A stretch of 64,000 nucleotides of DNA from Peribacillus simplex (GTDB lineage: Bacteria; Bacillota; Bacilli; Bacillales; DSM-1321). The notes under the pieces are model-generated. The model was not told the DNA's origin, did no database searches, and saw only the letters and a list, made by a program, of their open reading frames with translations. Shown here one piece after another: positions 1-64,000 of the stretch; position 1 is the stretch's first letter, and each line of letters opens with the position of its first letter. Location of the stretch: contig NZ_FTMX01000007.1 of the NCBI RefSeq assembly GCF_900156045.1, positions 1 through 64,000 of the forward strand, in the 5' to 3' direction. The position numbers and the translations under genes were made by a program.

Positions 1-3
1 GCG

Positions 4-1965
4 ATGAAAATATATGAAGCCAAGACATTGACGGCCGCAACCAAGTCGCGCGCCAAGCAATATGAAGAACTAAAGAAGGAAGTCACAGCCCTGAAGAAAG
101 AATTTCAGGGCATCGTCGGCCTGGATAACGAGTTTCAAGGGGCCGGTGCTGCCGCCATCAAAAGCTTCTACGAAGCGCAAATCGAGGTGGCGGACGCCTG
201 GATGGAACTTTTTACGACCCAGATCAGTTTTTTTGAAGGCATTCCGGCAAGTCTGGAAGAGGCGGACCTTTCCGGAAATACGGTGGTCGAGGTTCCCTTT
301 TTAGATGGCGAAGTCTCGAACGGCATCAACCAATCGAAGTCGCTTGTCGATGAACAAGCGAACGATCTTCAAAGGATCCTCGACAGCATTGACGATATCC
401 TGCCTCTGGATATGTTCGACCAAAAAGACTTTAATGAAAAAATCACGCTGGCCGGACAAAGGCTGGATGACACCGTGACAAAGGTCGAGAATGTCGACCG
501 GCAATTGGTCGAGGAATATGATGTATCCGTCGGGCAGGAAAACGTGGCCGTCGGCCTCTTCCGCGCCTTGCTCGATGCCACCAAACAGGACGGCAACGTT
601 TCGCCGATGACCTTCAATCAATCGGCCTTCAAGAAAAGTGATGTCTATCAAGTGAAGAATGAAGTCGCCGGTCAGATGAAAGACTATCAGACCTTCAAAA
701 AGCAGCAGGCCGAAGCCCGGAAAATCGAACAAGAAATGGAAGAACTCGAAAACCGCCCATGGTACGAAAAAGCCTGGGATACGACAAAAACCTTTACAGG
801 CGAATTCACGGGATATTATGATTCAATCAGGGCCTCAACCGGAGTCGATCCAGTAACCGGCCGCAAGCTGTCCGATGCCGAAAGAATCGCCGCCGGCGCC
901 ATGGCCGCCGCTGGATTCATTCCCGTCGTCGGCTGGGCCGGCCGTGCCATCAAAGGCGGCAGCGCCATCTATAAAACCGCCAAAGGACTCAATGCAGCGA
1001 ACCACGCGCTCGATGCCTATAAAACGACAAAAGGCTTTAGCCTCCTCCAGAAAACCGAATACGGGATATACGGCCTCCTCGCAGCCAACGGCCTCGGCGA
1101 AGCCGTCACCGGCAAAGACATGTTCGGCAACCAGCTGACCGAGGAACAGCGCCAGAACGGCCTGTTGATGGCACTCGGAATCGGCGGTGTGGCAGGTGCG
1201 GCTAAGATCGTTGATAAAGTAGCAAGTGGTACAAAGTTTATCCCTTACAGTAAAGAATTTGCGCAAAAGCAGGTACATAAGGCTCAAGCTATAATAACAG
1301 ACATAGCGAGATCAGGAAAAACCACGTTAAACAATATAGGTAATGAAATAGGTAAGAAAGAAATCCCAAAACGGATAAGTATGGAACAAGTTTCCCTCGC
1401 AGGAGGTCCAAGCCTACCCCAAGTTGTGATGGAAAAGCAGACAATTAAGGAAGTCTATCAAAAATTCACAGTGAAGGATAGCAAAGTAGAGGGTGTTTCA
1501 GGAGAGAGTATTCCTAAGGGTACGGGTAAAGTTGAAACCTTTGGTAAATATTCAACGAATATCGATGAAAAGGTTAAAGTAATTGAAAAAGTAGACTTAC
1601 CTGATTGGATAAGTGAATCATTTACTGATGGTATTTATAGAACTGTAATTACAGAAGAAAATATTACATTTTATAGAACTTATGGTGGTGGAGCAAAAGT
1701 TAATGGAGCATTTGTCACTACTAGCCCAGCTGGAAATAGAATAAATGCAAAAATAAATACTGCATTAGTACCTGATTGGAAAAATTCTAGACAATATGAA
1801 GCTGTTATAGAAGTACCGAAGGGACAAGTTTTAAATATAGGTAGAGTTGAAAAGCAATATACAAAATCAGGAGCATTACTAGAAGGTGATGGAGATCAAA
1901 TACTATTACCCCAAGGGTGGTCTTCAGAATGGATAAAGGAAATTAGAGGGGTTCCAAGTAGATAG
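4..1965 (+). CDS. LXG-domain polymorphic toxin (type VII-secreted), ART-like C-terminus
   Basis: The 653-residue protein starts with an LXG-type helical region; FQGAGAAAIKSFY near residues 40-52 is the typical small-residue motif. A pre-toxin linker follows at about 278-320 (GVDPVTGRKLSDAERIAAG, then a hydrophobic stretch). The last ~120 residues look like a toxin domain: FYRTYGGGA (R558), TTSP (572-575) and GDGDQILLPQGW (from 628) resemble the Arg, S/T-S and catalytic loop of ADP-ribosyltransferases, but no clean E-x-E is visible, so this is tentative. LXG proteins are secreted by the WXG100/type VII system and kill neighbouring cells. GC content falls sharply near base 1200, as when a toxin tail is swapped onto a conserved head. 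The start has only three bases before it, so its ribosome site cannot be judged. Confidence 0.85.
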   Translation: MKIYEAKTLTAATKSRAKQYEELKKEVTALKKEFQGIVGLDNEFQGAGAAAIKSFYEAQIEVADAWMELFTTQISFFEGIPASLEEADLSGNTVVEVPFLDGEVSNGINQSKSLVDEQANDLQRILDSIDDILPLDMFDQKDFNEKITLAGQRLDDTVTKVENVDRQLVEEYDVSVGQENVAVGLFRALLDATKQDGNVSPMTFNQSAFKKSDVYQVKNEVAGQMKDYQTFKKQQAEARKIEQEMEELENRPWYEKAWDTTKTFTGEFTGYYDSIRASTGVDPVTGRKLSDAERIAAGAMAAAGFIPVVGWAGRAIKGGSAIYKTAKGLNAANHALDAYKTTKGFSLLQKTEYGIYGLLAANGLGEAVTGKDMFGNQLTEEQRQNGLLMALGIGGVAGAAKIVDKVASGTKFIPYSKEFAQKQVHKAQAIITDIARSGKTTLNNIGNEIGKKEIPKRISMEQVSLAGGPSLPQVVMEKQTIKEVYQKFTVKDSKVEGVSGESIPKGTGKVETFGKYSTNIDEKVKVIEKVDLPDWISESFTDGIYRTVITEENITFYRTYGGGAKVNGAFVTTSPAGNRINAKINTALVPDWKNSRQYEAVIEVPKGQVLNIGRVEKQYTKSGALLEGDGDQILLPQGWSSEWIKEIRGVPSR

Positions 1966-1974
1966 GGGGATAAA

Positions 1975-2244
1975 ATGGATAAGAAAAAGCAGTTAATCAA
2001 CCAAATAAAAGTTGTAATAAATAATCTTGAAAATGATTATTATAATGAAATTACTAGTGGCGTTTTACAACTTATATATAAAAGATATAAGAATGCATTG
2101 ACAGTATTGGAGAATAATAAAGATATAAGAGAGTTAAATATAATTGGTGGCATAAGGGCTTATATGGATAGTTATAGTGACTATCAAAACCCACTATTAG
2201 GAGAGTTACATAAAGCTGAAAAATTAAATAAAGAATTATTATAA
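1975..2244 (+). CDS. Probable immunity protein for the upstream LXG toxin
   Basis: This 89-residue, mostly helical, charged protein starts 9 bases after the toxin stop, with AGGGGG just upstream of the ATG. It has no signal peptide or membrane segment, so it should be cytosolic. I do not recognise the family. Position, size, AT-richness matching the toxin tail and the tight spacing are the grounds for calling it the cognate immunity protein, which normally binds and blocks the toxin domain. The ADP-ribosylglycohydrolase 280 bases further on is a second possible protector. Confidence 0.6.
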   Translation: MDKKKQLINQIKVVINNLENDYYNEITSGVLQLIYKRYKNALTVLENNKDIRELNIIGGIRAYMDSYSDYQNPLLGELHKAEKLNKELL

Positions 2245-2291
2245 AAATAGTTGTTACAAAATTAACTAGAGCTATCTTTATGCCTTACTTA

Positions 2292-2329
2292 GACCTTGAT
2301 TGGCTATTTATGCCTTTCAAGGTTTTTTA
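2292..2329 (+). terminator. Possible terminator after toxin-immunity pair
   Basis: ACCTTG and CAAGGT, about 19 bases apart, are followed directly by a T run. The stem is short and the loop long, so it may be weak. Confidence 0.4.
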
Positions 2330-2526
2330 ATGAAATTGACAGTATAAATTTTTGTATAAGAAATATAAGCAAGTAATTTGAAATACTTTATGATTTTTCC
2401 TTTGTGATAAAATGGAAAAATATTATAGGGGTTGTAGTATAGATGTTAGTATAGAAGCACATTGAAATTAATCAAGGATTACTGAAGGTGACAAAATAGT
2501 ACTTTTAAAAAAAGTAGGTGTAATGA

Positions 2527-3549
2527 ATGACAAGCAGAAGAATGGTAGACAGATGGGAAGACGATAGTAAAAGTTTTTTGAGATTTAATCTAAAAAAAAG
2601 AATGTTACCAAGTCTGTATGGCAGTATTATTGGAGACATGCTTGGTGTTCCAGTTGAATTTAAAAAAAGAGGGACATTCACTATTAATGATATAACGGGA
2701 TATGGAAACTATAATCAGCCGCCAGGTACCTGGTCGGATGATACTTCGTTAACTTTATGTTTAATTGAAAACTTAATTGAAAAAAGCGATTTAGCGGAGC
2801 TGATGCAAAAATTCGTTCAGTATATGGAATCTGGTTATTGGACACCACATCATGAAATGTTCGATATTGGCAGAACGACAAGTGAAGCCATAACCAAGTT
2901 TAAAAATGGAACGCCAGCGCAAGAATGTGGCGGAAATGCAATGTTTGATAATGGGAATGGGGCGTTGATGAGGATTGCTCCAGTGGCATTTATCCTTATT
3001 AATAACTTTAATTTCATTGAAAAAATCCAAACCATTAAAAAGTACACGGAAGTAACCCATGCACATCCGCGTTCTGTGGTAGGTTCCATTATTTATGTCG
3101 AATTTTTACTTAGACTTTATTATAATAATTCTCCTGAAGATGCAATAAGACAAACAAAAAAACTTTTTGATGAGAATTTTGGTAAAGATCATATATACCA
3201 AAAAGAGCTGCAATTCTATTCAAGAATTTTTGAGGAAGATTTCTTTTCATTACCACAAGAAGAAATTCTGTCAGATGGTTATGTCGTTCATACGTTAGAA
3301 GCAGCCATTTGGTGCTTAGGAAATTCAGATTCATTTAGCGAAGCCGTTTTAAAAGCAGTGAATCTAGGGGATGATACGGATACAGTAGGTGCCATTACAG
3401 GCACGATGGCAGGTATGTACTATAAAATGGACGACATCTCTAAAGAATGGCTTGAGAAAATTACAAGAAAAGAAGATATTGATCAATTAATCGAGAAATT
3501 CCATAGTTTTTGTGCAGATAAAGCAATTAAAGAAGAGTATGGAGATTGA
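2527..3549 (+). CDS. ADP-ribosylglycohydrolase (ARH/DraG family)
   Basis: The 340-residue protein has the ARH hallmarks in order: GSIIGDMLGVPVEF near residue 32, WSDDTSL near 75 (metal-binding Asp pair), GNGALMRIAP near 150, and NLGDDTDTVGAITG near 280 (second metal-binding Asp cluster). These enzymes use two metal ions to remove ADP-ribose from proteins, nucleic acids or small molecules in the cytoplasm. The first ~25 residues are an extra basic leader; a later in-frame ATG exists at 2542. A GTAGGTG sequence precedes the chosen ATG. A terminator follows directly. Lying next to a toxin with an ART-like tail, it could reverse self-intoxication, as ARH-type immunity proteins do in some other toxin systems; that link is inference. 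Confidence 0.88.
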   Translation: MTSRRMVDRWEDDSKSFLRFNLKKRMLPSLYGSIIGDMLGVPVEFKKRGTFTINDITGYGNYNQPPGTWSDDTSLTLCLIENLIEKSDLAELMQKFVQYMESGYWTPHHEMFDIGRTTSEAITKFKNGTPAQECGGNAMFDNGNGALMRIAPVAFILINNFNFIEKIQTIKKYTEVTHAHPRSVVGSIIYVEFLLRLYYNNSPEDAIRQTKKLFDENFGKDHIYQKELQFYSRIFEEDFFSLPQEEILSDGYVVHTLEAAIWCLGNSDSFSEAVLKAVNLGDDTDTVGAITGTMAGMYYKMDDISKEWLEKITRKEDIDQLIEKFHSFCADKAIKEEYGD

Positions 3550-3571
3550 CGTAAATAACCCATATAAATAT

Positions 3572-3610
3572 AAAAAAACCCCTATAAAAGACTTTTATAG
3601 GGGTTTTTTA
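3572..3610 (+). terminator. Rho-independent terminator after ARH gene
   Basis: The stem AAACCCCTATAAAAG/CTTTTATAGGGGTTT has a one- to two-base loop and is flanked by A and T runs. It can work in both directions. Confidence 0.9.
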
Positions 3611-3701
3611 TGCCCAGAGTCCAGTTTATGCTATGTTAAACGGGAAGCGAAGCAGTTTGAATTTGGGTGATGGAAAATTAAATAATGGAGTGAGTGGAAA
3701 A

Positions 3702-4088
3702 ATGATAAGAAAAGGTGAGTATACGTTCTATAATGGGAAAGAGTATAGATTCATAGAATCTGAAAGCAAAGGCTTTATAGAAGTAATAAGCAATAATAAG
3801 GAAGACATGAATTATGGATTTATCCATTATAAAGATAATATTTATACAAAAGTTATTTCCTTAAATGAAGTAGAAAAGGTATTTTTAATTCATTCTTTTG
3901 CAAAATATAAAGGAGAGTTGTTTGGAGCTTCTAATGACGGAAATGGAAAAATTCTTCTATCAACTCCTCATTTAAAACTCGCCGAAAAGTATAGATTTGA
4001 ACGTACAGATAAATATCTTTATTCTAAAAATGTTAATTTAGATGAAGTTGAAATAATAGAAGAACGAAAACCGTTTTCTTTAGATTAG
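3702..4088 (+). CDS. Uncharacterised small protein, immunity-like context
   Basis: The reading frame is open from 3633, but the ATG at 3702 has GGAG eleven bases upstream and begins the compact sequence MIRKGEYTFYNGKEYRF, so I use it (128 residues). The protein is soluble, lysine/glutamate-rich and probably beta-rich. I do not recognise the family. It sits in an AT-rich run of small orphan genes behind an LXG toxin, where spare immunity genes usually collect, and that is the only hint to its role. Confidence 0.65.
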   Translation: MIRKGEYTFYNGKEYRFIESESKGFIEVISNNKEDMNYGFIHYKDNIYTKVISLNEVEKVFLIHSFAKYKGELFGASNDGNGKILLSTPHLKLAEKYRFERTDKYLYSKNVNLDEVEIIEERKPFSLD

Positions 4089-4147
4089 ATAATATATATA
4101 TCAAAAAAAAAATATATAGAGAAAAAAGAGGTTCCTAGTGTTATTAA

Positions 4148-4234
4148 AACAATTTCAAATTAACTAAAGCTGTACATATTGAAGCGATAGGAAATGCTGA
4201 TTTATTTTTGAAATGGGGATTCACTAATGAATAA
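4148..4234 (+). pseudogene. Possible C-terminal scrap of a lost gene
   Basis: A stop-bounded frame with no start codon reads LTKAVHIEAIGNADLFLKWG near its end and stops just after the next gene begins. Such tails without heads are common in polymorphic-toxin islands. The family is unknown and the call rests on context. Confidence 0.25.
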
Positions 4235-4649
4235 TTTGAATATTGGAATATTGAAAATAGATGGAATTGAGGTAAAAAAAGATACAAAATTAGATTTTTT
4301 TGAGAAGTCATTAGCAACAAATCCTAATTTTGAGGTTAGGAAGAGGCAGCCTGATAAAGCAACAGTTGGTTCCTTGAGGCCTATACAATTGGGAAGCAAA
4401 AAGTTTTCTGTTAGAATCTCTTTCGAAGATAACATAATACAGGGGATACGTTTAAAAGTTAGTGATCCATCCATTAACCAATGGGACTATGAAGAAAAAC
4501 TATCTCAGCATGGCGAATGGCTGACAGAGCAAATTGGGTATCCTGAGGGAATATTGTCTGAAAATGTATTTGAATGGGGTAAGATTACACAATGGTATGA
4601 TCCAAGGTCATGTGATGCAGGGATCAGCATACTATATTTTCAAAGATAA
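4227..4649 (+). CDS. Uncharacterised small protein, immunity-like context
   Basis: This 140-residue soluble protein has GGGGATT seven bases before its ATG. It is rich in charged and aromatic residues (for example HGEWLTEQIGYPEG and FEWGKITQWYDPRS, a pattern often seen in small cytosolic immunity proteins that bind a nuclease or other toxin). I cannot name the family. It stands alone between relics, with no toxin frame beside it. Confidence 0.6.
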   Translation: MNNLNIGILKIDGIEVKKDTKLDFFEKSLATNPNFEVRKRQPDKATVGSLRPIQLGSKKFSVRISFEDNIIQGIRLKVSDPSINQWDYEEKLSQHGEWLTEQIGYPEGILSENVFEWGKITQWYDPRSCDAGISILYFQR

Positions 4650-4722
4650 AATGAAAAAGGTGTATATCAGAATCGTGTAAAAAGATAACTTAGATTTTAT
4701 ATTTCTTGAGGTGAAGCTAAAA

Positions 4723-4860
4723 ATGAAATATGCCATATATAATCATAAGGATTACCACCTGAATATCCGTAACGACAGGCTAAGACTAAGAACCCATTTT
4801 TACGTTCGATTATTCAAGGGTATTTTATCAAAAAAACTCAATATTGCTGAACCATTCTAA
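4723..4860 (+). CDS. Short ORF, possibly truncated immunity-type gene
   Basis: A 45-codon frame begins MKYAIYNHKDYHLNIR and has a convincing GAGGTG ribosome site eight bases upstream. The beginning looks like the start of a longer cytosolic protein and then ends early, so this may be the 5' part of a broken gene. No family is recognised. Confidence 0.35.
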   Translation: MKYAIYNHKDYHLNIRNDRLRLRTHFYVRLFKGILSKKLNIAEPF

Positions 4861-5049
4861 TAGCGTCCGATGACGCTTTATTTATTGCATATATACGAAT
4901 GTTTGAATATCCACCAAGTTCTTTAAGGAAGCAATAAAGCGATTATTCGTTCAATAAGTGGGTATAAAGTATTGAGCGGTCTTTCATTTAATATCTAGCA
5001 CTAAGTTTTCTTTATGTTGTATAAGGAGAATTTGGTGGGAGGTGATTAA

Positions 5050-5241
5050 ATGAGGAAAGCCTATGGTATAAAAAGGTTAATAATTTACCTTGAGTCGGTA
5101 AATTATCCAATTACCGAAGAGGAAATCAATGATCTAATATTAAATAAAAGGATACCCCATCTCAGACCCATCGATAATTTGCTGATTTTTAATTTAGATC
5201 ATATTGATGGCTGGCTTAGTGATCAGCAATTCAAGCCTTAG
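5050..5241 (+). CDS. Small excisionase-like helix-turn-helix protein
   Basis: This 63-residue protein has a very strong GGGAGGTGA site before its ATG. The arrangement ITEEEINDLILNKRIPHLR followed by NLLIFNLDHIDGWLSDQQ matches excisionase/MerR-like HTH domains, in which a short helix pair is followed by a beta-wing with a final (I/F)-x-x-x-x-L/I-D-x-W-L. It probably binds DNA. Excisionase-like genes often mark the edge of mobile islands, but I see no integrase or attachment site here. Confidence 0.55.
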   Translation: MRKAYGIKRLIIYLESVNYPITEEEINDLILNKRIPHLRPIDNLLIFNLDHIDGWLSDQQFKP

Positions 5242-5295
5242 TTAATTGAAGCCCTGCTTTAAGTGGGGCTTTGATGAATATGTTGTACAAAAGGA

Positions 5296-5336
5296 AAAGC
5301 TAGCCAAGGTGTTTCTTGAAAACCTTGGCTAGCTTT
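5296..5336. terminator. Perfect 15-bp hairpin, probable terminator
   Basis: AAAGCTAGCCAAGGT and its exact reverse complement are separated by 11 bases. It lies between the HTH gene and the MITE, with T-rich sequence on both sides. Confidence 0.55.
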
Positions 5337-5348
5337 ATGTTTAAAAAA

Positions 5349-5567
5349 GGCTCTTTTCGTAAAGATTGTTGTTTTTAAAACGAAACGATTTAAGGTTGAT
5401 TGGAGCGGAAGTGCGAGACTCCTGCGGGAGCAGCGGGACAGGTGAGACCCCACAGGCGTTCACTCTGAGGAGGCTCACCGCCCGCCCCGTGGAAAGCGAG
5501 CATCTGGAGGGGAAATCAACCACACCGGATTATTTGGTAAATAGTAACAAAGTATGCGAAAACAGCC
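5349..5567 (+). mobile_element. 219-bp MITE, ISL3-like ends, 8-bp target duplication
   Basis: The element begins GGCTCTTTTCGTAAAG and ends CTTTTGCATA-like inverted sequence closing in CGAAAACAGCC, giving imperfect terminal inverted repeats of about 23 bp. It is flanked by the direct repeat TTAAAAAA at 5341-5348 and 5568-5575. A second copy lies inverted at 55819-56035. GGCT ends and an 8-bp AT-rich duplication are what ISL3-family transposases leave, but no transposase is present, so it is non-autonomous. Short frames inside it are chance openings. Confidence 0.85.
5395..5520 (+). repeat. Structured GC-rich core repeat, copy 1
   Basis: The core runs from GTTGATT to AATCAAC (inverted 7-bp ends) and contains the hairpins CTCCTGCGGGAG and GGTGAG...CTCACC. 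It is much more GC-rich than the surrounding DNA. Related copies are at 42943-43006 (internally deleted) and 55865-55988 (inverted). Confidence 0.85.
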
Positions 5568-5680
5568 TTAAAAAAAGAGGGCCCTGCATATTAACGACAT
5601 AATAATGGTAACGAATCAGCACCAGTAGATTTGGTAATAACAGTATACTGCAGTTACCAAACCGGCCGAAGGTGCCTGAA

Positions 5681-6937
5681 TTATAACAGCTTAAGTAGAG
5701 CCTGTGCACCTGTTAGGATAAGCCCTATTATAAAACCACAGACCGCTCCGTTCACACGAATCCATTGTAAGTCTTTCCCTACACCATTTTCCATCATATC
5801 AATCAGTGTTTCATTGTCTAGCTTATCTAAATTTTCTTGTACAAGATTACCGATCTGCGTATGATTTTTTTCAATGAGAACAGTAATTTGTTTCTGTATC
5901 CATTGATCGATGTGCGTGCTATTTTCTTTTATGTTGTCCAGTACGTTCTGAATTATTGGAGTCAGGTAAGTATCCATGAAATGTTCATCTTCTACGAAAT
6001 CCAACGCCTCTTGTTGAATTTGTTGTAGACTTCCCTTTATTGTCGCCTCAGGCTCCCATTTTGTCAGAAGTTGATTTTTCCATTTTTCAACTCCTTCCAA
6101 CAGTTCCTGGTTATGGTTAATGCCTTGTATCTCATTTCGGATATATAGGATTAAAGCCTCTCTATTTGGTTCTTTCTCGTTTTGTAAATTATTTACGACA
6201 CTTAATAAAAGGTTTTGTATGATATTCCCAAGTTTCTCTTCGTTAAGCAGACTTTGAATGGATTTAACGGCAAACTGAAGCATGCCTTCCAATTCAATCT
6301 TGCTGAGTACATCCATGGAAACAGTGCCAAGTCGGCGGCTGGTTTGTTTTTTCCTTAACCAATCTTCCGCTTTTTTCAAAACATGATCCAAGGCCTTCTT
6401 ATCAAATTGTTCATTAAGTAACTCTGAACTTACTAGATGAAGAATCTTGCCCATGTCTATGTTAGAAAGTGATGCTTCAATTTTTTTTGCAACGAAAGGT
6501 GTAATCTTTTCTATATCTATATAACAAATCATTTGCTTGATCAGTTTAATCAGGACTTTTCTAAAAGTATCACTTTGTATCTCTTTTACTAAAATGGGGA
6601 TCAATTTTTCTGTAAAAGGAATATGTTTTACTTTGTCTTGAATACTTTCCTTTGATAGCCAGTCATTTTTTAGCATCGAAACAAGTGCATTCGTCATTCT
6701 TTTACGATTGTTGGGCAAAAGTGCTGTATGGGGGATCGGTAATCCAAGCGGGTGCCTGAATAATGCAGTGACTGCAAACCAATCTGCTAGACCACCAACT
6801 AATCCTGCCTCAAACCCTCCATGTAATAAATCCAGCGGCAACGTACCTTGAAATGGAGTGGTTGCAATATAACCCGCCCCCATGATCATTAGTGAATATT
6901 TAGCAATTTTTCTTGACGATTTTATTTTTGGTGACAT
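5681..6937 (-). CDS. DUF445 family membrane-anchored protein
   Basis: The 418-residue protein has the DUF445 signature GGFEAGLVGGLADWFAVTALFRHPLGLPIPHT near residues 40-70, a long helical middle rich in charged residues, and a final hydrophobic segment (CGFIIGLILTGAQALLKLL). Hydrophobic segments at both ends suggest a membrane protein with a large soluble loop. The frame extends to 6967, but ATG 6937 has AGGATGAGG just upstream. The function of the family is not established. It resembles B. subtilis YheB in domain type. Confidence 0.8.
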   Translation of the reverse strand: MSPKIKSSRKIAKYSLMIMGAGYIATTPFQGTLPLDLLHGGFEAGLVGGLADWFAVTALFRHPLGLPIPHTALLPNNRKRMTNALVSMLKNDWLSKESIQDKVKHIPFTEKLIPILVKEIQSDTFRKVLIKLIKQMICYIDIEKITPFVAKKIEASLSNIDMGKILHLVSSELLNEQFDKKALDHVLKKAEDWLRKKQTSRRLGTVSMDVLSKIELEGMLQFAVKSIQSLLNEEKLGNIIQNLLLSVVNNLQNEKEPNREALILYIRNEIQGINHNQELLEGVEKWKNQLLTKWEPEATIKGSLQQIQQEALDFVEDEHFMDTYLTPIIQNVLDNIKENSTHIDQWIQKQITVLIEKNHTQIGNLVQENLDKLDNETLIDMMENGVGKDLQWIRVNGAVCGFIIGLILTGAQALLKLL

Positions 6938-7152
6938 TCTATTCCTCATCCTTAAAATGATATTCAATTACTATAACCCGAATCATTAGCAAATTCCATA
7001 ACTTACTTTTATCTAGTAGTATAGCAGGTAGTTCAAAAAAATACTCCCAACAAGGGCAGTCAGTTCATTTATTTGGGGATGGGAAAATCACATATTAAGA
7101 ATCATTGATATTTTCCTTTGAATTTCAAAGATGAGGATGGTTGATTCACAAT

Positions 7153-7185
7153 AAAAAAAGCCGATTTATTCAATCGGCTTTTTTT
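7153..7185. terminator. Bidirectional terminator beside yocS-like gene
   Basis: The stem AAAGCCGATT/AATCGGCTTT has a five-base loop and A/T runs at both ends. It lies directly after the minus-strand gene that ends at 7201. Confidence 0.9.
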
Positions 7186-7200
7186 ATTCATCCAACAATA

Positions 7201-8172
7201 TTATGATGCGTCTGTTTTTATCGAATTATTTGTGCCTGCATTTTTTTTATCTTTCATGCGACTGAAAATAAAGGCTAGAACGGAACCTGATATATTATGC
7301 CAAACACTGAAAATGGCACTAGGTACAGCGGCCAAAGGTGAGAAATGGGCTGTTGCTATAGCTACACCTAAACCTGAATTCTGCATACCAACCTCCATTG
7401 CAACAGCTTTCTGTTTAGCTAAATCCATCCCGCATATTCGAGCAAAGAAAAAGCCTAGAAGAAAACCAAGAACATTATGAAGAACAACGACTGCAAAAAT
7501 AAGCAAACCTGTTTTAGCCAGCTGAGCTTGGCTGCCAGCCACTACGGCAGATACAATCAGAACGATGGAAATGACAGATACTAGAGGCAGGGCCTTTGCC
7601 CCGGCTTCTGCTTGTTTACCGAAAAACTTTTTAACAATGAATCCAAGCAGCAATGGGATGATCACCACTTGAATGATGGAAATGAATAATGATCCAATAC
7701 TGATATCGACCCATTTACTTGCCAAGAGCAAAATAAGCAGGGGGGTTACGATAGGCGCTAGAATAGTGGAAACAGAAGCGATGGCCACTGCAAGCGCAAC
7801 ATTTCCCCTCGCAAGAAACACCATGACATTTGATGCTGTTCCACTAGGGCAACATCCAACCAAAATAACCCCAACAGCCACTTCTTTCGGTAAATCGAAC
7901 CCTATTGCTAATACAAATGCCAGTAATGGCATAATGATAAAATGTCCTGCTACTCCTAGTGCCACTTCTTTTGGACGTCGGAAAACTTCTTTAAAATCCG
8001 ATGCTGATAGTGTAAGTCCCATGCCAAACATGACAATTCCTAATAATGGAACAATATAGGCTCCAATCCATATAAAATGATTAGGCAAGATATAAGCGAT
8101 AATGGCAAATATGATGACCCAAATGGTAAACGTTTTACCAGCAAATGTGCTGATTTTCTCTACTACTCCCAT
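7201..8172 (-). CDS. yocS: Bile acid:sodium symporter family transporter (YocS-like)
   Basis: The 323-residue protein has about nine to ten membrane segments and BASS-family landmarks: FGMGLTLSASDF near residue 45, the conserved GVILVGCCPSGTASNVM near 90, and EVGMQNSGLGVAIA near 250. These carriers move organic anions with sodium; pantothenate-type and pyruvate substrates are known in the family, but the substrate here cannot be read. GGAGGG precedes the ATG at 8172; an earlier in-frame start at 8205 lacks this. The size matches B. subtilis YocS. Confidence 0.85.
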   Translation of the reverse strand: MGVVEKISTFAGKTFTIWVIIFAIIAYILPNHFIWIGAYIVPLLGIVMFGMGLTLSASDFKEVFRRPKEVALGVAGHFIIMPLLAFVLAIGFDLPKEVAVGVILVGCCPSGTASNVMVFLARGNVALAVAIASVSTILAPIVTPLLILLLASKWVDISIGSLFISIIQVVIIPLLLGFIVKKFFGKQAEAGAKALPLVSVISIVLIVSAVVAGSQAQLAKTGLLIFAVVVLHNVLGFLLGFFFARICGMDLAKQKAVAMEVGMQNSGLGVAIATAHFSPLAAVPSAIFSVWHNISGSVLAFIFSRMKDKKNAGTNNSIKTDAS

Positions 8173-8560
8173 AGTGACCCTCCTAGATGTTTTGAAATAA
8201 AACAATTATAGTTTATATTCAGAATATTTTAAACCTTTTTTGAAAAAATCAATACATTTTTAAACAGCCTTTTGGGTATTTTCATTATGGACAGTCATAT
8301 TTAAAACGATGATTTTTGGAACTATTTCGCTGAACTAGTGTGAATATGACGATTTACTATAGAAATAGGGACAGGGTTTTTAGAGATTCTGTTCGCTTTT
8401 TTACTTTATCTTTTAATATAAAATAAGAGGGTGCTGTATATTAGTGGCAAACTAGTTTATAAGGAACTGGAGATTGAATTAGTATTTGTTGTTTTACAGG
8501 TTTAATTATTGCTATTGTAAGTTTAGCTAGGGCTATAAAAGAAGTGGAGATGTGGTTTCT
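8173..8560. other. Divergent intergenic region
   Basis: About 390 AT-rich bases separate the minus-strand transporter from the plus-strand hssR. I see no gene, no convincing HssR repeat and no strong hairpin here; it must hold the two divergent promoters. Confidence 0.5.
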
Positions 8561-9238
8561 TTGATACATATATTAATTGCGGATGATGATCGGCATATTC
8601 GGGAGTTGCTTAAATTTCACTTGGAAAAGGAAGGGTACATGGTATCGGAAGCGAAGGACGGGAATGAGGCTTCCTTGATACTGGAGAAGGAACGGATCCA
8701 TCTGGCGGTTGTCGATATTATGATGCCGTTTAAAAACGGACTGGATCTTTGTAAGGAAATCCGGGATCAATATGATCTGCCGGTCATTTTATTGACAGCT
8801 AAAGATCAACTTATCGATAAGGAAAAGGGGTATTTTGCGGGTACGGATGATTACCTCGTGAAGCCATTTGAGCCACGGGAACTTCTATTCCGGATAAAAG
8901 CGCTATTGCGAAGGTACCGTATGGTGAATTCTGAATCCATCTCATTGAATCAAACGGTCATTGACCGTAAAAGTTATGAAGTTCGAATAATGGGGAATAC
9001 GCTGCTTCTGCCGCTTAAGGAATTCGAGCTGCTGGCTCAGCTGGGGAGCTTTCCTGATCAAGTCTTTACGCGTGAGCAGCTTATTGAATTGGTATGGGGT
9101 GCTGATTTTGAAGGGGATGATCGGACGGTTGATGTCCATATTAAACGGTTAAGGGAACGTTTTGCCGGGCGGACCGATGATTTTGTTATAACGACTGTCC
9201 GTGGCTTAGGTTATAAACTGGAGGTCAACAAGAAGTGA
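8561..9238 (+). CDS. hssR: Haem response regulator HssR
   Basis: This is an OmpR-type regulator. The receiver domain has DDD at 8-10, phospho-acceptor D52 (VVDIMMP) and K in LVKPFEP; a winged-helix domain follows with DDRTVDVHIKRLRERF and TTVRGLGYKLE. The sequence, including GTDDYLVKPFEPRELLFRIKALLRRY, tracks Staphylococcus HssR. TTG 8561 sits a good distance from GGAG (8546-8549); GTG 8552 is too close to it, so I prefer TTG. The stop overlaps the start of hssS. HssR activates haem-exporter genes when HssS senses excess haem. Confidence 0.88.
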   Translation: MIHILIADDDRHIRELLKFHLEKEGYMVSEAKDGNEASLILEKERIHLAVVDIMMPFKNGLDLCKEIRDQYDLPVILLTAKDQLIDKEKGYFAGTDDYLVKPFEPRELLFRIKALLRRYRMVNSESISLNQTVIDRKSYEVRIMGNTLLLPLKEFELLAQLGSFPDQVFTREQLIELVWGADFEGDDRTVDVHIKRLRERFAGRTDDFVITTVRGLGYKLEVNKK

Positions 9239-10614
9239 AAACACTCTATTTCAGGATAGTTATTCAAACCATTTTGATCATGGTGCTTGCCAGTGTCATC
9301 GCTTTTTTAATTTCCAATGTCTATTATCATCAGGTTCAAAAACCCAACAATGGTGAGAAGATAAAGAAAGTCGCAAGTGAGATCGTCTCCTTATATGAGG
9401 AGAATCCTGATCAGAATATTGATGCGTATTTAAATCATATTGCAGGATTGCACTATCAAATGTATCTATTTAATGAGCAGGGTGAAGGAACTTTATATGG
9501 TGAGCCGTTTCGGGAAACGACATTGGACCCAGATACGATTTCCGGAGTTTTGAACGGGAAGACCTATCAAGGGATCGCCCATTATAATAATGGGTTATTT
9601 ATTACCGGATTTTTTGAAGATGTATTGATTAATAGCATTGGGGTCCCGTTGAACGTCAATGGCGAAAAGCATGCATTATTTGTAAGGCCGAATATAGAGC
9701 TGCAGTTTGGTGAATTCCGCTTTTTCCTTGCAGTTTTGCTTGTACTCACGCTCCTTCTCAGCTTTTTATTTGTGATCATTAACACGCGTTTCATCGTTAA
9801 GCCGATTACGAAATTAACGGAAGCTACAAAGAGGATCGCTGATGGGGATTATAATAATGAATTGAATGTCACCCGGAGCGATGAGATAGGGGATTTGGCA
9901 CAGCATTTCTCGAAAATGACCCATAGTATCCAACGGTTGGATGATATGAGGCAGGAGTTCGTTTCGAATGTATCTCATGAAATTCAATCTCCGCTTGCAT
10001 CCATCCAAGGTTTTTCCCAAACGCTCCAATCGGAGGAATTAACAAAAGAACAAAGAAATCAGTACTTGTCCATTATTGAAAAAGAAAGCAGGCGCATGTC
10101 TTTGTTAAGCAAACAGCTGCTCATGCTTGCTTCGTTGGATAAAGTGGATGATCCGCTGCAACGGTCCAATTTCGATTTAGCGCAACAAATACGGCAAGTG
10201 CTGTTCATGCTGGAATGGAATTGGCGGGAAAAAGATATGGTGATCGAAATGGATTTGCCTTCAACCGTCATTTCAGCAGATGAGAAACTTTTAAATCAAG
10301 TATGGACGAATTTGATAACCAATAGCATTAAATACTCGGAAAGCGGCAGTTCAATCAATATTCGGATAAAAAAAATAGGCAGTAATGTTGAAGTGATGAT
10401 TGCGGATACGGGTATGGGAATTCCGGAAGAAGACCTCGCTTATATCTTTGATCGGTTTTATAAAGTCGATAAAGTGAGGAACAGGAGTGAAACAGGCAGC
10501 GGATTAGGACTTTCGATTACGAAGAAGACGGTCGAACTTCATGGGGGAACGATCGAAGTTCAAAGCGAACTCGGTAAAGGGACCACTTTTTATATACGGT
10601 TGCCCCTTATGTAA
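9235..10614 (+). CDS. hssS: Haem sensor histidine kinase HssS
   Basis: The 459-residue kinase has two membrane helices (about 8-30 and 162-183) around an extracellular sensor domain, then HAMP (about 184-236), HisKA with H248 (FVSNVSHEIQSPL), and an ATPase domain (N box NLITNSIKYS, DTGMGIP, GSGLGLSI). LYGEPFRE, the FITGFF stretch and the FRFFLAVLLVL helix follow the known HssS pattern. It starts at GTG, overlapping the hssR stop by four bases, so the pair is co-translated. It senses haem at the membrane and phosphorylates HssR. Confidence 0.88.
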   Translation: MKTLYFRIVIQTILIMVLASVIAFLISNVYYHQVQKPNNGEKIKKVASEIVSLYEENPDQNIDAYLNHIAGLHYQMYLFNEQGEGTLYGEPFRETTLDPDTISGVLNGKTYQGIAHYNNGLFITGFFEDVLINSIGVPLNVNGEKHALFVRPNIELQFGEFRFFLAVLLVLTLLLSFLFVIINTRFIVKPITKLTEATKRIADGDYNNELNVTRSDEIGDLAQHFSKMTHSIQRLDDMRQEFVSNVSHEIQSPLASIQGFSQTLQSEELTKEQRNQYLSIIEKESRRMSLLSKQLLMLASLDKVDDPLQRSNFDLAQQIRQVLFMLEWNWREKDMVIEMDLPSTVISADEKLLNQVWTNLITNSIKYSESGSSINIRIKKIGSNVEVMIADTGMGIPEEDLAYIFDRFYKVDKVRNRSETGSGLGLSITKKTVELHGGTIEVQSELGKGTTFYIRLPLM

Positions 10615-10620
10615 TCAGTT

Positions 10621-10664
10621 GTTCATCTTCCATTCATATTGATTGTTTACAATCGGTTCATACC
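10621..10664 (+). promoter_or_regulatory. HssR-binding direct repeat upstream of hrtBA
   Basis: GTTCATCTT-CC-ATTCATATT at 10621-10640 closely matches the staphylococcal HssR direct repeat (GTTCATATT-N2-GTTCATATT). A third partial unit, GTTCATACC, is at 10656-10664. The box lies 74 bases before the hrtB start. Confidence 0.8.
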
Positions 10665-10713
10665 GAATCAAGTTGGACTTGATAGGTAAACAAAAGGAAT
10701 GGGAGATGAAATA

Positions 10714-11820
10714 ATGTTTTTGGCAATACGTGAACTAAAGCATTCAAAGTTACGTTATCTGCTGATTGGGCTGATCATGGTATTGGTCGCTTTGCTTGTC
10801 TTTATCATTTCAGGATTAGCTAATGGACTTTCTTCGGATAATGCTTCATCCATACAAAACATGAAGGCCGACTATTTCGTAATGGAGCATGACTCCAAAA
10901 ATAAATTGAACCGATCGATCATATCCATGGAGAAGCTGGATGAAATCCGGGCTTCGGCGGATGTTAAAGCAGCCGAAGGTCTGGGACAAATGATGATCAC
11001 ATTGAATAAAATCGGCTCATCGGAGAAAACGGATGTCACCATTTTTGCGACCGATGCCAGTGGTATTTTAGCACCGAAGGTCATTGAAGGAACGAGCTAT
11101 GACAATGAGAAACAAGGTGAAGTCGTGGCAGATCGCTCTTTAAAAGAAGTGGGGTATAAATTGGGTGATTCACTTAAAGATGAGCTATCAGGTAAGGTTT
11201 TCACCATTGTTGGATTTACTGAAAAGCAGTCTTACAGCCACTCACCGGTAGTTTACATGAATGTTAAGGGGTGGCAGGAGATTAATCCTGCATTGAAAAA
11301 TCAAGAGAAAGATTCAATCAGCACAATAGCCGTGCAAATGGATTCGAAGGCAGAAGAAAATGTACGTGAATCATTGCCTGAAGGACTAACGATCATTTCA
11401 AAAGAAGAATCACTTCAGAGTATACCAGGCTACAAAGAGGAACAGGGAACGTTGACGATGATGATTGCCTTTTTGTTTGTCATCGCAGCTTTCGTTTTGG
11501 CTGTATTCTTTTATGTGATTACCTTGCAGAAGACGAATCAATTTGGAGTCCTTAAAGCAATCGGGGCCAATACTGGCTACCTGGCAAAAAGTATCGTTGG
11601 TCAAGTAATGCTGCTTGCCGTGACATGCATAGCCATCAGTGTTGCCCTGACATATGGCGTCACGTTAATCATGCCAGAAGGAATGCCATTTGAATTGAGT
11701 ACCGATTTGGTCGTTAAATATTCCGTGTTACTTTTGGTTGTATCCCTATTGGGTTCGCTGCTATCACTATACCGAGTAGCGAAGATAGATGCGATCGAAG
11801 CGATAGGGAGGGTATCATGA
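10714..11820 (+). CDS. hrtB: Haem exporter permease HrtB (FtsX/MacB type)
   Basis: The 368-residue permease has one N-terminal membrane helix, a large extracellular domain (about 45-240) and three C-terminal helices, the FtsX layout. MFLAIRELKHSKLRYLLIG, FISGLANGLS, FVIAAFVLAVFFYVITLQKT and QFGVLKAIGA track HrtB closely. ATG 10714 follows GGGAG by eight bases; an upstream in-frame ATG at 10699 overlaps that site and is less likely. Its last bases overlap hrtA. With HrtA it removes toxic haem from the membrane. Confidence 0.88.
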   Translation: MFLAIRELKHSKLRYLLIGLIMVLVALLVFIISGLANGLSSDNASSIQNMKADYFVMEHDSKNKLNRSIISMEKLDEIRASADVKAAEGLGQMMITLNKIGSSEKTDVTIFATDASGILAPKVIEGTSYDNEKQGEVVADRSLKEVGYKLGDSLKDELSGKVFTIVGFTEKQSYSHSPVVYMNVKGWQEINPALKNQEKDSISTIAVQMDSKAEENVRESLPEGLTIISKEESLQSIPGYKEEQGTLTMMIAFLFVIAAFVLAVFFYVITLQKTNQFGVLKAIGANTGYLAKSIVGQVMLLAVTCIAISVALTYGVTLIMPEGMPFELSTDLVVKYSVLLLVVSLLGSLLSLYRVAKIDAIEAIGRVS

Positions 11821-12494
11821 TGGGGAAAAAACTAATATTTGAAAACGTCAGTAAGATTTATGGGGAAGGCGATAATAAGGTGACAGCCCTTGATAATATT
11901 TCCCTGAATGTGAGGGCGGGGGAATTCGTTGCCATCGTGGGTCCTTCAGGCTCAGGAAAAAGTACTTTTCTTTCAATAGCAGGTGCATTACTATCTCCGA
12001 GCAAAGGTCGCTTAATGCTGAATGATGAGGATATTACAACACTATCCCCAAAGGAATTGACTAGAGTGCGCCTTGAAAAGATCGGGTTTGTCTTCCAGTC
12101 ATCGAATCTTGTGCCATATCTTAGCGTACGGGATCAGCTTCTGCTACTTTCTGAATTGATTGGCAAGAGGGATAAAAAAACCATGAAAAAGGCGGACGAA
12201 TTGCTTAGCCACCTTGGACTTGGACATAGGGCAGATCACTTGCCGGAAGCACTGTCGGGCGGTGAGCGGCAGCGTGTAGCCATCGCCCGTTCGCTGATGA
12301 ATGACCCAGAAATCATTTTAGCGGATGAACCAACCGCAAGTCTTGATTCCAAAAGAGGCAGGGATGTTGTTGAAATGCTTGCACATGAGGTGAAGTCAAG
12401 AAATAAAGCGGCCATCATGGTAACACACGATGAAAGAATGTTGGATTTATGTGATCGAGTGGTCAATATTACAGATGGCAAGGTTTTTGGATGA
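11817..12494 (+). CDS. hrtA: Haem exporter ATPase HrtA
   Basis: This 225-residue ABC ATPase has Walker A GPSGSGKST near 41-49, the Q-loop FVFQSSNLVP, signature LSGGERQRVAIARSL and Walker B IILADEPTASLDS, with the switch His in MVTHDERML. It belongs to the MacB/LolD-like group that partners FtsX-type permeases, and it starts inside the hrtB stop (ATGATG). It powers haem efflux by HrtB. Confidence 0.88.
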   Translation: MMGKKLIFENVSKIYGEGDNKVTALDNISLNVRAGEFVAIVGPSGSGKSTFLSIAGALLSPSKGRLMLNDEDITTLSPKELTRVRLEKIGFVFQSSNLVPYLSVRDQLLLLSELIGKRDKKTMKKADELLSHLGLGHRADHLPEALSGGERQRVAIARSLMNDPEIILADEPTASLDSKRGRDVVEMLAHEVKSRNKAAIMVTHDERMLDLCDRVVNITDGKVFG

Positions 12495-12547
12495 AGTCAT
12501 AAAACAAACTCCCATGAGTTGATCATTACAATAAGCTATAAAATGGT

Positions 12548-12581
12548 CGCCGCCTTTCCAAAGGAATTAGGGGAGGCGGCG
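12548..12581. terminator. GC-rich hairpin between hrtA and bioC
   Basis: CGCCGCCT and AGGCGGCG pair across an 18-base loop. The two genes converge here, so it is a plausible transcription stop, though no clear T run follows. Confidence 0.4.
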
Positions 12582-12612
12582 GCAGAAATAACCTGGTCAT
12601 TCGGGCCTGCAA

Positions 12613-13476
12613 TCATGTATAATATTTTGCTTGTATCCCAGGGTTATCTTCGGATTGATCCTGTTTTTTAATTTTAAAGAACAAACAGTGATAGGTTGCT
12701 TTCACACCTGGTTCATTTCGATATTCTCTGTCGTATATGTTGATTAACTCTCGAAAAAAGGAAGGGCGTTGGCAGTAGTCTTCTTTGTTGCTGTTAGCCG
12801 CACCAATCTTTTTAATTGAAGTGAAAAATTCACGTACTGTCTGAAAGTGCTCCAGTTCAAACTTTTCCATTTTTGTAATCTCGATTGGAACTGATGATGA
12901 AAAAGGGATTGCATCTTCACAAACTTGGGATAATTCTTCTAGAGAATAAAACATTTGACCTGGTGAACTATCAATGGCAAGCTGAAGCTTGTCCTTCGCC
13001 TGTTCATATGACATATGAAGTTCTTGAAATGTATCTATTCCGAACGTTGAAAATATGAGGCTTCCTTTAGCCGTCAATCGTGTAAAAAGTTTTTCAAGGG
13101 TTGCAGGAAGATCATTCAGCCATTGAAACGTTGCATTGGAAATAATCAAGTCGTAATTTTCTTTAAGCGCCATTTCTTCGATATCAGTACATAAAAATGT
13201 AACACGTTCTTCATCTGTCATTCCTTTCGCCACTTCGACCATTCCTGGTGCCAAATCAACAGCCGTAATAGCGGCATTAGGGAATGTTTTGACGAGTAAC
13301 CTGGTTAAGTAACCAGTGCCGCAGCCAATTTCAAGAATATTGATTACATGGTTGGTGTTTATTTTAGGAAGCAAATCCATTAATTGTTTTGCCATGTTTT
13401 TTTGAACATTGGCATACGCATCATATGTTTTCGCATGTTCACTGAACCGCTTACTTAACAATCGTTTATCAATCAT
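12613..13476 (-). CDS. bioC: Malonyl-[ACP] O-methyltransferase BioC
   Basis: The 287-residue protein is a class I SAM methyltransferase: ILEIGCGTGYLTRLL near residue 47, VDLAPGM near 73 and the NATFQWL motif near 115. The N-terminal RLLSKRFSEHAKTYDAYANVQKNMA is typical of BioC. It methylates malonyl-ACP so that fatty acid synthesis can extend it towards pimeloyl-ACP, the first step of biotin synthesis. It is the last gene of bioF-bioH-bioC and overlaps the upstream gene by eight bases. Confidence 0.9.
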   Translation of the reverse strand: MIDKRLLSKRFSEHAKTYDAYANVQKNMAKQLMDLLPKINTNHVINILEIGCGTGYLTRLLVKTFPNAAITAVDLAPGMVEVAKGMTDEERVTFLCTDIEEMALKENYDLIISNATFQWLNDLPATLEKLFTRLTAKGSLIFSTFGIDTFQELHMSYEQAKDKLQLAIDSSPGQMFYSLEELSQVCEDAIPFSSSVPIEITKMEKFELEHFQTVREFFTSIKKIGAANSNKEDYCQRPSFFRELINIYDREYRNEPGVKATYHCLFFKIKKQDQSEDNPGIQAKYYT

Positions 13477-14215
13477 GAATGTACTCCTTTTGAATAAATG
13501 TTTTTATATGCTGCATACATTCCTGTGGTTTTGTGAAAAACGGAGTATGGCCAGCATCCTCGATAATATGAAACTCGGCTTTCCCACCCAGGTTTTCTTT
13601 AATGAAAGATGAGGCTTCGAGTGGACAAATGTTGTCTTCCCTCCCATGAAGCAATATAATGGGGGCTTCAATCCGGTCGAGTCTTGCTCTAGCATCTTTC
13701 TGAAGTAAATAATCCAAGCCAATAAGAAGCGAAAACACATCATCTCCATGAAACTCGCTTTGAATGGTCTTGATGAATTGATGATATAAACCTTCATCTT
13801 TTTCAGCTTCGCAAAACATCGCTTCATAGAAAGAAGCCAAAGTCTTCTCTTTATTGCGCTGTAGTTGTTTCTTCATGCGCCCGACCATTCGTGGATCCCA
13901 GCCAAATGAATAATTTTCTCCTGTTATAAACCGACTTGTTGCACCAAAAAAGATAAAACCTTTTATTTTTTCTCGATACGAACTTGCAAGTTCAAGTGAT
14001 ACCAGTGATCCTAATGACCAACTCAGTATATAAACAGGACCATCGATGGAAGCGATTGTGTCTATGACTCTTTCTTCAAAGTCATTTAGTGCTCTCATAT
14101 CTCTCCATTCTATAAATGAAAGGTAAAATACATCTGACAGCGGTTTGATTAACGGTTCAAACGCACCTTTTTCCATTCCCCAGCCAGGAAGCATGACTAA
14201 ATTCGGCTGTTTCAT
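13469..14215 (-). CDS. bioH: Pimeloyl-ACP methyl ester esterase (BioH-type)
   Basis: This 248-residue alpha/beta-hydrolase has the nucleophile S67 in SWSLGS, an acid in LHGREDNICP and a His in EDAGHTPFF. Between bioF and bioC, with both ends overlapping its neighbours, it most likely removes the methyl group added by BioC from pimeloyl-ACP. Several unrelated hydrolases fill this step in different bacteria, so the symbol is assigned by role rather than by strict orthology to E. coli BioH. Confidence 0.8.
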   Translation of the reverse strand: MKQPNLVMLPGWGMEKGAFEPLIKPLSDVFYLSFIEWRDMRALNDFEERVIDTIASIDGPVYILSWSLGSLVSLELASSYREKIKGFIFFGATSRFITGENYSFGWDPRMVGRMKKQLQRNKEKTLASFYEAMFCEAEKDEGLYHQFIKTIQSEFHGDDVFSLLIGLDYLLQKDARARLDRIEAPIILLHGREDNICPLEASSFIKENLGGKAEFHIIEDAGHTPFFTKPQECMQHIKTFIQKEYIHD

Positions 14216-15411
14216 TCAATAACACCCATTTCTTTTCCAATGATTGAAATCTTTTCAACTGCCCAATCAAGATCTTTTTTATCGTGGAGAGCTGTTACGG
14301 TAAACCGGATTCTCGCCTCATTTTCAGGAACGGTCGGCGGCCTGACAGCAATGGCTGCAATTCCTTCCTTCTGCAAACGTGCGGCAAATTCCATCGCTTT
14401 TTCATTTTCCCCGATAACGATAGGAACAATTTGTGATCGACTTCCGCAAATATTAAACCCGTTATACGCGAGTTCTTCTCTAAAGTGTTCTGAATGTGTT
14501 TGGAGCAGTGAGCGGCGTTCTGGTTCTTGCTGTACAAGTTCAATCGCTGTTTTTATGGCACCGAGAATTGCCGGAGGAAGTGCAGTTGAATAAATGAATC
14601 CGCGCATGCGATTTTTTAAATAGTCGATTAGCCATTTTTTCCCGACGACATAGGCCCCGAATGAACCGAGCGCTTTACTGAATGTTCCCATTTGGATATC
14701 TATTTTATTTTGAAGTTGAAGATGACCGGCATAACCTTCACCGTTTTTACCGTAGATGCCGCTTCCGTGTGCTTCATCTGTCATTAATAATGCGTTATAA
14801 CGATCCTTTAACCGAACGAGGTCTTCAAGATAAGCAAAGTCACCGTCCATGCTGAAGACTGTATCCGTAACGATTAATTTACATGCTTCAATTGGTGCTT
14901 TTTTCAAAAATGCCTCTAAATGATCTAGATCATTATGACGATAGCGTATATGCTTTGCACGGCTTAAAAGGGCTCCATCGACAATGCTTGCATGATTCAA
15001 TTTATCGCTATAAATAATATCGTTTCGGGACAGCAGGGTGGAGATGATTCCAAGGTTCGCGTTATATCCACTGTTGATAATGAGTCCTGCCTCGGCTTTT
15101 TTCCAATCGACAAGAGCTTGTTCCGCATGCTCGTAAAGGCGATGATTGCCAATAATTAAACGTGAAGCCGTTGCTCCTGCACCATATGTATGTACTGCAT
15201 CCACCATAGCCTTTTTCAGTCGCTCATCCCCTGCATATCCTAAATAGTTATTAGAAGCTAGATTTAGCATCCTGCACCCATTGATCATAAGCCATGGCTG
15301 CTCGGCGAATGCCGTCGATACGAGTTCGCGTTTTTGCGATATCTCTTCTAAATAAGCCAGTTCTTTCTTTATTTTTTCTTCCCAACAAGGTAATTGTTTT
15401 TCACTGTGCAT
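14212..15411 (-). CDS. bioF: 8-amino-7-oxononanoate synthase BioF
   Basis: This is a PLP enzyme of the alpha-oxoamine synthase family: K246 in GTFSKALGSFG binds PLP, with MTDEAHGSGIYG and SNNYLGY as further landmarks. It condenses pimeloyl-ACP with alanine. ATG 15411 lies eight bases from AGGAG, while the ATG at 15417 is only two bases from it, so I prefer 15411 (399 residues). It is the first gene of the operon and sits just behind a BirA operator. bioA, bioD and bioB are not in the window. Confidence 0.9.
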   Translation of the reverse strand: MHSEKQLPCWEEKIKKELAYLEEISQKRELVSTAFAEQPWLMINGCRMLNLASNNYLGYAGDERLKKAMVDAVHTYGAGATASRLIIGNHRLYEHAEQALVDWKKAEAGLIINSGYNANLGIISTLLSRNDIIYSDKLNHASIVDGALLSRAKHIRYRHNDLDHLEAFLKKAPIEACKLIVTDTVFSMDGDFAYLEDLVRLKDRYNALLMTDEAHGSGIYGKNGEGYAGHLQLQNKIDIQMGTFSKALGSFGAYVVGKKWLIDYLKNRMRGFIYSTALPPAILGAIKTAIELVQQEPERRSLLQTHSEHFREELAYNGFNICGSRSQIVPIVIGENEKAMEFAARLQKEGIAAIAVRPPTVPENEARIRFTVTALHDKKDLDWAVEKISIIGKEMGVIE

Positions 15412-15424
15412 GCCCATTCTCCTT

Positions 15425-15462
15425 TTATATGTTAACTAAAATAACTATAGGTTAACATATAA
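15425..15462 (-). promoter_or_regulatory. BirA operator of bioFHC
   Basis: TTATATGTTAAC and GTTAACATATAA form a perfect 12-bp inverted repeat with a 14-base spacer, matching the Bacillus BirA operator. It ends seven bases before the bioF ribosome site region, so bound BirA would block the promoter when biotin is plentiful. Confidence 0.92.
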
Positions 15463-15647
15463 AATATTCTAATCATGACTCAATGAAACTGTCAAGCTTT
15501 GAAAAGGGACTGATAATAAATTAATAATCCATTAATCTGGGAGAAATCAAAGGTCGAAAAAAGACACTTATCAAAAGCTCATTGGTTATTTGTACCAAGT
15601 CGAGGAACATGAAACTAACTAGAATAAGTTTAAGGAGAAGGAGGCTA

Positions 15648-15683
15648 ATGATGTATGATTGGACAGCGGCTTTGTTAAGCTAA
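15648..15683 (+). other. 11-codon mini-ORF with very strong ribosome site
   Basis: ATGATGTATGATTGGACAGC begins an 11-residue frame that ends TAA; AAGGAGAAGGAGG lies directly upstream. It sits about 190 bases before the yitT-like gene. It may be a leader peptide or a remnant; nothing shows that it is translated. The rest of 15463-15877 holds no other gene that I can see. Confidence 0.3.
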
Positions 15684-15877
15684 TGTATAAAAGAGCTTAG
15701 TGAAAATTAATGCCTTTGTATGTATTAAGCACGTTCATTGAAGATAATCTAACTTCCAAGGTAGTCTTTTTGTTAAACCTTCAAATCTTTGAAGGATTAA
15801 ATGGAATTCCATGTTACTATAGAGCAGTGAAATTACCGAATTCACATTAACCATTACATAAAGGAAGGGTAATAAAT

Positions 15878-16717
15878 ATGAAAAAGATTTCTTTAGATGT
15901 TTTCTTTATATTAATAGGAGCTTTTATTTTCGCTTTGGCAATAAATCTTTTCGTCATTCCCAATGAACTTGGTGAGGGGGGAGTCACGGGGATAACCATC
16001 ATTTTATTTTATCTTTTTGAATGGTCACCAGGGCTGTTAAGTTTGATCATTAACGCTTTCCTGCTCATCGTCGGTTATAAATATTTGTCGAAAATGACAA
16101 CGGTATATACAATCATAGCCGTTGCATTTAATTCACTTTTCCTGCATTTAACCGAAAGTTGGACGATATCTTCAGACGAATTGGTCATCAATGCGATATT
16201 TGGCGGGGTTTTTGCCGGTGCGGGAATTGGCATGATCATTCGTGTTGGAGGCACTACTGCCGGTACGACGATCCTGGCCCGAATTACGAATAAGTATTTA
16301 GGATGGAGCTTAAGCTATGGACTTCTGTTCTTCGATTTAATCGTTGCGTTCTCATCTTATTTCATCATTGGTGCAGAAGGCCTGATGCTCACTATCCTTA
16401 TGCTTTATATTGGAACAAAAACGATGGAATTCATCATTGAGGGATTGAACCCGAAAAAAGCGATTACCATCATTTCAAATGAAGCGGACCAAATTGCAAA
16501 ACAAGTAACCGAATTGATGGACCGGGGGGTCACTGTTTTTAGCGGTCATGGATACTATACAAAAGCATCCAAGGATATTTTATATATCGTTATAAGTAAG
16601 CAAGAGGTACTGAAGTTAAAGAGAATAGTGAAGTCGACGGATAGCAATGCTTTTATAGCCATACATGATGTTAGGGACGTATTTGGTGAAGGATTCCTGG
16701 ATATCTCGAAGTCCTGA
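15878..16717 (+). CDS. YitT family membrane protein
   Basis: The 279-residue protein has five to six membrane helices over residues 1-190 and a C-terminal cytosolic DUF2179 domain (about 195-275). The start, VFFILIGAFIFALAINLFVIPNELGEGGVTGI, and GGTTAGTTILARI are typical of the YitT/YpjC/YvjA family, which has several copies in each Bacillus genome. A good AGGAAGGG site precedes it. The function is not established and the choice among paralogues cannot be made from sequence alone. Confidence 0.85.
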   Translation: MKKISLDVFFILIGAFIFALAINLFVIPNELGEGGVTGITIILFYLFEWSPGLLSLIINAFLLIVGYKYLSKMTTVYTIIAVAFNSLFLHLTESWTISSDELVINAIFGGVFAGAGIGMIIRVGGTTAGTTILARITNKYLGWSLSYGLLFFDLIVAFSSYFIIGAEGLMLTILMLYIGTKTMEFIIEGLNPKKAITIISNEADQIAKQVTELMDRGVTVFSGHGYYTKASKDILYIVISKQEVLKLKRIVKSTDSNAFIAIHDVRDVFGEGFLDISKS

Positions 16718-16751
16718 TGCGATTTGTGGAGGCGGATATGGTATATGCGAA

Positions 16752-16777
16752 TGAAAAGGCCTAATAGGCTTTTTTAT
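16752..16777 (+). terminator. Terminator after yitT-like gene
   Basis: A short stem (AAGGCCT/AGGCTT) is followed by TTTTTTATTTT. Confidence 0.7.
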
Positions 16778-16882
16778 TTTGCACTGCAAAAATTCTGTAA
16801 ATTCCTAATTTTTTGTTATATTATGTAAGTAAGAAAACACACACCTTGAGGAGTGCAGCCATTAAATGTGGAGGTGTCCAAG

Positions 16883-17068
16883 ATGATCCTTTTAAAAGTG
16901 GATGACAGAAAGTCCGGGAAAAGCAATATCAAGTACAGTGTCGTTGATAAGGAAACGAATGAATTGATCATTAGCGGTGTGTTTAAAGAATTTGGACAAG
17001 CAAGCGATAAATATTATGAATTGAAGGATGAATACGGTTCATCCAATGTGAAGATGATATTGAAGTGA
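16883..17068 (+). CDS. Small uncharacterised protein
   Basis: GGAGGTG is well placed before ATG 16883, giving a 61-residue protein (MILLKVDDRKSGKSNIKYSV...). The frame can be opened at 16853, but with no ribosome site. The charged, amphipathic sequence has no membrane segment or metal motif. It is monocistronic, with a terminator at both ends. I do not recognise a family. Confidence 0.65.
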   Translation: MILLKVDDRKSGKSNIKYSVVDKETNELIISGVFKEFGQASDKYYELKDEYGSSNVKMILK

Positions 17069-17101
17069 AAAGAGGGGAGCCGACGGGTTTCCCTTTTTTT
17101 C
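17064..17101 (+). terminator. Probable terminator after the 61-residue gene
   Basis: A G-rich and a C-rich arm (GAGGGGA ... TTTCCC) are followed by a run of seven T residues. Confidence 0.6.
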
Positions 17102-17231
17102 GGGTAATGCGACGAATGAAATGGCCCGTACAATAAATAATCGGATAAAGGAATAATCATAGGTTTCTGAATCATATAATTAGGTTAAGAGAGTTCTTGA
17201 AATCCTTTTTTTACAATATACTACAATTTTA

Positions 17232-17260
17232 TTGTAAAGTATGGAATTTGGTGGTAATAT
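17232..17260 (+). promoter_or_regulatory. Sigma-A promoter of sugar ABC operon
   Basis: TTGTAA at 17232-17237 and TAATAT at 17255-17260 are separated by 17 bases. The operator at 17273 lies just downstream, over the expected transcription start. Confidence 0.7.
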
Positions 17261-17272
17261 AAAGCGCATAAA

Positions 17273-17286
17273 TGTAAACGTTTGCA
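17273..17286 (+). promoter_or_regulatory. LacI-family/cre-type operator 1
   Basis: TGTAAACGTTTGCA fits the LacI/CcpA family palindrome around the central CG. A lacI-type gene lies downstream at 20614. Confidence 0.8.
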
Positions 17287-17297
17287 AAAATTTTTGT

Positions 17298-17312
17298 GAG
17301 GAGGTGATGTAA
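17298..17312 (+). promoter_or_regulatory. Extended Shine-Dalgarno followed by ATG-TAA
   Basis: GAGGAGGTGAT is an eleven-base match to the 3' end of 16S rRNA but leads only to ATG immediately followed by TAA. It lies 115 bases before the real gene. A perfect site not used for a gene resembles the STAB-SD elements that protect 5' mRNA ends in Bacillus. Confidence 0.5.
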
Positions 17313-17370
17313 AAGAAGTACGATAGACTTTGATTTTTATAGAATGAAAGGCTTTTATTTTACTATTTTA

Positions 17371-17384
17371 TGCAAACGTTTTCT
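17371..17384 (+). promoter_or_regulatory. LacI-family/cre-type operator 2
   Basis: TGCAAACGTTTTCT is a second copy of the operator, 98 bases from the first. The spacing would allow looping by a tetramer or a roadblock within the leader. Confidence 0.7.
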
Positions 17385-17426
17385 TAAAATTGCATGAATC
17401 TTATGAAAAAGGGAGAGTCGGTAGGC

Positions 17427-18716
17427 ATGAAGCGTAAAAAATGGTACGGGGGAATTCTTACTGTTTTATTAATTTTTAGTGTGATTTTGGCTGGATGCTC
17501 CTCTTCAACTGGTGGAAACAGCGACTCAAAGGATGTCGTGACGCTGGATATATTTCAATTCAAGGTAGAATTCAAGTCGCAATTCGAGGCATTGGCAAAA
17601 CAATATGAAAAAGAGAATCCAGATGTAAAGATCAAGGTATCGACAGTTGGCGGCGGAAATGATTATAAATCAGCCATTACCGCAAAGTTCGCTTCAGGTG
17701 AGGAGCCGGCGGTCTTTAACATTGGCGGACCGGTGGATGTCGAACAATATAAAGACAGATTAACAGATTTAAAGGATACGAAGGCTGCAGCTGCAGCACT
17801 TGATGGCACTTTGGATGGTGTGGAAGAGGACGGGCAAGTCCTTGGACTTCCATTTAACCAGGAAGGATACGGCTTGATTTATAACAAACGGATATTTAAA
17901 GAAGCCGGAATTAATCCTGATGAAATTACAAGTTATGAAGCCTTAGAGGCGGCAGTCAAGAAAATGGACTCACAAAAGGACAAATTGAAAATCGATGCAG
18001 TTTTCGCTTATCCGGTCAAAGAGAAGTGGGTGACTGGAAATCATTTATCCAATGTTTTCTTAGCACCGGAGTTTGATGGAAATGTATTAGAGGCAAGCAA
18101 GGCTCCAACGGTTAAATTCACCGATGGTGACAAGTTTAAACAACTGGTCGATATCCAAAATGAATATTCCGTCCAGCCGACAGCAAGCCTCGATTACTCC
18201 CAACAAGTGGAAGAGCTGTTCTCACTTGAAAAGGTTGCGATCATTCAGCAAGGCAACTGGGTGTATAACACAGTGTATGATATGGACCCTGAGTTAGCTG
18301 AAAAGGGAATTGGCATCATCCCGATTCCAAATGGAGACTCTGCAGGCATGCCGGTCGGCGTACCGAACTATTGGGCAGTGAACAAGAAATCGGATGAAAA
18401 GGTACAGGAAGCAGCGAAGAAGTTCCTCGACTGGATGTATACATCCGAGGAAGGGAAAAAAGCCGTTTTGGAAGACTTTAAATTCATTCCTGCATATGAA
18501 GGATATGATGTCGAGAAAATTGCCGATCCAATTTCAAAAGAAATTTATAAATACTCCCAAGAAGGAAACACGATTGGTTGGGTGTTTAATGGATATCCGG
18601 TTGGTTGGAATGATGATCTTGGGGCAAGTGTCCAAAAGTACGTAACCGGTAAATTGACTTGGGATGAACTTGTCCAACAGAACATTGAAAATTGGGAGAA
18701 GATTCATAGCAAATAA
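17427..18716 (+). CDS. Sugar ABC transporter substrate-binding lipoprotein
   Basis: The 429-residue protein has a lipoprotein signal (GGILTVLLIFSVILAGC) and is a family 1 solute-binding protein of the maltose/multiple-sugar type. ATG 17427 follows GGGAGAG; the frame opens earlier at 17394 but that site is poorer. It should sit on the outer face of the membrane and deliver an oligosaccharide or glycoside to the two permeases that follow. No ATPase is encoded in the operon, so a shared MsmX-type ATPase elsewhere is expected. Confidence 0.88.
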   Translation: MKRKKWYGGILTVLLIFSVILAGCSSSTGGNSDSKDVVTLDIFQFKVEFKSQFEALAKQYEKENPDVKIKVSTVGGGNDYKSAITAKFASGEEPAVFNIGGPVDVEQYKDRLTDLKDTKAAAAALDGTLDGVEEDGQVLGLPFNQEGYGLIYNKRIFKEAGINPDEITSYEALEAAVKKMDSQKDKLKIDAVFAYPVKEKWVTGNHLSNVFLAPEFDGNVLEASKAPTVKFTDGDKFKQLVDIQNEYSVQPTASLDYSQQVEELFSLEKVAIIQQGNWVYNTVYDMDPELAEKGIGIIPIPNGDSAGMPVGVPNYWAVNKKSDEKVQEAAKKFLDWMYTSEEGKKAVLEDFKFIPAYEGYDVEKIADPISKEIYKYSQEGNTIGWVFNGYPVGWNDDLGASVQKYVTGKLTWDELVQQNIENWEKIHSK

Positions 18717-18883
18717 GTATTGGGAAATGCAAGTGACCGATCGGCATGAAAACTGTGCCGATTGGTTGTTCCTTGTTATAGAAAAGTCGCTTAGGGAAAT
18801 TGCCTCGACAAGGGATTCATCAAATAACCCAGTCATGATCTAAAACCATTAACTATTAAATCATTTCAAGGAGGTCGGTTTCG

Positions 18884-19744
18884 TTGAGAAATCGGGATGC
18901 TGCATATTGGCTGTTTTTGACACCTGTTCTTGCTGCACTCATTTTGGTTGTGATCGTGCCACTCATCTACGGATTTTATTATTCCTTTACGAATTGGAAC
19001 GGTTTAGGGACGCCGGATTTCATCGGTCTTAAGAATTATATGGACTTGTTTACGGATAAAGGGTTCCTTGATACATTTTGGTTCACCATTAAATTTTCCG
19101 TAGCGGCAATTGTGGTAATCAATATAATCGGATTAAGTTTGGCTCTCATCGTGACTTCGAAAATTAAATCAAGCAATATACTGCGGACGGTTTTCTTTAT
19201 GCCCAATTTAATTGGCGGTTTGATTCTCGGCTTTATTTGGCAGTTCATTTTTATTAAGGTCTTCGGTGCGATTGGTGATTTGACTGGGATCGAAGCATTT
19301 AATGGATGGTTATCAACGACTGATACAGGTTTTTGGGGATTGATCATTTTAACATCATGGCAAATGGCCGGATATATCATGATCATTTATATTGCCTATT
19401 TGCAGGCTGTTCCTGAAGACTTGATCGAAGCTGCAAAAATTGATGGAGCTAACAGCTTCCAGCGTTTTCGCCATATAACTTTTCCACTTGTGGCACCTGC
19501 TTTTACCGTCAGTTTGTTTTTGACGCTTTCCCACTCGTTCAAGATCTATGATCAAAATCTTTCTTTGACGAATGGAGCTCCCTATAATTCAACTGAAATG
19601 GTTGCGATGAACATTGTAAAATCGGCCTTCACCGAAAACGATATGGCATATGCACAGGCCAAGGCCGTTATCTTTTTCGTGATCGTGGCGGTCGTTTCGC
19701 TTACACAAGTCTATTTCAATAAAAAACGGGAGGTTGAGCTGTAA
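18884..19744 (+). CDS. Sugar ABC transporter permease (MalF type)
   Basis: The 286-residue protein has six membrane helices and the cytoplasmic EAA loop EAAKIDGANSFQRFRHITFP near residue 185. It starts at TTG, eight bases from AAGGAGGTC. Its stop overlaps the next gene's ATG (TAATG). With its partner it forms the channel of a carbohydrate importer. The 167-base gap after the lipoprotein gene has no clear terminator, which fits one operon. Confidence 0.88.
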   Translation: MRNRDAAYWLFLTPVLAALILVVIVPLIYGFYYSFTNWNGLGTPDFIGLKNYMDLFTDKGFLDTFWFTIKFSVAAIVVINIIGLSLALIVTSKIKSSNILRTVFFMPNLIGGLILGFIWQFIFIKVFGAIGDLTGIEAFNGWLSTTDTGFWGLIILTSWQMAGYIMIIYIAYLQAVPEDLIEAAKIDGANSFQRFRHITFPLVAPAFTVSLFLTLSHSFKIYDQNLSLTNGAPYNSTEMVAMNIVKSAFTENDMAYAQAKAVIFFVIVAVVSLTQVYFNKKREVEL

Positions 19745-20562
19745 TGAGGGGAAAATGGAAATTGTGGCTGATTGGATTCATCGGATTCATTTTGGCCATA
19801 TTATGGCTCACTCCGTTTTATTTAATGCTTGTAAATGCCTTTAAAATGAAACGTGATATATTTGCCGATACACTGGGACTGCCTGAAACCTGGACATTCG
19901 AAAACTTCACTCAAGCTTTCGAGCAATTGGATTTCCTCCGGACTTTATTCAATTCTTTATTGATATCGGGCGTCAGTGTAGTCATCATCATCATTTTTTC
20001 TGCGATGGCAGCATACGCTCTTTCCCGAAACAAAAGTAAAATTAGTTCCCTGCTTTTCTTCGTGTTTGTGGCAGCCATGCTAATTCCGTTTCAGTCTGTG
20101 ATGATACCGCTCGTTGCCCAATTCGGACAGCTTGGGATGTTGAACAAGGCCGGACTGATTTTCATGTATTTAGGTTTTGGATGCAGTCTCTCCATATTCT
20201 TATATCATGGTACCTTAAAAGGGATCCCCATCTCACTTGATGAGGCAGCAAAGATTGATGGTGCTAACCGGTTTCAGGTATTTTGGTATATCATATTTCC
20301 ATTATTAAAACCGATGTCGATTACAGTTGGTATCTTAAATGTCATTTGGATATGGAATGACTATTTACTGCCATCCCTTGTTATTGGCGGAGCGGGATCG
20401 GAGACCATTCCGCTTAAATTATTCTTCTTTTTCGGTCAATATACGAAGCAATGGCATCTTGCCTTGGCTGGACTTACTTTATCCATCATTCCAGTCATCA
20501 TTGCGTACTTTTTTGCTCAGAGGCAAATTATCAAAGGAATTGCAGATGGAGCCGTTAAATAA
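19744..20562 (+). CDS. Sugar ABC transporter permease (MalG type)
   Basis: The 272-residue protein has six membrane helices and the EAA loop DEAAKIDGANRFQVFWYIIFP near residue 162. The N-terminus LTPFYLMLVNAFKMKRDIF is typical of MalG-type permeases. Its ATG overlaps the stop of the preceding permease. It is the second half of the importer channel. Confidence 0.88.
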   Translation: MRGKWKLWLIGFIGFILAILWLTPFYLMLVNAFKMKRDIFADTLGLPETWTFENFTQAFEQLDFLRTLFNSLLISGVSVVIIIIFSAMAAYALSRNKSKISSLLFFVFVAAMLIPFQSVMIPLVAQFGQLGMLNKAGLIFMYLGFGCSLSIFLYHGTLKGIPISLDEAAKIDGANRFQVFWYIIFPLLKPMSITVGILNVIWIWNDYLLPSLVIGGAGSETIPLKLFFFFGQYTKQWHLALAGLTLSIIPVIIAYFFAQRQIIKGIADGAVK

Positions 20563-20613
20563 CTATTTAAATATAGGGAATATTAAACCATGTGCGGTGA
20601 ACGGGGAGTGTTG

Positions 20614-21663
20614 ATGAATTTGTCTGTTACTATAAAAGACGTTGCCAAAAAAGCGAATGTCGCTCCATCAACGGTATCGCGTGTAATCCATAACAGCCCG
20701 ACTATAAGTGAAAAGACAAAGCGTAAAGTACGCAAGGTATTAAAGGAAATGGGCTATCATATGAATGAAAATGCCCGGAACTTAGTCACGAAGTCAACGA
20801 AGGCCATTGGGATCGTCATGAAAAGCTCGGCAAGGGAATCACTTTACAATCCCTTTTTCCCAGAAGTGATCCGAGGCATCGGGGATTTCTGTAATAAAGA
20901 AGGGTACAGTCTTTCTCTGACAACGGGCGAGACGGAGGATGCCATCTTTGAGGATGTTGTGAAGATGGTTCAGGGCAGAAGAGTGGATGGCATGATTGTT
21001 TTGTACTCTAAAAAGGACGATAAAGTGGTGCCGTATTTATTAAAGCAGGGCTTCCCGTTCGTTTTGATCGGGAAGCCAAGTACGAACATGAGCGGTATTA
21101 CATTCATTGATAACGATAATGTTCAAGCGGCCAGGGAAGTATCGGAGTTTGTAATCAGTCTTGGACATGAGCGAATTGCCTTTTTAGGGGGCAGTCCCGA
21201 GTTTGAGGTGATCCAGGACCGCTTGACAGGCTTTCAACAAGCGATGGAACAGGCAGGGGTGGATGTACGACAGGAATATATCAAATTGATTCCTTTAAAT
21301 CGAACGGATGGAATAAAGGCGATTGACGAATTGCTGGAATTGAAAGAGGCACCAACCGCTTTTTTGGTAATGGATCTATTATTGGGTGTTCTCTTGCTTG
21401 GAGTGTTGGCTGAGAAGAACTTGAAAGTGCCACAGCAAATAAGCGTCGTCTGTTTTAACCACTCAGAATTCATAGAATTTTTAAGTACACCGCTGACAAC
21501 GGTTGATATCCATACGTATCAGTTAGGGTATGAGGCGGCAAAATGCGTGTTCGATCTAATTGCAAATCCGGAAATGATGGAAAAGAGTATCAGCATTCCT
21601 ACCAAAATCATAAAGCGGGAGTCGCATTTTGTTGCCGAAAAGGAAATTAAAAGAAAAATGTAG
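20614..21663 (+). CDS. LacI-family transcriptional regulator
   Basis: The 349-residue protein starts with a LacI DNA-binding domain (VTIKDVAKKANVAPSTVSRVI and the hinge region to about 60) followed by a periplasmic-binding-like effector domain. ATG 20614 has GGGGAG upstream. It lies between the transporter and catabolic genes, and palindromes with the AAACGTTT core stand before both groups (17273, 17371, 21788), so it is probably the local sugar-responsive repressor. CcpA could use the same sites. Confidence 0.88.
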   Translation: MNLSVTIKDVAKKANVAPSTVSRVIHNSPTISEKTKRKVRKVLKEMGYHMNENARNLVTKSTKAIGIVMKSSARESLYNPFFPEVIRGIGDFCNKEGYSLSLTTGETEDAIFEDVVKMVQGRRVDGMIVLYSKKDDKVVPYLLKQGFPFVLIGKPSTNMSGITFIDNDNVQAAREVSEFVISLGHERIAFLGGSPEFEVIQDRLTGFQQAMEQAGVDVRQEYIKLIPLNRTDGIKAIDELLELKEAPTAFLVMDLLLGVLLLGVLAEKNLKVPQQISVVCFNHSEFIEFLSTPLTTVDIHTYQLGYEAAKCVFDLIANPEMMEKSISIPTKIIKRESHFVAEKEIKRKM

Positions 21664-21787
21664 AAATGTTTTACCAATTAAAGCTTGATTTTTGCTAACA
21701 TAAATTTACAATATAGATTACCACTATTATTTTTGAAAATTCATACTTTGAAGGCATAAAGTATGTTCTTATAAATTGATCTTCTCT

Positions 21788-21805
21788 AACGCAAACGTTT
21801 GCGTT
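21788..21805 (+). promoter_or_regulatory. Perfect 18-bp LacI operator before thuA-like gene
   Basis: AACGCAAACGTTTGCGTT is a perfect palindrome sharing the CAAACGTTTG core with the two operators upstream of the transporter. Confidence 0.88.
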
Positions 21806-21879
21806 ATGAATAAAGAGGTAATAGTTATACATGCAAAGCAAGTTGCCGTGAAATGAATCTTGAATGGAGGAGGTTGTTC

Positions 21880-22608
21880 ATGAGAGTCCTGGTATGGAAT
21901 GAGTATCGCCACGAGAAAACAAAGCCTGAAGTAGCAAAAGTATATCCGGATGGTATCCATGGTGCAATTGCCGGCTTTTTACAAAGTGGGCAGGTCGAGG
22001 TGAGAACCGCCACTCTCGATGAAGAAGAGCATGGATTAACCGAAGAAGCACTGAAACAAACCGATGTACTTCTTTGGTGGGGGCATGTTGCACATGATGA
22101 AGTTCAGGATGAAATCATTGCAAGGGTTCACAATCGAGTGCTCGAGGGAATGGGTCTCATCGTCCTCCATTCCGGTCATTTTTCAAAGATCTTCAAACGA
22201 TTAATGGGCACGACTTGCGATTTGAAATGGCGGGTGGCGGATGAAAGGGAACGGCTCTGGGTAGTTGATCCAAGTCATCCTATCGTTGATGGCATCGGCG
22301 AATATATAGAGCTTGAGAAGGAAGAGATGTACGGGGAACATTTTGATATTCCTGCACCAGATCAATTGATATTCGTCAGTTGGTTTGAAGGCGGGGAGAT
22401 ATTCAGAAGCGGTTGCACGTATCAGAGGGGAAAAGGGAGGATTTTCTATTTCCGTCCAGGTCATGAAACATATCCTACCTACCATAATCCAGAGATTCAA
22501 CGAGTGATCAAGAATGCCGTTAATTGGGTCAAGCCGGAATTTGGAATCGTAACGAACTATGGGAAAGCCGAACCGTTGGAATCCATCTCAGGCAAAGAGC
22601 TGAAGTGA
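21880..22608 (+). CDS. ThuA-domain protein (trehalose-utilisation type)
   Basis: The 242-residue protein is a ThuA-like, glutamine-amidotransferase-fold protein: [41 protein letters not shown] and [17 protein letters not shown] are the characteristic blocks. ATG 21880 follows GGAGGAGG. Members are linked to metabolism of disaccharides oxidised at C3, with ThuB-type dehydrogenases of the Gfo/Idh/MocA family, two of which follow here. The exact reaction is not settled and the substrate is unknown. Confidence 0.85.
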
Positions 22609-22621
22609 AGGAGAGAACAAA

Positions 22622-23644
22622 ATGGGTAAAGTGAAGGTAGGAGTCATTGGATGCGGGAGTATTGCAAAAAACAGGCATTTTCCGGAGTATGATGCACATC
22701 AGGAAACGGAGATCATTGCCGTTTGTGATATAGTACCGGACCGGGCGAATGCAGCAGCACAAAGGTATGGCGCGCAAGCATATACTGATTATATAGAACT
22801 TTTGAAGAATGAGGAGATTGAAGCGATCAGTGTATGTACCCCGAATTACCTGCATGCACGCATCACAGTTGCGGCCTTGGAAGCTGGTAAGCACGTCCTT
22901 TGTGAGAAACCAATGGCTACTTCTTTAGTAGACGCTGAAAAAATGAATGCAGCAGCAGCGAAAAGCGGCAAAATACTAATGATTGGTCATAATCAGCGTT
23001 TTGTTCCCTCACATCAAAAAGCGAAGCAGCTTATTGAGAGCGGGGAGGTAGGGAAGGTCTATAGCTTCCGGACGGCTTTTGGACATTCCGGGCCGGAAAC
23101 CTGGAGCGTGGACGGACTGGAAAGCTGGTTTTTTAAAAAGGATCAGGCAGTCATTGGTGCAATGGGCGATTTAGGTGTTCATAAAGCTGATTTATTAAGG
23201 TATATCCTTGGAGAAGAATTTGTTGAAGTGGGAGCCTTTGTGGAAACGACTGCCAAGAAAAATACAGACGTTGATGACAGTGCGGCCTGTATCCTCCGAA
23301 CGGAGAGCGGTATCATCGGAACGCTTACCGCCAGCTGGTCTTATGCAAAAGAAGACAATGCTACGGTCATTTATGCGGAAAAAGCGGTTTTGCGCCTTGA
23401 AGACGATCCGAAATACTCACTGATCATCCATCATGATAATGGAAAGACAGAAACCATCCAATTAGGAAGCATCCAGACTAATGACTCAGAAGGACAGCAT
23501 GATTCCGAAGTGATCAGCCACTTTGTAAAATGTGTGGTGGACAATGAGGAGCCACTTGTCTCAGGAGTTGAAGGATTAAAATCATTAAAAGTCATTCTTG
23601 GCGCGATGGAATCAAATGCATCCCGAAAAATCATCCGCTTATAA
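22622..23644 (+). CDS. Gfo/Idh/MocA family dehydrogenase 1
   Basis: The 340-residue protein has an N-terminal Rossmann fold (VGVIGCGSIAKNRHFPEY) and the family motif CEKPMATS near residue 98, with Lys as likely catalytic base and GDLGVHKADLLRYI further on. Such NAD(P) enzymes oxidise sugars, inositols or glycosides. It follows the thuA-like gene by 13 bases and is followed 17 bases later by a second family member. Confidence 0.88.
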   Translation: MGKVKVGVIGCGSIAKNRHFPEYDAHQETEIIAVCDIVPDRANAAAQRYGAQAYTDYIELLKNEEIEAISVCTPNYLHARITVAALEAGKHVLCEKPMATSLVDAEKMNAAAAKSGKILMIGHNQRFVPSHQKAKQLIESGEVGKVYSFRTAFGHSGPETWSVDGLESWFFKKDQAVIGAMGDLGVHKADLLRYILGEEFVEVGAFVETTAKKNTDVDDSAACILRTESGIIGTLTASWSYAKEDNATVIYAEKAVLRLEDDPKYSLIIHHDNGKTETIQLGSIQTNDSEGQHDSEVISHFVKCVVDNEEPLVSGVEGLKSLKVILGAMESNASRKIIRL

Positions 23645-23661
23645 AGGGGTTAAAAGTCATC

Positions 23662-24702
23662 ATGTACAAATTAAAAATGGGTATTATCGGTGCTGGCGGC
23701 ATTGCCCAAAAAAGGCATATCCCAGCTTTTCAAAAATTTCAAGATAAAGTGGTTTTATACGCCATTCAGGATATAGATGAAATGAAGGCGAGAGAAGTGG
23801 CGCGTGAATTTCATATCGAGAAGGTTTTCACCAATTATGAAGAAATGTTTGCCGAAGTGGATGCTGTTACGATTGCAACGCCAAATAAGTTCCATGCGGA
23901 GATTTCCATTGCTGCTCTGCAAGCGGGTGTACATGTGCTATGCGAAAAGCCAATGGCCATTACAACTGAAGAATGTTTAGCAATAACCGAGGCTGCAAAT
24001 ATTTCGGGTAAAGTTTTATCGACTGCTTATCATTACCGCTTCATGAAGGAAGCCCAGGCTGCAAAGAAAATGATTCAGGCAGGTGAAATCGGTGAACCCT
24101 ATGTAGCGCGTGTACAGGCAATCAGACGACGAAAAGTCCCTGGCTGGGGAGTGTTTACAAGCAAGGAATTGCAAGGCGGGGGAAGTGTGATCGATTACGG
24201 CTGCCATTTGCTTGATTTGGCTTTATGGCTGATGGATGACCCAGAACCGATTGAAATCGTAGGTTCGACATATAATTATGTCAGTAAGGGTGTCGATCAA
24301 GTCAATTTATGGGGAAATTTCGATGCCTCTGTATTTGAAGTGGATGACCATGCCACTGCATATATCAAATTTGCCAACGGAGCATCTCTATTATTCGAAA
24401 CATCCTGGGCCGCGAATATACGTGAAGAAGCAACTGTTTTAAGTTTATCCGGAACACAGGGCGGACTTGATGTGTTCCCGCTGGTCTTAAATCAGGCTAA
24501 GCACGGCATGCTCTTAAATAGTGAGGCAGTATGGATGCCAGGGGAGGATACACCAGACCTGCAGCAGGCAGAGAACTTTATTAATAGCTGTCTGGGGTTG
24601 GCAGAACCATTGGTAAAACCATCGGAGGCCATGAAAGTTTCGAAAATAATCGAAGCCATTTATCAAAGCTCGGCAAGTGGGAAGGTCATGAGCATAAATT
24701 AA
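23662..24702 (+). CDS. Gfo/Idh/MocA family dehydrogenase 2
   Basis: The 346-residue protein has MGIIGAGGIAQKRHIPAF, CEKPMAIT near residue 95 and DYGCHLLDLALWLM, where the conserved His would be catalytic. It differs clearly from its neighbour, so the pair is likely to act on two substrates or in two directions, for example oxidation at C3 before bond cleavage and reduction of the keto-sugar after it. That division is inference. Confidence 0.88.
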   Translation: MYKLKMGIIGAGGIAQKRHIPAFQKFQDKVVLYAIQDIDEMKAREVAREFHIEKVFTNYEEMFAEVDAVTIATPNKFHAEISIAALQAGVHVLCEKPMAITTEECLAITEAANISGKVLSTAYHYRFMKEAQAAKKMIQAGEIGEPYVARVQAIRRRKVPGWGVFTSKELQGGGSVIDYGCHLLDLALWLMDDPEPIEIVGSTYNYVSKGVDQVNLWGNFDASVFEVDDHATAYIKFANGASLLFETSWAANIREEATVLSLSGTQGGLDVFPLVLNQAKHGMLLNSEAVWMPGEDTPDLQQAENFINSCLGLAEPLVKPSEAMKVSKIIEAIYQSSASGKVMSIN

Positions 24703-24723
24703 TGAAAAGGTGAGGTGGGGCTT

Positions 24724-25692
24724 GTGAAATTAGGGGTTTTTACAGTGCTATTTGCTCAAAAATCATTCGAGGATATGCTTGATTATGTCGCAGATTCCGG
24801 ATTAAAAACAGTTGAAATCGGTACAGGCGGGTATCCAGGCAATATCCACTGTCCGCTCGATGAACTGCTGGAAAGTGAAGAAAAACGTCAAAAATACCTC
24901 GAAGCCGTTCAAACAAGAGGATTAACGATCAGTGCATTCAGCTGCCACGGCAATCCAATCTCTCCAGATGAAGCATTCGCTAAAGAAAGTGATGAAACAT
25001 TGATTAAAACAATCAAGCTTGCATCCTTATTGAACGTCCCGGTAGTCAATACCTTTTCTGGTACAGCCGGTGATCACGAAGGAGCTAAATATCCAAACTG
25101 GCCTGTCGCCCCATGGCCGAATGAGTATACAGATGTGCTGAAATGGCAATGGGAAGAAAAATTGATCCCCTATTGGAAAAAAGCAGCCGCCATTGCCGAT
25201 GAGCACAATATAAAAATCGGACTTGAACTGCATGGGGGCTTTCTCGTCCACACACCCTACACCTTGTTAAAACTGCGGGAAGCTACATCTGATGCAATTG
25301 GCGCCAACCTTGATCCAAGCCATCTTTGGTGGCAGGGCATCGAACCAGTCGGGGCCATCAAAATCCTAGGGAAAGCGGGAGCAATCTACCACTTCCACGC
25401 AAAAGACACATACTTGGATCAGGATAACATCAATATGTATGGATTAACCGACATGCAGCCCTATGGAAATATCCAGAGCCGTGCCTGGAACTTTCGCTCT
25501 GTAGGATGCGGCCACAGCCTGCAAGAATGGTCCGACATCATGAGCGCCCTTCGCACATACGGTTACGATTACGTTGTCAGCATCGAACATGAAGATCCGC
25601 TGATGTCAGTTGAAGAAGGATTCCAACGGGCTGTTACCAATCTGAAAACTGTACTCATCAACGAAAGCCCAACTGATTTATGGTGGGTATAA
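24724..25692 (+). CDS. Sugar phosphate isomerase/epimerase family TIM barrel
   Basis: The 322-residue protein belongs to the xylose-isomerase-like/AP-endonuclease 2 superfamily. Likely metal ligands are in IGLELHGGF, NLDPSHLWW, YHFHAKD and VSIEHED. GTG 24724 has AGGTGAGGTGG upstream; the earlier in-frame GTG at 24715 overlaps this. Members isomerise or epimerise sugars, and some act as lyases on 3-keto-glycosides. It is the last gene of the regulon. Confidence 0.85.
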   Translation: MKLGVFTVLFAQKSFEDMLDYVADSGLKTVEIGTGGYPGNIHCPLDELLESEEKRQKYLEAVQTRGLTISAFSCHGNPISPDEAFAKESDETLIKTIKLASLLNVPVVNTFSGTAGDHEGAKYPNWPVAPWPNEYTDVLKWQWEEKLIPYWKKAAAIADEHNIKIGLELHGGFLVHTPYTLLKLREATSDAIGANLDPSHLWWQGIEPVGAIKILGKAGAIYHFHAKDTYLDQDNINMYGLTDMQPYGNIQSRAWNFRSVGCGHSLQEWSDIMSALRTYGYDYVVSIEHEDPLMSVEEGFQRAVTNLKTVLINESPTDLWWV

Positions 25693-25744
25693 TTTATAGC
25701 CCATGACGAGCAGCCTATTGCAGGTTGCTTTTTATATTGGCCCT

Positions 25745-26010
25745 TACTCGTGAAAAAGTGGAATTCACGAGTAAAAGCGTGAAATTCACGAGTAAAAGCG
25801 TGAAATTCACGAGTAAAAGCGTGAAATTCACGAGTAAAAGTGCGAAATTCACGAGAAAAGTGGAATTCACAAGTAAAAGCGTGAAACTCACGAGTAAAAG
25901 TACGAAACTCACGAGTAAAGTGGAATTCACAAGTAAAAGCGTGAAATTCACGAGTAAAACAGTATAATTCACGAGTAAAAGAGCAAAACTCACGAGTAAA
26001 GTGGAATTCA
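25745..26010 (+). repeat. 21-bp tandem repeat (minisatellite), 12 units
   Basis: About twelve units follow the pattern GAGTAAAAGCGTGAAATTCAC, some shortened to 18 bases. Each holds a near-palindrome GTGAAATTCAC. Because units are multiples of three, both strands stay open by chance and give low-complexity frames. It lies between the sugar regulon and the padR operon. Confidence 0.92.
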
Positions 26011-26059
26011 CGATGGCTTTATCCAATGGAGATAACTGGTTTTTTTTAAAAAAATCAAA

Positions 26060-26109
26060 TTGACAGTCACCCTACTACGTGTTACAGCATACCTTGTAGT
26101 AAGTAACAC
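26060..26109 (+). promoter_or_regulatory. Promoter/operator copy 1 of padR operon
   Basis: TTGACA (26060-26065) and TACAGC (26083-26088) have a 17-base spacer. The 14-mer GTAGTAAGTAACAC follows at 26096-26109 and is likely the PadR operator. Confidence 0.6.
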
Positions 26110-26162
26110 TTGATACCAACAGCACTGAATAGTGAAGTTGCAAAAATATTTTTAAGAAAGAA

Positions 26163-26211
26163 TTGACATCTCTGCTACTCGGTGATACAGTTTAGATGTA
26201 ATAAGTAATAC
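26163..26211 (+). promoter_or_regulatory. Promoter/operator copy 2 of padR operon
   Basis: TTGACA (26163-26168) and TACAGT (26186-26191) have a 17-base spacer. GTAATAAGTAATAC follows at 26198-26211. The layout and parts of the spacer repeat copy 1, as in a tandem duplication. Confidence 0.7.
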
Positions 26212-26306
26212 TAAATAGCGTGATTTCCCAAAAGCTATTCAGTAAAGATTCCCCTCAGAACTAAGTTTTACTTAATATAAGTCACAATATAGAGGAGGCT
26301 CTGAAC

Positions 26307-26627
26307 ATGGAAAATTTAACTGAAATGCTGAAGGGTTCGCTGGAAGGCTGCGTGCTGGAAATCATCAGCCGCCATGAAACCTATGGCTACGAGATTACCC
26401 GCCGCCTGAACGAGCTTGGGTTCACTGAAGTCGTGGAAGGGACGGTCTACACCATCCTTGTGCGATTAGAAAAGAAAAAACTGGTGAACATAGAGAAGAA
26501 ACCGTCAGATATGGGGCCGCCCCGCAAGTTTTACTCACTTAATGAAGCTGGCCGCCAGGAACTTGAATTGTTTTGGAAAAAATGGGATTTTGTATCATCA
26601 AAAATCAACGTCTTAAAGTCAATCTAG
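26307..26627 (+). CDS. PadR-family transcriptional regulator
   Basis: The 106-residue winged-helix protein has the PadR core SLEGCVLEIISRHETYGYEITRRLN and the wing EGTVYTILVRLEKKKLV, without the long C-terminal helical domain, so it is a short-type PadR. GAGGAGG precedes the ATG. These repressors commonly control neighbouring drug exporters and respond to the drug itself. Operator-like repeats lie upstream and again before the ABC genes. Confidence 0.9.
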   Translation: MENLTEMLKGSLEGCVLEIISRHETYGYEITRRLNELGFTEVVEGTVYTILVRLEKKKLVNIEKKPSDMGPPRKFYSLNEAGRQELELFWKKWDFVSSKINVLKSI

Positions 26628-26697
26628 CTTCATAAGATATTCCGTACGATATTTTTGGAGTGTCTTGTCTGCTTTATAAAAAAGGAGGAAAAATAGC

Positions 26698-27051
26698 ATG
26701 ATGGAATTGTTCAAAAAAATGATTGGTGATAAAAAAGAGTATAAAATGATGATGGCGCGGGTTGAAGCCCTGCCAGAGGACTACCAGTTTGTATTTAAGA
26801 AAATTCAAAACTACATGTGGAATTTCTCAGCGGGCAACGGGATGGATATGCTGCGTATGCAGTATGAATTAATCGATTTGTTCGAAGCCGGTGCGGCGGA
26901 AGGCAGACAAGTGCTGGAAATCACTGGGGACGACGTGGCGTCATTTGCCGACGAACTAGTGGCAAATGCTAAAACCTATTTCGCCAAGTATCGTGAAGAT
27001 TTGAATGAAAGTATCATGGAGCGATTGGGAAAAAATAAATTCAATAAATAA
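26698..27051 (+). CDS. DUF1048 family protein
   Basis: This 117-residue helical protein (KMIGDKKEYKMMMARVEALPEDYQ, DDVASFADELVANAKTY) matches the DUF1048 family, which is found beside PadR regulators and ABC exporters in Firmicutes. AAAGGAGG is correctly spaced before ATG 26698. It has no membrane segment. The role is unknown; genomic association suggests it modulates the regulator or exporter. Confidence 0.8.
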   Translation: MMELFKKMIGDKKEYKMMMARVEALPEDYQFVFKKIQNYMWNFSAGNGMDMLRMQYELIDLFEAGAAEGRQVLEITGDDVASFADELVANAKTYFAKYREDLNESIMERLGKNKFNK

Positions 27052-27117
27052 TTCCGACTGAATAGCTGGTTACAAATGTGAAATGCCACCTACGCTATTC
27101 AGTAATATTTTAGCTCG

Positions 27118-27131
27118 GTAATAAGTTATAC
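27118..27131 (+). promoter_or_regulatory. Third PadR operator-like 14-mer
   Basis: GTAATAAGTTATAC repeats the 14-mer from the padR promoters and lies 124 bases before the ABC ATPase gene. An inverted repeat ACTGAATAGC...GCTATTCAGT at 27058-27092 precedes it; a related pair is upstream of padR near 26209-26244. Confidence 0.6.
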
Positions 27132-27254
27132 TGATTATCAGTCAGACTAAATAGAGAAGTATAGGCAATCTGTTCCGCAAGGCGCTCGGAAGGATAATTA
27201 GGGTTACTGCAAGAGGCTTTGCTGCGCTATTAACTATTAAAAGGAGGAAAATGT

Positions 27255-28016
27255 ATGAGCAATGCAGCGATTTCTGTAAAAGGTTTAAAAAAAACCTTTA
27301 AAGACAATGAAGTCTTAAAGGGGGTGGATTTCGAGGTACGGCGTGGCGAAATTTTCGCACTGCTGGGCTCGAATGGAGCGGGCAAGACGACGACGGTCAA
27401 CATCCTCTCGACTCTGATGAAGGCCGATGGCGGCGAAGTAGGTATTTGCGGCTTTGACGTCCAGCGTCAACCTGATCATGTTCGCCAGAGCATCAGCCTG
27501 ACAGGGCAGTTTGCAGCTTTAGACGGCATGCTTACAGGGCGGGAAAACCTGCTGATGATCGCCAAGTTGCGGGGAGTTTCCAATCCCGCTCAAGTCGCCG
27601 ACAATCTGCTTGCGAGATTCAGCCTGACCGATGCGGCCAACCGCCGGGCGGATAAATATTCCGGCGGGATGAAGCGCCGGCTTGACATCGCCATGAGCCT
27701 GATCGGGACGCCAGCAGTCATTTTTCTAGACGAACCGACGACAGGGCTTGACCCCGAAGCACGGATTGAAGTCTGGGATACCGTCAAGGAGCTTGCGGGC
27801 GGCGGCACGACAATCTTGCTGACGACACAGTACCTGGAGGAAGCCGAACAACTGGCGGATCGTATCGCCATCCTGCATGGCGGAAAAATCATCTCGACCG
27901 GGACCCTTACCGAACTCAAGGAGATGTTTCCGCCAGCGAAAGTGGAGTACATCGAGAAGCAGCCGACACTGGAGGAAATTTTCCTCGCGATCATCGGCAA
28001 AAAGGAGGAGATGTAA
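27255..28016 (+). CDS. ABC transporter ATPase (DrrA-type drug exporter)
   Basis: The 253-residue ATPase has Walker A GSNGAGKTTT near residue 38, signature YSGGMKRRLDIAMSL, Walker B VIFLDEPTTGLDPEAR and a switch region ending LLTTQYLEEAEQLADR, typical of the daunorubicin-resistance (DrrA) group. AAAGGAGG precedes the ATG. The coding sequence is noticeably more GC-rich than neighbouring genes. It ends directly at the ATG of its permease, so the two form one exporter. Confidence 0.9.
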   Translation: MSNAAISVKGLKKTFKDNEVLKGVDFEVRRGEIFALLGSNGAGKTTTVNILSTLMKADGGEVGICGFDVQRQPDHVRQSISLTGQFAALDGMLTGRENLLMIAKLRGVSNPAQVADNLLARFSLTDAANRRADKYSGGMKRRLDIAMSLIGTPAVIFLDEPTTGLDPEARIEVWDTVKELAGGGTTILLTTQYLEEAEQLADRIAILHGGKIISTGTLTELKEMFPPAKVEYIEKQPTLEEIFLAIIGKKEEM

Positions 28017-28766
28017 ATGAATAGCAAAACAGGGGTATTACTAGGGCGTTTAATGCGCAACATCATGCGCAGCCCGGATACAATTATCACGGTGGCGATA
28101 ACGCCGATTATGATGATGCTGCTGTTTGTCTACGTATTTGGTGGTGCCATAGAGGCAGGCACGGACAACTACGTCAATTATTTATTGCCGGGAATATTGC
28201 TGATGGCTATCGCATCCGGCGTCGCTTACACTTCCGTCCGGCTGTTTACGGATGTAAAGAGCGGGCTGATGGCGCGTTTCATTACCATGCCCATCAAGCG
28301 CTCGTCGGTATTGTGGGCTCACGTGTTGACCTCGCTTGTATCCAATGCGCTTACTGTCGTCGTGGTTATCCTCGTCGCGCTATTGATGGGCTTCCGTTCC
28401 AGCGCTAATATCCTGGATTGGCTCGCGGTAGCTGGGATACTCGGGCTGTTTACGTTGGCGCTGACATGGCTGGCGGTCATTCCTGGATTGACAGCGGGGT
28501 CTATGGAAGGGGCGACAGCCTACTCGTACCCGCTGATTTTCCTGCCGTTTATCAGTTCGGCCTTTGTCCCCACCGAAACCATGCCTAAAATTGTCCGTGC
28601 GTTTGCTGAGAACCAGCCAGTGACTTCAATCGTGAATGCGATTCGTGCTTTCTTGTATGAAGGGTCTGTTGGCAACGATATCTGGATCGCGCTTGCCTGG
28701 TGCGTCGGCATCATGGTCATCGCTTACTTCTTCGCCAGTAAAGTCTTTAAACGCCAGTTAGGGTAA
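28017..28766 (+). CDS. ABC-2 type permease (DrrB-type drug exporter)
   Basis: The 249-residue permease has six membrane helices and ABC-2 landmarks: PDTIITVAITPIMMMLLFVYVFGG, NYLLPGILLMAIASG and FLPFISSAFVPTETMP. It starts right after the ATPase stop. It should export a drug or lipid-like compound under PadR control. GC-rich codon use, like the ATPase, suggests the operon was acquired as a unit. Confidence 0.9.
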   Translation: MNSKTGVLLGRLMRNIMRSPDTIITVAITPIMMMLLFVYVFGGAIEAGTDNYVNYLLPGILLMAIASGVAYTSVRLFTDVKSGLMARFITMPIKRSSVLWAHVLTSLVSNALTVVVVILVALLMGFRSSANILDWLAVAGILGLFTLALTWLAVIPGLTAGSMEGATAYSYPLIFLPFISSAFVPTETMPKIVRAFAENQPVTSIVNAIRAFLYEGSVGNDIWIALAWCVGIMVIAYFFASKVFKRQLG

Positions 28767-28938
28767 GTACACCATTATCGGATTAGCCATATCAATAGTC
28801 AGCCGCTGCGATGAATGCATTTGCTATCACATGGAAGGCTGCTTAAATGCCGGGGCAACCATCGATGAAATCATGGAAACCTTCAAAATCGGTGTGATTG
28901 GTTGCGGCCACTTATCCCAACATGAGATTTGCAATTAG
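28764..28938 (+). pseudogene. Relic of carboxymuconolactone decarboxylase/AhpD-like gene
   Basis: After the permease stop a frame without a start reads IGLAISIVSRCDECICYHME, then GCLNAGATIDEIMETFKIG and VIGCGHLSQHEIC before a stop. This is the CMD/AhpD core with its Cys-x-x-Cys and His, but the N-terminal half is missing. The remaining sequence to 29150 shows only a short chance frame at 28977. Confidence 0.65.
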
Positions 28939-29153
28939 AAGAACGGGAAGTGGTCTATCGCAGAAGGAGAAATTAAATGAATAAAGCCCATAGATGTAAT
29001 TGACAGGAAAAGAGTAGATTCAGAAGCAAAACCGCTTTGGTTATCGATGTTTCTAAGGAAAAATAAATTCTTTCATTATCATTAAAAGCGTGAAGCTTAC
29101 AAGTATATTCGCAAAGCTTAAAGCAAATGATTGCTGAAAGTTCTTCTGAAATT

Positions 29154-29187
29154 AAAAAAGCGATGCCCCCGGTAATCTGGGGGCATC
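29154..29187 (-). terminator. Terminator of rluF-like gene
   Basis: GATGCCCCC and GGGGGCATC pair over an eight-base loop; read on the minus strand they are followed by a T run. Confidence 0.9.
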
Positions 29188-29194
29188 TTCATTA

Positions 29195-29902
29195 TCATCT
29201 TTGCCTTGGGGTATAATCCAATTCCTTAAATAGTTCCGTCAATTCATCCTCGGTCAGGTCGCGCCATTGTCCGATCGCCAGTCCGTCCAGATGGATGTTC
29301 ATGATCCGGATTCGATGTAAATCACGGACTTCGTACCCTAGTGCGGAGCACATTCGGCGGATTTGTCTATTCAGTCCTTGCATCAAAGTAATGTTAAATG
29401 TATATTTGGTCAACTGCTCAACCTTACATGGAAGTGTTTTCGTATCCAAGATCTCCACTCCGGATGACATATCTTTAATGAAGGAAGCGGTAAGTGGTTT
29501 ATCCACGGTTACGATGTATTCTTTTTCATGTTTGTTTTCTGCACGAAGGATTTCATTTACGATGTCTCCATCATTTGTAAGAAGGATCAGACCGCTTGAG
29601 TCTTTGTCCAGCCGTCCAATATGAAAAATGCGAAGCGGATGATTTACAAAATCAACGATATTTCCTTTTATGTGTTTTTCCGTTGTACTTGTAATACCTA
29701 TCGGTTTATTCAGTGCAATATAGACATTTTGCTGTTCCACTTTTATCGGCTTGCCATCTACACGAACATCATCACCAGGTTCAGCTTGACTGCCGAGCTC
29801 AGCTACAGTGCCATTAATCGTCACACGGCCCTCGGCTATCCATTTGTCTGCGCCTCTTCGCGAGGTAATTCCGGATTCACTGATAAATTTATTGATCCTC
29901 AA
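29195..29902 (-). CDS. rluF: 23S rRNA pseudouridine synthase, RluF-like
   Basis: The 235-residue protein has an N-terminal S4 RNA-binding domain ([21 protein letters not shown]) and an RsuA/RluB/E/F-type catalytic domain with D99 in [46 protein letters not shown] is the RluF-like block. It starts at TTG with AAAGGTG upstream. It should isomerise a uridine in 23S rRNA; the exact site cannot be read from sequence. Confidence 0.85.
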
Positions 29903-30002
29903 CTAAAGCACACCTTTACAATCAGATTTTCTTCTTTAAAGGATAACGTAAATCATGGTGCATAGACAAGGGGAAAAGACAAGAAAGCATAGTTGATGAG
30001 AA

Positions 30003-30914
30003 TTACTGGATGCTCTTTAAGTTCTTCGTGAAATCTTCCGGATATGCTTTTTTCTTTTTGCTTGTCAGGTAGACCCCAATGAAGACAAAAAGACCTCCTA
30101 GGATTTGGATGATCGTAATCGCATGACCCAAAATCAGGCTAAGAATAGCGGTAAATACAGCAATCAGATTTAGATAAATTCCAGCCTGGCTAGCATTGAT
30201 ATGACGAAGGGAAATATTCCAGAAAATAAAGGACCCGACAGATGGGAAGATTCCAATATATAAGAGACCCGTGACGGCTTCACTGCTTAAATCAAGGTTG
30301 ATTCCCGAGCCAATGGCGAATGGAGCGACGAGAATCAATCCGAGAAATACGGAAACGGCAGTGGCTGAGATTATCGGAATGTTTTTTAGTTTTTTACCAA
30401 TTATTGAATAGAAGGTCCAAACGAGAATTGCCAGGATCATCAATAAGTCGCCTTTATTGTAAGTGAGCTGGAAAATATCCAGAAGGTGACCTTTTGTCAA
30501 GACCAATAAAACGCCGAATAAAGATATGATAAGTCCGAGTGCATGAAGGGATGAAATTTTCTCCTTTAACAGCAAAGCGGAAAAAAGCACAATTAAGGCA
30601 GGGTTCATGGAATTGACAAGAGCGGCATTCATGGAAGTTGTATAGGTCAGAGCCCAATAAAGGAAAAAATTATAACTGATGATTCCGAGCATACCCATGA
30701 CTAACAGCAATCTCCATTCTTTCCATACACTCTTCCAATTTGGCTTTTCGATCCATTGGGCTAAAGGAAACAATAAGAAAACGGCTATTAGCCATCGCGA
30801 AAATGTTAGTTGGATTGGGGAAAGTTCGGTCACAACGTATTTTCCGAAAATGTAATTACCGGCCCAAAACAAATTTGCCAAGATAAGAAATAAAATAACA
30901 ATGGATTTTTTCAT
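30003..30914 (-). CDS. EamA/DMT-family transporter
   Basis: The 303-residue protein has ten membrane helices in two EamA halves: ANLFWAGNYIFGKYV near the start, and ALTYTTSMNAALVNSMNPALIVLFSALLL and FWNISLRHINASQAGIYLNLIAVFTAI at the ends of the halves. These are exporters or exchangers of amino acids, sugars or other metabolites; the substrate is unknown. AGGAAGAGG precedes the ATG. It is monocistronic. Confidence 0.88.
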   Translation of the reverse strand: MKKSIVILFLILANLFWAGNYIFGKYVVTELSPIQLTFSRWLIAVFLLFPLAQWIEKPNWKSVWKEWRLLLVMGMLGIISYNFFLYWALTYTTSMNAALVNSMNPALIVLFSALLLKEKISSLHALGLIISLFGVLLVLTKGHLLDIFQLTYNKGDLLMILAILVWTFYSIIGKKLKNIPIISATAVSVFLGLILVAPFAIGSGINLDLSSEAVTGLLYIGIFPSVGSFIFWNISLRHINASQAGIYLNLIAVFTAILSLILGHAITIIQILGGLFVFIGVYLTSKKKKAYPEDFTKNLKSIQ

Positions 30915-31046
30915 CAGACTGCCTCTTCCTTAATTGATGGAATATTCACTAAATATATCAAAATAGGAGTACCTAAGCAATATAACGAGCCTAGTAGTCA
31001 ATTTTTGTACAAGGATGTACCAAAGGGCAGGATAAATAGAAAAAGG

Positions 31047-31078
31047 CCGTTCAACATGAGCTGAACAGCCTTTTTTCA
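31047..31078. terminator. Terminator after iolS-like gene
   Basis: AAAGGCCGTTCA and TGAACAGCCTTT pair over an eight-base loop with A and T runs, so it can stop transcription from both sides. Confidence 0.8.
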
Positions 31079-31086
31079 CATCTATG

Positions 31087-32021
31087 TTAAGCGAAAATGG
31101 CACTGATTTCGGCGATTTCATCCATGGTTAAATCGACATCCAAAGCTTGTAAGTTGCGTGTGACCTGTTCTGGCTTTTTCGCTCCGGGAATCAGTACATC
31201 TATCGAGTGCCGAGTTAAATACCAAGCTAGTACGACATCGGCGACATCGGTATGCTTCCTGTTGGCAATCGCCCGGACTTCTTCCACTTTTTGCAGGTTG
31301 CTTACAAAGGCTTGTCCTTGGAAAAGCGGACTTTTTGCCCGGCCGTCCTCGAATGTTGATTCCTGATTATATTTGCCGCCGAGCAGACCGGAAGCAAGGG
31401 GGAAATAAGGAATGAAGGAAATATTATTTTCGGCTGTATATGGCAGTAGGTCTTGTTCTGCCTCCCGTTTGAATAGATTGTACTCGGATTGCAACACATC
31501 GACATAGCCGTCTTTATTCGCTTCCTTCAATTGTTCGAACGAAAAGTTCGAGACGCCGATCGACTTGATTTTGCCTGCATCCTTCAATTCCTTTAAGGCA
31601 CCTACAGCTTCATCTTTAGGGGTATCCTCATCAGGGAAATGGATATAGAATAAGTCGATGTAGTCCGTTTGGAGCCTTTTTAGACTCGATTCCACAGCAC
31701 TTTTCAGAAAAGCCGGAGAGTTATCAAAGACGATGTTGCCATTGGCAAATTTATGTGCTCCTTTAGTGGCAAGGACTATATCCTCGCGTTTGCGACTCTC
31801 TTTAAGGATTTCACCGATAAGTTCTTCTGAACGCTCAGGACCGTAAATGTAAGCTGTATCCCAAAAGTTGATTCCCTCTTCCAATGCCGTTCTCAAAACA
31901 TCCCTTCCTGTATCCTCACTTAGATTAGGGAAAAGGTTATGTCCGCCAATTGCATTCGTGCCAAGGCCAATCGGATTTACATACAGATCTGTTTTTCCAA
32001 TACGGGTTTGCTTAGACATAT
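31087..32021 (-). CDS. iolS: Aldo/keto reductase, IolS-like (AKR11)
   Basis: The 311-residue TIM-barrel oxidoreductase has Asp and Tyr in [10 protein letters not shown], Lys in VLATKGAHK and His in FYIHFPDED, the AKR catalytic tetrad. [18 protein letters not shown] and [13 protein letters not shown] match B. subtilis IolS closely. ATG 32021 is preceded by AAGGAG; the frame opens further upstream to 32100 without support. It reduces carbonyl compounds with NADPH; IolS itself has no firm physiological substrate. Confidence 0.85.
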
Positions 32022-32141
32022 TACTTATCATCTCCTTCGACCCCATCATAACAAAAAGTGGATGCCGATTTCCAAAATAAAGCAATGCAGGCGTGTGCAA
32101 AATAAGCAGATGACCGGTAAAATCACCTGCTTACTTCATTA

Positions 32142-33473
32142 TTATAGTGTTTCGATTTCCAACTCTTCAGCTTTAGCTGTTTGTCCAAATTGACTGAGAA
32201 GAAGGCCAAAGGTTGTACCGACGAGAGCAGGGATGATCCACTCCATGCCGTAGGCAGAAAGGGGAAGGGCATCACTCAAAGTTTGTACGGGTCCTAATTG
32301 TAAGCCGAAGGCATTCAGTCCGTCCATCAAGGCGAAAACTCCTGTGAAAATCATTGAACTGCGATAAACCATCTTCGGGTTTTTGAAATGACGGCTGAAG
32401 AATGTCAGGACAATCAGGACGATCGTTAACGGATAAGCCATCACAAGGAATGGTACAGATACTTTCAAAATTTGATTCAGACCCATATTTGAAAGGATGA
32501 AACCGATGATTGTTACAATCAGAATGACGGTTTTATAGTTCAGCTTGGGGAAAAGTTTCGAGAAATACTGTCCGCAAGCAGTCGTTAACCCGACTACGGT
32601 GGTGAAGCATGCTAAAGTGAAAATGATGCCGAGAAGTACCTTCCCGCCAGTTCCAAGTAAAAGGGTGGATGCGACAGTGAGGATATCCGTTCCGTTTTCG
32701 AATGCCCCATCGGCTGCCATGCGTGCTCCCATTACACCTAAGGAAATATAAACTAAAGAAAGCAAAACACCAGCGATGAGCCCCGCTTTTACTGTATATC
32801 TCGTCAATTGTTTTCGTTCGGAAATCCCCCTTTGCTGGATTGAAGTAAGGATGACGATCCCAAAAGCCAAGGAAGCTAGAGCATCCATCGTGTTGTAGCC
32901 CTCGATGAACCCTTTCGAAAATGCTCCTGCAGCATATGCTTCGGTTGGAGCTTGGAATGGAGCATCAAGCTTTATGAAACCAACGACACAGAGAATGACC
33001 ATGGACAAAAGTAGAACGGGTGTAATCCAGCGTCCCATGAAGGTCTCCATTTTTTCTGGATTCAGTGAAATGGCATAAACGATGATGAAAAATATGGTTG
33101 TGAAAATGAATAGGAATAGTGATTGATTCATTGAGTCGCCAAGGTATGGCCTGAAGCCCATTTCATAGGCAACATTCGCATTCCGTGGAATGGCTAGAAA
33201 AGGCCCGATGCTTAAATAGATGACTACCATGAATAACGTGCTGAATAGAGGATGCACACGGGCCCCGATAGTTTGTGCCCCGCCTTTAACAAGTGAGACT
33301 GCAAGAAGCACTAAAATTGGCAAGCCGACTCCGGTGGTGACAAAACCGGCAATGGCGGGCCAGAAAGAAGTTCCTGAAGATGCTCCTAAAAAGGGAGGGA
33401 AAATTAGATTCCCCGCTCCGAAGAACATTGAGAAAAGCATAAGGCCGATAAATAATGTGTCTGTTTTTTTCAT
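32142..33473 (-). CDS. brnQ: Branched-chain amino acid transporter BrnQ
   Basis: The 443-residue carrier has about twelve membrane helices and LIVCS-family motifs: LFIGLMLFSMFFGAGNLIFPPFLG near residue 8, NVAYEMGF near 100, and LASLAFGIVILTSIQQRG near 215. It takes up leucine, isoleucine and valine with sodium or protons. ATG 33473 follows AAAGGAG; the frame continues upstream into the leader, but that part is not coding. A T-box leader precedes it. Confidence 0.9.
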   Translation of the reverse strand: MKKTDTLFIGLMLFSMFFGAGNLIFPPFLGASSGTSFWPAIAGFVTTGVGLPILVLLAVSLVKGGAQTIGARVHPLFSTLFMVVIYLSIGPFLAIPRNANVAYEMGFRPYLGDSMNQSLFLFIFTTIFFIIVYAISLNPEKMETFMGRWITPVLLLSMVILCVVGFIKLDAPFQAPTEAYAAGAFSKGFIEGYNTMDALASLAFGIVILTSIQQRGISERKQLTRYTVKAGLIAGVLLSLVYISLGVMGARMAADGAFENGTDILTVASTLLLGTGGKVLLGIIFTLACFTTVVGLTTACGQYFSKLFPKLNYKTVILIVTIIGFILSNMGLNQILKVSVPFLVMAYPLTIVLIVLTFFSRHFKNPKMVYRSSMIFTGVFALMDGLNAFGLQLGPVQTLSDALPLSAYGMEWIIPALVGTTFGLLLSQFGQTAKAEELEIETL

Positions 33474-33548
33474 GGTGATTTCTCCTTTTTTTAAAATGAT
33501 AACTCCCGCCGACTGACCTGAAAAAGGCTGATTAAAGTGTTTTGTGCA

Positions 33549-33815
33549 AATAAAAAACTCGCCCCTGAAAATCAGGGACGAGTTTGTGCTCGCGTTACCA
33601 CCCATATTCCGCGCTTCAAAGAAGCTGCGGCACTCAGTCAACGTACGTATTCATACGTGATCCATTGTAACGGCGGAAACCCGTCAAAGCCTACTGCATT
33701 TTCAGCTTTGCATCTCAGAGATGATTTTCGGATAGGCCTTGGACATCGACTTCCACCACATGTCGACTCTCTGTGGAACAGGGTTCTCATCTTACTCTTT
33801 CTCTTCATAGATTTT
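33549..33815 (-). ncRNA. T-box leader controlling brnQ, probably isoleucine-specific
   Basis: On the minus strand the leader has stem I (AGAGAGTCGAC...), stem III (CAAAGC...GCTTTG), the T-box sequence GGGTGGTAACGCGAG near 33588-33605 and a terminator (CTCGTCCCTG...CAGGGGCGAG plus T run, 33552-33585). In the stem I loop the sequence GAAAATCATCTCTGAG places AUC as the likely specifier codon, which fits isoleucine and brnQ. Uncharged tRNA would stabilise the antiterminator and switch the gene on. Confidence 0.88.
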
Positions 33816-34024
33816 ATAATATAAAGATAATTTAGCAAATTCAGATTATGAAGTCAACATAATTTATCATTAATCCTTTTAAAGGAGCAGGAAATTAGTC
33901 CCTCGTTGGCGAAACTTCCTATATCCAGAGGGTATTTTGAAAAATAATAGGATATTACTCCCTATTATCTTTCTAATCGCAACTATATTATAATAGAAGG
34001 CAGAACACTAAAGGAGACAACAGT

Positions 34025-34198
34025 ATGTCTGAAAATAAAAAATTAAGCCTGGCGGATGCAGTCAAACAAAAACTGGCTCAAAAGCAAGCGGGATCAAGTA
34101 AAGATAAATTGGAAACAGGCGTTGTGAAGAAAACGAAACAGCTTAAAAGCCAGTTGACCAAAAAGCCGAATAACCAACGTAAGCGTACAGGGGTATAA
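34025..34198 (+). CDS. Small basic lysine-rich protein
   Basis: The 57-residue protein (MSENKKLSLADAVKQKLAQK and onward) has AAAGGAG eight bases before its ATG and a strong terminator after it. About a quarter of its residues are Lys or Arg and the C-terminus is very basic, so it may bind nucleic acid. No cysteine or membrane segment is present. No family is recognised. Confidence 0.7.
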   Translation: MSENKKLSLADAVKQKLAQKQAGSSKDKLETGVVKKTKQLKSQLTKKPNNQRKRTGV

Positions 34199-34243
34199 TC
34201 CTAATTTGTCAAAGGACAACGACTGTTCGGAGCTTATCAGAGA

Positions 34244-34280
34244 GCAGTTACCTTTTATGAATGAGGGTACTGCTTTTTTA
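34244..34280 (+). terminator. Terminator after the small basic gene
   Basis: GCAGTTACC and GGGTACTGC pair over about twelve bases and are followed by seven T residues. Confidence 0.85.
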
Positions 34281-34662
34281 TATGAACGGAAAAATGGGGA
34301 TTTAGTAATGGGCGGGGCAGGGTGATTTTGCATTTTTACCGTTTATAGGCAGAAGAAGGGATGATCTTCTGGTAACTATCTGATGGGTGGTAAAACTAGA
34401 AAAAACATATTTTCTCGAATATGGAAATGACATTTCTGTATCGCTTTATTAAAAACATTACAGTTCCATTTGTTTCTGTTTTAAAATTGTAAGAGTGGTG
34501 ACATGTTGTTACCATATTGTTTTGCTAAAATAATATTTTAAGGTTTTGTAAATGATTTTTTAACTAAAGGAACCTATAGATTGAAGTTAGGTCTACTAGA
34601 AGGCTTATAGAATCAGTGATCATCCTTTAATTGAAAATATGAAATATATCGGGGGAATAAAG
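34281..34662. other. Intergenic region upstream of the GTPase gene
   Basis: About 380 AT-rich bases contain no frame with a ribosome site and no strong hairpin. It must hold the promoter of the large GTPase gene; I cannot point to a clear -35/-10 pair. Confidence 0.4.
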
Positions 34663-37404
34663 ATGGACGAACGGCTGATCGGCAAAAAATATTATGAAAC
34701 GATGATTGAAGATACAAGGAAGCACCCGATTCAAGCTTTGGGTGAAATGTTTCTCGTGGAACAAAAAAAGGAAAGAGCGGATTTAACCGCAATTCGATTT
34801 GCTCAAGGAGAAGTATATTTTCAGCATCATGACTATGAAGCAGCCATTTTTAAATGGGAGAACATAGAAGGGGAACTTGGTTCATGGGCGAAGAAAAACA
34901 TCGCTGATGCTTATTTTGAACTGGAAATGTACTCTACCGCAGAGGATATCTATAAATCCGTCAATACGGATGAAGCGGTCTTGAAAACAGAGGTTCTTTT
35001 GCAACTTTTTTCCCTGTACATAGTGGAATCGAGAAATGACCTGGCTTCCAAAGTCGTGAAAGAAGCAGTCGAGTTTCAACCGGATTACCCGAATGTCACG
35101 GAAATCGCACGCGCCTTTTTCGAAGATCAAAAGGATTGGAACAGTGCGGTGGTATTAGCGGCCAATGAAAGTATCCGTACAGAATCAATGGGCTGGTTCG
35201 ATGTGCTGAAGACGTATATCCAGCAGGGTGTTGCCCAATCGATGGATCCGGATTATTTTTCAACTGTCCTTGGTTCTCTATACACACTCGACCAGGAACG
35301 TTTTGAAAAGGTGACCGTTGCCCTTTGGAAAAATTATAAATATACGGATTCTTATTTCGAATGGCTTAGAGTGATTAATAACTTGATAGATACCATCGAA
35401 TTGAACAATGCGGATGTATGGGATGATCTTTCCGTCTATTACAGGGATGCATATGCAGGTCTGTTAGAAGGAACGCACCTAATCAAAGAATTAAGTCCCG
35501 TCGTGCCAAGGTTGCTGGAAAACTGGCTCAAAATCGCAGATGGGGAGCTCTCGCTGTTTGCGGCGGCATCAGCGTTGTCCTGGAATGAAATCTTCCCGGA
35601 TACGATCAATGCGCTGGTCATTCAGGATGCAGAAAGCCTGCTTTCGAAATCCCCTAAATTAGGGGGCGGACTGGAAGCGGGAGAGAAACTGTTCAATTCC
35701 ATTATCCAGTGGTCTGAAGATAATGATTTAAAGGTTGGCAATAAGCTTAAATGGATGGTAGATGGGCTTAAGGATACCCGGAATTTCAATCTTCTTCTTG
35801 CAGGAAGTACAGGAAATGGCAAGACATCCTTCATTCAGTCAATCGTGGGTGAGAGCATTGCCGCTGAAGATCATTCGTCACTAGTCAGTGTCAAAGACGG
35901 GGATGATTTGGAAATCCTTGAAATTACCGATACAGATAGCAAAGTTGTCATGGAGCTAACTGATTTGGATGAAACACGCCGCCAGCGCGGGACTATTGTC
36001 GATGTGACAATCATTAGTGACTACTTAAGAAATAATCATCTGAGATTATTGGATACACCGGGGTTCAATGGGGAAAAAAGCGTGGAATCCGATTTCCAAG
36101 GCTATTTACATGGCAGTGATGGCCTGATGTTCGTCCTTGACGCCAGGGCTCCTTTCACTGGCAGCGAACGGGATCTGTTATTGGAAATTCAAATGATGGC
36201 TCCGAAACTGCCGATTCATTTCTTATTAAATAAAATGGACACGATATACAGTGATCAGGTCGCAGTCCGGATGGAAGACGAAACATGGGATAAAGTGAAT
36301 GCATATTTCCCGAATGCGAAAGTATTCGCTTTCTCCAAACATTATGACAGCAGGCAGCAATTGAAGGACCTTTCAGCCTTCCTTCAATCGAATTATCAAG
36401 ATGAGAATTGGAAGGAAAGAAGATCTGAAAAAATCCTGGCATTCATTCGTAAAACTTTATCTTATCTGTTAGAAAAACGGACAGCCAATGAGCGGAAATG
36501 CGAGCATTCCATCTCTTGGAATGAATCGATGGAAGTCAAACTGAATGGGGCGGTCAATCAACTGGCTGATTTGGAAAAAGAAAAAAGTGAAAATATCATA
36601 AGGTCGTATCGTCTGCTTAAGGATGAAGTGAAAAATCAGCTTTATTCTAAAATTCCTGAATTACTGAGGGATTGCTCTAAATCATTAACGGAAAGCAGTG
36701 ATTTCAGCCAGGTCCATGTACAGTTAAACCAGGAAATGAATGAGCGGATTCAAAACTTCATTTCTGACAAGATCATGCCTCAATATTACCGTTCTCTTCA
36801 AGACTGGATTGCCAGTTCCCAAATGGAGTTCTCACAAAGCCAGCAGTTTATGGATGAGATGAGTGCCGGATTCAATGAATTATACAAAGAAGAACGGATT
36901 ACGCTTGCAGGTGACTTCAGGGTATTGGATGACTGGCGCCGGGATGCCGATCGGATGACAAGCAGTATCCGCATCGAAAACGTTAATATCCTTTTGCGCA
37001 GGACTCCATCACAATTGCTGCTTAAAGGAGCAGGGAAGCTGTTTGGGGCGATACCGCAAAATAAAGCCAATATGTACAATCGTTATAAAAAATATCTGGA
37101 AAGTGAAGATTACTTGGATGTTGCGGAAATGATCACGGAACGTTTCCTTACCCAATTTGGATTGTTTGAAAAATCCTTGGATCGGGACATTTCACTTTTC
37201 TATCGCAGTTCATTTGCCTTACTTCAAAAAACGATTGAACAAACGCAGACCGAGATAAAAGACTACCAGGCTGCATTGGAGCATATGAAAGAAAATCCGG
37301 AAGTTTACCGTGACCCGATCACTTTGTTCGAGGTGAAATTAAGGCAGTTGGAGCGGCTTGAAAAAATCGAGAAAAAGCGTCTAGCCCAGCTTCAAAGAAA
37401 ATAA
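34663..37404 (+). CDS. TPR-dynamin-like large GTPase
   Basis: The 913-residue protein has an N-terminal helical TPR-like region (about 40-200; FAQGEVYFQHHDYEAAIFKWENI), a linker, and a dynamin-type GTPase domain: P-loop GSTGNGKT at 381-388, switch Thr in RQRGTIVDVT, DTPG at 464-467 and NKMD at 523-526. A long helical C-terminal half, ending in a coiled-coil-like EKIEKKRLAQLQRK, would form the stalk. There is no clear membrane helix. ATG 34663 follows GGGGGA; ATG 34639 lacks a site. Bacterial dynamins remodel or repair membranes, some after phage or antibiotic damage; the role of this TPR-fused type is unknown. Confidence 0.8.
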   Translation: MDERLIGKKYYETMIEDTRKHPIQALGEMFLVEQKKERADLTAIRFAQGEVYFQHHDYEAAIFKWENIEGELGSWAKKNIADAYFELEMYSTAEDIYKSVNTDEAVLKTEVLLQLFSLYIVESRNDLASKVVKEAVEFQPDYPNVTEIARAFFEDQKDWNSAVVLAANESIRTESMGWFDVLKTYIQQGVAQSMDPDYFSTVLGSLYTLDQERFEKVTVALWKNYKYTDSYFEWLRVINNLIDTIELNNADVWDDLSVYYRDAYAGLLEGTHLIKELSPVVPRLLENWLKIADGELSLFAAASALSWNEIFPDTINALVIQDAESLLSKSPKLGGGLEAGEKLFNSIIQWSEDNDLKVGNKLKWMVDGLKDTRNFNLLLAGSTGNGKTSFIQSIVGESIAAEDHSSLVSVKDGDDLEILEITDTDSKVVMELTDLDETRRQRGTIVDVTIISDYLRNNHLRLLDTPGFNGEKSVESDFQGYLHGSDGLMFVLDARAPFTGSERDLLLEIQMMAPKLPIHFLLNKMDTIYSDQVAVRMEDETWDKVNAYFPNAKVFAFSKHYDSRQQLKDLSAFLQSNYQDENWKERRSEKILAFIRKTLSYLLEKRTANERKCEHSISWNESMEVKLNGAVNQLADLEKEKSENIIRSYRLLKDEVKNQLYSKIPELLRDCSKSLTESSDFSQVHVQLNQEMNERIQNFISDKIMPQYYRSLQDWIASSQMEFSQSQQFMDEMSAGFNELYKEERITLAGDFRVLDDWRRDADRMTSSIRIENVNILLRRTPSQLLLKGAGKLFGAIPQNKANMYNRYKKYLESEDYLDVAEMITERFLTQFGLFEKSLDRDISLFYRSSFALLQKTIEQTQTEIKDYQAALEHMKENPEVYRDPITLFEVKLRQLERLEKIEKKRLAQLQRK

Positions 37405-37498
37405 AAAATACCGGGGAACATTTTAAATATTCAAAAATCTATTGACTTTACGACTATATCCCTATAAAGTGATAATTACGAAAACGTAACACAATATA

Positions 37499-37606
37499 TC
37501 TCTTATCAAGAGTGGCGGAGGGACTGGCCCTAAGATGCCCAGCAACCGTTCCATTAGGAATTGGTGCTAAATCCTGCAAAACAGAAATGTTTTGACAGAT
37601 AAGAGA
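37499..37606 (+). ncRNA. SAM-I riboswitch (S-box) aptamer
   Basis: P1 is formed by CTCTTATC (37500-37507) and GATAAGAG (37598-37605). Inside are the conserved S-box blocks AGAGTGGCGGAGGGACTGGC, GCCCAGCAACC and GGTGCTAAATCC. Bound S-adenosylmethionine stabilises P1, frees the terminator at 37634 and turns the downstream transporter off. Confidence 0.95.
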
Positions 37607-37633
37607 GGGACAAGTCTGCAAAACAGCTGATTA

Positions 37634-37663
37634 AACCTCTCTATATTAGAGAGGTTTTTATTT
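37634..37663 (+). terminator. Riboswitch-controlled terminator
   Basis: AACCTCTCTA/TAGAGAGGTT with a three-base loop is followed by TTTATTTT. Its left arm can pair instead with the AGAGAGG at the 3' side of P1, the usual S-box switch. Confidence 0.9.
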
Positions 37664-37720
37664 TGGGATTTACACCAACTTAACTGATAAGACTAATTTG
37701 AAAACATGGAGGGAAACAAG

Positions 37721-38833
37721 ATGAGAAGATCTATTAAAGGGATATTCATTTCAGCCATCGCTTCGGCTTTGCTTTTAACGGGTTGCTCCACTGGGCAAAG
37801 TTCCACAGAATCGAAGAAAGAAGAAAAAGTATCATTTGAAAATGTACCGGAAAGATTTGCAGATGGGGACGGAGCCAAGATCAAAGTGATCCGTAAAATT
37901 GGCGGTGATGATCATACGGCCCAATACCTGGCGGGGGCGAAGGAAGAAGGAGAAGCACTGGGATTTCAAGTGGATACATATACAGCCAATGGTGATACGG
38001 CTAAATTCCATGATGCGATAGCGCAGGCTTTGGAGGAAGATTACGACGGCTATATCATTTCCCATGGTGATGATGCAGCAACTGTGAATGACGTTCAAAA
38101 GTTGGTTGATGCAGGTAAAAGCGTTGTCACGTTCGATTCAATAAGCGATCTATCTAAAATAGATGGCGTGACATTAACCTCACAGGATGATGAAGAGTTG
38201 GCAACACTGGCTTTTGATAAACTGATAAAAGAGCAGAAAGGTAAAGCGGCTATTGCCTATCTTTGGGTGGATGGCTTCCCACCAATGGTAAGAAGAAATG
38301 CAGTCTATCAGGAAAAACTAAAAGAAAATCCTGGGATTAAAGAAGTCGAAAGATTCGGAGTGGCATCTGCTGATACTTCGGTTCAGACACAAAATGCTGT
38401 AGCCGCAATGCTGAATAAATACCCTAAAGGTAAATTGGATGCCATTTTCGCAACATGGGATGCCTTTGCCATCGGTGCAGCCCGTGCGATTAAAGAAGCG
38501 GGCCGCGATGAAGTGAAGATATATGGTATTGATGTATCTAACGCAGATCTCCAGGAAATCCAATCGGCTGATAGCTCATGGTCCTACACGGCAGCGGTCG
38601 ATCCCAAGTTGATCGGTGCAGTGAATATGAGGTTATTGGCTAAAAAATTAGCGGGCGAAGATACTCCGCAAACCTATGACTTAGAGGCTTCACTTATTTC
38701 ACAAAAGCAAGTCCAAGCCTCAAAAGAAGCGGTAAACATGGCAAATTTGTCTGGTATTGTCGATGGCTGGGGTGAATCTACGGAATTTGAAGAAGATTGG
38801 ATGAAAGTTTTGAAAGATCATTATAAAAAGTAA
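37721..38833 (+). CDS. Ribose-type ABC substrate-binding lipoprotein
   Basis: The 370-residue protein has a lipoprotein signal (ISAIASALLLTGC) and a type I periplasmic-binding fold of the RbsB group (AQYLAGAKEEGEALGFQVD, NAVAAMLNKYPKGKLDAIFATWDAFAIGA). ATG 37721 follows GGAGGG. It is the first gene behind the SAM-I riboswitch, so it should bind a compound of methionine or SAM metabolism with a pentose part, such as methylthioribose; the ligand is inference. A hairpin follows the gene. Confidence 0.88.
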   Translation: MRRSIKGIFISAIASALLLTGCSTGQSSTESKKEEKVSFENVPERFADGDGAKIKVIRKIGGDDHTAQYLAGAKEEGEALGFQVDTYTANGDTAKFHDAIAQALEEDYDGYIISHGDDAATVNDVQKLVDAGKSVVTFDSISDLSKIDGVTLTSQDDEELATLAFDKLIKEQKGKAAIAYLWVDGFPPMVRRNAVYQEKLKENPGIKEVERFGVASADTSVQTQNAVAAMLNKYPKGKLDAIFATWDAFAIGAARAIKEAGRDEVKIYGIDVSNADLQEIQSADSSWSYTAAVDPKLIGAVNMRLLAKKLAGEDTPQTYDLEASLISQKQVQASKEAVNMANLSGIVDGWGESTEFEEDWMKVLKDHYKK

Positions 38834-38837
38834 AAAG

Positions 38838-38868
38838 AGACACTCTCTTTCCAGTGAAGGGAGTGTCT
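38838..38868 (+). terminator. Intercistronic hairpin after lipoprotein gene
   Basis: GACACTCTCTT and AAGGGAGTGTC pair over seven bases, without a long T run. It may protect the lipoprotein mRNA or partly stop transcription so that more binding protein than ATPase is made. Confidence 0.6.
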
Positions 38869-38889
38869 GTTCAATAAGGGGGAATGGAC

Positions 38890-40392
38890 ATGGGCACGCA
38901 ACTAGAGATGAAGAAGATTTCGATTGAATTTCCGGGGGTGAAGGCGCTGAGTGAAGTTGATTTTTCCGTACAATCAGGGACAGCCCACGCATTGGTCGGT
39001 GCAAACGGAGCAGGGAAATCGACATTAATGAAAGTTTTATCGGGAGCCCATGTTCATTATTCAGGTGACATTTTCATTGATGGGGTGAGGCGGGATATCC
39101 GCTCGCCAAAAGCGGCTCAGGAACAAGGCATTCAAATTGTTTATCAGGAAGTGGATACAGCCCTAATCCCTTACTTAACGGTTGGGGAAAATGTAATGTT
39201 GAATGATATGGTCCAAAACATGGGGAAAAAACAGAGGGTCCGATGGAAAGAGCTGCACAAACGAGCCTCTAATATTCTTGAAGATATGAAAATTCGTGTC
39301 CCTTCGAAAAAGCTGGTAAGAGACCTTACCTTGGCTGAAAAACAGATGGTCCTGATAGCAAGAGCTGTTTCGACAGAATGTAAGTTCCTGATTCTCGATG
39401 AGCCAACTGCTCCGTTAAGTCATACGGAAACGACAGAACTTTTTCGAATTGTAAATGAATTAAAGCAAAGAGGCGTGGGAATCATTTTCATTTCACATCG
39501 TCTGCCTGAGATCTTTGAAATCTGTGAGGAAATTACGATCATGAGGAATGGGGAGCATGTCACTTGTCGAAAGAAAGAGGACATAACCCGTAACGAAGTC
39601 GTAGAGAATATGCTCGGGAAAACCATGGATGAACAGTTTCCAGAAGTGAATGCTTCAATCGGAGACGTCATTCTGGAAGTGAACGGATTATCAGATGCCG
39701 AGAAAGTCAAGAATGTCAGTCTGAACATTAAAGCGGGCGAAATAATCGGCTTGGCAGGGTTGGTCGGGGCGGGAAAAACGGAACTGTGTAAAACCCTTTT
39801 CGGTCATACTTCGATTAAAACGGGTGAAGTAATCCTGAATGGTCGAAAGCTTTCGTTGAAATCACCGCACGTAGCAGTAAAAAGCGGTCTGGCACTTGTA
39901 CCTGAGGAACGCAGGAAAGAAGGGGTCCTCGTTCAGGAATCAGTCTCGGCGAACTTGACTGCAGCCAGTCTCGGCAAATTCTGTAAGACGTTCAGTTTCG
40001 TGGATCGTAAGGCTGAAAAGGAAAAGGCGAAGGAAATGATCGCAAGTCTCGGCATTAAAACTCCTTCAGGGGAAGCGACTGTCGAAAACCTTTCAGGTGG
40101 TAACCAACAAAAAGTTGCCATCGGAAAATGGCTTATGGCCGATGCGGATGTATACATATTCGATGAACCAACCAAAGGAGTCGATGTTGGAGCCAAAAAG
40201 GATATATTCGAATTGATTGCAAAGCTTGCAAGGAATGGGAAAGCGGTCATTTATGCATCATCCGAGCTTTCCGAAATAATCGGCATTACCAACCGGACAT
40301 ATGTGTTATATGACGGGAGCACTGTCATCGAACTAGAAACGAACAAAACGAATGAAGAAGAACTACTATTTTATTCAACAGGAGGAAAATAG
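38890..40392 (+). CDS. Ribose-type ABC ATPase (RbsA-like, two ATPase domains)
   Basis: The protein has two tandem ATPase domains. The first has Walker A GANGAGKSTL and Walker B LILDEPTAPL; the second has a degenerate Walker A (GLVGAGKTEL), LSGGNQQKVAIGKWL and VYIFDEPTKGVDVGAK, as usual in RbsA/MglA proteins. The ATG at 38890 is seven bases from GGGGGA; another in-frame ATG at 38884 is nearly on top of it. It energises the importer formed with the neighbouring permease. Confidence 0.88.
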   Translation: MGTQLEMKKISIEFPGVKALSEVDFSVQSGTAHALVGANGAGKSTLMKVLSGAHVHYSGDIFIDGVRRDIRSPKAAQEQGIQIVYQEVDTALIPYLTVGENVMLNDMVQNMGKKQRVRWKELHKRASNILEDMKIRVPSKKLVRDLTLAEKQMVLIARAVSTECKFLILDEPTAPLSHTETTELFRIVNELKQRGVGIIFISHRLPEIFEICEEITIMRNGEHVTCRKKEDITRNEVVENMLGKTMDEQFPEVNASIGDVILEVNGLSDAEKVKNVSLNIKAGEIIGLAGLVGAGKTELCKTLFGHTSIKTGEVILNGRKLSLKSPHVAVKSGLALVPEERRKEGVLVQESVSANLTAASLGKFCKTFSFVDRKAEKEKAKEMIASLGIKTPSGEATVENLSGGNQQKVAIGKWLMADADVYIFDEPTKGVDVGAKKDIFELIAKLARNGKAVIYASSELSEIIGITNRTYVLYDGSTVIELETNKTNEEELLFYSTGGK

Positions 40393-40393
40393 G

Positions 40394-41398
40394 ATGAGCA
40401 TACCCATTCCTGTTACACAAACAGCGAAAGCGAAGAAAAAGCTGGAACTATTCGACTTTTTCTATAAATACGGCACAATATTGACGATTATCATTCTGAT
40501 TGGAATTTTTGCCGTGTCCAATCCATCTTTCATTCAAACTACTAATCTGGTCAACATCCTGCGTTCCATTTCAATCGTGACCATCATTGCGATAGGCATT
40601 ACGATATCCCTTACCGTGGATGGCTTCGACCTTTCCGTCGGCTCTGTCGCATCATTGGCCAATGCCATCGTCATATCAATGTTCGTCTGGTTTTCGCAGG
40701 ATACATTAAACGCCATACTAGCTGCGATCGGCGCCTCGCTTGTCGTAGGGGCTTTGAATTCATTCATGATCGTTAAATTGAGAATTCCCGACATGCTGAT
40801 GACATTGGCTACCATGTTCATTATCCAGGGAATTGCCCTTACTTATACAAAAGGGGCAACGGTTTCGCAAAATATGGTCATGCCCGACGGAACATTCGCA
40901 ACAGGACTGATCAGCCCATTTTTCGCCAAAATTGGCCAGGTACCATGGATAATCCTGATCATGGCAGTCATTGTGATTGCGACCCATATCTTTTTGACAT
41001 ATACGAAGCATGGTCGTTATATGTACATTATTGGGGGAAATAAGGAAGCGGCGAGACTTTCCGGGATATCGGTTAATAAATACAAAATCCTTGCCTATCT
41101 GCTTTCAGCCCTATTAGCTGCAATCGGGGGGATTGTCCTCGCTTCAAGGGTCATGACCTCGGAGATCAATTCAGGTTCCCCCTATTTAATGGACGCCGTT
41201 GCAGCAGCCTTCATTGGTTCCTCCGTTTTAGGAGCGGGAAAACCGAATGCCTTTGGAACCTTTGTCGGTGCAGTCCTGATCGGAATCCTTCAAAATGGTT
41301 TGATCATGATGTCCGTTCCGTATTATGCGATGGATATCGTCAAAGGAACAGTGCTGGCCCTTGCGCTCGCGGTAACCTATTACAAACAAAAACACTAA
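40394..41398 (+). CDS. Ribose-type ABC permease (RbsC-like)
   Basis: The 334-residue protein has eight to ten membrane helices and the RbsC motif GFDLSVGSVASLANAIVISM; GGNKEAARLSGISVNKYKILAYLLSALLAAIGGI is the cytoplasmic coupling segment. ATG 40394 follows GGAGG and starts two bases after the ATPase stop; the frame is open back to 40352 inside that gene but this is not supported. It is the last gene of the operon and a terminator follows. Confidence 0.88.
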   Translation: MSIPIPVTQTAKAKKKLELFDFFYKYGTILTIIILIGIFAVSNPSFIQTTNLVNILRSISIVTIIAIGITISLTVDGFDLSVGSVASLANAIVISMFVWFSQDTLNAILAAIGASLVVGALNSFMIVKLRIPDMLMTLATMFIIQGIALTYTKGATVSQNMVMPDGTFATGLISPFFAKIGQVPWIILIMAVIVIATHIFLTYTKHGRYMYIIGGNKEAARLSGISVNKYKILAYLLSALLAAIGGIVLASRVMTSEINSGSPYLMDAVAAAFIGSSVLGAGKPNAFGTFVGAVLIGILQNGLIMMSVPYYAMDIVKGTVLALALAVTYYKQKH

Positions 41399-41458
41399 AA
41401 TGGTTTCGTCCCGTTAATCTACAGAAATCCTATAATTGTGAATTTTGAAGATTGATAA

Positions 41459-41490
41459 AAATCCTGTTGGAATGCAACAGGATTTTTCCT
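41459..41490 (+). terminator. Terminator of SAM-regulated transporter operon
   Basis: AAATCCTGTT/AACAGGATTT with a seven-base loop is followed by a T-rich stretch. Confidence 0.88.
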
Positions 41491-41682
41491 TTTAAAAAGG
41501 GGAGGGCTATGGATATAAATTTTCGCCATTTTACTTAATGATATTTATTTACACTAATATGGAGAAGCCACGATAGCGAAACTTAAAAGGGACCTTATTT
41601 ACCTTTTAATAAGATTGATAATGATCTATTGTAAAGTATGAACATTCATACCCTATACTTTTCTAAAGGAGAGTGTAAACTT

Positions 41683-42048
41683 ATGCGCGAAACCTGTGTT
41701 CCGACTGGCGTGAAACCAAATGACACTGGCTTTGGATATACGTTGTCTTTAATAGGTGGCAAATATAAAATGATCATAATGTATTGGCTGTCTGAAAATA
41801 AGGTTATGCGGCATAATCAGCTGAAGCGAAGTATCGGTACCATTTCATTTAAAACGCTAAGCATCATGTTAAAAGAGTTGGAGGCTGACGGTCTTGTCAT
41901 ACGCAAGGAATTTCCCCAAATACCTCCAAAAGTAGAATATTCATTATCTGAACGTGGTCTATCTCTCATTCCATTGTTAAATATGATGTGCGAGTGGGGA
42001 GAGAAAAACAGTTTGCCAGCTCAGGAGACTGTACAGCCGAAGGTGTAG
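41683..42048 (+). CDS. HxlR-family transcriptional regulator
   Basis: The 121-residue winged-helix protein has the HxlR pattern: a Cys close to the N-terminus (MRETCVP), LSLIGGKYKMIIMYWLSE, RHNQLKRSIGTISFKTLSIMLKELEADGLV and PPKVEYSLSERGLSLIPLL. ATG 41683 follows AAAGGAGAG. Members such as YodB and HypR sense quinones, aldehydes or disulfide stress through Cys residues. It converges with a flavodoxin-type reductase gene that carries likely operators. Confidence 0.9.
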   Translation: MRETCVPTGVKPNDTGFGYTLSLIGGKYKMIIMYWLSENKVMRHNQLKRSIGTISFKTLSIMLKELEADGLVIRKEFPQIPPKVEYSLSERGLSLIPLLNMMCEWGEKNSLPAQETVQPKV

Positions 42049-42066
42049 CCATTTTGATTAAATCAA

Positions 42067-42099
42067 AAGAAGTATTTCCTTAACAAGGAAATACTTCTT
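42067..42099. terminator. Perfect 15-bp bidirectional terminator
   Basis: AAGAAGTATTTCCTT and its exact complement are separated by three bases and lie between two converging genes. Confidence 0.85.
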
Positions 42100-42114
42100 C
42101 AATGAAACCGCCTA

Positions 42115-42645
42115 TTAAAGGTTGTCAACAAAATACAAATAATCTAGTGCGCTTTTTTCCAATTCGCTTGCAGGCGGCTCATTTTCAGCACCATAAAACG
42201 CAAAGAATGAACGATAATCTGCATTACAGTATAGGAAGGTAGTTTCAAATGGAGATAATAAATGTTCAAGTGTATAGCGATATCTTCCATCTTCACGATA
42301 ATCCTCTTTGTTAATCCCGGCAGAGACAGCTAAAGCAGCTTTCCGATCCTTTAATTTATCGCCTCCATTTGTACCATAAGCCCAACCATAAGTAAAAACA
42401 TCGTCAAGCCATTTTTTTATGAGAGGCGGACAATTAAACCAATAAAAAGGGAACTGTAAAACAAGGTTACCATGCGATTCAATTAATTGCTGTTCTTTTT
42501 CCGCATTAATGTTTCCGTCAGGGTAAACCTTATTCAATTCGTGTACTGTATACTTTTCCGGATATTTCCTAAGTTCTTCTACCCATCGCTTATTTATGAC
42601 GGATGTTTCTAGACTTGGGTGTGATACGATAACAAGAGTCTTCAA
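42115..42645 (-). CDS. NAD(P)H oxidoreductase, flavodoxin fold (MdaB/KefF type)
   Basis: The 176-residue protein has the flavin-binding start TLVIVSHPSLETS, QFPFYWFNCPPLIKKWLDDVFTYGWAYG and the Y-rich middle typical of quinone reductases of this group. TTG 42645 is correctly spaced from AAGGAGG; the longer frame to 42690 would run through that site. It should reduce quinones or similar electrophiles with two electrons. The HxlR gene opposite is the natural candidate regulator. Confidence 0.85.
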   Translation of the reverse strand: MKTLVIVSHPSLETSVINKRWVEELRKYPEKYTVHELNKVYPDGNINAEKEQQLIESHGNLVLQFPFYWFNCPPLIKKWLDDVFTYGWAYGTNGGDKLKDRKAALAVSAGINKEDYREDGRYRYTLEHLLSPFETTFLYCNADYRSFFAFYGAENEPPASELEKSALDYLYFVDNL

Positions 42646-42667
42646 AGATTTCTCCTCCTTAATTTTA

Positions 42668-42735
42668 TTTATGTTAAGTATAAAGTCCACCCTGCAAGTA
42701 TGTAAGTATGCACTTTTAGGATAGGTACTTACCTA
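42668..42735 (-). promoter_or_regulatory. Candidate HxlR operator region
   Basis: GCAAGTATGTAAGTATGCAC followed by GGTACTTACC supplies several GTA/TAC half-sites just upstream of the oxidoreductase gene, as in YodB-type operators. The exact boundaries are uncertain. Confidence 0.4.
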
Positions 42736-42942
42736 ATGGAGAGTGTAAAGCAGGCATAAAACATCCAATCTATTAGGATATTTGAAATATTATTTATATT
42801 AATAAACTTGAATTGTTACCGTTATGGTTAGGAAATTAAAAGTGGTAATCGGTTTTCTTTCTGAACTAACGAGCGGTGAGATCAGGGCGGTCTTTAGACG
42901 ACTGAGTTTGTAGACAAAAGGAGTCCATCTAAAAAAAGCAAA

Positions 42943-43006
42943 GTTGATTGGAACGGAAGGCGCGAGACTCCTGCGGGAAAAGCGAGTGCCTGTAGAGGAA
43001 ATCAAC
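42943..43006 (+). repeat. Structured core repeat, copy 3 (internally deleted)
   Basis: The repeat starts GTTGATTGGAACGGAAGGCG and ends AGAGGAAATCAAC, with the middle ~60 bases of the full core missing. The GGCT ends of the MITE are absent. An inverted pair CAAACTC...GAGTTTG follows at about 43016-43038. Confidence 0.8.
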
Positions 43007-43223
43007 GATTTTTGCAAACTCAATTAATATCGAGTTTGTCTGCCCTGCATTAAAAGTTATATCACTAATAATCGCGTAACAGGATGTTCTGGCTACGATA
43101 TACCTTACTATTTAGGAGCAGAATCTTCTTAATTATCAGTAACGATCGTTCTTTGTCGTTCAGCTCTTTTTCTTATGGGTTTAAAGGAACCGGTAGTTGC
43201 ATAAGATTTTTTTTACTTTATAA

Positions 43224-43240
43224 TTAGTACCAGGTATTAA
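43224..43240 (+). promoter_or_regulatory. FapR operator before fabH
   Basis: TTAGTACCAGGTATTAA matches the FapR consensus (TTAGTACCTxxTACTAA). FapR is released by malonyl-CoA, so fabH here should follow the fatty-acid synthesis regulon. Confidence 0.88.
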
Positions 43241-43287
43241 TATCAGTTATAAAATTGATGCAATTCATAACACGAGGTGGTTATTTT

Positions 43288-44271
43288 ATGTTCAAATCCA
43301 AAGCACGTATTACTGCGATAGGTTCTTATGTTCCAGAAAAAAGGTTAACAAATAAGGACTTAGAAAGAATTGTTGAAACCAATGATGAATGGATTGTTAA
43401 ACGTACTGGTATTAAAGAGCGAAGAATTGCACATGAAGAAGAGTTTACTAGTGATATAAGTTATAAAGCTGTAAAGGATTTAATGGAACGGTATGATAAA
43501 TCTGTCGAAGATGTTGATATGATTATTGTTTGTACATTTACACCTGATTTCAACACTCCTAGCGTAGCTTCTTTAGTCCAAGCAAAGCTAGGTATTAAGA
43601 ATACTGGAGCTATTGATTTAAACGCTGCTTGTGCAGGGTTTACTTATGGGTTGCATGTAGCTAATGGATTAGTAACATCTGGTTTAAACAAGAAAGTTCT
43701 TGTTATTGGAGCTGATACTTTATCCAAACTTATGGACTATGAAGATCGAGCCACTTGTATTTTATTTGGAGATGGTGGAGGAGCAGTTCTTGTAGAATAT
43801 GATGAAAAACAGCCAAGTTTTCTTTCTTCATATTTATATTCGGAGGGTGAAGGCGGAAAACATCTATATAGTACAAACCTATCGACACGCATAAATGGTG
43901 AAGACTTAAATGACAGCGGCAACCTTGTACAAAATGGACGTGAGGTTTATAAATGGGCTGTCACGACCGTTCCAAAAGGAATGCAAACTGTGATGAAAAA
44001 TGCTGAATATCAATTGAATGATGTTGATTGGTTCGTACCGCATAGTGCAAATTTAAGAATGATCGAGTCAATATGTGAAAGAAGCGGCTTTCCAATCGAG
44101 CGTACTTTATATAGCTTAGTGGAGTATGGAAATACTTCTTCAGCAACAATTCCATTATCTTTGGAAATAGGGATAAAAGAAGGGAAGCTCAGTGGTGGTG
44201 AGAAGATTTTATTATATGGTTTCGGCGGCGGATTAGCTCAAGCTGGATTGCTTATCAATTGGACCCTATAA
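43288..44271 (+). CDS. fabHB: 3-oxoacyl-ACP synthase III (FabHB/YhfB-like)
   Basis: The 327-residue KASIII has C115 (LNAACAGFTYG), H252 (PHSANLRMI) and N282 (YGNTSSATIPLSL), the complete catalytic triad, and FGDGGGAVLVE. It condenses acyl-CoA primers with malonyl-ACP to start fatty acid, including branched-chain, synthesis. It stands alone rather than with fabF, as B. subtilis YhfB does, and has a FapR box. ATG 43288 follows GAGGTGG. Confidence 0.9.
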   Translation: MFKSKARITAIGSYVPEKRLTNKDLERIVETNDEWIVKRTGIKERRIAHEEEFTSDISYKAVKDLMERYDKSVEDVDMIIVCTFTPDFNTPSVASLVQAKLGIKNTGAIDLNAACAGFTYGLHVANGLVTSGLNKKVLVIGADTLSKLMDYEDRATCILFGDGGGAVLVEYDEKQPSFLSSYLYSEGEGGKHLYSTNLSTRINGEDLNDSGNLVQNGREVYKWAVTTVPKGMQTVMKNAEYQLNDVDWFVPHSANLRMIESICERSGFPIERTLYSLVEYGNTSSATIPLSLEIGIKEGKLSGGEKILLYGFGGGLAQAGLLINWTL

Positions 44272-44345
44272 CACTTTTTTCTGCTACTGATCAGCAGCTT
44301 TGCTCTTAGTGATATAAAGGGTCAGTTTAAGTTAACAAGGATACT

Positions 44346-44397
44346 AAAATAATTCAAAGACACTGTACTAATAGGTATGGTGTCTTTGAATTATTTT
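44346..44397. terminator. Perfect 18-bp inverted repeat after fabH
   Basis: AAAATAATTCAAAGACAC and its exact complement are separated by 16 bases, with a T-rich right arm. A smaller hairpin (CTGCT/AGCAG) lies at 44281-44297. Confidence 0.75.
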
Positions 44398-44559
44398 AAG
44401 GGATTTCAAAATCTCCAAATGGGCGAAAGTCGCCTTTAGTAAGAAATTTGGGTTGGTTAGTGATAAGTGAACAGTGCCAAAATATCATGTTTACTCCAAT
44501 ATTTAGTGGGAATGCTATTTACAGTAAATATCTCTGGAATTTGAGGAGGAAATTTTAAC

Positions 44560-45780
44560 ATGCTTGATGCTAAGACCATAGAAATCGTTCAGTCAACAGC
44601 ACCTGTTCTCAAGGAACATAGTAAACCAATAGGTAAGAGATTTTATGAATTACTATTTTCAAAAGCTCCTGATTTGTATAATCTTTTTAACCAAACGAAC
44701 CAAAAAAGAGGAATTCAACAAGAGGCCTTGGGATATGCTGTCTATGCTGCAGGAGAACATATTACGAACCTTGAAGCGATAAAACCGGTAATTAAAAGAG
44801 TCACTGAGAAACATCGTGCCATAGGAGTCAAGCCTGAACAGTATCCGGTTGTAGGTGAAACGTTGCTTCAAGCAGTTAAAGATGTGTTGGGTGACGCAGC
44901 CACAGCTGAAATCATAGAGGCATGGGGAAAGGCCTATGGCTATATTGCAGATGCCTTTATTGATATTGAAAAAAACCTTTATGAGGAAACAGAACATCAG
45001 CCTGGTGGATGGGAAGGATATCGAAGCTTCGATATCGATAAAAAGATAAAAGAAAGTGATGTGGTAACCTCCTTTTATCTAAAGCCTACAGACGGAAAAC
45101 CCATTGCCTCCTATCATGCTGGGCAATACTTAACACTTAAGGCTGAAATTCCTGGCGAGGAATATACGCACATACGCCATTACAGTCTTTCGGATTCACC
45201 TGGTAAGGATTACTACCGAATTAGTGTTAAACGTGAAGATGCCGATGTAGTTGCTCCATCTGGAATTGTATCTAACTATTTACATAAACAGCTGCAAGTT
45301 GGAGATACGCTGCACTTTTCTGCTCCTGCAGGTGACTTCGAACTGGATAACACCGATTTACCCGTTGTTCTAATTAGTGGGGGTATTGGAATTACACCTT
45401 TGCTTAGCATGTTAAATAACATTATAGAAAAGCAACCACAACGTCAGGTTACGTTTATCCATGCAACAAGCAATAGTCAAACACATGCTTTTAAAGATCA
45501 TCTGCAACAAATAGTAAATGAACACCAACATATAAAATCATATGTAGTCTATGGTGCACCAACAGAATTCGATCGGACCTCTGGACATTTTGATAAAGAA
45601 GGATATGTGGGTTTAGACTTCCTGCAATCTATCGTTCCATCAAAAGAAGCTAATTTTTATTTCTGCGGACCTATTCCTTTTATGGAAGCAATCAATGAGG
45701 CCCTGAATAAATGGAATGTATCGAAAGACCATATTCATTATGAAGTATTTAGTCCACTCGCTATTTTAGGAGGAAAATAA
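44560..45780 (+). CDS. hmp: Flavohaemoprotein Hmp (nitric oxide dioxygenase)
   Basis: The 406-residue protein has a globin domain with distal Y29 and proximal H85 (EKHRAIGV), an FAD domain (IRHYSLSDSPG) and an NAD domain (LISGGIGITPLLSML, YFCGPIPFM). It turns nitric oxide and oxygen into nitrate using NAD(P)H. GAGGAGG precedes the ATG. I see no certain NsrR or ResD box upstream. Confidence 0.95.
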   Translation: MLDAKTIEIVQSTAPVLKEHSKPIGKRFYELLFSKAPDLYNLFNQTNQKRGIQQEALGYAVYAAGEHITNLEAIKPVIKRVTEKHRAIGVKPEQYPVVGETLLQAVKDVLGDAATAEIIEAWGKAYGYIADAFIDIEKNLYEETEHQPGGWEGYRSFDIDKKIKESDVVTSFYLKPTDGKPIASYHAGQYLTLKAEIPGEEYTHIRHYSLSDSPGKDYYRISVKREDADVVAPSGIVSNYLHKQLQVGDTLHFSAPAGDFELDNTDLPVVLISGGIGITPLLSMLNNIIEKQPQRQVTFIHATSNSQTHAFKDHLQQIVNEHQHIKSYVVYGAPTEFDRTSGHFDKEGYVGLDFLQSIVPSKEANFYFCGPIPFMEAINEALNKWNVSKDHIHYEVFSPLAILGGK

Positions 45781-45825
45781 GTAAACTAAATTTGTGAATA
45801 AAAAGGATTTTTCATTGAAGTGAAC

Positions 45826-45935
45826 CCAAAAAGTTAGGCACTTTATTTAATTATGCAGCCTTGAGGGCATGAACCGGGTAATCTACCTGGCTCATGCCTT
45901 TTAATTTTATCTTGATTCGTTGAAAATTGCAGTGA
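45826..45935 (-). mobile_element. Relic of IS3-family (IS150-type) insertion sequence
   Basis: On the minus strand the sequence ends a transposase-like frame with RIKIKLKGMSQVDYPVHALK then a stop at 45851, the usual C-terminus of IS3-family OrfB. Just beyond it, AAAGTGCCTAACTTTTTGGG is the typical terminal inverted repeat. The rest of the element is gone or too decayed to read. Confidence 0.7.
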
Positions 45936-46057
45936 TGTTTGAAATGCTCCATGCTTTCAAATTAAGAGGGGATAAACCGCGATGAATTTATAGGTTATTA
46001 TTCTTTCCAAGTACTCTAATGCAGCATGTAATTATTCATCAATCGTAAAGTCAAAAA

Positions 46058-46102
46058 CTGCACCTCAAATTGTTAGTAAGTGACTAACGATTGGGGTGCA
46101 GT
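46058..46102 (-). terminator. Probable terminator of NCS1 permease gene
   Basis: CTGCACC and GGTGCAG bracket an inner TTAGT/ACTAA stem. It lies 40 bases beyond the permease stop. Confidence 0.6.
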
Positions 46103-46142
46103 TCATTTTAGGGTTCTCAGTTATCCGACACTTGATATTAAT

Positions 46143-47543
46143 TTACTTAACACTAGCGTCTGTTTTCTCTATCGAACCAACCTCTTGTTTTAGTGCATTT
46201 TCAGCGATATTCAACTTTTTTCTCATCGGGAAATAATATAAAACAGCTGGGACAACTAACCCAATAATCCAAGCGATATCTGCCCCTTCAAAGGCCTTGG
46301 CTATCGGTCCTACATAGAATGATGTATTTATAAAAGGGATTTCCGCCAAGATTGATACAAGAAATGCCATACAGGTAATCCAATTTATTTTTCCATACTG
46401 ACCGTTCACATCGAAAATATCTTTAACATTGTAACGGCCATGTCGCAGCAAATAATAATCAACAAGATTAATGGATGTCCATGGAATTAAAAAATAACTA
46501 ATGAAAAAGATGAAATTCAGGAAAAAGGATAGAAAATTACTCTGACCCAGTAAGCACAATACGGTTCCTGCAACTGTTACACAGAATATCATTCCTATTC
46601 TAACTTTGGGAGTGACCTTTAATTTAATAAACGGTTCAATTGTCGTTATCGTTGCCATGAATGCCCCATATAGGTTAAAGACATTTATAGCAAGTTGTCC
46701 AAAGATGATTATAAAGAACATGATTAAAGCAAAATTTCCAAACAGGCTGGCCAAATTACCGCCAGAGTGATCAAGGAAGTTAGGAATCGCAATGGTTAAG
46801 GTTGCGCCTAATGTCATCATCCATATGGTACCGATGACAGTGCCAGCGTAACTATACCAAAATGTATGGGCAGTGGGTGTGGTTATCGGTAGATAGCGAG
46901 AATAGTCCGCAACGTAGGGGGCATAGGCCAGTTGCCATGTGGCAACCATACTGACGGCCAATAAAAACACTGGTATATCCAAATTCCCCATTGCCCAACT
47001 GCCTGCCGGGACTTGCAATTGGAAGACTATATATGTAGCTACAATATAAATGCAGAGAGACGCCCAGGACAATAATTTTTGCATTTTATGAATTAAGTTA
47101 TAGCCATAAATGGTGGCCACGAAACAAAGAACATTTAACAGTATTATGCTCCATGTTTGGTCGATCTTTGTTAAGCTGCTTAAGGTTTGCGCTGCAAGCA
47201 AACCGCTGCTGGCAAAGAAACCTAAATAGACAAACATAACGAGAAACAAGGGGAAAATGGCTCCGATTACACCAAATTGAGCCCGGCTTTGGATCATTTG
47301 CGGAATTCCGAGTTGAGGTCCTTGAGCTGAATGGGAGGCCATGAAAATGGCGCCTAATAAGGTACCGACAATTATTGCAGCCAGACTCCAAAATAAATTA
47401 AGTCCTAATGTAATTGGCAATGCCCCGGTCACAAGAGTGGTAATATGCATATTTGCCCCAAACCAAATTGGAAATAAATCACGGGCCTTGCCATGGCGTT
47501 CATTTGCCGGAATATATTCTATACTGCGAGTTTCAACTTTCAT
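46143..47543 (-). CDS. NCS1-family nucleobase/N-heterocycle permease (CodB-like)
   Basis: The 466-residue protein has twelve membrane helices. FPIWFGANMHITTLVTGALPITLGL, SHSAQGPQLGIPQMIQSRAQFGVIGA and YSRYLPITTPTAHTFWYSYAG are NCS1 landmarks; the family carries cytosine, uracil, allantoin, hydantoins, thiamine or pyridoxine. ATG 47543 has AGGGGG upstream; the longer frame to 47585 would run across an operator. It diverges from the GntR operon and shares its operator, so it probably imports the compound that operon degrades. Confidence 0.88.
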   Translation of the reverse strand: MKVETRSIEYIPANERHGKARDLFPIWFGANMHITTLVTGALPITLGLNLFWSLAAIIVGTLLGAIFMASHSAQGPQLGIPQMIQSRAQFGVIGAIFPLFLVMFVYLGFFASSGLLAAQTLSSLTKIDQTWSIILLNVLCFVATIYGYNLIHKMQKLLSWASLCIYIVATYIVFQLQVPAGSWAMGNLDIPVFLLAVSMVATWQLAYAPYVADYSRYLPITTPTAHTFWYSYAGTVIGTIWMMTLGATLTIAIPNFLDHSGGNLASLFGNFALIMFFIIIFGQLAINVFNLYGAFMATITTIEPFIKLKVTPKVRIGMIFCVTVAGTVLCLLGQSNFLSFFLNFIFFISYFLIPWTSINLVDYYLLRHGRYNVKDIFDVNGQYGKINWITCMAFLVSILAEIPFINTSFYVGPIAKAFEGADIAWIIGLVVPAVLYYFPMRKKLNIAENALKQEVGSIEKTDASVK

Positions 47544-47572
47544 CAATTTACCCCCTATCAAATTCGTTAAAC

Positions 47573-47592
47573 TACCATGTACCATGCAAGCT
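47573..47592 (-). promoter_or_regulatory. GntR-type operator upstream of NCS1 permease
   Basis: On the minus strand this reads AGCTTGCATGGTACATGGTA, identical over 20 bases to the sequence at 47848-47867 on the plus strand. Confidence 0.85.
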
Positions 47593-47805
47593 TATTTTAT
47601 AGAATCACTATAATTGTAAGCGTATACAGATGTCAATATTTTCAGAAAAAATAATTTTTAAGGAGATTTTCCTAAATGATCAGTGCATTCATCTATGAAT
47701 TTCAATAAATCAGATCAATTATTATATTGAAAATATGAAACCCCAGTTTGAAAATTATGGAACAGTGTGTCTTCGAATGAAAAATAAAATTTTATATTTT
47801 TTGAA

Positions 47806-47834
47806 TTGACAGTCTATTTATCATGACCTATAAT
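47806..47834 (+). promoter_or_regulatory. Consensus sigma-A promoter of the GntR operon
   Basis: TTGACA, a 17-base spacer and TATAAT make an exact consensus promoter. The operator begins 13 bases downstream, over the expected start point, so repression is the likely control. Confidence 0.9.
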
Positions 47835-47847
47835 TGCACTTATCAAG

Positions 47848-47867
47848 AGCTTGCATGGTACATGGTA
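47848..47867 (+). promoter_or_regulatory. GntR-type operator of the catabolic operon
   Basis: AGCTTGCATGGTACATGGTA repeats the element before the divergent permease. The inner GGTACATGGTAC-like part has the near-symmetry expected of FCD-type GntR sites. Confidence 0.85.
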
Positions 47868-47893
47868 CAAACTTTTAGAAGGAGGGGCTTTTC

Positions 47894-48568
47894 ATTACAG
47901 CTATCTTAACGTTGGGGATTACCGCTCAGGTTACGAATGCCATACGCGAATCAATAGTAACTGGAGAATATGAACCGGGACAAAAATTATCGGAAACAGT
48001 TTTATCTGAATATTACAAAGTTAGCAGAACCCCTATTAGGGAAGCATTTAAACAGCTAGAAAGAGAAGGGTTAGTCGAAATCATTCCAAGAGTTGGAACA
48101 TGTGTGACCAAACCAACTGAAAAGGAACTAAATGAGTTATTTACTTTAAAGGAAGTAATGGAAGGGCTTGCAGCGGGTTTGCTCGCAGAAAGCGGCAGTG
48201 CTGAAGACATTAATAAACTTAAGCAAGCGGTGTCCGACATGGAGATTGCTATACAAAATTCGGATAAAAAGCTATATGTCGAGGCTAATGATGTTTTTCA
48301 TTCAGTCATTCAAGAAGGAGCCAACAACTCTAAATTAAGTTACATGCTAAATTTGCTGCTCAATCAAATACCTTATAGACAGTATGTCTTTTTAACCATC
48401 GAAGATCCGGTTCGCCGTGAGAGATCACTAAAGGAACATCAGGCGGTCTTGATAGCCATAGAAAAAGGCAATCGGGAGGAAGCGGAGAAGGCAATGCGGG
48501 AGCATGTAAAAGCAAGCGGAATGCAGCTTAAGATGGACATAGCAAAAAAACTTGGTCAAAAAAAGTGA
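47894..48568 (+). CDS. GntR-family regulator with FCD domain
   Basis: The protein has a GntR winged helix (VTNAIRESIVTGEYEPGQKLSETVLSEYYKVSRTPIREAFKQLE) and a helical FCD ligand domain (about 85-210) with metal-binding His/Asp positions (NDVFHSVI). The start is unusual: AAGGAGGGG is ideally placed for an ATT codon at 47894, while the first conventional start is TTG 47912, 24 bases from it. ATT gives TAILTLGITAQ, similar in length to relatives. It is probably the repressor of this operon and of the divergent permease. Confidence 0.85.
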   Translation: MTAILTLGITAQVTNAIRESIVTGEYEPGQKLSETVLSEYYKVSRTPIREAFKQLEREGLVEIIPRVGTCVTKPTEKELNELFTLKEVMEGLAAGLLAESGSAEDINKLKQAVSDMEIAIQNSDKKLYVEANDVFHSVIQEGANNSKLSYMLNLLLNQIPYRQYVFLTIEDPVRRERSLKEHQAVLIAIEKGNREEAEKAMREHVKASGMQLKMDIAKKLGQKK

Positions 48569-48588
48569 TATGAGGGGGAATGAGTTTT

Positions 48589-49734
48589 ATGAAATTCGGA
48601 ATCTTTGCAAATCTTGCAGGACAGGGAAGACATGATGAGTATTATAAAGTGTTGGATGAAGCCCGTGAGCAAGCCATTTACTGTGATGAAAATGGTTATG
48701 ATTCGATTTGGTATACCGAACACCACTTCGGTCATGAAGGAAACGAACTGATTTCTAACCCGATCTTAATGGGTGCCGATATTGCTGCACGTACAAAGAA
48801 CATTCGAATTGGCCAAGCTGCCAATGTCGCCACTTTCTGGCACCCACTGCGTTTGGCGGAAGACATAGCAATGCTTGATCAGTTAAGCAAAGGTCGTGTG
48901 GAAGTTGGCCTGGCTCGTGGATTATACGGAAGGGAAGCGGCTAATCTAAACACTTTGGCAGATCCAGCAAATCAAGAACAAAACCGGGCACTGTTTGAAG
49001 AAACATTGGAAATTTTAAAAAAGGCATGGTCAAACCGTTTCTTTTCTCATCAAGGTGACATCTATCAATTTCCTCCTAAAGGTTTAAAGTGGAGTCACCC
49101 TATGAGTCCATCAACTTCGGAATTCATGGATATGGAAAAAGGCGAAATTGATAAAATTTCCCTTATGCCTAGACCTTACCAGCAATCACTTCCACTGTGG
49201 CAAGTAATTGATTCACCGCGATCCATTGAATTGGCTGCGGAGAACAATATACAAGGAATGTTTTGGATGCCTACCGTAAAAGAACTAAAAGGCCGTTTTG
49301 AACTGTATCGTGAAAGGGCTTCCAAATCCAGAGGCTATGAAGTACCACTTGGTCAGGGTATTGCTTTAGTACGTGATGTATATGTAGCGGAAACCATGGA
49401 ACAGGCTCGTCAAGATGCGGCAGAAGCAGTATTGAACAATTATCGCTGGATTTGTCACTGGAGGGGGCTAAGCAACCTTATGGATCCGGGCGAAACAGTA
49501 AAGGAAGGACAGGAATTGAACTACGAATTCCTACATCCAAGAAATTTATTGTTTGGTACACCTGAATATGTAGCTGAGAAAATTCAAGAATTGAAGGAAG
49601 AGCTGAATTTAGAAACATTACTGCTTTGGGTGAACCATAATGGTTTGCCACATGAAAAAATGATGAAAAGTTTAAAATTGTTCACGGAAGAAGTTATGCC
49701 AAAATTCACAGAAACTAAAATGGGGGTAATGTAA
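48589..49734 (+). CDS. LLM-class flavin-dependent monooxygenase
   Basis: The 381-residue protein has the luciferase-like TIM barrel: MKFGIFANLAGQG, YDSIWYTEHHFGHEG near residue 45, IRIGQAANVATFWHPLRLAEDIAMLDQLSKGRVEVGLARG around 80-115. These enzymes use reduced flavin from a partner reductase; an FMN reductase is four genes downstream. ATG 48589 is ten bases from GGGGGA, better than ATG 48580. It is the likely first oxidative step of the pathway. Confidence 0.88.
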   Translation: MKFGIFANLAGQGRHDEYYKVLDEAREQAIYCDENGYDSIWYTEHHFGHEGNELISNPILMGADIAARTKNIRIGQAANVATFWHPLRLAEDIAMLDQLSKGRVEVGLARGLYGREAANLNTLADPANQEQNRALFEETLEILKKAWSNRFFSHQGDIYQFPPKGLKWSHPMSPSTSEFMDMEKGEIDKISLMPRPYQQSLPLWQVIDSPRSIELAAENNIQGMFWMPTVKELKGRFELYRERASKSRGYEVPLGQGIALVRDVYVAETMEQARQDAAEAVLNNYRWICHWRGLSNLMDPGETVKEGQELNYEFLHPRNLLFGTPEYVAEKIQELKEELNLETLLLWVNHNGLPHEKMMKSLKLFTEEVMPKFTETKMGVM

Positions 49735-50313
49735 ATGTTAGATATTCGTAAAGTGTATACAGCTATTGAAGAAACACGTATTGAGGGCGGTAAAAAAGTA
49801 GAGAATCCCATCAAGATGATAATAACTATGGCTGTTATCAAAAACCCATGGGCTGGTAGAGGGTATGTTGATAATTTAAAACCGGAAATTGACGAATATG
49901 CACCGCAAATTGGCGAACTATTAGTTGCTGAACTATTTAAGCACATTGGTTCGGCTGATGATGTCGAAGCATTCGGCAAGGCAGCTGTCGTGGGAGTGGA
50001 TGGGGAAGTTGAACATGCATCAGCTTTTATCCATACCTTGAAATTCGGTAACAAATTCCGGGACGCCGTGAAAGGAACGAGTATCTTAAGCTTTACTAAT
50101 AAGCGTGGTGGCGCTGGAACTGCGGTGCTCATACCGATGGTACATAAGACAGATGACTCTGAACGTTCTCATTTCATTACATTTGAAGCTTCTATACCTG
50201 ATGCACCGAGGGCCGATGAGATCGTTGTTGCTATTGGGGTTTCTACAGGAGGACGTCCTCATCCGAGAACAGGAAACAGGCATCAAGATATGGTTGAAAT
50301 GGGGCTGGTTTAA
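49735..50313 (+). CDS. DUF1185/'amino acid synthesis' family protein
   Basis: The 192-residue protein begins directly at the stop of the monooxygenase. Blocks such as ENPIKMIITMAVIKNPWAGRGY, FGKAAVVGVDGEVEHASAFIHTLKFGNKFRDA and GVSTGGRPHPRTG match PF06684 (DUF1185), named 'amino acid synthesis' without a proven reaction. Tight coupling with an LLM monooxygenase and hydrolase points to a catabolic step instead, for example on an opened ring. Function unknown. Confidence 0.75.
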   Translation: MLDIRKVYTAIEETRIEGGKKVENPIKMIITMAVIKNPWAGRGYVDNLKPEIDEYAPQIGELLVAELFKHIGSADDVEAFGKAAVVGVDGEVEHASAFIHTLKFGNKFRDAVKGTSILSFTNKRGGAGTAVLIPMVHKTDDSERSHFITFEASIPDAPRADEIVVAIGVSTGGRPHPRTGNRHQDMVEMGLV

Positions 50314-51107
50314 TGCCAACTACATTGCATGGAAAAGATTCGCTTCATTATGAAGAGAAAGGGATTGGTCAATCGCTTATCTTTATTCATGGTGTTGGTC
50401 TTGATCTTACGATGTGGGAAGAACAAGTTGAAGATTTGTCGAAACATTTCCGTGTTATCACATATGACATGGTTGGGCACGGAGGATCCGAGCATCCTCC
50501 GGGTCCTTATTCCCTTTCACAGTTTGTTGAGCAGTTAGCAGAACTAATGAATCACCTACGAATTGAGAGAAGTCATATTATTGGTTTCTCCATGGGGGGG
50601 ATGGTCGCTCAGGCATTTGCATTAAAATATCCGGATAAAGTGAAAACGCTAACAATCATGAACGCAGTGGCCAATCGGACGGAGGAACAGAGGAAAGCCG
50701 TTTTAAAAAGAGTGGAAGAAGTGAAAATAACGGGACCTTTGGCAACAATTGAACCAGCCATTAAACGCTGGTTTAATCCAGAATTCTTAAACTTTCAAGA
50801 AGAAACAGTCAGTAAGATTCGGAAAAGACTTCAGACAAACGACGCTGCTTCATATTTAGCTGCCTATACACTTTTTGCAACAGCAGATGAAGATTTGTGG
50901 CCGCAGATTCACCAGATCAATATACCGACCCAAATTATAACAGGGGAGCATGATATAGGTTCAAATCCTGAAATGGCGAGACAAATGCATGAAAAGATTG
51001 TGCATTCAGAACTAATGATAGTACCTAATATGAGGCATATGCTACCGATGGAAGGATCCAAAATAGTGAACGAAGCTATTAGGTCGTTTATTGAAAGGCA
51101 AAAGTAA
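50313..51107 (+). CDS. Alpha/beta-fold hydrolase
   Basis: The 264-residue hydrolase has the oxyanion motif IFIHGVGLDLTMW, nucleophile elbow GFSMGGMVAQAF, an acid in ITGEHDIGSNPEM and His in PNMRHMLPMEG. Its ATG overlaps the previous stop by one base (TAATG). It looks like RutD/3-oxoadipate-enol-lactonase-type hydrolases that open or deacylate small intermediates. The substrate cannot be read. Confidence 0.85.
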   Translation: MPTTLHGKDSLHYEEKGIGQSLIFIHGVGLDLTMWEEQVEDLSKHFRVITYDMVGHGGSEHPPGPYSLSQFVEQLAELMNHLRIERSHIIGFSMGGMVAQAFALKYPDKVKTLTIMNAVANRTEEQRKAVLKRVEEVKITGPLATIEPAIKRWFNPEFLNFQEETVSKIRKRLQTNDAASYLAAYTLFATADEDLWPQIHQINIPTQIITGEHDIGSNPEMARQMHEKIVHSELMIVPNMRHMLPMEGSKIVNEAIRSFIERQK

Positions 51108-51121
51108 AGGGGTGACTCGAT

Positions 51122-52606
51122 GTGAAAGAGCTGAAGAAATATCAGATGTATATAAACGGAGAATGGGTAGAATCATCAAGTGGTGAATATTTCGATAGTT
51201 ATAACCCTGCAACTGAAGAAGCTTGGTGTCAAGTCGCAAAAGGGAATGTTGAAGATGTAAATCATGCGGTTCAATCTGCGCATAATGCATTCTTGCATTC
51301 AGGGTGGACTGATATGACATTCACAGAGCGGGGGCGCCTGGTTAGAAAGCTTGGAGAGCTGATTGCTATTCACTCTGAAGAGCTTGCGAAAGTCGAATCA
51401 CTGGATAATGGGAAATTAATACGTGAAATGCGTGGTCAGGTAAAATATTTACCTGAATTTTTCTATTACTATGCAGGGCTAGCAGATAAAATCCATGGTC
51501 AAACCTTACCAATTGATAAAAAAGATATGTTCGCTTTTACATCCAAAGAGCCGCTGGGGGTAGTAGCCGCCATTACTCCTTGGAATTCCCCTCTTTATTT
51601 AACAACCTTGAAGCTTGCACCTGCACTTATAGCAGGAAATACTATAGTCATTAAACCTTCAGAAATGACTTCGGCATCTCTATTGGAGCTGGTGAAACTG
51701 GTTGAAGAAGCTGGTTTTCCACCTGGTGTAGTCAATGTCGTTACCGGCTTTGGAATGCCTGTAGGCGATACACTCACCTCCCATCCCCTTGTAAGGCGTG
51801 TGGCCTTTACGGGAGGTTCGGAATCAGCACGGCACATTGTTCGTAATTCGGCTCAAAATTTTGCTCAGGTATCACTTGAACTTGGAGGGAAATCACCGAA
51901 TATCGTGTTTGAGGATGCTAATACGGATAATGCCGCGATGGGAATCATAGCTGGTATATTTGGTGCTTCGGGGCAAAGTTGTGTGGCTGGTTCACGTGCA
52001 TTTTTACATGTCGACATTTACGATGAAGTGATGCAAAAACTCGTAGATCGTGTATCGAAAATTAAGATTGGTGATCCTTTTCAAGATGATACAGAAATGG
52101 GACCGCTGGCAACGCAAGCCCAATTGGAGCGTGTCCAAAAATACGTAGCTATCGGGTTAGATGAAGGTGGAAAACTTGTTTGCGGAGGTAAAAAGCCTGA
52201 ATATTTAGATAAAGGATGGTATTATGAGCCCACAATCTTCGAACATCGCGATAACGATTCCCGTATTACTAAAGAAGAAATATTTGGTCCTGTGTTAAGT
52301 GTTATCCCTTTTAAAGATGAAAAAGAGGTTATTCAATTAGCAAACAGTACTGATTACGGATTAGCGGCAGGAATTTGGGTGAGTGATATTGCAAAAGCCC
52401 ATCGAGTCGCGAAAGCTATACGTGCTGGAATCGTATGGGTGAATACCTATCGAAGTATATCACCAATTGCTGCAATCGGCGGCTCTGGCCTAAGTGGTTA
52501 TGGAAGAGAAGGCGGTTATGAAGCGATTCATGAATATATGCAAGATAAAGTGGTTTGGATCAATACATCATCTGAACCGATTCCTGACCCGTTCATAATG
52601 AGGTAG
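51122..52606 (+). CDS. NAD(P)-dependent aldehyde dehydrogenase 1
   Basis: The 494-residue enzyme has ITPWNSPLY near 151, base E253 (LELGGKSPN), nucleophile C287 (GASGQSCVAGSR) and EEIFGPVLSV. It starts at GTG, eight bases from AAAGGGGTGA and 14 bases after the hydrolase gene. It should oxidise an aldehyde formed after ring opening. It resembles the broad betaine/semialdehyde group; a precise substrate is not visible. Confidence 0.9.
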   Translation: MKELKKYQMYINGEWVESSSGEYFDSYNPATEEAWCQVAKGNVEDVNHAVQSAHNAFLHSGWTDMTFTERGRLVRKLGELIAIHSEELAKVESLDNGKLIREMRGQVKYLPEFFYYYAGLADKIHGQTLPIDKKDMFAFTSKEPLGVVAAITPWNSPLYLTTLKLAPALIAGNTIVIKPSEMTSASLLELVKLVEEAGFPPGVVNVVTGFGMPVGDTLTSHPLVRRVAFTGGSESARHIVRNSAQNFAQVSLELGGKSPNIVFEDANTDNAAMGIIAGIFGASGQSCVAGSRAFLHVDIYDEVMQKLVDRVSKIKIGDPFQDDTEMGPLATQAQLERVQKYVAIGLDEGGKLVCGGKKPEYLDKGWYYEPTIFEHRDNDSRITKEEIFGPVLSVIPFKDEKEVIQLANSTDYGLAAGIWVSDIAKAHRVAKAIRAGIVWVNTYRSISPIAAIGGSGLSGYGREGGYEAIHEYMQDKVVWINTSSEPIPDPFIMR

Positions 52607-52664
52607 TGAAATTTGAAGGGTAGACGCCTGGTATCAAATTGTATTAATAAGGAGGAAAAGTGAA

Positions 52665-53225
52665 ATGAAGTTACTGGGAATTTCAGGGACGATAATAGGA
52701 ACAAAGACGAAAGTTGTTATTGAAAAGGTTTTAGAGGAAGTTAGGAACAACCATCCTGATATCGAGGTCGAACTGCTTGATTTGAAAAAGTATGATGTTC
52801 AATTTTGTGATGGCCGTAATCCGTCAACATACACTGGAGATACGAAAAAAGTAATTGATATCGTTACCTCAGCAGACTTTTACATTATAGGAACACCAAT
52901 ATTCCAAGGGTCGATTACGGGTGCTCTTAAAAACTTATTTGATTTAATACCCCCGAAGGATTTCCGTAATAAAGTAATGGGACTTGTGGCTACTGGTGGA
53001 ACCTACCAGCATTATTTAGTGATTGAAAATCAGTTGAAACCGATAGCCAGTTATTTCCGGGCATTTGTTGCACCTGGCTCTGTTTATGCTCATAACGACC
53101 ATTTCAATCAACAAAACGAACTGGTTGATGAGGAAGTTTTAGAACGTATTTCAATGCTGGGTGAAGAAGTCGTTTTTATGCAAAAAGCATTGAAAAGTAC
53201 TAAACCAGAGCATCAATTAAGCTAA
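52665..53225 (+). CDS. NAD(P)H-dependent FMN reductase
   Basis: The 186-residue flavodoxin-like protein has LGISGTIIGTKTK, YIIGTPIFQGSITGALKNLFDLI and GLVATGGTYQHYLVIENQLKP, as in SsuE/MsuE-type reductases. AAGGAGG precedes the ATG. Its natural role here is to supply reduced flavin to the LLM monooxygenase encoded upstream. Confidence 0.88.
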   Translation: MKLLGISGTIIGTKTKVVIEKVLEEVRNNHPDIEVELLDLKKYDVQFCDGRNPSTYTGDTKKVIDIVTSADFYIIGTPIFQGSITGALKNLFDLIPPKDFRNKVMGLVATGGTYQHYLVIENQLKPIASYFRAFVAPGSVYAHNDHFNQQNELVDEEVLERISMLGEEVVFMQKALKSTKPEHQLS

Positions 53226-53326
53226 AAGATAGTAGATTTATAAAATGAAAAAAACTCCAGCTGATAAATCGTTTTGGAATTGAGTACATTTCAATTAACA
53301 GAGCTAAGTAGCAAGGAGGGGACAAA

Positions 53327-53632
53327 TTGCTATTAGATGTAGAAGAGATAATAAACTTAACTGATTTATCCTTCATTAAAGTCTGTAATGAACAGTATGG
53401 GATCAATAGAGGGGTTTATAATACCATTGATGCTTGGTTTTATAAACAAGGAATTAGTAACATTCTAGAAAGACGAAATAGCATATTATATTTTCTTGAA
53501 TTTATTAAGCGAAACTCCGGGAATGAAAATAACCACTGTAAATTTGGTCACGGTGGATTAACGACAAAATTAGAAGAATATTATTTTCCAAGAATGGAAT
53601 CGACCGTTTCAAAAATTGCCTCTAATCTTTAA
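53327..53632 (+). CDS. Uncharacterised 101-residue protein in catabolic operon
   Basis: The frame starts at TTG with AAGGAGGGG well placed. The product is helical and polar (LTDLSFIKVCNEQYGINRG, NERRNSILYFLEF-like stretch) with one Cys near residue 20 and another at HCKFGHGG. No family is recognised and no membrane segment is seen. It is on the same strand between the reductase and second dehydrogenase genes. Confidence 0.6.
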   Translation: MLLDVEEIINLTDLSFIKVCNEQYGINRGVYNTIDAWFYKQGISNILERRNSILYFLEFIKRNSGNENNHCKFGHGGLTTKLEEYYFPRMESTVSKIASNL

Positions 53633-53669
53633 AAGAATTACATACAAAGAGTGAAGGGTGGCTGGGAAC

Positions 53670-55112
53670 ATGACAATCATAGATAAAGTAGAAAAAAAGC
53701 ATTTACTAATTAAAGGGGAATGGGTGGAGGCCAAGGAGTATAGTCAACTACGATCTCCTTTTTCAGGAGAAGTCATAGCTGAAATCCCCCTGGCTACAGA
53801 CGAAGAGACTGACCAGGCTATCGAAGCGGCGCAAAAAGCTACAAAGGTGATGGCAAAAATGCCGGCCCATCAACGTGCGAAAATCCTTGAAACATTGGCC
53901 CATCTTCTTGAGGAGCGTGCAGATGAAGCCGCTCAAATCATATCTATTGAGTCAGCGAAGCCGGTTACAACCGCGAAGGGCGAGGTGGCGCGAACCATTG
54001 AGACGTACAAGTTTGCCGCTGAAGAAGCGAAAAGAATTCATGGAGAAACGCTTACACTGGATGCCGCCCAAGGTGGCGAAAATCGACTTGGTTACACTGT
54101 ACGTGAACCGATTGGAGTGATTGGGGCCATAACACCTTTCAATTTCCCCATGAATCTAGTCGCTCATAAAGTAGGTCCTGCCATCGCCGCAGGAAATACA
54201 ATTGTATTAAAGCCAGCAAGCCAAACGCCTCTATCCTCTTTGTTCCTCGGAGAACTATTAAAAGAAGCAGGATTGCCTGCAGGAGCATTAAATGTGGTCA
54301 CGGGTGGAGGAAGAGTGGTTGGAGACAAATTGGTCACTGATTCAAGAGTAAGTATGATTACTTTTACCGGTAGCCCAGGAGTTGGGATTGGCATTCGCAA
54401 CAAAGCTGGATTGAAACGAGTGACGCTGGAACTGGGATCCAATGCAGCAGTCATCATTGACAGTGGTGTGGATATCGATAAGATTATTTCTCGTTGTGTG
54501 ACTGGAGCATTTTCAAACCAGGGACAAGTATGCATTTCTTTGCAAAGGGTTTATGCTCATGAAGAAGTCTATGATCGTTTTGTTGAAAAGTTCTTAGAAG
54601 CAACGAAACTATTAAAATTAGGTGATCCGCTTGATCCGGAAACGGATGTTTCCGCATTGATCTCCCCAAATGATGTTGAAAGAACCCTCAATTGGATTGA
54701 GGAGGCGAAACAAGATGGAGCCAAGATTGCAACAGGTGGAATAGCGGAAGGCAATATCCTTCATCCGACCGTCATATTGGATGCCGATGCTTGCTCAAAG
54801 GTATCTTGTCATGAAGTGTTCGCCCCTATCGTTTTGATTAACAAGGTTCAATCAGTAGAACAAGCAATTGATTTAGTGAATGATTCGAATTACGGCCTGC
54901 AAGCAGGGATTTATACGAACGATGTACGTACAGCACTGGATGCGGCAGAAAATTTACAAGTTGGTGGAGTCATGATCAACGACATTCCGACATTCCGTGT
55001 GGATAATATGCCGTACGGTGGAGTGAAGGAAAGTGGAACTGGCCGTGAAGGATTAAAATATGCAGTGGAAGAAATGACAGAAATGAAGCTGGTTGTCTGG
55101 AACCGAAATTAG
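53670..55112 (+). CDS. NAD(P)-dependent aldehyde dehydrogenase 2
   Basis: The 480-residue enzyme has ITPFNFPMNLVAHK near 154, E254 (LELGSNAAVI), C288 (NQGQVCISLQR) and the C-terminal MPYGGVKESGTGREG. It is clearly different from the first dehydrogenase and closer to lactaldehyde/succinate-semialdehyde/phosphonoacetaldehyde-type enzymes. ATG 53670 is eight bases from AAGGGTGG; GTG 53658 overlaps that site. Two dehydrogenases suggest two aldehydes, or one dialdehyde, in the pathway. Confidence 0.9.
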   Translation: MTIIDKVEKKHLLIKGEWVEAKEYSQLRSPFSGEVIAEIPLATDEETDQAIEAAQKATKVMAKMPAHQRAKILETLAHLLEERADEAAQIISIESAKPVTTAKGEVARTIETYKFAAEEAKRIHGETLTLDAAQGGENRLGYTVREPIGVIGAITPFNFPMNLVAHKVGPAIAAGNTIVLKPASQTPLSSLFLGELLKEAGLPAGALNVVTGGGRVVGDKLVTDSRVSMITFTGSPGVGIGIRNKAGLKRVTLELGSNAAVIIDSGVDIDKIISRCVTGAFSNQGQVCISLQRVYAHEEVYDRFVEKFLEATKLLKLGDPLDPETDVSALISPNDVERTLNWIEEAKQDGAKIATGGIAEGNILHPTVILDADACSKVSCHEVFAPIVLINKVQSVEQAIDLVNDSNYGLQAGIYTNDVRTALDAAENLQVGGVMINDIPTFRVDNMPYGGVKESGTGREGLKYAVEEMTEMKLVVWNRN

Positions 55113-55125
55113 GGAGTGGAAAATC

Positions 55126-55380
55126 ATGGCTTATTATGCAGCAATTTTACATATGATTGATGCTGAAAAAAATATAGAAGTGCGCCCACAGCATATTGAG
55201 TATTTAAACGAACTTGATCGTAAAGGGAAGATTTTTGCAAGAGGGCCTTTTGCAGATGGCTCAGGCGGCTTGGTTGTCTATATTGCAGACACATTTGAAG
55301 AAGCACTTTCATTAGCGGAAAATGATCCCCACGTTGTACATAAGGTACGTAGACTGGAATTAAAAGAGTGGATCATTTAA
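55126..55380 (+). CDS. YciI-like protein
   Basis: The 84-residue protein has the YciI/ferredoxin-like fold pattern: YYAAILHMIDAEKN, RPQHIEYLNELDRKGKIFARGPFADGSGGLVVY and SLAENDPHVVHKV. The His and Asp of the family (H in RPQH, D in FADG) are present. It follows the dehydrogenase by 13 bases and ends the operon. Members act as small lactone or chloromuconolactone-type enzymes in some pathways; here the reaction is unknown. Confidence 0.8.
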   Translation: MAYYAAILHMIDAEKNIEVRPQHIEYLNELDRKGKIFARGPFADGSGGLVVYIADTFEEALSLAENDPHVVHKVRRLELKEWII

Positions 55381-55449
55381 TAACGAAACGTTATGAGTGT
55401 TGCAATGAAATTATACCGGGAGCTTGAGACAGTTCCTTCATTATAGGGA

Positions 55450-55475
55450 GGGTTGCCGAGGCAACCTTTTTTTAT
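55450..55475 (+). terminator. Terminator of the catabolic operon
   Basis: GGTTGCC/GGCAACC with a two-base loop is followed by seven T residues. Confidence 0.92.
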
Positions 55476-55810
55476 GCATGTGCAGGTCAACTCCATAATG
55501 AAAAGATAAAGTTCTACCAAAAGGGTGTAACCATATTAATCAGACCTTACTATCCTTTGATAACTGCCAGTTGTTAAACGTGAAAGTATTGAGTGCAAAA
55601 AGGTTCAAAGAGCGAAATTTAAAAAAATGCTTCGTGAAATAAACAAGCGGGATTACACCGGTTTTATAAAAAATAGGTTTAAAAGTCTTGTCTATACAAG
55701 GCTTTTTTTGAATTATGGTCAATGGGTTAATTCTTGATATATGTATTAGTAAGATGGCTTATTGGATTGAATAATTATATGATGGAGTAGCTGCTTACAA
55801 TAACTACTCT
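55476..55810. other. Gene-poor stretch before MITE copy 2
   Basis: I see no supported gene. A terminator-like hairpin (AGTCTTGT/ACAAGGCT plus T run) lies at about 55682-55712, which suggests that a lost gene once ended here. Confidence 0.4.
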
Positions 55811-55818
55811 TAGTTTTA

Positions 55819-56035
55819 GGCTGTTTTCGCATACTTTGTTGCTATTATCAAGTAAAGCGGTGTGGTTGATTTCCCCTCCAGATGCGCTTTCCGCGGGGCA
55901 GGCGGTGAGCATCCTCGGCGTAAACGCCTGTGGGGTCTCACCTGTCCCGCTGCTCCCGCAGGAGTCTCGCACTTGCGCTCCAATCAACCTTAAATAGTTT
56001 AGTTTTTAAAAACAACAATCTTTACGAAAAGAGCC
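55819..56035 (-). mobile_element. 217-bp MITE copy 2, ISL3-like ends
   Basis: This inverted copy of the 5349-5567 element begins GGCTGTTTTCGCATACTTTG and ends CGAAAAGAGCC. It is flanked by the 8-bp direct repeat TAGTTTTA at 55811-55818 and 56036-56043. Its different target duplication shows an independent insertion. Confidence 0.88.
55865..55988 (-). repeat. Structured core repeat, copy 2
   Basis: This is the inverted counterpart of the 5395-5520 core, with the same 7-bp ends and internal hairpins and only scattered differences. Confidence 0.85.
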
Positions 56036-56252
56036 TAGTTTTAAGAAATTTAAGACACTCTGTCGAATAACTGGCTTCAATTTTTAAAAACTTTAACTTC
56101 TATAGCAGTTCCGGAAAATTAAACTGATTCCTTGATATATCAAGGTTTTCTTCGGTGTCACTCATAAGTTGCATAGTAATGCGCTTATTACTATCTTTAC
56201 TTTGCATAATTCATCTCACAATATTAGGAGTAGGAAAGGCGATGAACTCATT

Positions 56253-56705
56253 ATGATTTTTAGCGAACGATTAAAAAAAGAACGGGAAAAAAGAAATTGG
56301 TCACAAAATGATCTTGCAGAGAAGATTCACGTTAGTCGCCAATCTGTGTCCAAATGGGAAACGGGAAAAAATTATCCAAGTATTGAAGTACTCATTAATT
56401 TAAGTGATTTATTTCAAATTACGGTAGATGAATTACTAAGGAGTGACGAGGAATTGAAGGAAAAAATAATACGGGAAAGTAAGCAGTTAGCATTTCCAAA
56501 AAGGAAAATGTTTTTTGATATCGTATTTATAATAGGAGCATTTTTGTTGGTGTCTAAATTAATCATTTTTGGTCTTAATAAATTTGTTGGCACCGATATT
56601 ACAATTTTAAAAAGCATGCCAGCTGTATCGAATTTTTTACCATTAGCATTGATGGTTATTGGTGGTGTAGGTTCAGACTATTTGAAAGATAAATATGTAG
56701 ATTGA
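56253..56705 (+). CDS. XRE-family regulator with membrane anchor
   Basis: The 150-residue protein has an N-terminal HTH (IFSERLKKEREKRNWSQNDLAEKIHVSRQSVSKWETGKNYPS) and two C-terminal membrane helices (about 92-118 and 130-147). Such membrane-tied XRE proteins are common single-gene regulators in Bacillus with no known signal. A clear ribosome site is not seen at the usual spacing; AAAGG lies about 13 bases from ATG 56253. Confidence 0.75.
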   Translation: MIFSERLKKEREKRNWSQNDLAEKIHVSRQSVSKWETGKNYPSIEVLINLSDLFQITVDELLRSDEELKEKIIRESKQLAFPKRKMFFDIVFIIGAFLLVSKLIIFGLNKFVGTDITILKSMPAVSNFLPLALMVIGGVGSDYLKDKYVD

Positions 56706-56806
56706 ACGGAACCTGCGTATAAAACTGTATAATGAATCACAAAATGGACTATTTTCCCCTTTATATTAGGGGAAGGGAATACTTTTTGATTGAACATGAT
56801 CATAAA

Positions 56807-56840
56807 AGAACAGAACCTTTGAATTTCAGGCTCTGTTCCT
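56807..56840 (-). terminator. Terminator of the 56846 gene
   Basis: GAACAGA...CCT and AGG...TCTGTTC form a stem that, on the minus strand, is followed by TTTTAT. Confidence 0.7.
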
Positions 56841-56845
56841 ATTTG

Positions 56846-57202
56846 TTATTTGAACTTTTGCACTTCTTCTTTTCCCTCGAATTTGTTATCTTTCAATATG
56901 CCGATTTCTTCAATATGGTTTCGTGCCGTTTCATCCCCTAATTTATAGATGAGGGCATAAAGTCTTTTCATGGCTGCATCGTATTTATCATTTGCCCGGT
57001 CATGATGATAGAGAAGGTAGGGCACATGTGAACGGGCATATGCCTCCAGGTCATCTGTCCGGTGTTCCTCCAAGCATTGTTTCAATTCTGCAAGTTCCTC
57101 ATCAGTTGCGTGTATAGTGAAGCTCGGATTCTCTTCAAGTTTTTGTCCGAGTACGTCGCCGCTGACCAAATCGACATGGTATGTCTGTTTTTCCTGCATC
57201 AT
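56846..57202 (-). CDS. Uncharacterised cytosolic protein
   Basis: The 118-residue acidic protein (QEKQTYHVDLVSGDVLGQK; DDLEAYARSHVPYLLYHHDR) is probably helical and soluble. Several ATG codons cluster at the start; 57202 is about eleven bases from AAAGG. I recall similar short proteins in Bacillus without a known role and do not assign a family. Confidence 0.65.
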   Translation of the reverse strand: MMQEKQTYHVDLVSGDVLGQKLEENPSFTIHATDEELAELKQCLEEHRTDDLEAYARSHVPYLLYHHDRANDKYDAAMKRLYALIYKLGDETARNHIEEIGILKDNKFEGKEEVQKFK

Positions 57203-57376
57203 CCTGCACATCATCCTTTCAGGCGTTTATCTATTCTGTACCACTATTTGTAAAAAGTTAATCATGAACGTAAACATTTTCTTAATGAAAAAGATAGAAA
57301 ATAGAGGTATCGGATTTCTTATCAAATGGTTTAAGATGGATTTACAGAATATTATGGAAAAGTGAGGAGTGACATA

Positions 57377-58063
57377 GTGAAGAGGTCAATCATGGTTATT
57401 TTTTTTGTGTTGATTGCTTCAGGCTGCGTAACAAGGAATTATGATTCCAATATGGATTTAGGGAAAAGTCAGTTGAATGAGGAAAATTATTTAGAAGCCC
57501 ATGAGGCATTTGAATTAGCTTATAAAGAAGCAAAAACACCGGAAGCAAGGGAGTTAATGGATCTTTCAGGTTTTCTGGCAAGTGGGATGAAGAATTACGA
57601 CGAACAGGATTTTGGTTCGGCCAAAAGCGATTTTGAAAAAGCAACGGCATATAAAGCAAAATACCGGGAAGGTAAACAAATGGTTTCAAAGGCGGTGGAA
57701 ATGCACCCGGTATCAGACTCCGCCACGATAGAAACTGTAGAGGGGAATGACGAACCGGCGGCGAAAGCAACTGAGGAAGGATCCAAAGTAAAAGATAAGG
57801 CGGCACCGGAAACGAAAGGCAAAGGAATCAAGGATTCGGTCAGTACATTAAGTAAATCTCAGGCGGAAAAGCTTGTGAAGGATTATGTGGACATGGAAAA
57901 TTTTTCTAATTTAAATATCGAATATGATCATGATTCCGAAAAGGGCGATTACATTTTTCATGTGTTCGAGGTGGATGAACCTAGTCAGAAAAGTGGCCAC
58001 AAAACCACTTGGGGCTGGTATGGCGTGAATAAGAAGAATAAAGAAGTTTATGAAGTCATGTAA
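57377..58063 (+). CDS. Lipoprotein with TPR-like helical region
   Basis: The 228-residue protein has a short lipoprotein signal (SIMVIFFVLIASGC). A helical repeat region follows (KSQLNEENYLEAHEAFELAYKEA, EQDFGSAKSDFEKATAYKAK), then a charged, low-complexity linker and a C-terminal domain (QAEKLVKDYVDMENFSNLNIEYDH to GWYGVNKKNKEVYEVM). GTG 57377 is spaced correctly from GAGGAG; GTG 57362 is not. It should sit on the outer membrane face. Function unknown. Confidence 0.75.
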   Translation: MKRSIMVIFFVLIASGCVTRNYDSNMDLGKSQLNEENYLEAHEAFELAYKEAKTPEARELMDLSGFLASGMKNYDEQDFGSAKSDFEKATAYKAKYREGKQMVSKAVEMHPVSDSATIETVEGNDEPAAKATEEGSKVKDKAAPETKGKGIKDSVSTLSKSQAEKLVKDYVDMENFSNLNIEYDHDSEKGDYIFHVFEVDEPSQKSGHKTTWGWYGVNKKNKEVYEVM

Positions 58064-58254
58064 GGATAACTGAATGGTCGGATTAAAGGCCCCTGTAGAG
58101 GCCTTTTTATTTTGTGGCGCGGCAAAGTACAGGATTCGATAAAATTTTATAATTTTTGTAAAAAGATCACCTCATTCTTTATTTTCTTAAGAATTTTTTA
58201 ATATTTACTGTTTATGATTGAGCCAAGTAAAGGACAATCCTAGGAGGGATAAAG

Positions 58255-59490
58255 ATGGAGAATTATAATGGTGATGAGCAAGTCAAAGTCAAGGCAGAAC
58301 GGAAAAAGGGTAAATCTCTTTGGATAACCAGTCTTGTTTCCGGAACGGTTGCTTCTATGGTTACATCGTCTGTATTTCTATTTGGCGGGGATTTTATAGA
58401 TCAAGGGAAAAGTTCAGTGAATGAGGCAACCGAAACGGCAGGTGTACAGCAAACGGAAAGTGTTGAAAAGGATAAAAGTGTCACGGCGGAAAAGTTATCG
58501 ACAAGTACGGATTCAAATGATAGGGCAGAGATGGTCGAATCAGCATCCAAATCGATTGTAGGGGTCGTGAATTTACAGGAGATGCAAAACCAGAACCCTT
58601 ACCAGCAGCAAAGCACGGAGAGCGAAACGGTTGAGAGCGGCACTGGCTCAGGGGTCATATATAAAAAAGCTAATGGGAAAGCCTATATCATCACGAACAA
58701 TCATGTTATTGAAGGAGCTAAGGAAGTCGAAATTTCATTGTATGATGGACAAAAGGCAACGGCAGCGGTTGTCGGCGCGGATGCTTTGACAGATTTAGCG
58801 GTTTTGACAATTGATGCCTCGAAAGCACCGGAGGGAATTAAATTCGGTAATTCTGATAGCATGCGACCAGGTGAAGAAGTATTGGCAATTGGCAACCCAC
58901 TTGGACTTGATTTTTCACGATCGGTTACACAAGGGATCGTCAGTGCGACCGGACGCTCCATTTCAGTCGATACCTCGGATGGGGAGTGGGAACTTGATGT
59001 CCTTCAAACAGATGCAGCGATCAACCCCGGCAATAGCGGCGGTGCGTTGATCAACACCGCTGGGGAAGTGATCGGCATAAACAGCTTGAAGATTTCCGAA
59101 AACGGCGTGGAAGGCTTAGGGTTCGCCATACCGAGTAATGATGTGATTCCGATTGTTACGGAGCTGATTGAAAACGGAAAAATCACGCGTCCATATTTAG
59201 GAGTCAGCTTGGCCAGTATGGAAGAACTGCCGCAATATTATATTCAAAATGTTCCTGAAGCCGTAAAGTCCGGTGTCATGGTGACGAGTATAGAAGCGGG
59301 ATCGGCTGCGGCGAATGGAGGGCTTAAGCAACAGGATATCATTGTTGAGATTGATGGAACGAAAATAAATACTGCCGCTGCATTAAGGAAGTATTTATAT
59401 ACAGATAAGAAAATCGGCGATAAAGTAAAGGTTAAAGTATATCGGGGTACTGAAGAGAAAACGGTAACGTTAACCTTGCAAAAACCATAG
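58255..59490 (+). CDS. HtrA-type serine protease with PDZ domain
   Basis: The 411-residue protein has a membrane anchor (about 22-45), a low-complexity linker, a trypsin-like domain with H150 (ITNNHVIEGA), D180 (LTDLAVL) and S261 (NPGNSGGAL), and one C-terminal PDZ domain (about 305-405). The layout is that of B. subtilis HtrA/HtrB/YyxA, which degrade misfolded exported proteins outside the membrane. AGGAGGG precedes the ATG. The paralogue cannot be fixed by context; I see no certain CssR box upstream. Confidence 0.92.
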   Translation: MENYNGDEQVKVKAERKKGKSLWITSLVSGTVASMVTSSVFLFGGDFIDQGKSSVNEATETAGVQQTESVEKDKSVTAEKLSTSTDSNDRAEMVESASKSIVGVVNLQEMQNQNPYQQQSTESETVESGTGSGVIYKKANGKAYIITNNHVIEGAKEVEISLYDGQKATAAVVGADALTDLAVLTIDASKAPEGIKFGNSDSMRPGEEVLAIGNPLGLDFSRSVTQGIVSATGRSISVDTSDGEWELDVLQTDAAINPGNSGGALINTAGEVIGINSLKISENGVEGLGFAIPSNDVIPIVTELIENGKITRPYLGVSLASMEELPQYYIQNVPEAVKSGVMVTSIEAGSAAANGGLKQQDIIVEIDGTKINTAAALRKYLYTDKKIGDKVKVKVYRGTEEKTVTLTLQKP

Positions 59491-59502
59491 AAAGTAGTTT
59501 GC

Positions 59503-59529
59503 CCCCTGATTATTAATCAGGGGGCTTTT
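59503..59529 (+). terminator. Terminator after htrA-like gene
   Basis: CCCCCTGATT/AATCAGGGGG with a two- to three-base loop is followed by CTTTT. Confidence 0.88.
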
Positions 59530-59753
59530 AATTGGAAGTCGAGAAGTTTTTAGTAGTATAGAAAAGGTTAATATCGGAAAAATAGATAGTGTATTTGCAC
59601 TGTTTTTCAGATTTCAAATATAGTCTTTAATACCTAAAAGCTAATAGTGGCGCGTTCTATTTGTCAAGGTTTTCATTGTAAATATGTTAAAAAATAGAAA
59701 AGATTTGACAAATTTGTGAAATGTCATAAAATAGAAAGAAAGGGGATGAAATT

Positions 59754-60065
59754 ATGGAAGCTAATCAGAAGATGTTAGATGCAGTGAAATGGGTATCGGG
59801 CACAGGTTGTGTAATCGGAATTATTATTTTTGCTTTAAGTTTCTTTGTAAGCGATTACAATAAAGATTATATATTTACCGCCGTTGGAATCGCCATCACA
59901 CTAAGCGCAGCTGCAATTTTTCTAGTTGGTATATTTTTTGTCCTAACAGAAGAAATGGTAATGAAAACACATAAAGGTGAAATTGTACAGGAAACGACTA
60001 AAATCATAAAAATGAAAACAAAGGCTAACACTCAAACAAAAAGAAGTACGGAATTCAGTAACTAA
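59754..60065 (+). CDS. Small membrane protein with two helices
   Basis: The 103-residue protein has two membrane helices (about 15-33 and 41-64) and a basic, Thr/Lys-rich cytosolic tail. AAAGGGGATG precedes the ATG. It stands alone. No family is recognised. Confidence 0.7.
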   Translation: MEANQKMLDAVKWVSGTGCVIGIIIFALSFFVSDYNKDYIFTAVGIAITLSAAAIFLVGIFFVLTEEMVMKTHKGEIVQETTKIIKMKTKANTQTKRSTEFSN

Positions 60066-60365
60066 AACGAGGAATATAGCATAATGAACTTGCATTCTAT
60101 CATCAGATTTACTAACATGGATGAACGCCTGTCTAAAGAATTTGAGTATACGTGATCCGAATGATTGAATGCGCTTTCATTTCGTGAAGGACTTGGATTA
60201 ATTATCAGTTGGATACCTTTTAATTCAATACAATATAATGCACTCGTCATGTACCAAAAAAATATTTCAAGAAACCCTTTGTATTTAAAATACATACGAT
60301 GTGCTTGGACATTCAAACCAAACTGCCTGAACGCCAGGAAGTTTTCACTTTGCATATTGAACTAT

Positions 60366-60418
60366 ATCCACGAGAAAAGGACACTTTGTAAAAGTCCTTT
60401 TCTCGTGGATTTTTTATG
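60366..60418. terminator. Strong hairpin in the pre-qox region
   Basis: CCACGAGAAAAGGAC and GTCCTTTTCTCGTGG are exact complements over a ten-base loop, followed by ATTTTTT. Confidence 0.85.
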
Positions 60419-61099
60419 CCTTGCAGATACAAAAGGGATGCCGTTGATTTTTGAGTAGTGAGTTTCCAAAAGCCAAAGTTTATTGAACCACCACATGTAC
60501 TTTTTTGTGAAATGGTTTTTGTCCTGTCCTACTGATATTGATTGATAAAAAACTTGACTAGTTGTAGCTAGTTTGCTTGACCCCTGAATTACTTCACCCA
60601 AGACTACTGCTAAACGGCTGTTTACGAATATGAAAAGTCAATAAGTATTGCGGGGAGAATAAAGCCAATTACATTTCGCACTCGTTATTTCCTTATATAT
60701 ATATAATATTGACCAGTGTAGAATCATAAGGGTATTGAAGCATGGAAAAATCATCTTGTACAATGCGGCCACCATTTGCCAACTTCCATGGCCCAGTGAA
60801 AAAAATCCGCTATAAATCATGTTCTCCAACGATATATACCTAATTAGCAGGATAGGTAATATACTTCATAATCTTTATAAGTCTTGAGGCAATAAACGTG
60901 GTGAATATAATGTGGAAATTTTATATGATTATATTAGAATAATATTAAATGGAAAGTGACCGATACTGTCAGCAATCCTGTACTAATAAGTGAATTTTCC
61001 ATAGGTAATTTATTAAACAATTATTATATTTCATTTGCTGAAGATTTTCGAACATTTCTGTTCATTTACCATCTTCTTACTGCTCTTTATTGAACTTTA

Positions 61100-61115
61100 T
61101 GTGACAGATGTCACT
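61100..61115 (+). promoter_or_regulatory. Fnr/CRP-type box upstream of qox
   Basis: TGTGA-CAGATG-TCACT matches the B. subtilis Fnr pattern TGTGA-N6-TCACT and contains the palindrome GTGACAGATGTCAC. It lies 120 bases before the qoxA start. Confidence 0.65.
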
Positions 61116-61234
61116 TTATATTGTCTTTTTTTACACTTGGGATTAATATTGGTATGTCGGGTTTGTGAACATGGTAACACTTTGTCCGAATAATTACCAA
61201 TTGGAATTTTATTATGTAAGAAAGGGGTAGTACT

Positions 61235-62164
61235 ATGAAAATAAAATGGGCTCTATTAACTATACTTTTTACAATTGCCACTGTACTAACCGGTTGCGAT
61301 AACCCATTAATGGTCTTGGACCCTAAAGGGCCAGTAGCTGCAACACAAGCAGATGTTATTATGATTTCGATATGGACAATGTCCTTTGTCGTCCTTGTCG
61401 TTATGGTACTGTATATCTTCATGATAATGAAATATCGTGCTTCCAAACAACGTGATGATTATGAACCGCCTCATATAGAAGGAAGTAAGGTTCTTGAAAT
61501 AATTTGGGTTGCGATCCCAATTTTGATCGTCGCTTTCCTATCCGTTGTTACTGTTAAAACAACAAATGAAGTTGAGGCAACACCTAAAGGGTACGGAGAT
61601 CAAGAACCTTTAGTTATTTACGCTTCATCTTCCAACTGGAAATGGCATTTTAGTTATCCGGAAGAAGATATCGAAACAGTCAACTACCTGTTTATACCTA
61701 CTAACCGACCAATCGAATTTAAACTTTACTCATTCGGTCCAATCTCAAGTTTCTGGATTCCGCAACTTGGAGGACAAAAATACGCGATGTCTGACATGGT
61801 TAATACGTTGCACTTAGCAGCTGATGTACCAGGTGAGTACATGGGTCGAAATTCAAACTTCAGTGGTTCAGGTTTTGCTCAGCAAACGTTCAACGTTAAT
61901 GCACTGTCAGCAAAAGAATACGATAAGTGGGTAGATGAAATTAAAGCTACTGCTAAACCGATTACTGAGGAAAAATTCAATGAATTATTAAAACCTGGTC
62001 ATGTGGGACAATCCACTTACACTGGAACTCACTTAGAGTTTTCACCAGCTCCTGAAGGGGAAAATGCTGGTCATGACCACGGATCTTCTGATACTGAAGA
62101 AAATGATTCCAAGGATTCACACGAGGAACATTCAGAACACAGCAACATGAATCATGATAAATAA
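61235..62164 (+). CDS. qoxA: Cytochrome aa3 quinol oxidase subunit II (QoxA)
   Basis: The 309-residue protein has a lipoprotein-type signal (LLTILFTIATVLTGC), two membrane helices (about 42-65 and 88-110) and an outer cupredoxin-like domain. SSNWKWHFSYPEEDIETVN and AADVPGEYMGRNSNFSG match QoxA, and the Cys pair of the CuA site is absent, so the enzyme takes electrons from menaquinol rather than cytochrome c. The tail is His/Glu/Asp-rich (about 275-309). AAAGGGG precedes the ATG. It is the first gene of the qox operon. Confidence 0.93.
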   Translation: MKIKWALLTILFTIATVLTGCDNPLMVLDPKGPVAATQADVIMISIWTMSFVVLVVMVLYIFMIMKYRASKQRDDYEPPHIEGSKVLEIIWVAIPILIVAFLSVVTVKTTNEVEATPKGYGDQEPLVIYASSSNWKWHFSYPEEDIETVNYLFIPTNRPIEFKLYSFGPISSFWIPQLGGQKYAMSDMVNTLHLAADVPGEYMGRNSNFSGSGFAQQTFNVNALSAKEYDKWVDEIKATAKPITEEKFNELLKPGHVGQSTYTGTHLEFSPAPEGENAGHDHGSSDTEENDSKDSHEEHSEHSNMNHDK

Positions 62165-62237
62165 GAATTAATTTCGTTCGATAAAACAACTAGGTTTACA
62201 AGATAAGGAATATTTTCCTGAAAGGAGTCACAAAAGT

Positions 62238-64000
62238 ATGGATTACTTTGATCGATTTGCCGTACCTCATCCAAGTCCTGCGATTTATGCATCCATGGTT
62301 GCCATTGGTTTAACCATGATTGCGGTTGTTGCCGGAATTACCTATTTTAAAAAATGGGGTTACTTATGGCGTGAGTGGTTAACAACGGTTGACCATAAAC
62401 GTATAGGTATCATGTACATCTTGGCAGCACTACTTATGCTTTTCCGTGGTGGCGTCGATGCTCTTATGATGCGTGCTCAAACGGCTATTCCAGATAACGG
62501 TCTTTTGGATGGACAGCATTATAATGAGGTATTTACAACACACGGGGTCGTCATGATCCTGTTCATGGCTATGCCATTTATCATTGGGTTAATGAACATT
62601 GTTACACCATTACAAGTTGGAGCGCGTGACGTAGCATTCCCACGTCTGAACGCAGTAAGCTTCTGGTTATTCTTCATGGGGGCAATGCTATTTAACATCT
62701 CTTTCGTAGTCGGTGGTTCTCCTGATGCAGGCTGGACATCTTACTTCCCGCTGGCAAGTAACGATTTCAGTGAATCAGTAGGTTCGAACTATTACGCGAT
62801 TTCACTTCAAATAGCAGGTATCGGTACATTAATGACTGGTATCAACTTTATCGTAACCATCTTGAAAATGAGAGCACCTGGCATGAACTTAATGAAAATG
62901 CCAATGTTCACATGGTCTATCTTGATCACAAACTTCATCATCGTTTTCGCTTTCCCTGTATTGACAGTGGCACTTGCGTTGATGACAATGGATCGTCTAT
63001 TCGGAACTCAATTCTTTACGATGGCCAATGGCGGTAGTGATATGCTTTGGGCGAACTTGTTCTGGGTTTGGGGACATCCTGAAGTTTATATAGTAATTCT
63101 TCCAGCTTTCGGTATTTACAGTGAAATTATTTCGACATTTGCACGTCGTAACCTGTACGGGTATAATTCGATGGTTATCTCCATGGTGGCTATTTCTACA
63201 CTATCTTTCATTGTATGGGCTCACCATTTCTATACAATGGGTCACGGTGCAATGGTTAATGGTATCTTCTCGATTACCACGATGGCAATTGCCGTCCCGA
63301 CTGGTGTTAAGATCTTCAACTGGTTGTTCACACTTTGGAAAGGTAAAATCGTATTTACCGTTCCAATGCTATACTCTTTAGCTTTCATTCCGATTTTCAC
63401 GCTCGGTGGGGTAACAGGGGTAATGCTTGCCATGGCAAGTGCTGACTACCAATACCATAATACAATGTTCTTAGTAGCTCACTTCCACTACGTATTGATT
63501 CCAGGTACTGTATTTGCCGTACTTGCCGGTTTTACGTACTGGTGGCCAAAAATGTTCGGTTTCATGTTGAGCGAAAAAATTGGGAAATGGTCGTTCTGGT
63601 TCATTATAGTCGGCTTTAATGTAACATTCTTCCCGATGTTCATCACTGGTTTAGATGGGCAGGCACGTCGTATGTATACGTACTCTGAATCAACAGGGTA
63701 TGGTCCATTGAATATGCTCTCTTTCGTTGGAGCGATTGGCTTGGCAATAGGTTTTGCACTTATTGTGTACAATATCTATTGGAGTACTCGTTATGCATCA
63801 AGAAATATTTCGAACGATCCATGGGATGCGCGTTCTCTAGAGTGGGCTACACATACACCAATCCCTGAATATAACTTTGCAGTTGTACCAACAGTTGATT
63901 CTACAGAAGCATTCTGGGATTCAAAGAAAAAAGGCTTCAAATTATTTGGCGGTAAAGTAGAAAAGATTCATATGCCAAATAACAGTGGCGTGCCGTTTAT
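62238..64000 (+). CDS. qoxB: Cytochrome aa3 quinol oxidase subunit I (QoxB), 3'-truncated
   Basis: The frame starts [20 protein letters not shown] behind AAAGGAG and is still open at the window end (587 codons seen; relatives have about 650). Haem and CuB ligands are visible: [18 protein letters not shown] (His and the cross-linked Tyr), [10 protein letters not shown] and VAHFHYVL. Proton-channel residues are also in place. It is the catalytic, proton-pumping subunit in the cytoplasmic membrane. qoxC and qoxD should follow outside the window. Confidence 0.95.

Follow-up and report, generated by a model that had tools for sequence, protein, structure and literature searches.

Organization of the locus

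The window is a 64-kb stretch of contig NZ_FTMX01000007.1 of the soil bacterium Peribacillus simplex. Between positions 46143 and 55380 it carries an NCS1 permease gene and, on the opposite strand, genes in the order GntR, LLM, DUF1185, alpha/beta hydrolase, ALDH1, FMN reductase, orf101, ALDH2 and YciI. All genes named for this region in a previous sequence-only reading are present, with Pfam matches above cut-off; orf101 (53327-53632) had been overlooked. The features are as follows.

46143..47543, minus strand: NCS1 permease (PF02133, 308.6 bits); alternative start at 47585
47573..47589, minus strand: operator copy TTGCATGGTACATGGTA at the NCS1 promoter, exact match
47636-47607, minus strand: promoter-like site on the NCS1 side, 11/12 consensus letters
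47806..47834, plus strand: sigma-A-like promoter TTGACA-17-TATAAT of the main operon, 12/12 consensus letters
47851..47867, plus strand: operator copy TTGCATGGTACATGGTA at the main operon promoter, exact match
47912..48568, plus strand: GntR/FCD regulator (PF00392, PF07729)
48580..49734, plus strand: LLM flavin-dependent monooxygenase (PF00296 Bac_luciferase, 168.4)
49735..50313, plus strand: DUF1185/AA_synth protein (PF06684, 228.9 bits)
50313..51107, plus strand: alpha/beta hydrolase (Abhydrolase_1, 114.3)
51122..52606, plus strand: aldehyde dehydrogenase ALDH1 (Aldedh, PF00171)
52665..53225, plus strand: FMN reductase (FMN_red, PF03358, 105.5)
53327..53632, plus strand: orf101, conserved small protein
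53658..55112, plus strand: aldehyde dehydrogenase ALDH2 (Aldedh, PF00171)
55126..55380, plus strand: YciI-like protein (PF03795 YCII, 43.4 bits)
55681..55706, plus strand: terminator-like hairpin after YciI (11-pair stem, then a T run), a consensus match only

The two Aldedh matches in the operon scored 581.5 and 544.7 bits. As read from the sequence, the NCS1 start at 47543 is probable, the longer reading frame starting within the operator. The start of the GntR gene is uncertain: translation could begin at the TTG codon at 47912 or, with a non-standard codon, upstream of it. YciI probably starts at 55126, with a longer reading frame starting at 55093.

Conservation of the gene set

The survey covered 80 retrieved loci (31 from Bacilli, 27 from Actinomycetota and 22 from SAR11). 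The LLM and DUF1185 genes adjoin in 80/80 of these loci, a co-conservation that spans three phyla and decides in favor of the sequence-only reading, which would have been refuted had the genes not been conserved together, and the hydrolase and ALDH1 genes come next wherever the contig extends. The GntR gene was found in 28/31 Bacilli and 25/27 actinomycetotal loci. The window-type FMN reductase is present in 22/31 Bacilli loci, and a PF01613-type reductase, assigned by similarity, in all 27 actinomycetotal and 11/31 Bacilli loci. Near the SAR11 loci a flavin reductase, GntR gene or SSADH-like gene was found in 0/22 cases each. YciI (25/31) and ALDH2 (22/31) are found in Bacilli loci only (0/27 in Actinomycetota, 0/22 in SAR11) and are thus not part of the core.

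A gene for a BCCT transporter (a betaine family) or an NCS1 permease accompanies 57 of the 58 Gram-positive loci. BCCT, whose identity was established by Pfam runs on three of the genes, occurs in 19/31 Bacilli and 9/27 actinomycetotal loci (28/58), and NCS1 in the other 18 actinomycetotal loci. SSADH-like genes were tallied in 2/31 Bacilli and 2/27 actinomycetotal loci: they lie near the clusters in L028, where the gene replaces ALDH2 at the same position, L031 and L055, and the one in L065 (31%) is probably a general aldehyde dehydrogenase. Genes resembling those of methylamine assimilation (type III glutamine synthetase and Glu_synthase-like) lie near 3/27 actinomycetotal loci. Family tests of these genes were run on L040, where the type III glutamine synthetase scored above cut-off, Glu_synthase was matched and GXGXG fell below cut-off; the oxidase in L040 is nearest to N-methyltryptophan oxidase, yet below cut-off. 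The BCCT transporters and the methylamine-type genes point to an N-methyl betaine as substrate. A DHBP synthase gene lies nearby in 6/31 Bacilli loci and riboflavin kinase genes in some, which is consistent with an FMN-hungry oxygenase.

Shared operator and promoters

That a single regulator is shared is supported by the same 17-bp operator at both promoters. The 17-mer TTGCATGGTACATGGTA occurs in exactly two copies in the 64-kb window, which holds no further match at up to three mismatches (0.09 expected); its 13-bp core has one more site in the window, with one mismatch, at 8632. The two highest-scoring promoter-like sites of the region are each followed, 16-17 bases downstream, by the first base of an operator copy; the promoter scan as a whole gave no excess (24 sites, 28.7 expected). 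Among Bacilli loci with a GntR gene, the 13-bp core (at most one mismatch) lies within about 1.1 kb before the cluster in 27/28, and it was found ahead of the cluster in 0/3 of those lacking a GntR gene. The GntR protein is proposed as the repressor of both promoters; bound at operators that closely follow the -10 boxes, it would block both until it binds an inducer.

Relationship to Tgn-type (trigonelline) clusters

The view that this combination of genes matches no known pathway does not hold, as the set resembles that for degradation of the plant metabolite trigonelline (Tgn). In that pathway the ring is opened by the TgnA/TgnB oxygenase system, and TgnE acts on succinic semialdehyde; the TgnE-dependent oxidation is stimulated by TgnF, a DUF1185 homologue. 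The reference clusters used here are not that of A. baylyi ADP1 itself and are called Tgn-type from their gene content; those of Acinetobacter, Klebsiella, Sinorhizobium and Rhizobium contain GntR, DUF1185, hydrolase, PF01613 flavin reductase, LLM and ALDH genes. With the ADP1 type of cluster the window operon shares an LLM enzyme with a separate flavin reductase, an ALDH, a hydrolase, the DUF1185 protein (TgnF) and GntR, and also the NCS1 permease, which is present in the Acinetobacter and Klebsiella records. It differs in the clade of its LLM, in its PF03358 reductase, in the additional ALDH2, YciI and orf101, and in the apparent lack of an SSADH-family enzyme.

ALDH1 is the reciprocal best match of the Acinetobacter cluster ALDH (549 bits), the next matches being 412 bits in its own genome and 404 bits in the Acinetobacter record. 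The cluster ALDHs all fall in one clade (support 100/100), in which the TgnB-linked ALDHs nest among proteobacterial ALDHs linked to window-type LLMs, and ALDH1 qualifies as a TgnC-type aldehyde dehydrogenase. The window hydrolase is the best of 13 genome matches to the Acinetobacter cluster hydrolase in a one-way search (158 against 68 bits), as would be expected of a TgnD-type enzyme. The DUF1185 protein, a single copy in the genome, is 54% identical to its Acinetobacter counterpart and is a TgnF relative. The NCS1 permease is the sole genome match (E ≤ 0.001) to the Acinetobacter Tgn-type NCS1 (PF02133), at 37%. DUF1185 and YciI had been taken to stand in for missing Rut genes. DUF1185 is no such stand-in, because TgnF of the trigonelline pathway belongs to the DUF1185 family and the window protein is likely a member of a Tgn pathway.

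ALDH2 scored 375.5 against the NCBIfam SSADH model (cut-off 646.35) and is 33% identical to the Acinetobacter SSADH. Its best NCBIfam model is lactaldehyde dehydrogenase, also below cut-off. The enzyme does not appear SSADH-like, and a second aldehyde oxidation, of unsure substrate, is proposed for it. A 91.5% copy of ALDH2 adjoins a different LLM gene in the same genome.

The oxygenase and its reductase

The window LLM shares 27% (local) and 33% (global) identity with the LLM of the Acinetobacter Tgn-type cluster and lies outside the TgnB-like clade, in a separate clade of the tree, and it was rejected as a TgnB orthologue. It is proposed as the ring-cleaving oxygenase, in a TgnB-like role but from its own clade. 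Judged by sequence, the proposed ring-opening enzyme is different from the known Tgn one and occurs also in Streptomyces and the marine SAR11 group. The reductases of the four Tgn-type clusters tested belong to PF01613 and that of the window to PF03358; the window enzyme is the proposed supplier of reduced FMN. In the Agrobacterium and R. etli DUF1185-LLM clusters (L206, L207), which have the ALDH, hydrolase, DUF1185 and flavin reductase in common, the LLM is 40-41% identical to that of the Acinetobacter cluster and represents a third oxygenase variant. An SSADH is annotated in the R. etli cluster, and a betaine transporter annotated as ProX/ProW/ProV adjoins the Agrobacterium set.

The resemblance to the Rut uracil pathway claimed earlier extends to the logic of an LLM enzyme, reductase and hydrolase, the remaining genes being different. 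A Rut-type pathway, or an unrelated LLM oxidation such as that of an alkanesulfonate, is very improbable: the FMN reductase has MsuE as its best NCBIfam match (115.7, cut-off 212.5) and the hydrolase weakly matches RutD (89.5, cut-off 238.5), yet both are below cut-off, the 22 NCBIfam matches of the LLM include no alkanesulfonate or Rut oxygenase model (the library presumably includes one for RutA), and a TgnC/D/F-like set accounts for the remaining genes.

Proposed pathway and substrate

The analysis shows the gene content, the co-conservation, the shared operator and the kinship of four proteins (ALDH1, hydrolase, DUF1185 and NCS1) with those of a Tgn-type cluster; we infer the substrate, each reaction and the repression. 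A pathway of the Tgn type is highly likely. That the GntR-controlled operon encodes such a pathway for an N-methylpyridinium carboxylate, with trigonelline (N-methylnicotinate) as the leading substrate, is probable, and trigonelline itself is slightly favored as the compound used. Beyond the roles of TgnA/TgnB, TgnE and TgnF, the Tgn chemistry applied here is general background. The NCS1 permease would import the pyridinium betaine, and the FMN reductase would provide FMNH2 to the LLM oxygenase, which would open the ring beside the nitrogen to give an N-formyl enamine that carries an aldehyde group. This group would be oxidized by ALDH1 (TgnC role), and the hydrolase (TgnD role) would then take off formate, leading to methylamine, CO2 and succinic semialdehyde, with DUF1185 (TgnF role) probably assisting the hydrolase step. 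ALDH2 or another dehydrogenase may form succinate, and orf101 probably increases the flavin supply. The general scheme of the sequence-only reading (uptake, N-heterocycle ring opening by LLM and reductase, hydrolysis, aldehyde oxidation) is supported by the gene content, although by this analogy ALDH1 probably acts before the hydrolase and not after it.

Several points count against this reading: the oxygenase, which decides the substrate, is not a TgnB orthologue, and its reductase comes from a different family; ALDH2 does not appear SSADH-like and has a close copy beside another LLM gene; SSADH-like genes are scarce; the reference clusters are called Tgn from gene content; the SAR11 loci have no reductase, GntR or SSADH-like gene nearby; and methylamine-type genes lie near only three of the actinomycetotal loci. 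In a less likely alternative, the same type of operon serves homarine (N-methylpicolinate), and ring cleavage, aldehyde oxidation and deformylation lead towards N-methylglutamate (the substrate of Mgd, N-methylglutamate dehydrogenase) or 2-oxoglutarate rather than succinic semialdehyde. It would suit the large share of SAR11 among the retrieved window-type loci (22/80), the lack of SSADH-like genes near them (0/22) and an oxygenase unlike TgnB, as another isomer might require. Against it, SSADH-like genes adjoin some window-type clusters (L028, L031, L055), the type III glutamine synthetase and Glu_synthase-like genes suggest free methylamine rather than N-methylglutamate, and in the trees the downstream enzymes linked to one LLM type are interspersed with those linked to the other, which favors one product. 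Also in favor of this alternative, homarine is a recognised marine metabolite and trigonelline was far lower in one survey, which deemed homarine an unlikely substrate of TgnA/TgnB; the homarine values of that survey were later corrected. A 2026 paper describes homarine catabolism, in which the same logic may operate on the isomer.

Pyridines that carry no N-methyl group, such as pyridine itself or nicotinate, are improbable substrates. The Arthrobacter pyridine pathway, with a two-component flavin monooxygenase, aldehyde dehydrogenase, amidohydrolase and SSADH, has similar enzyme types, and a cluster whose annotation includes 6-hydroxynicotinate reductase contains divergent DUF1185 genes, but the BCCT transporters and the methylamine-type genes indicate an N-methyl betaine.

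The Tgn-type pathway is known from other bacteria, but here it would rely on a different ring-opening enzyme. The assignment gives a testable function to a poorly annotated and widely conserved set of LLM, DUF1185, hydrolase and ALDH genes (soil Bacilli, Streptomyces, SAR11). It also hints at a betaine catabolic module that can retain its downstream enzymes while the oxygenase is swapped. Should the 2026 paper already deal with the clusters of SAR11, what would still be new is the operator, orf101 and perhaps the Gram-positive branch. More speculatively, and with rather low probability, these LLMs form an unnamed second lineage of pyridinium-betaine ring-opening oxygenases (Bacilli, Actinomycetota, SAR11) on a conserved TgnC/D/F module, with oxygenase and reductase repeatedly swapped, a betaine other than trigonelline in at least some hosts and, in Bacilli, a free-standing RibR-C-type partner protein by which FMN riboswitches are released while the flavin-hungry pathway is active.

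The small protein orf101

By tblastn, orf101 was found in 30/31 retrieved Bacilli loci, in 29/31 as an open reading frame. It has no Pfam match and no riboflavin kinase domain. RibR of Bacillus subtilis is a flavokinase with an RNA-binding function, encoded in a sulfur operon; orf101 differs from it in lacking the kinase domain, and it is 43% identical over 94 columns to a provisional RibR sequence that exactly matches no record. Orf101 is a previously unrecognised small protein with ties to flavin monooxygenases and to riboflavin kinase; it is possibly like the C-terminal part of RibR, and is proposed as a RibR-C-like regulator of flavin supply. If it is such a partner of LLM operons, the control of flavin by riboswitches in Bacilli could be tested in further settings. 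In several loci a riboflavin kinase domain precedes it or is fused to it (fused in L014 and L038), and it adjoins LLM or flavin reductase genes. The structure model of orf101 is all-helical, with a mean pLDDT of 84.4.

Operon organization

The operon at 46143-55380 is real and well conserved. It comprises an NCS1 permease gene and the series GntR, LLM, DUF1185, alpha/beta hydrolase, ALDH1, FMN reductase, orf101, ALDH2 and YciI. Each gene named in the sequence-only reading was recovered at the locus by ORF and Pfam calls; one small gene, lying between those for the FMN reductase and ALDH2, had been overlooked:

53327-53632, orf101 (ORF call)

Spacing is tight between GntR and ALDH1, where by ORF call neighbouring genes overlap by 1 base at the closest and are 14 bases apart at the widest; a terminator-like hairpin is found 3' of YciI. 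Among the best 80 of 324 confirmed relatives, the LLM proteins closest to that of the window are from Bacillus sp. ISL-34 (99%) and P. frigoritolerans (97%).

Relationship to trigonelline degradation clusters

The operon is best described as working like the trigonelline degradation (Tgn) pathway, with downstream enzymes common to both, so that the earlier statement that no single known pathway has this gene set no longer holds; the chemistry proposed there (flavin-dependent ring cleavage, hydrolysis and aldehyde oxidation after uptake) was close to the mark. TgnA/TgnB is described in a passage of PMC8269262 as cleaving the trigonelline ring open, and a figure legend (PMC11354265) places TgnB, a flavin-dependent trigonelline monooxygenase, in a set of luciferase-like proteins. 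According to a further paper, TgnF of A. baylyi ADP1 stimulates the TgnE-dependent oxidation of succinic semialdehyde, an effect not demonstrable for that paper's own protein. The comparison was made with four reference clusters, called Tgn-type by gene content, rather than with ADP1 itself: those of an A. baumannii record, K. aerogenes, S. meliloti pSymA and R. phaseoli, each with GntR, DUF1185, hydrolase, PF01613 reductase, LLM and ALDH genes. The transporter is of the NCS1 type in the A. baumannii record and K. aerogenes, whereas the two rhizobial clusters have an ABC transporter. ALDH1 of the window is the reciprocal best match of the Acinetobacter ALDH by a margin of >130 bits, the window hydrolase is the best match in the one direction compared (158 vs 68 bits for the next), and the window NCS1 is the only match to the NCS1 of the Acinetobacter cluster in its own genome (6.08 Mb, 31 contigs). 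However, the operon is not a strict Tgn member, because neither its oxygenase nor its reductase proved to be of the Tgn type. The window LLM is only 27% (local) to 33% (global) identical to the Acinetobacter Tgn-type LLM; it is 57% identical to a SAR11 LLM and 61-65% identical to LLMs of Actinomycetota.

In a tree of 45 hand-chosen LLM rows, the window protein groups with the SAR11 and actinomycete LLMs, apart from four TgnB-like rows, although the exact distance between the two LLM groups is unsure, owing to weak support at several deep forks and to the meeting of long branches. The ALDH and DUF1185 trees, also of hand-chosen rows, hold 24 and 25 sequences. With midpoint rooting, the 19 ALDHs from clusters all fall into a single clade (100/100). 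Within it the TgnB-linked ALDHs are nested inside proteobacterial ALDHs linked to window-type LLMs, whereas those of Agrobacterium and R. etli lie with the actinomycete ones. For the TgnB-linked rows the DUF1185 tree gives the same picture, but some of its forks are open. The same gene set adjoins a third variant of the LLM, 40-41% identical to the Tgn type, in Agrobacterium and R. etli. Plasmid-borne LLM relatives (32-36%), from stretches without an annotated DUF1185 gene, were set aside as other LLMs. Most simply read, the downstream module is conserved and its oxygenase and reductase are exchangeable, which favours, but does not prove, an identical or closely similar substrate.

Rut-type uracil degradation and alkanesulfonate use were dropped, the respective models scoring below cut-off, as was the view of DUF1185 as a mere RutC replacement, since the protein belongs to the TgnF family. 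DUF1185 may have a broader part in the catabolism of N-heterocycles, to judge from retrieved locus L209 (4065-7573), where two divergent DUF1185 genes share a cluster with genes annotated as a molybdopterin-dependent oxidoreductase and 6-hydroxynicotinate reductase.

Conservation among relatives

Co-conservation of the gene set, whose absence would have counted against the sequence-only reading, was surveyed in the best 80 of the 324 confirmed relatives (31 Bacilli, 27 Actinomycetota and 22 SAR11 loci), a sample that favours close relatives. Genes were counted if they lay in the retrieved locus (at most 10 kb on either side), and ORF calls are rough in high-GC loci. LLM and DUF1185 were both present in 80/80 loci, the hydrolase in 75/80 and ALDH1 in 73/80; the 7 loci without hydrolase and/or ALDH1 have a contig edge exactly there. 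Two DUF1185 copies occur in 26/27 actinomycete loci, the remaining one (L057) being cut off. A PF03358-type reductase was found in 22/31 Bacilli loci, and a reductase assigned by similarity to the PF01613 type in 11/31 Bacilli loci and all 27 actinomycete loci; no flavin reductase was detected nearby in the 22 SAR11 loci. At E<=1e-120 the LLM is found in 8/398 Bacilli-class genomes, its own counted, and the gene set is thus patchy; at E<=1e-90 it is found in 6/289 genomes of the class of a SAR11 genome, likewise counted. Divergent neighbours of the SAR11 cluster are an arylmalonate-decarboxylase-family gene (19/22 loci; L082:9117-9860) and an M24 creatinase-type gene (17/22; L082:7944-9113). 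At L106:12774-13979, from an alphaproteobacterium, the series LLM-DUF1185-hydrolase-ALDH is preceded by genes for a Rieske ring-hydroxylating oxygenase and a PF01613 flavin reductase.

Putative substrate

The strongest hint of a betaine substrate comes from the transporters. Bacilli loci carry BCCT (19/31) or NCS1 (17/31) genes, at least one of them in 30/31 and neither in L038; actinomycete loci carry BCCT (9/27) or NCS1 (18/27), never both; and 15/22 SAR11 loci carry an ABC transporter with a solute-binding protein (PF13416). Since BCCT (the betaine/carnitine/choline family) and NCS1 replace each other between loci, the substrate is likely a betaine. Genes for a type III glutamine synthetase (561.1 bits in L040, cut-off 469.6), a Glu_synthase-like protein and an N-methyl amino acid oxidase-like protein, the last scoring below its cut-off, lie nearby in 3/27 actinomycete loci. 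An SSADH-like gene is also a neighbour of the cluster in L031, L055 and L028, where it occupies the position of ALDH2. The betaine-type transporters, these methylamine-type genes and the SSADH-like genes argue for trigonelline over other pyridines; against it stand an ALDH2 unlike SSADH and an oxygenase other than TgnB. Trigonelline is the leading candidate. Homarine (N-methylpicolinate), whose catabolism is the subject of a 2026 paper as cited elsewhere, is a less likely candidate substrate for the same type of operon.

The small gene orf101

No Pfam or NCBIfam model matches orf101. It is present in 30/31 Bacilli loci among the best 80 of 324 relatives (tblastn); in L014 (14866-15603) and L038 (18769-19458) it forms one protein with a riboflavin kinase domain (PF01687). 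Its structure model is all-helical (mean pLDDT 84.4), and Foldseek of the model against solved structures gave no match at E<=0.001. It is tentatively proposed as a possible relative of the C-terminal part of RibR. B. subtilis RibR is characterized in reviews as a flavokinase and RNA-binding protein of a sulfur operon which seems to interfere with FMN riboswitches. By Rfam the window contains no FMN riboswitch; a T-box leader (33571-33817, minus strand) and a SAM riboswitch (37500-37605, plus strand) were located elsewhere in it.

Among Bacilli-class genomes, orf101 occurs in 32/398, its own counted. The 32 surrounding regions contain LLM (20), FMN_red-type reductase (13), PF01613-type reductase (8) and riboflavin kinase-like (9) genes, counts that overlap and have no background rate to compare with. 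The gene was re-found as an ORF in 25/32 regions, the other 7 staying in the denominator; 22 of these 25 hold at least one LLM, reductase or kinase gene, or 17/20 when DUF1185-bearing regions are left out. Three further copies exist in the own genome, two near PF00296 LLM and PF01613 reductase genes and the third alone. Loci with a family member include L133, L134, L136 and L137. At L133:6800-10778, on contig C8 of the same genome, copies of ALDH2 (91.5%) and orf101 (77%) adjoin a different, larger PF00296 LLM, with a PF01613 flavin reductase also beside them.

Putative operator

A palindrome scan upstream of GntR yielded nothing convincing; a 17-bp sequence, TTGCATGGTACATGGTA, was noticed on visual inspection of the scan output and tested afterwards. 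It has 2 exact copies in the 64-kb window, one at the NCS1 promoter and one, on the other strand, at the GntR-LLM promoter, vs 0.09 matches expected with up to 3 mismatches. Each copy begins 16-17 bases downstream of a near-perfect promoter-like site, a position that suits a repressor. The 13-bp core (<=1 mismatch) lies at most about 1.1 kb before the cluster in 27 of the 28 Bacilli loci with GntR, the exception being L015, and before the cluster in 0/3 of those without; one of the latter, L035, has two 1-mismatch core matches elsewhere. Ten loci have a downstream isochorismatase-family gene (an assignment checked by Pfam for one gene) followed by an NCS1-type gene; the core precedes this pair in 9/10 (exception L013), and both genes appear to be part of this regulon. 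Across the own genome, the full pattern occurs at 3 exact sites, 2 of them in the window, and at 2 sites with one mismatch. The third exact copy (C8, 89441-89457) lies ~1 kb upstream of a gene for a MatC-type dicarboxylate carrier. Near BMC-domain (microcompartment) genes there is an inverted pair (C8, 133956-133999; copies at 133956 and 133983, 1 mismatch each).
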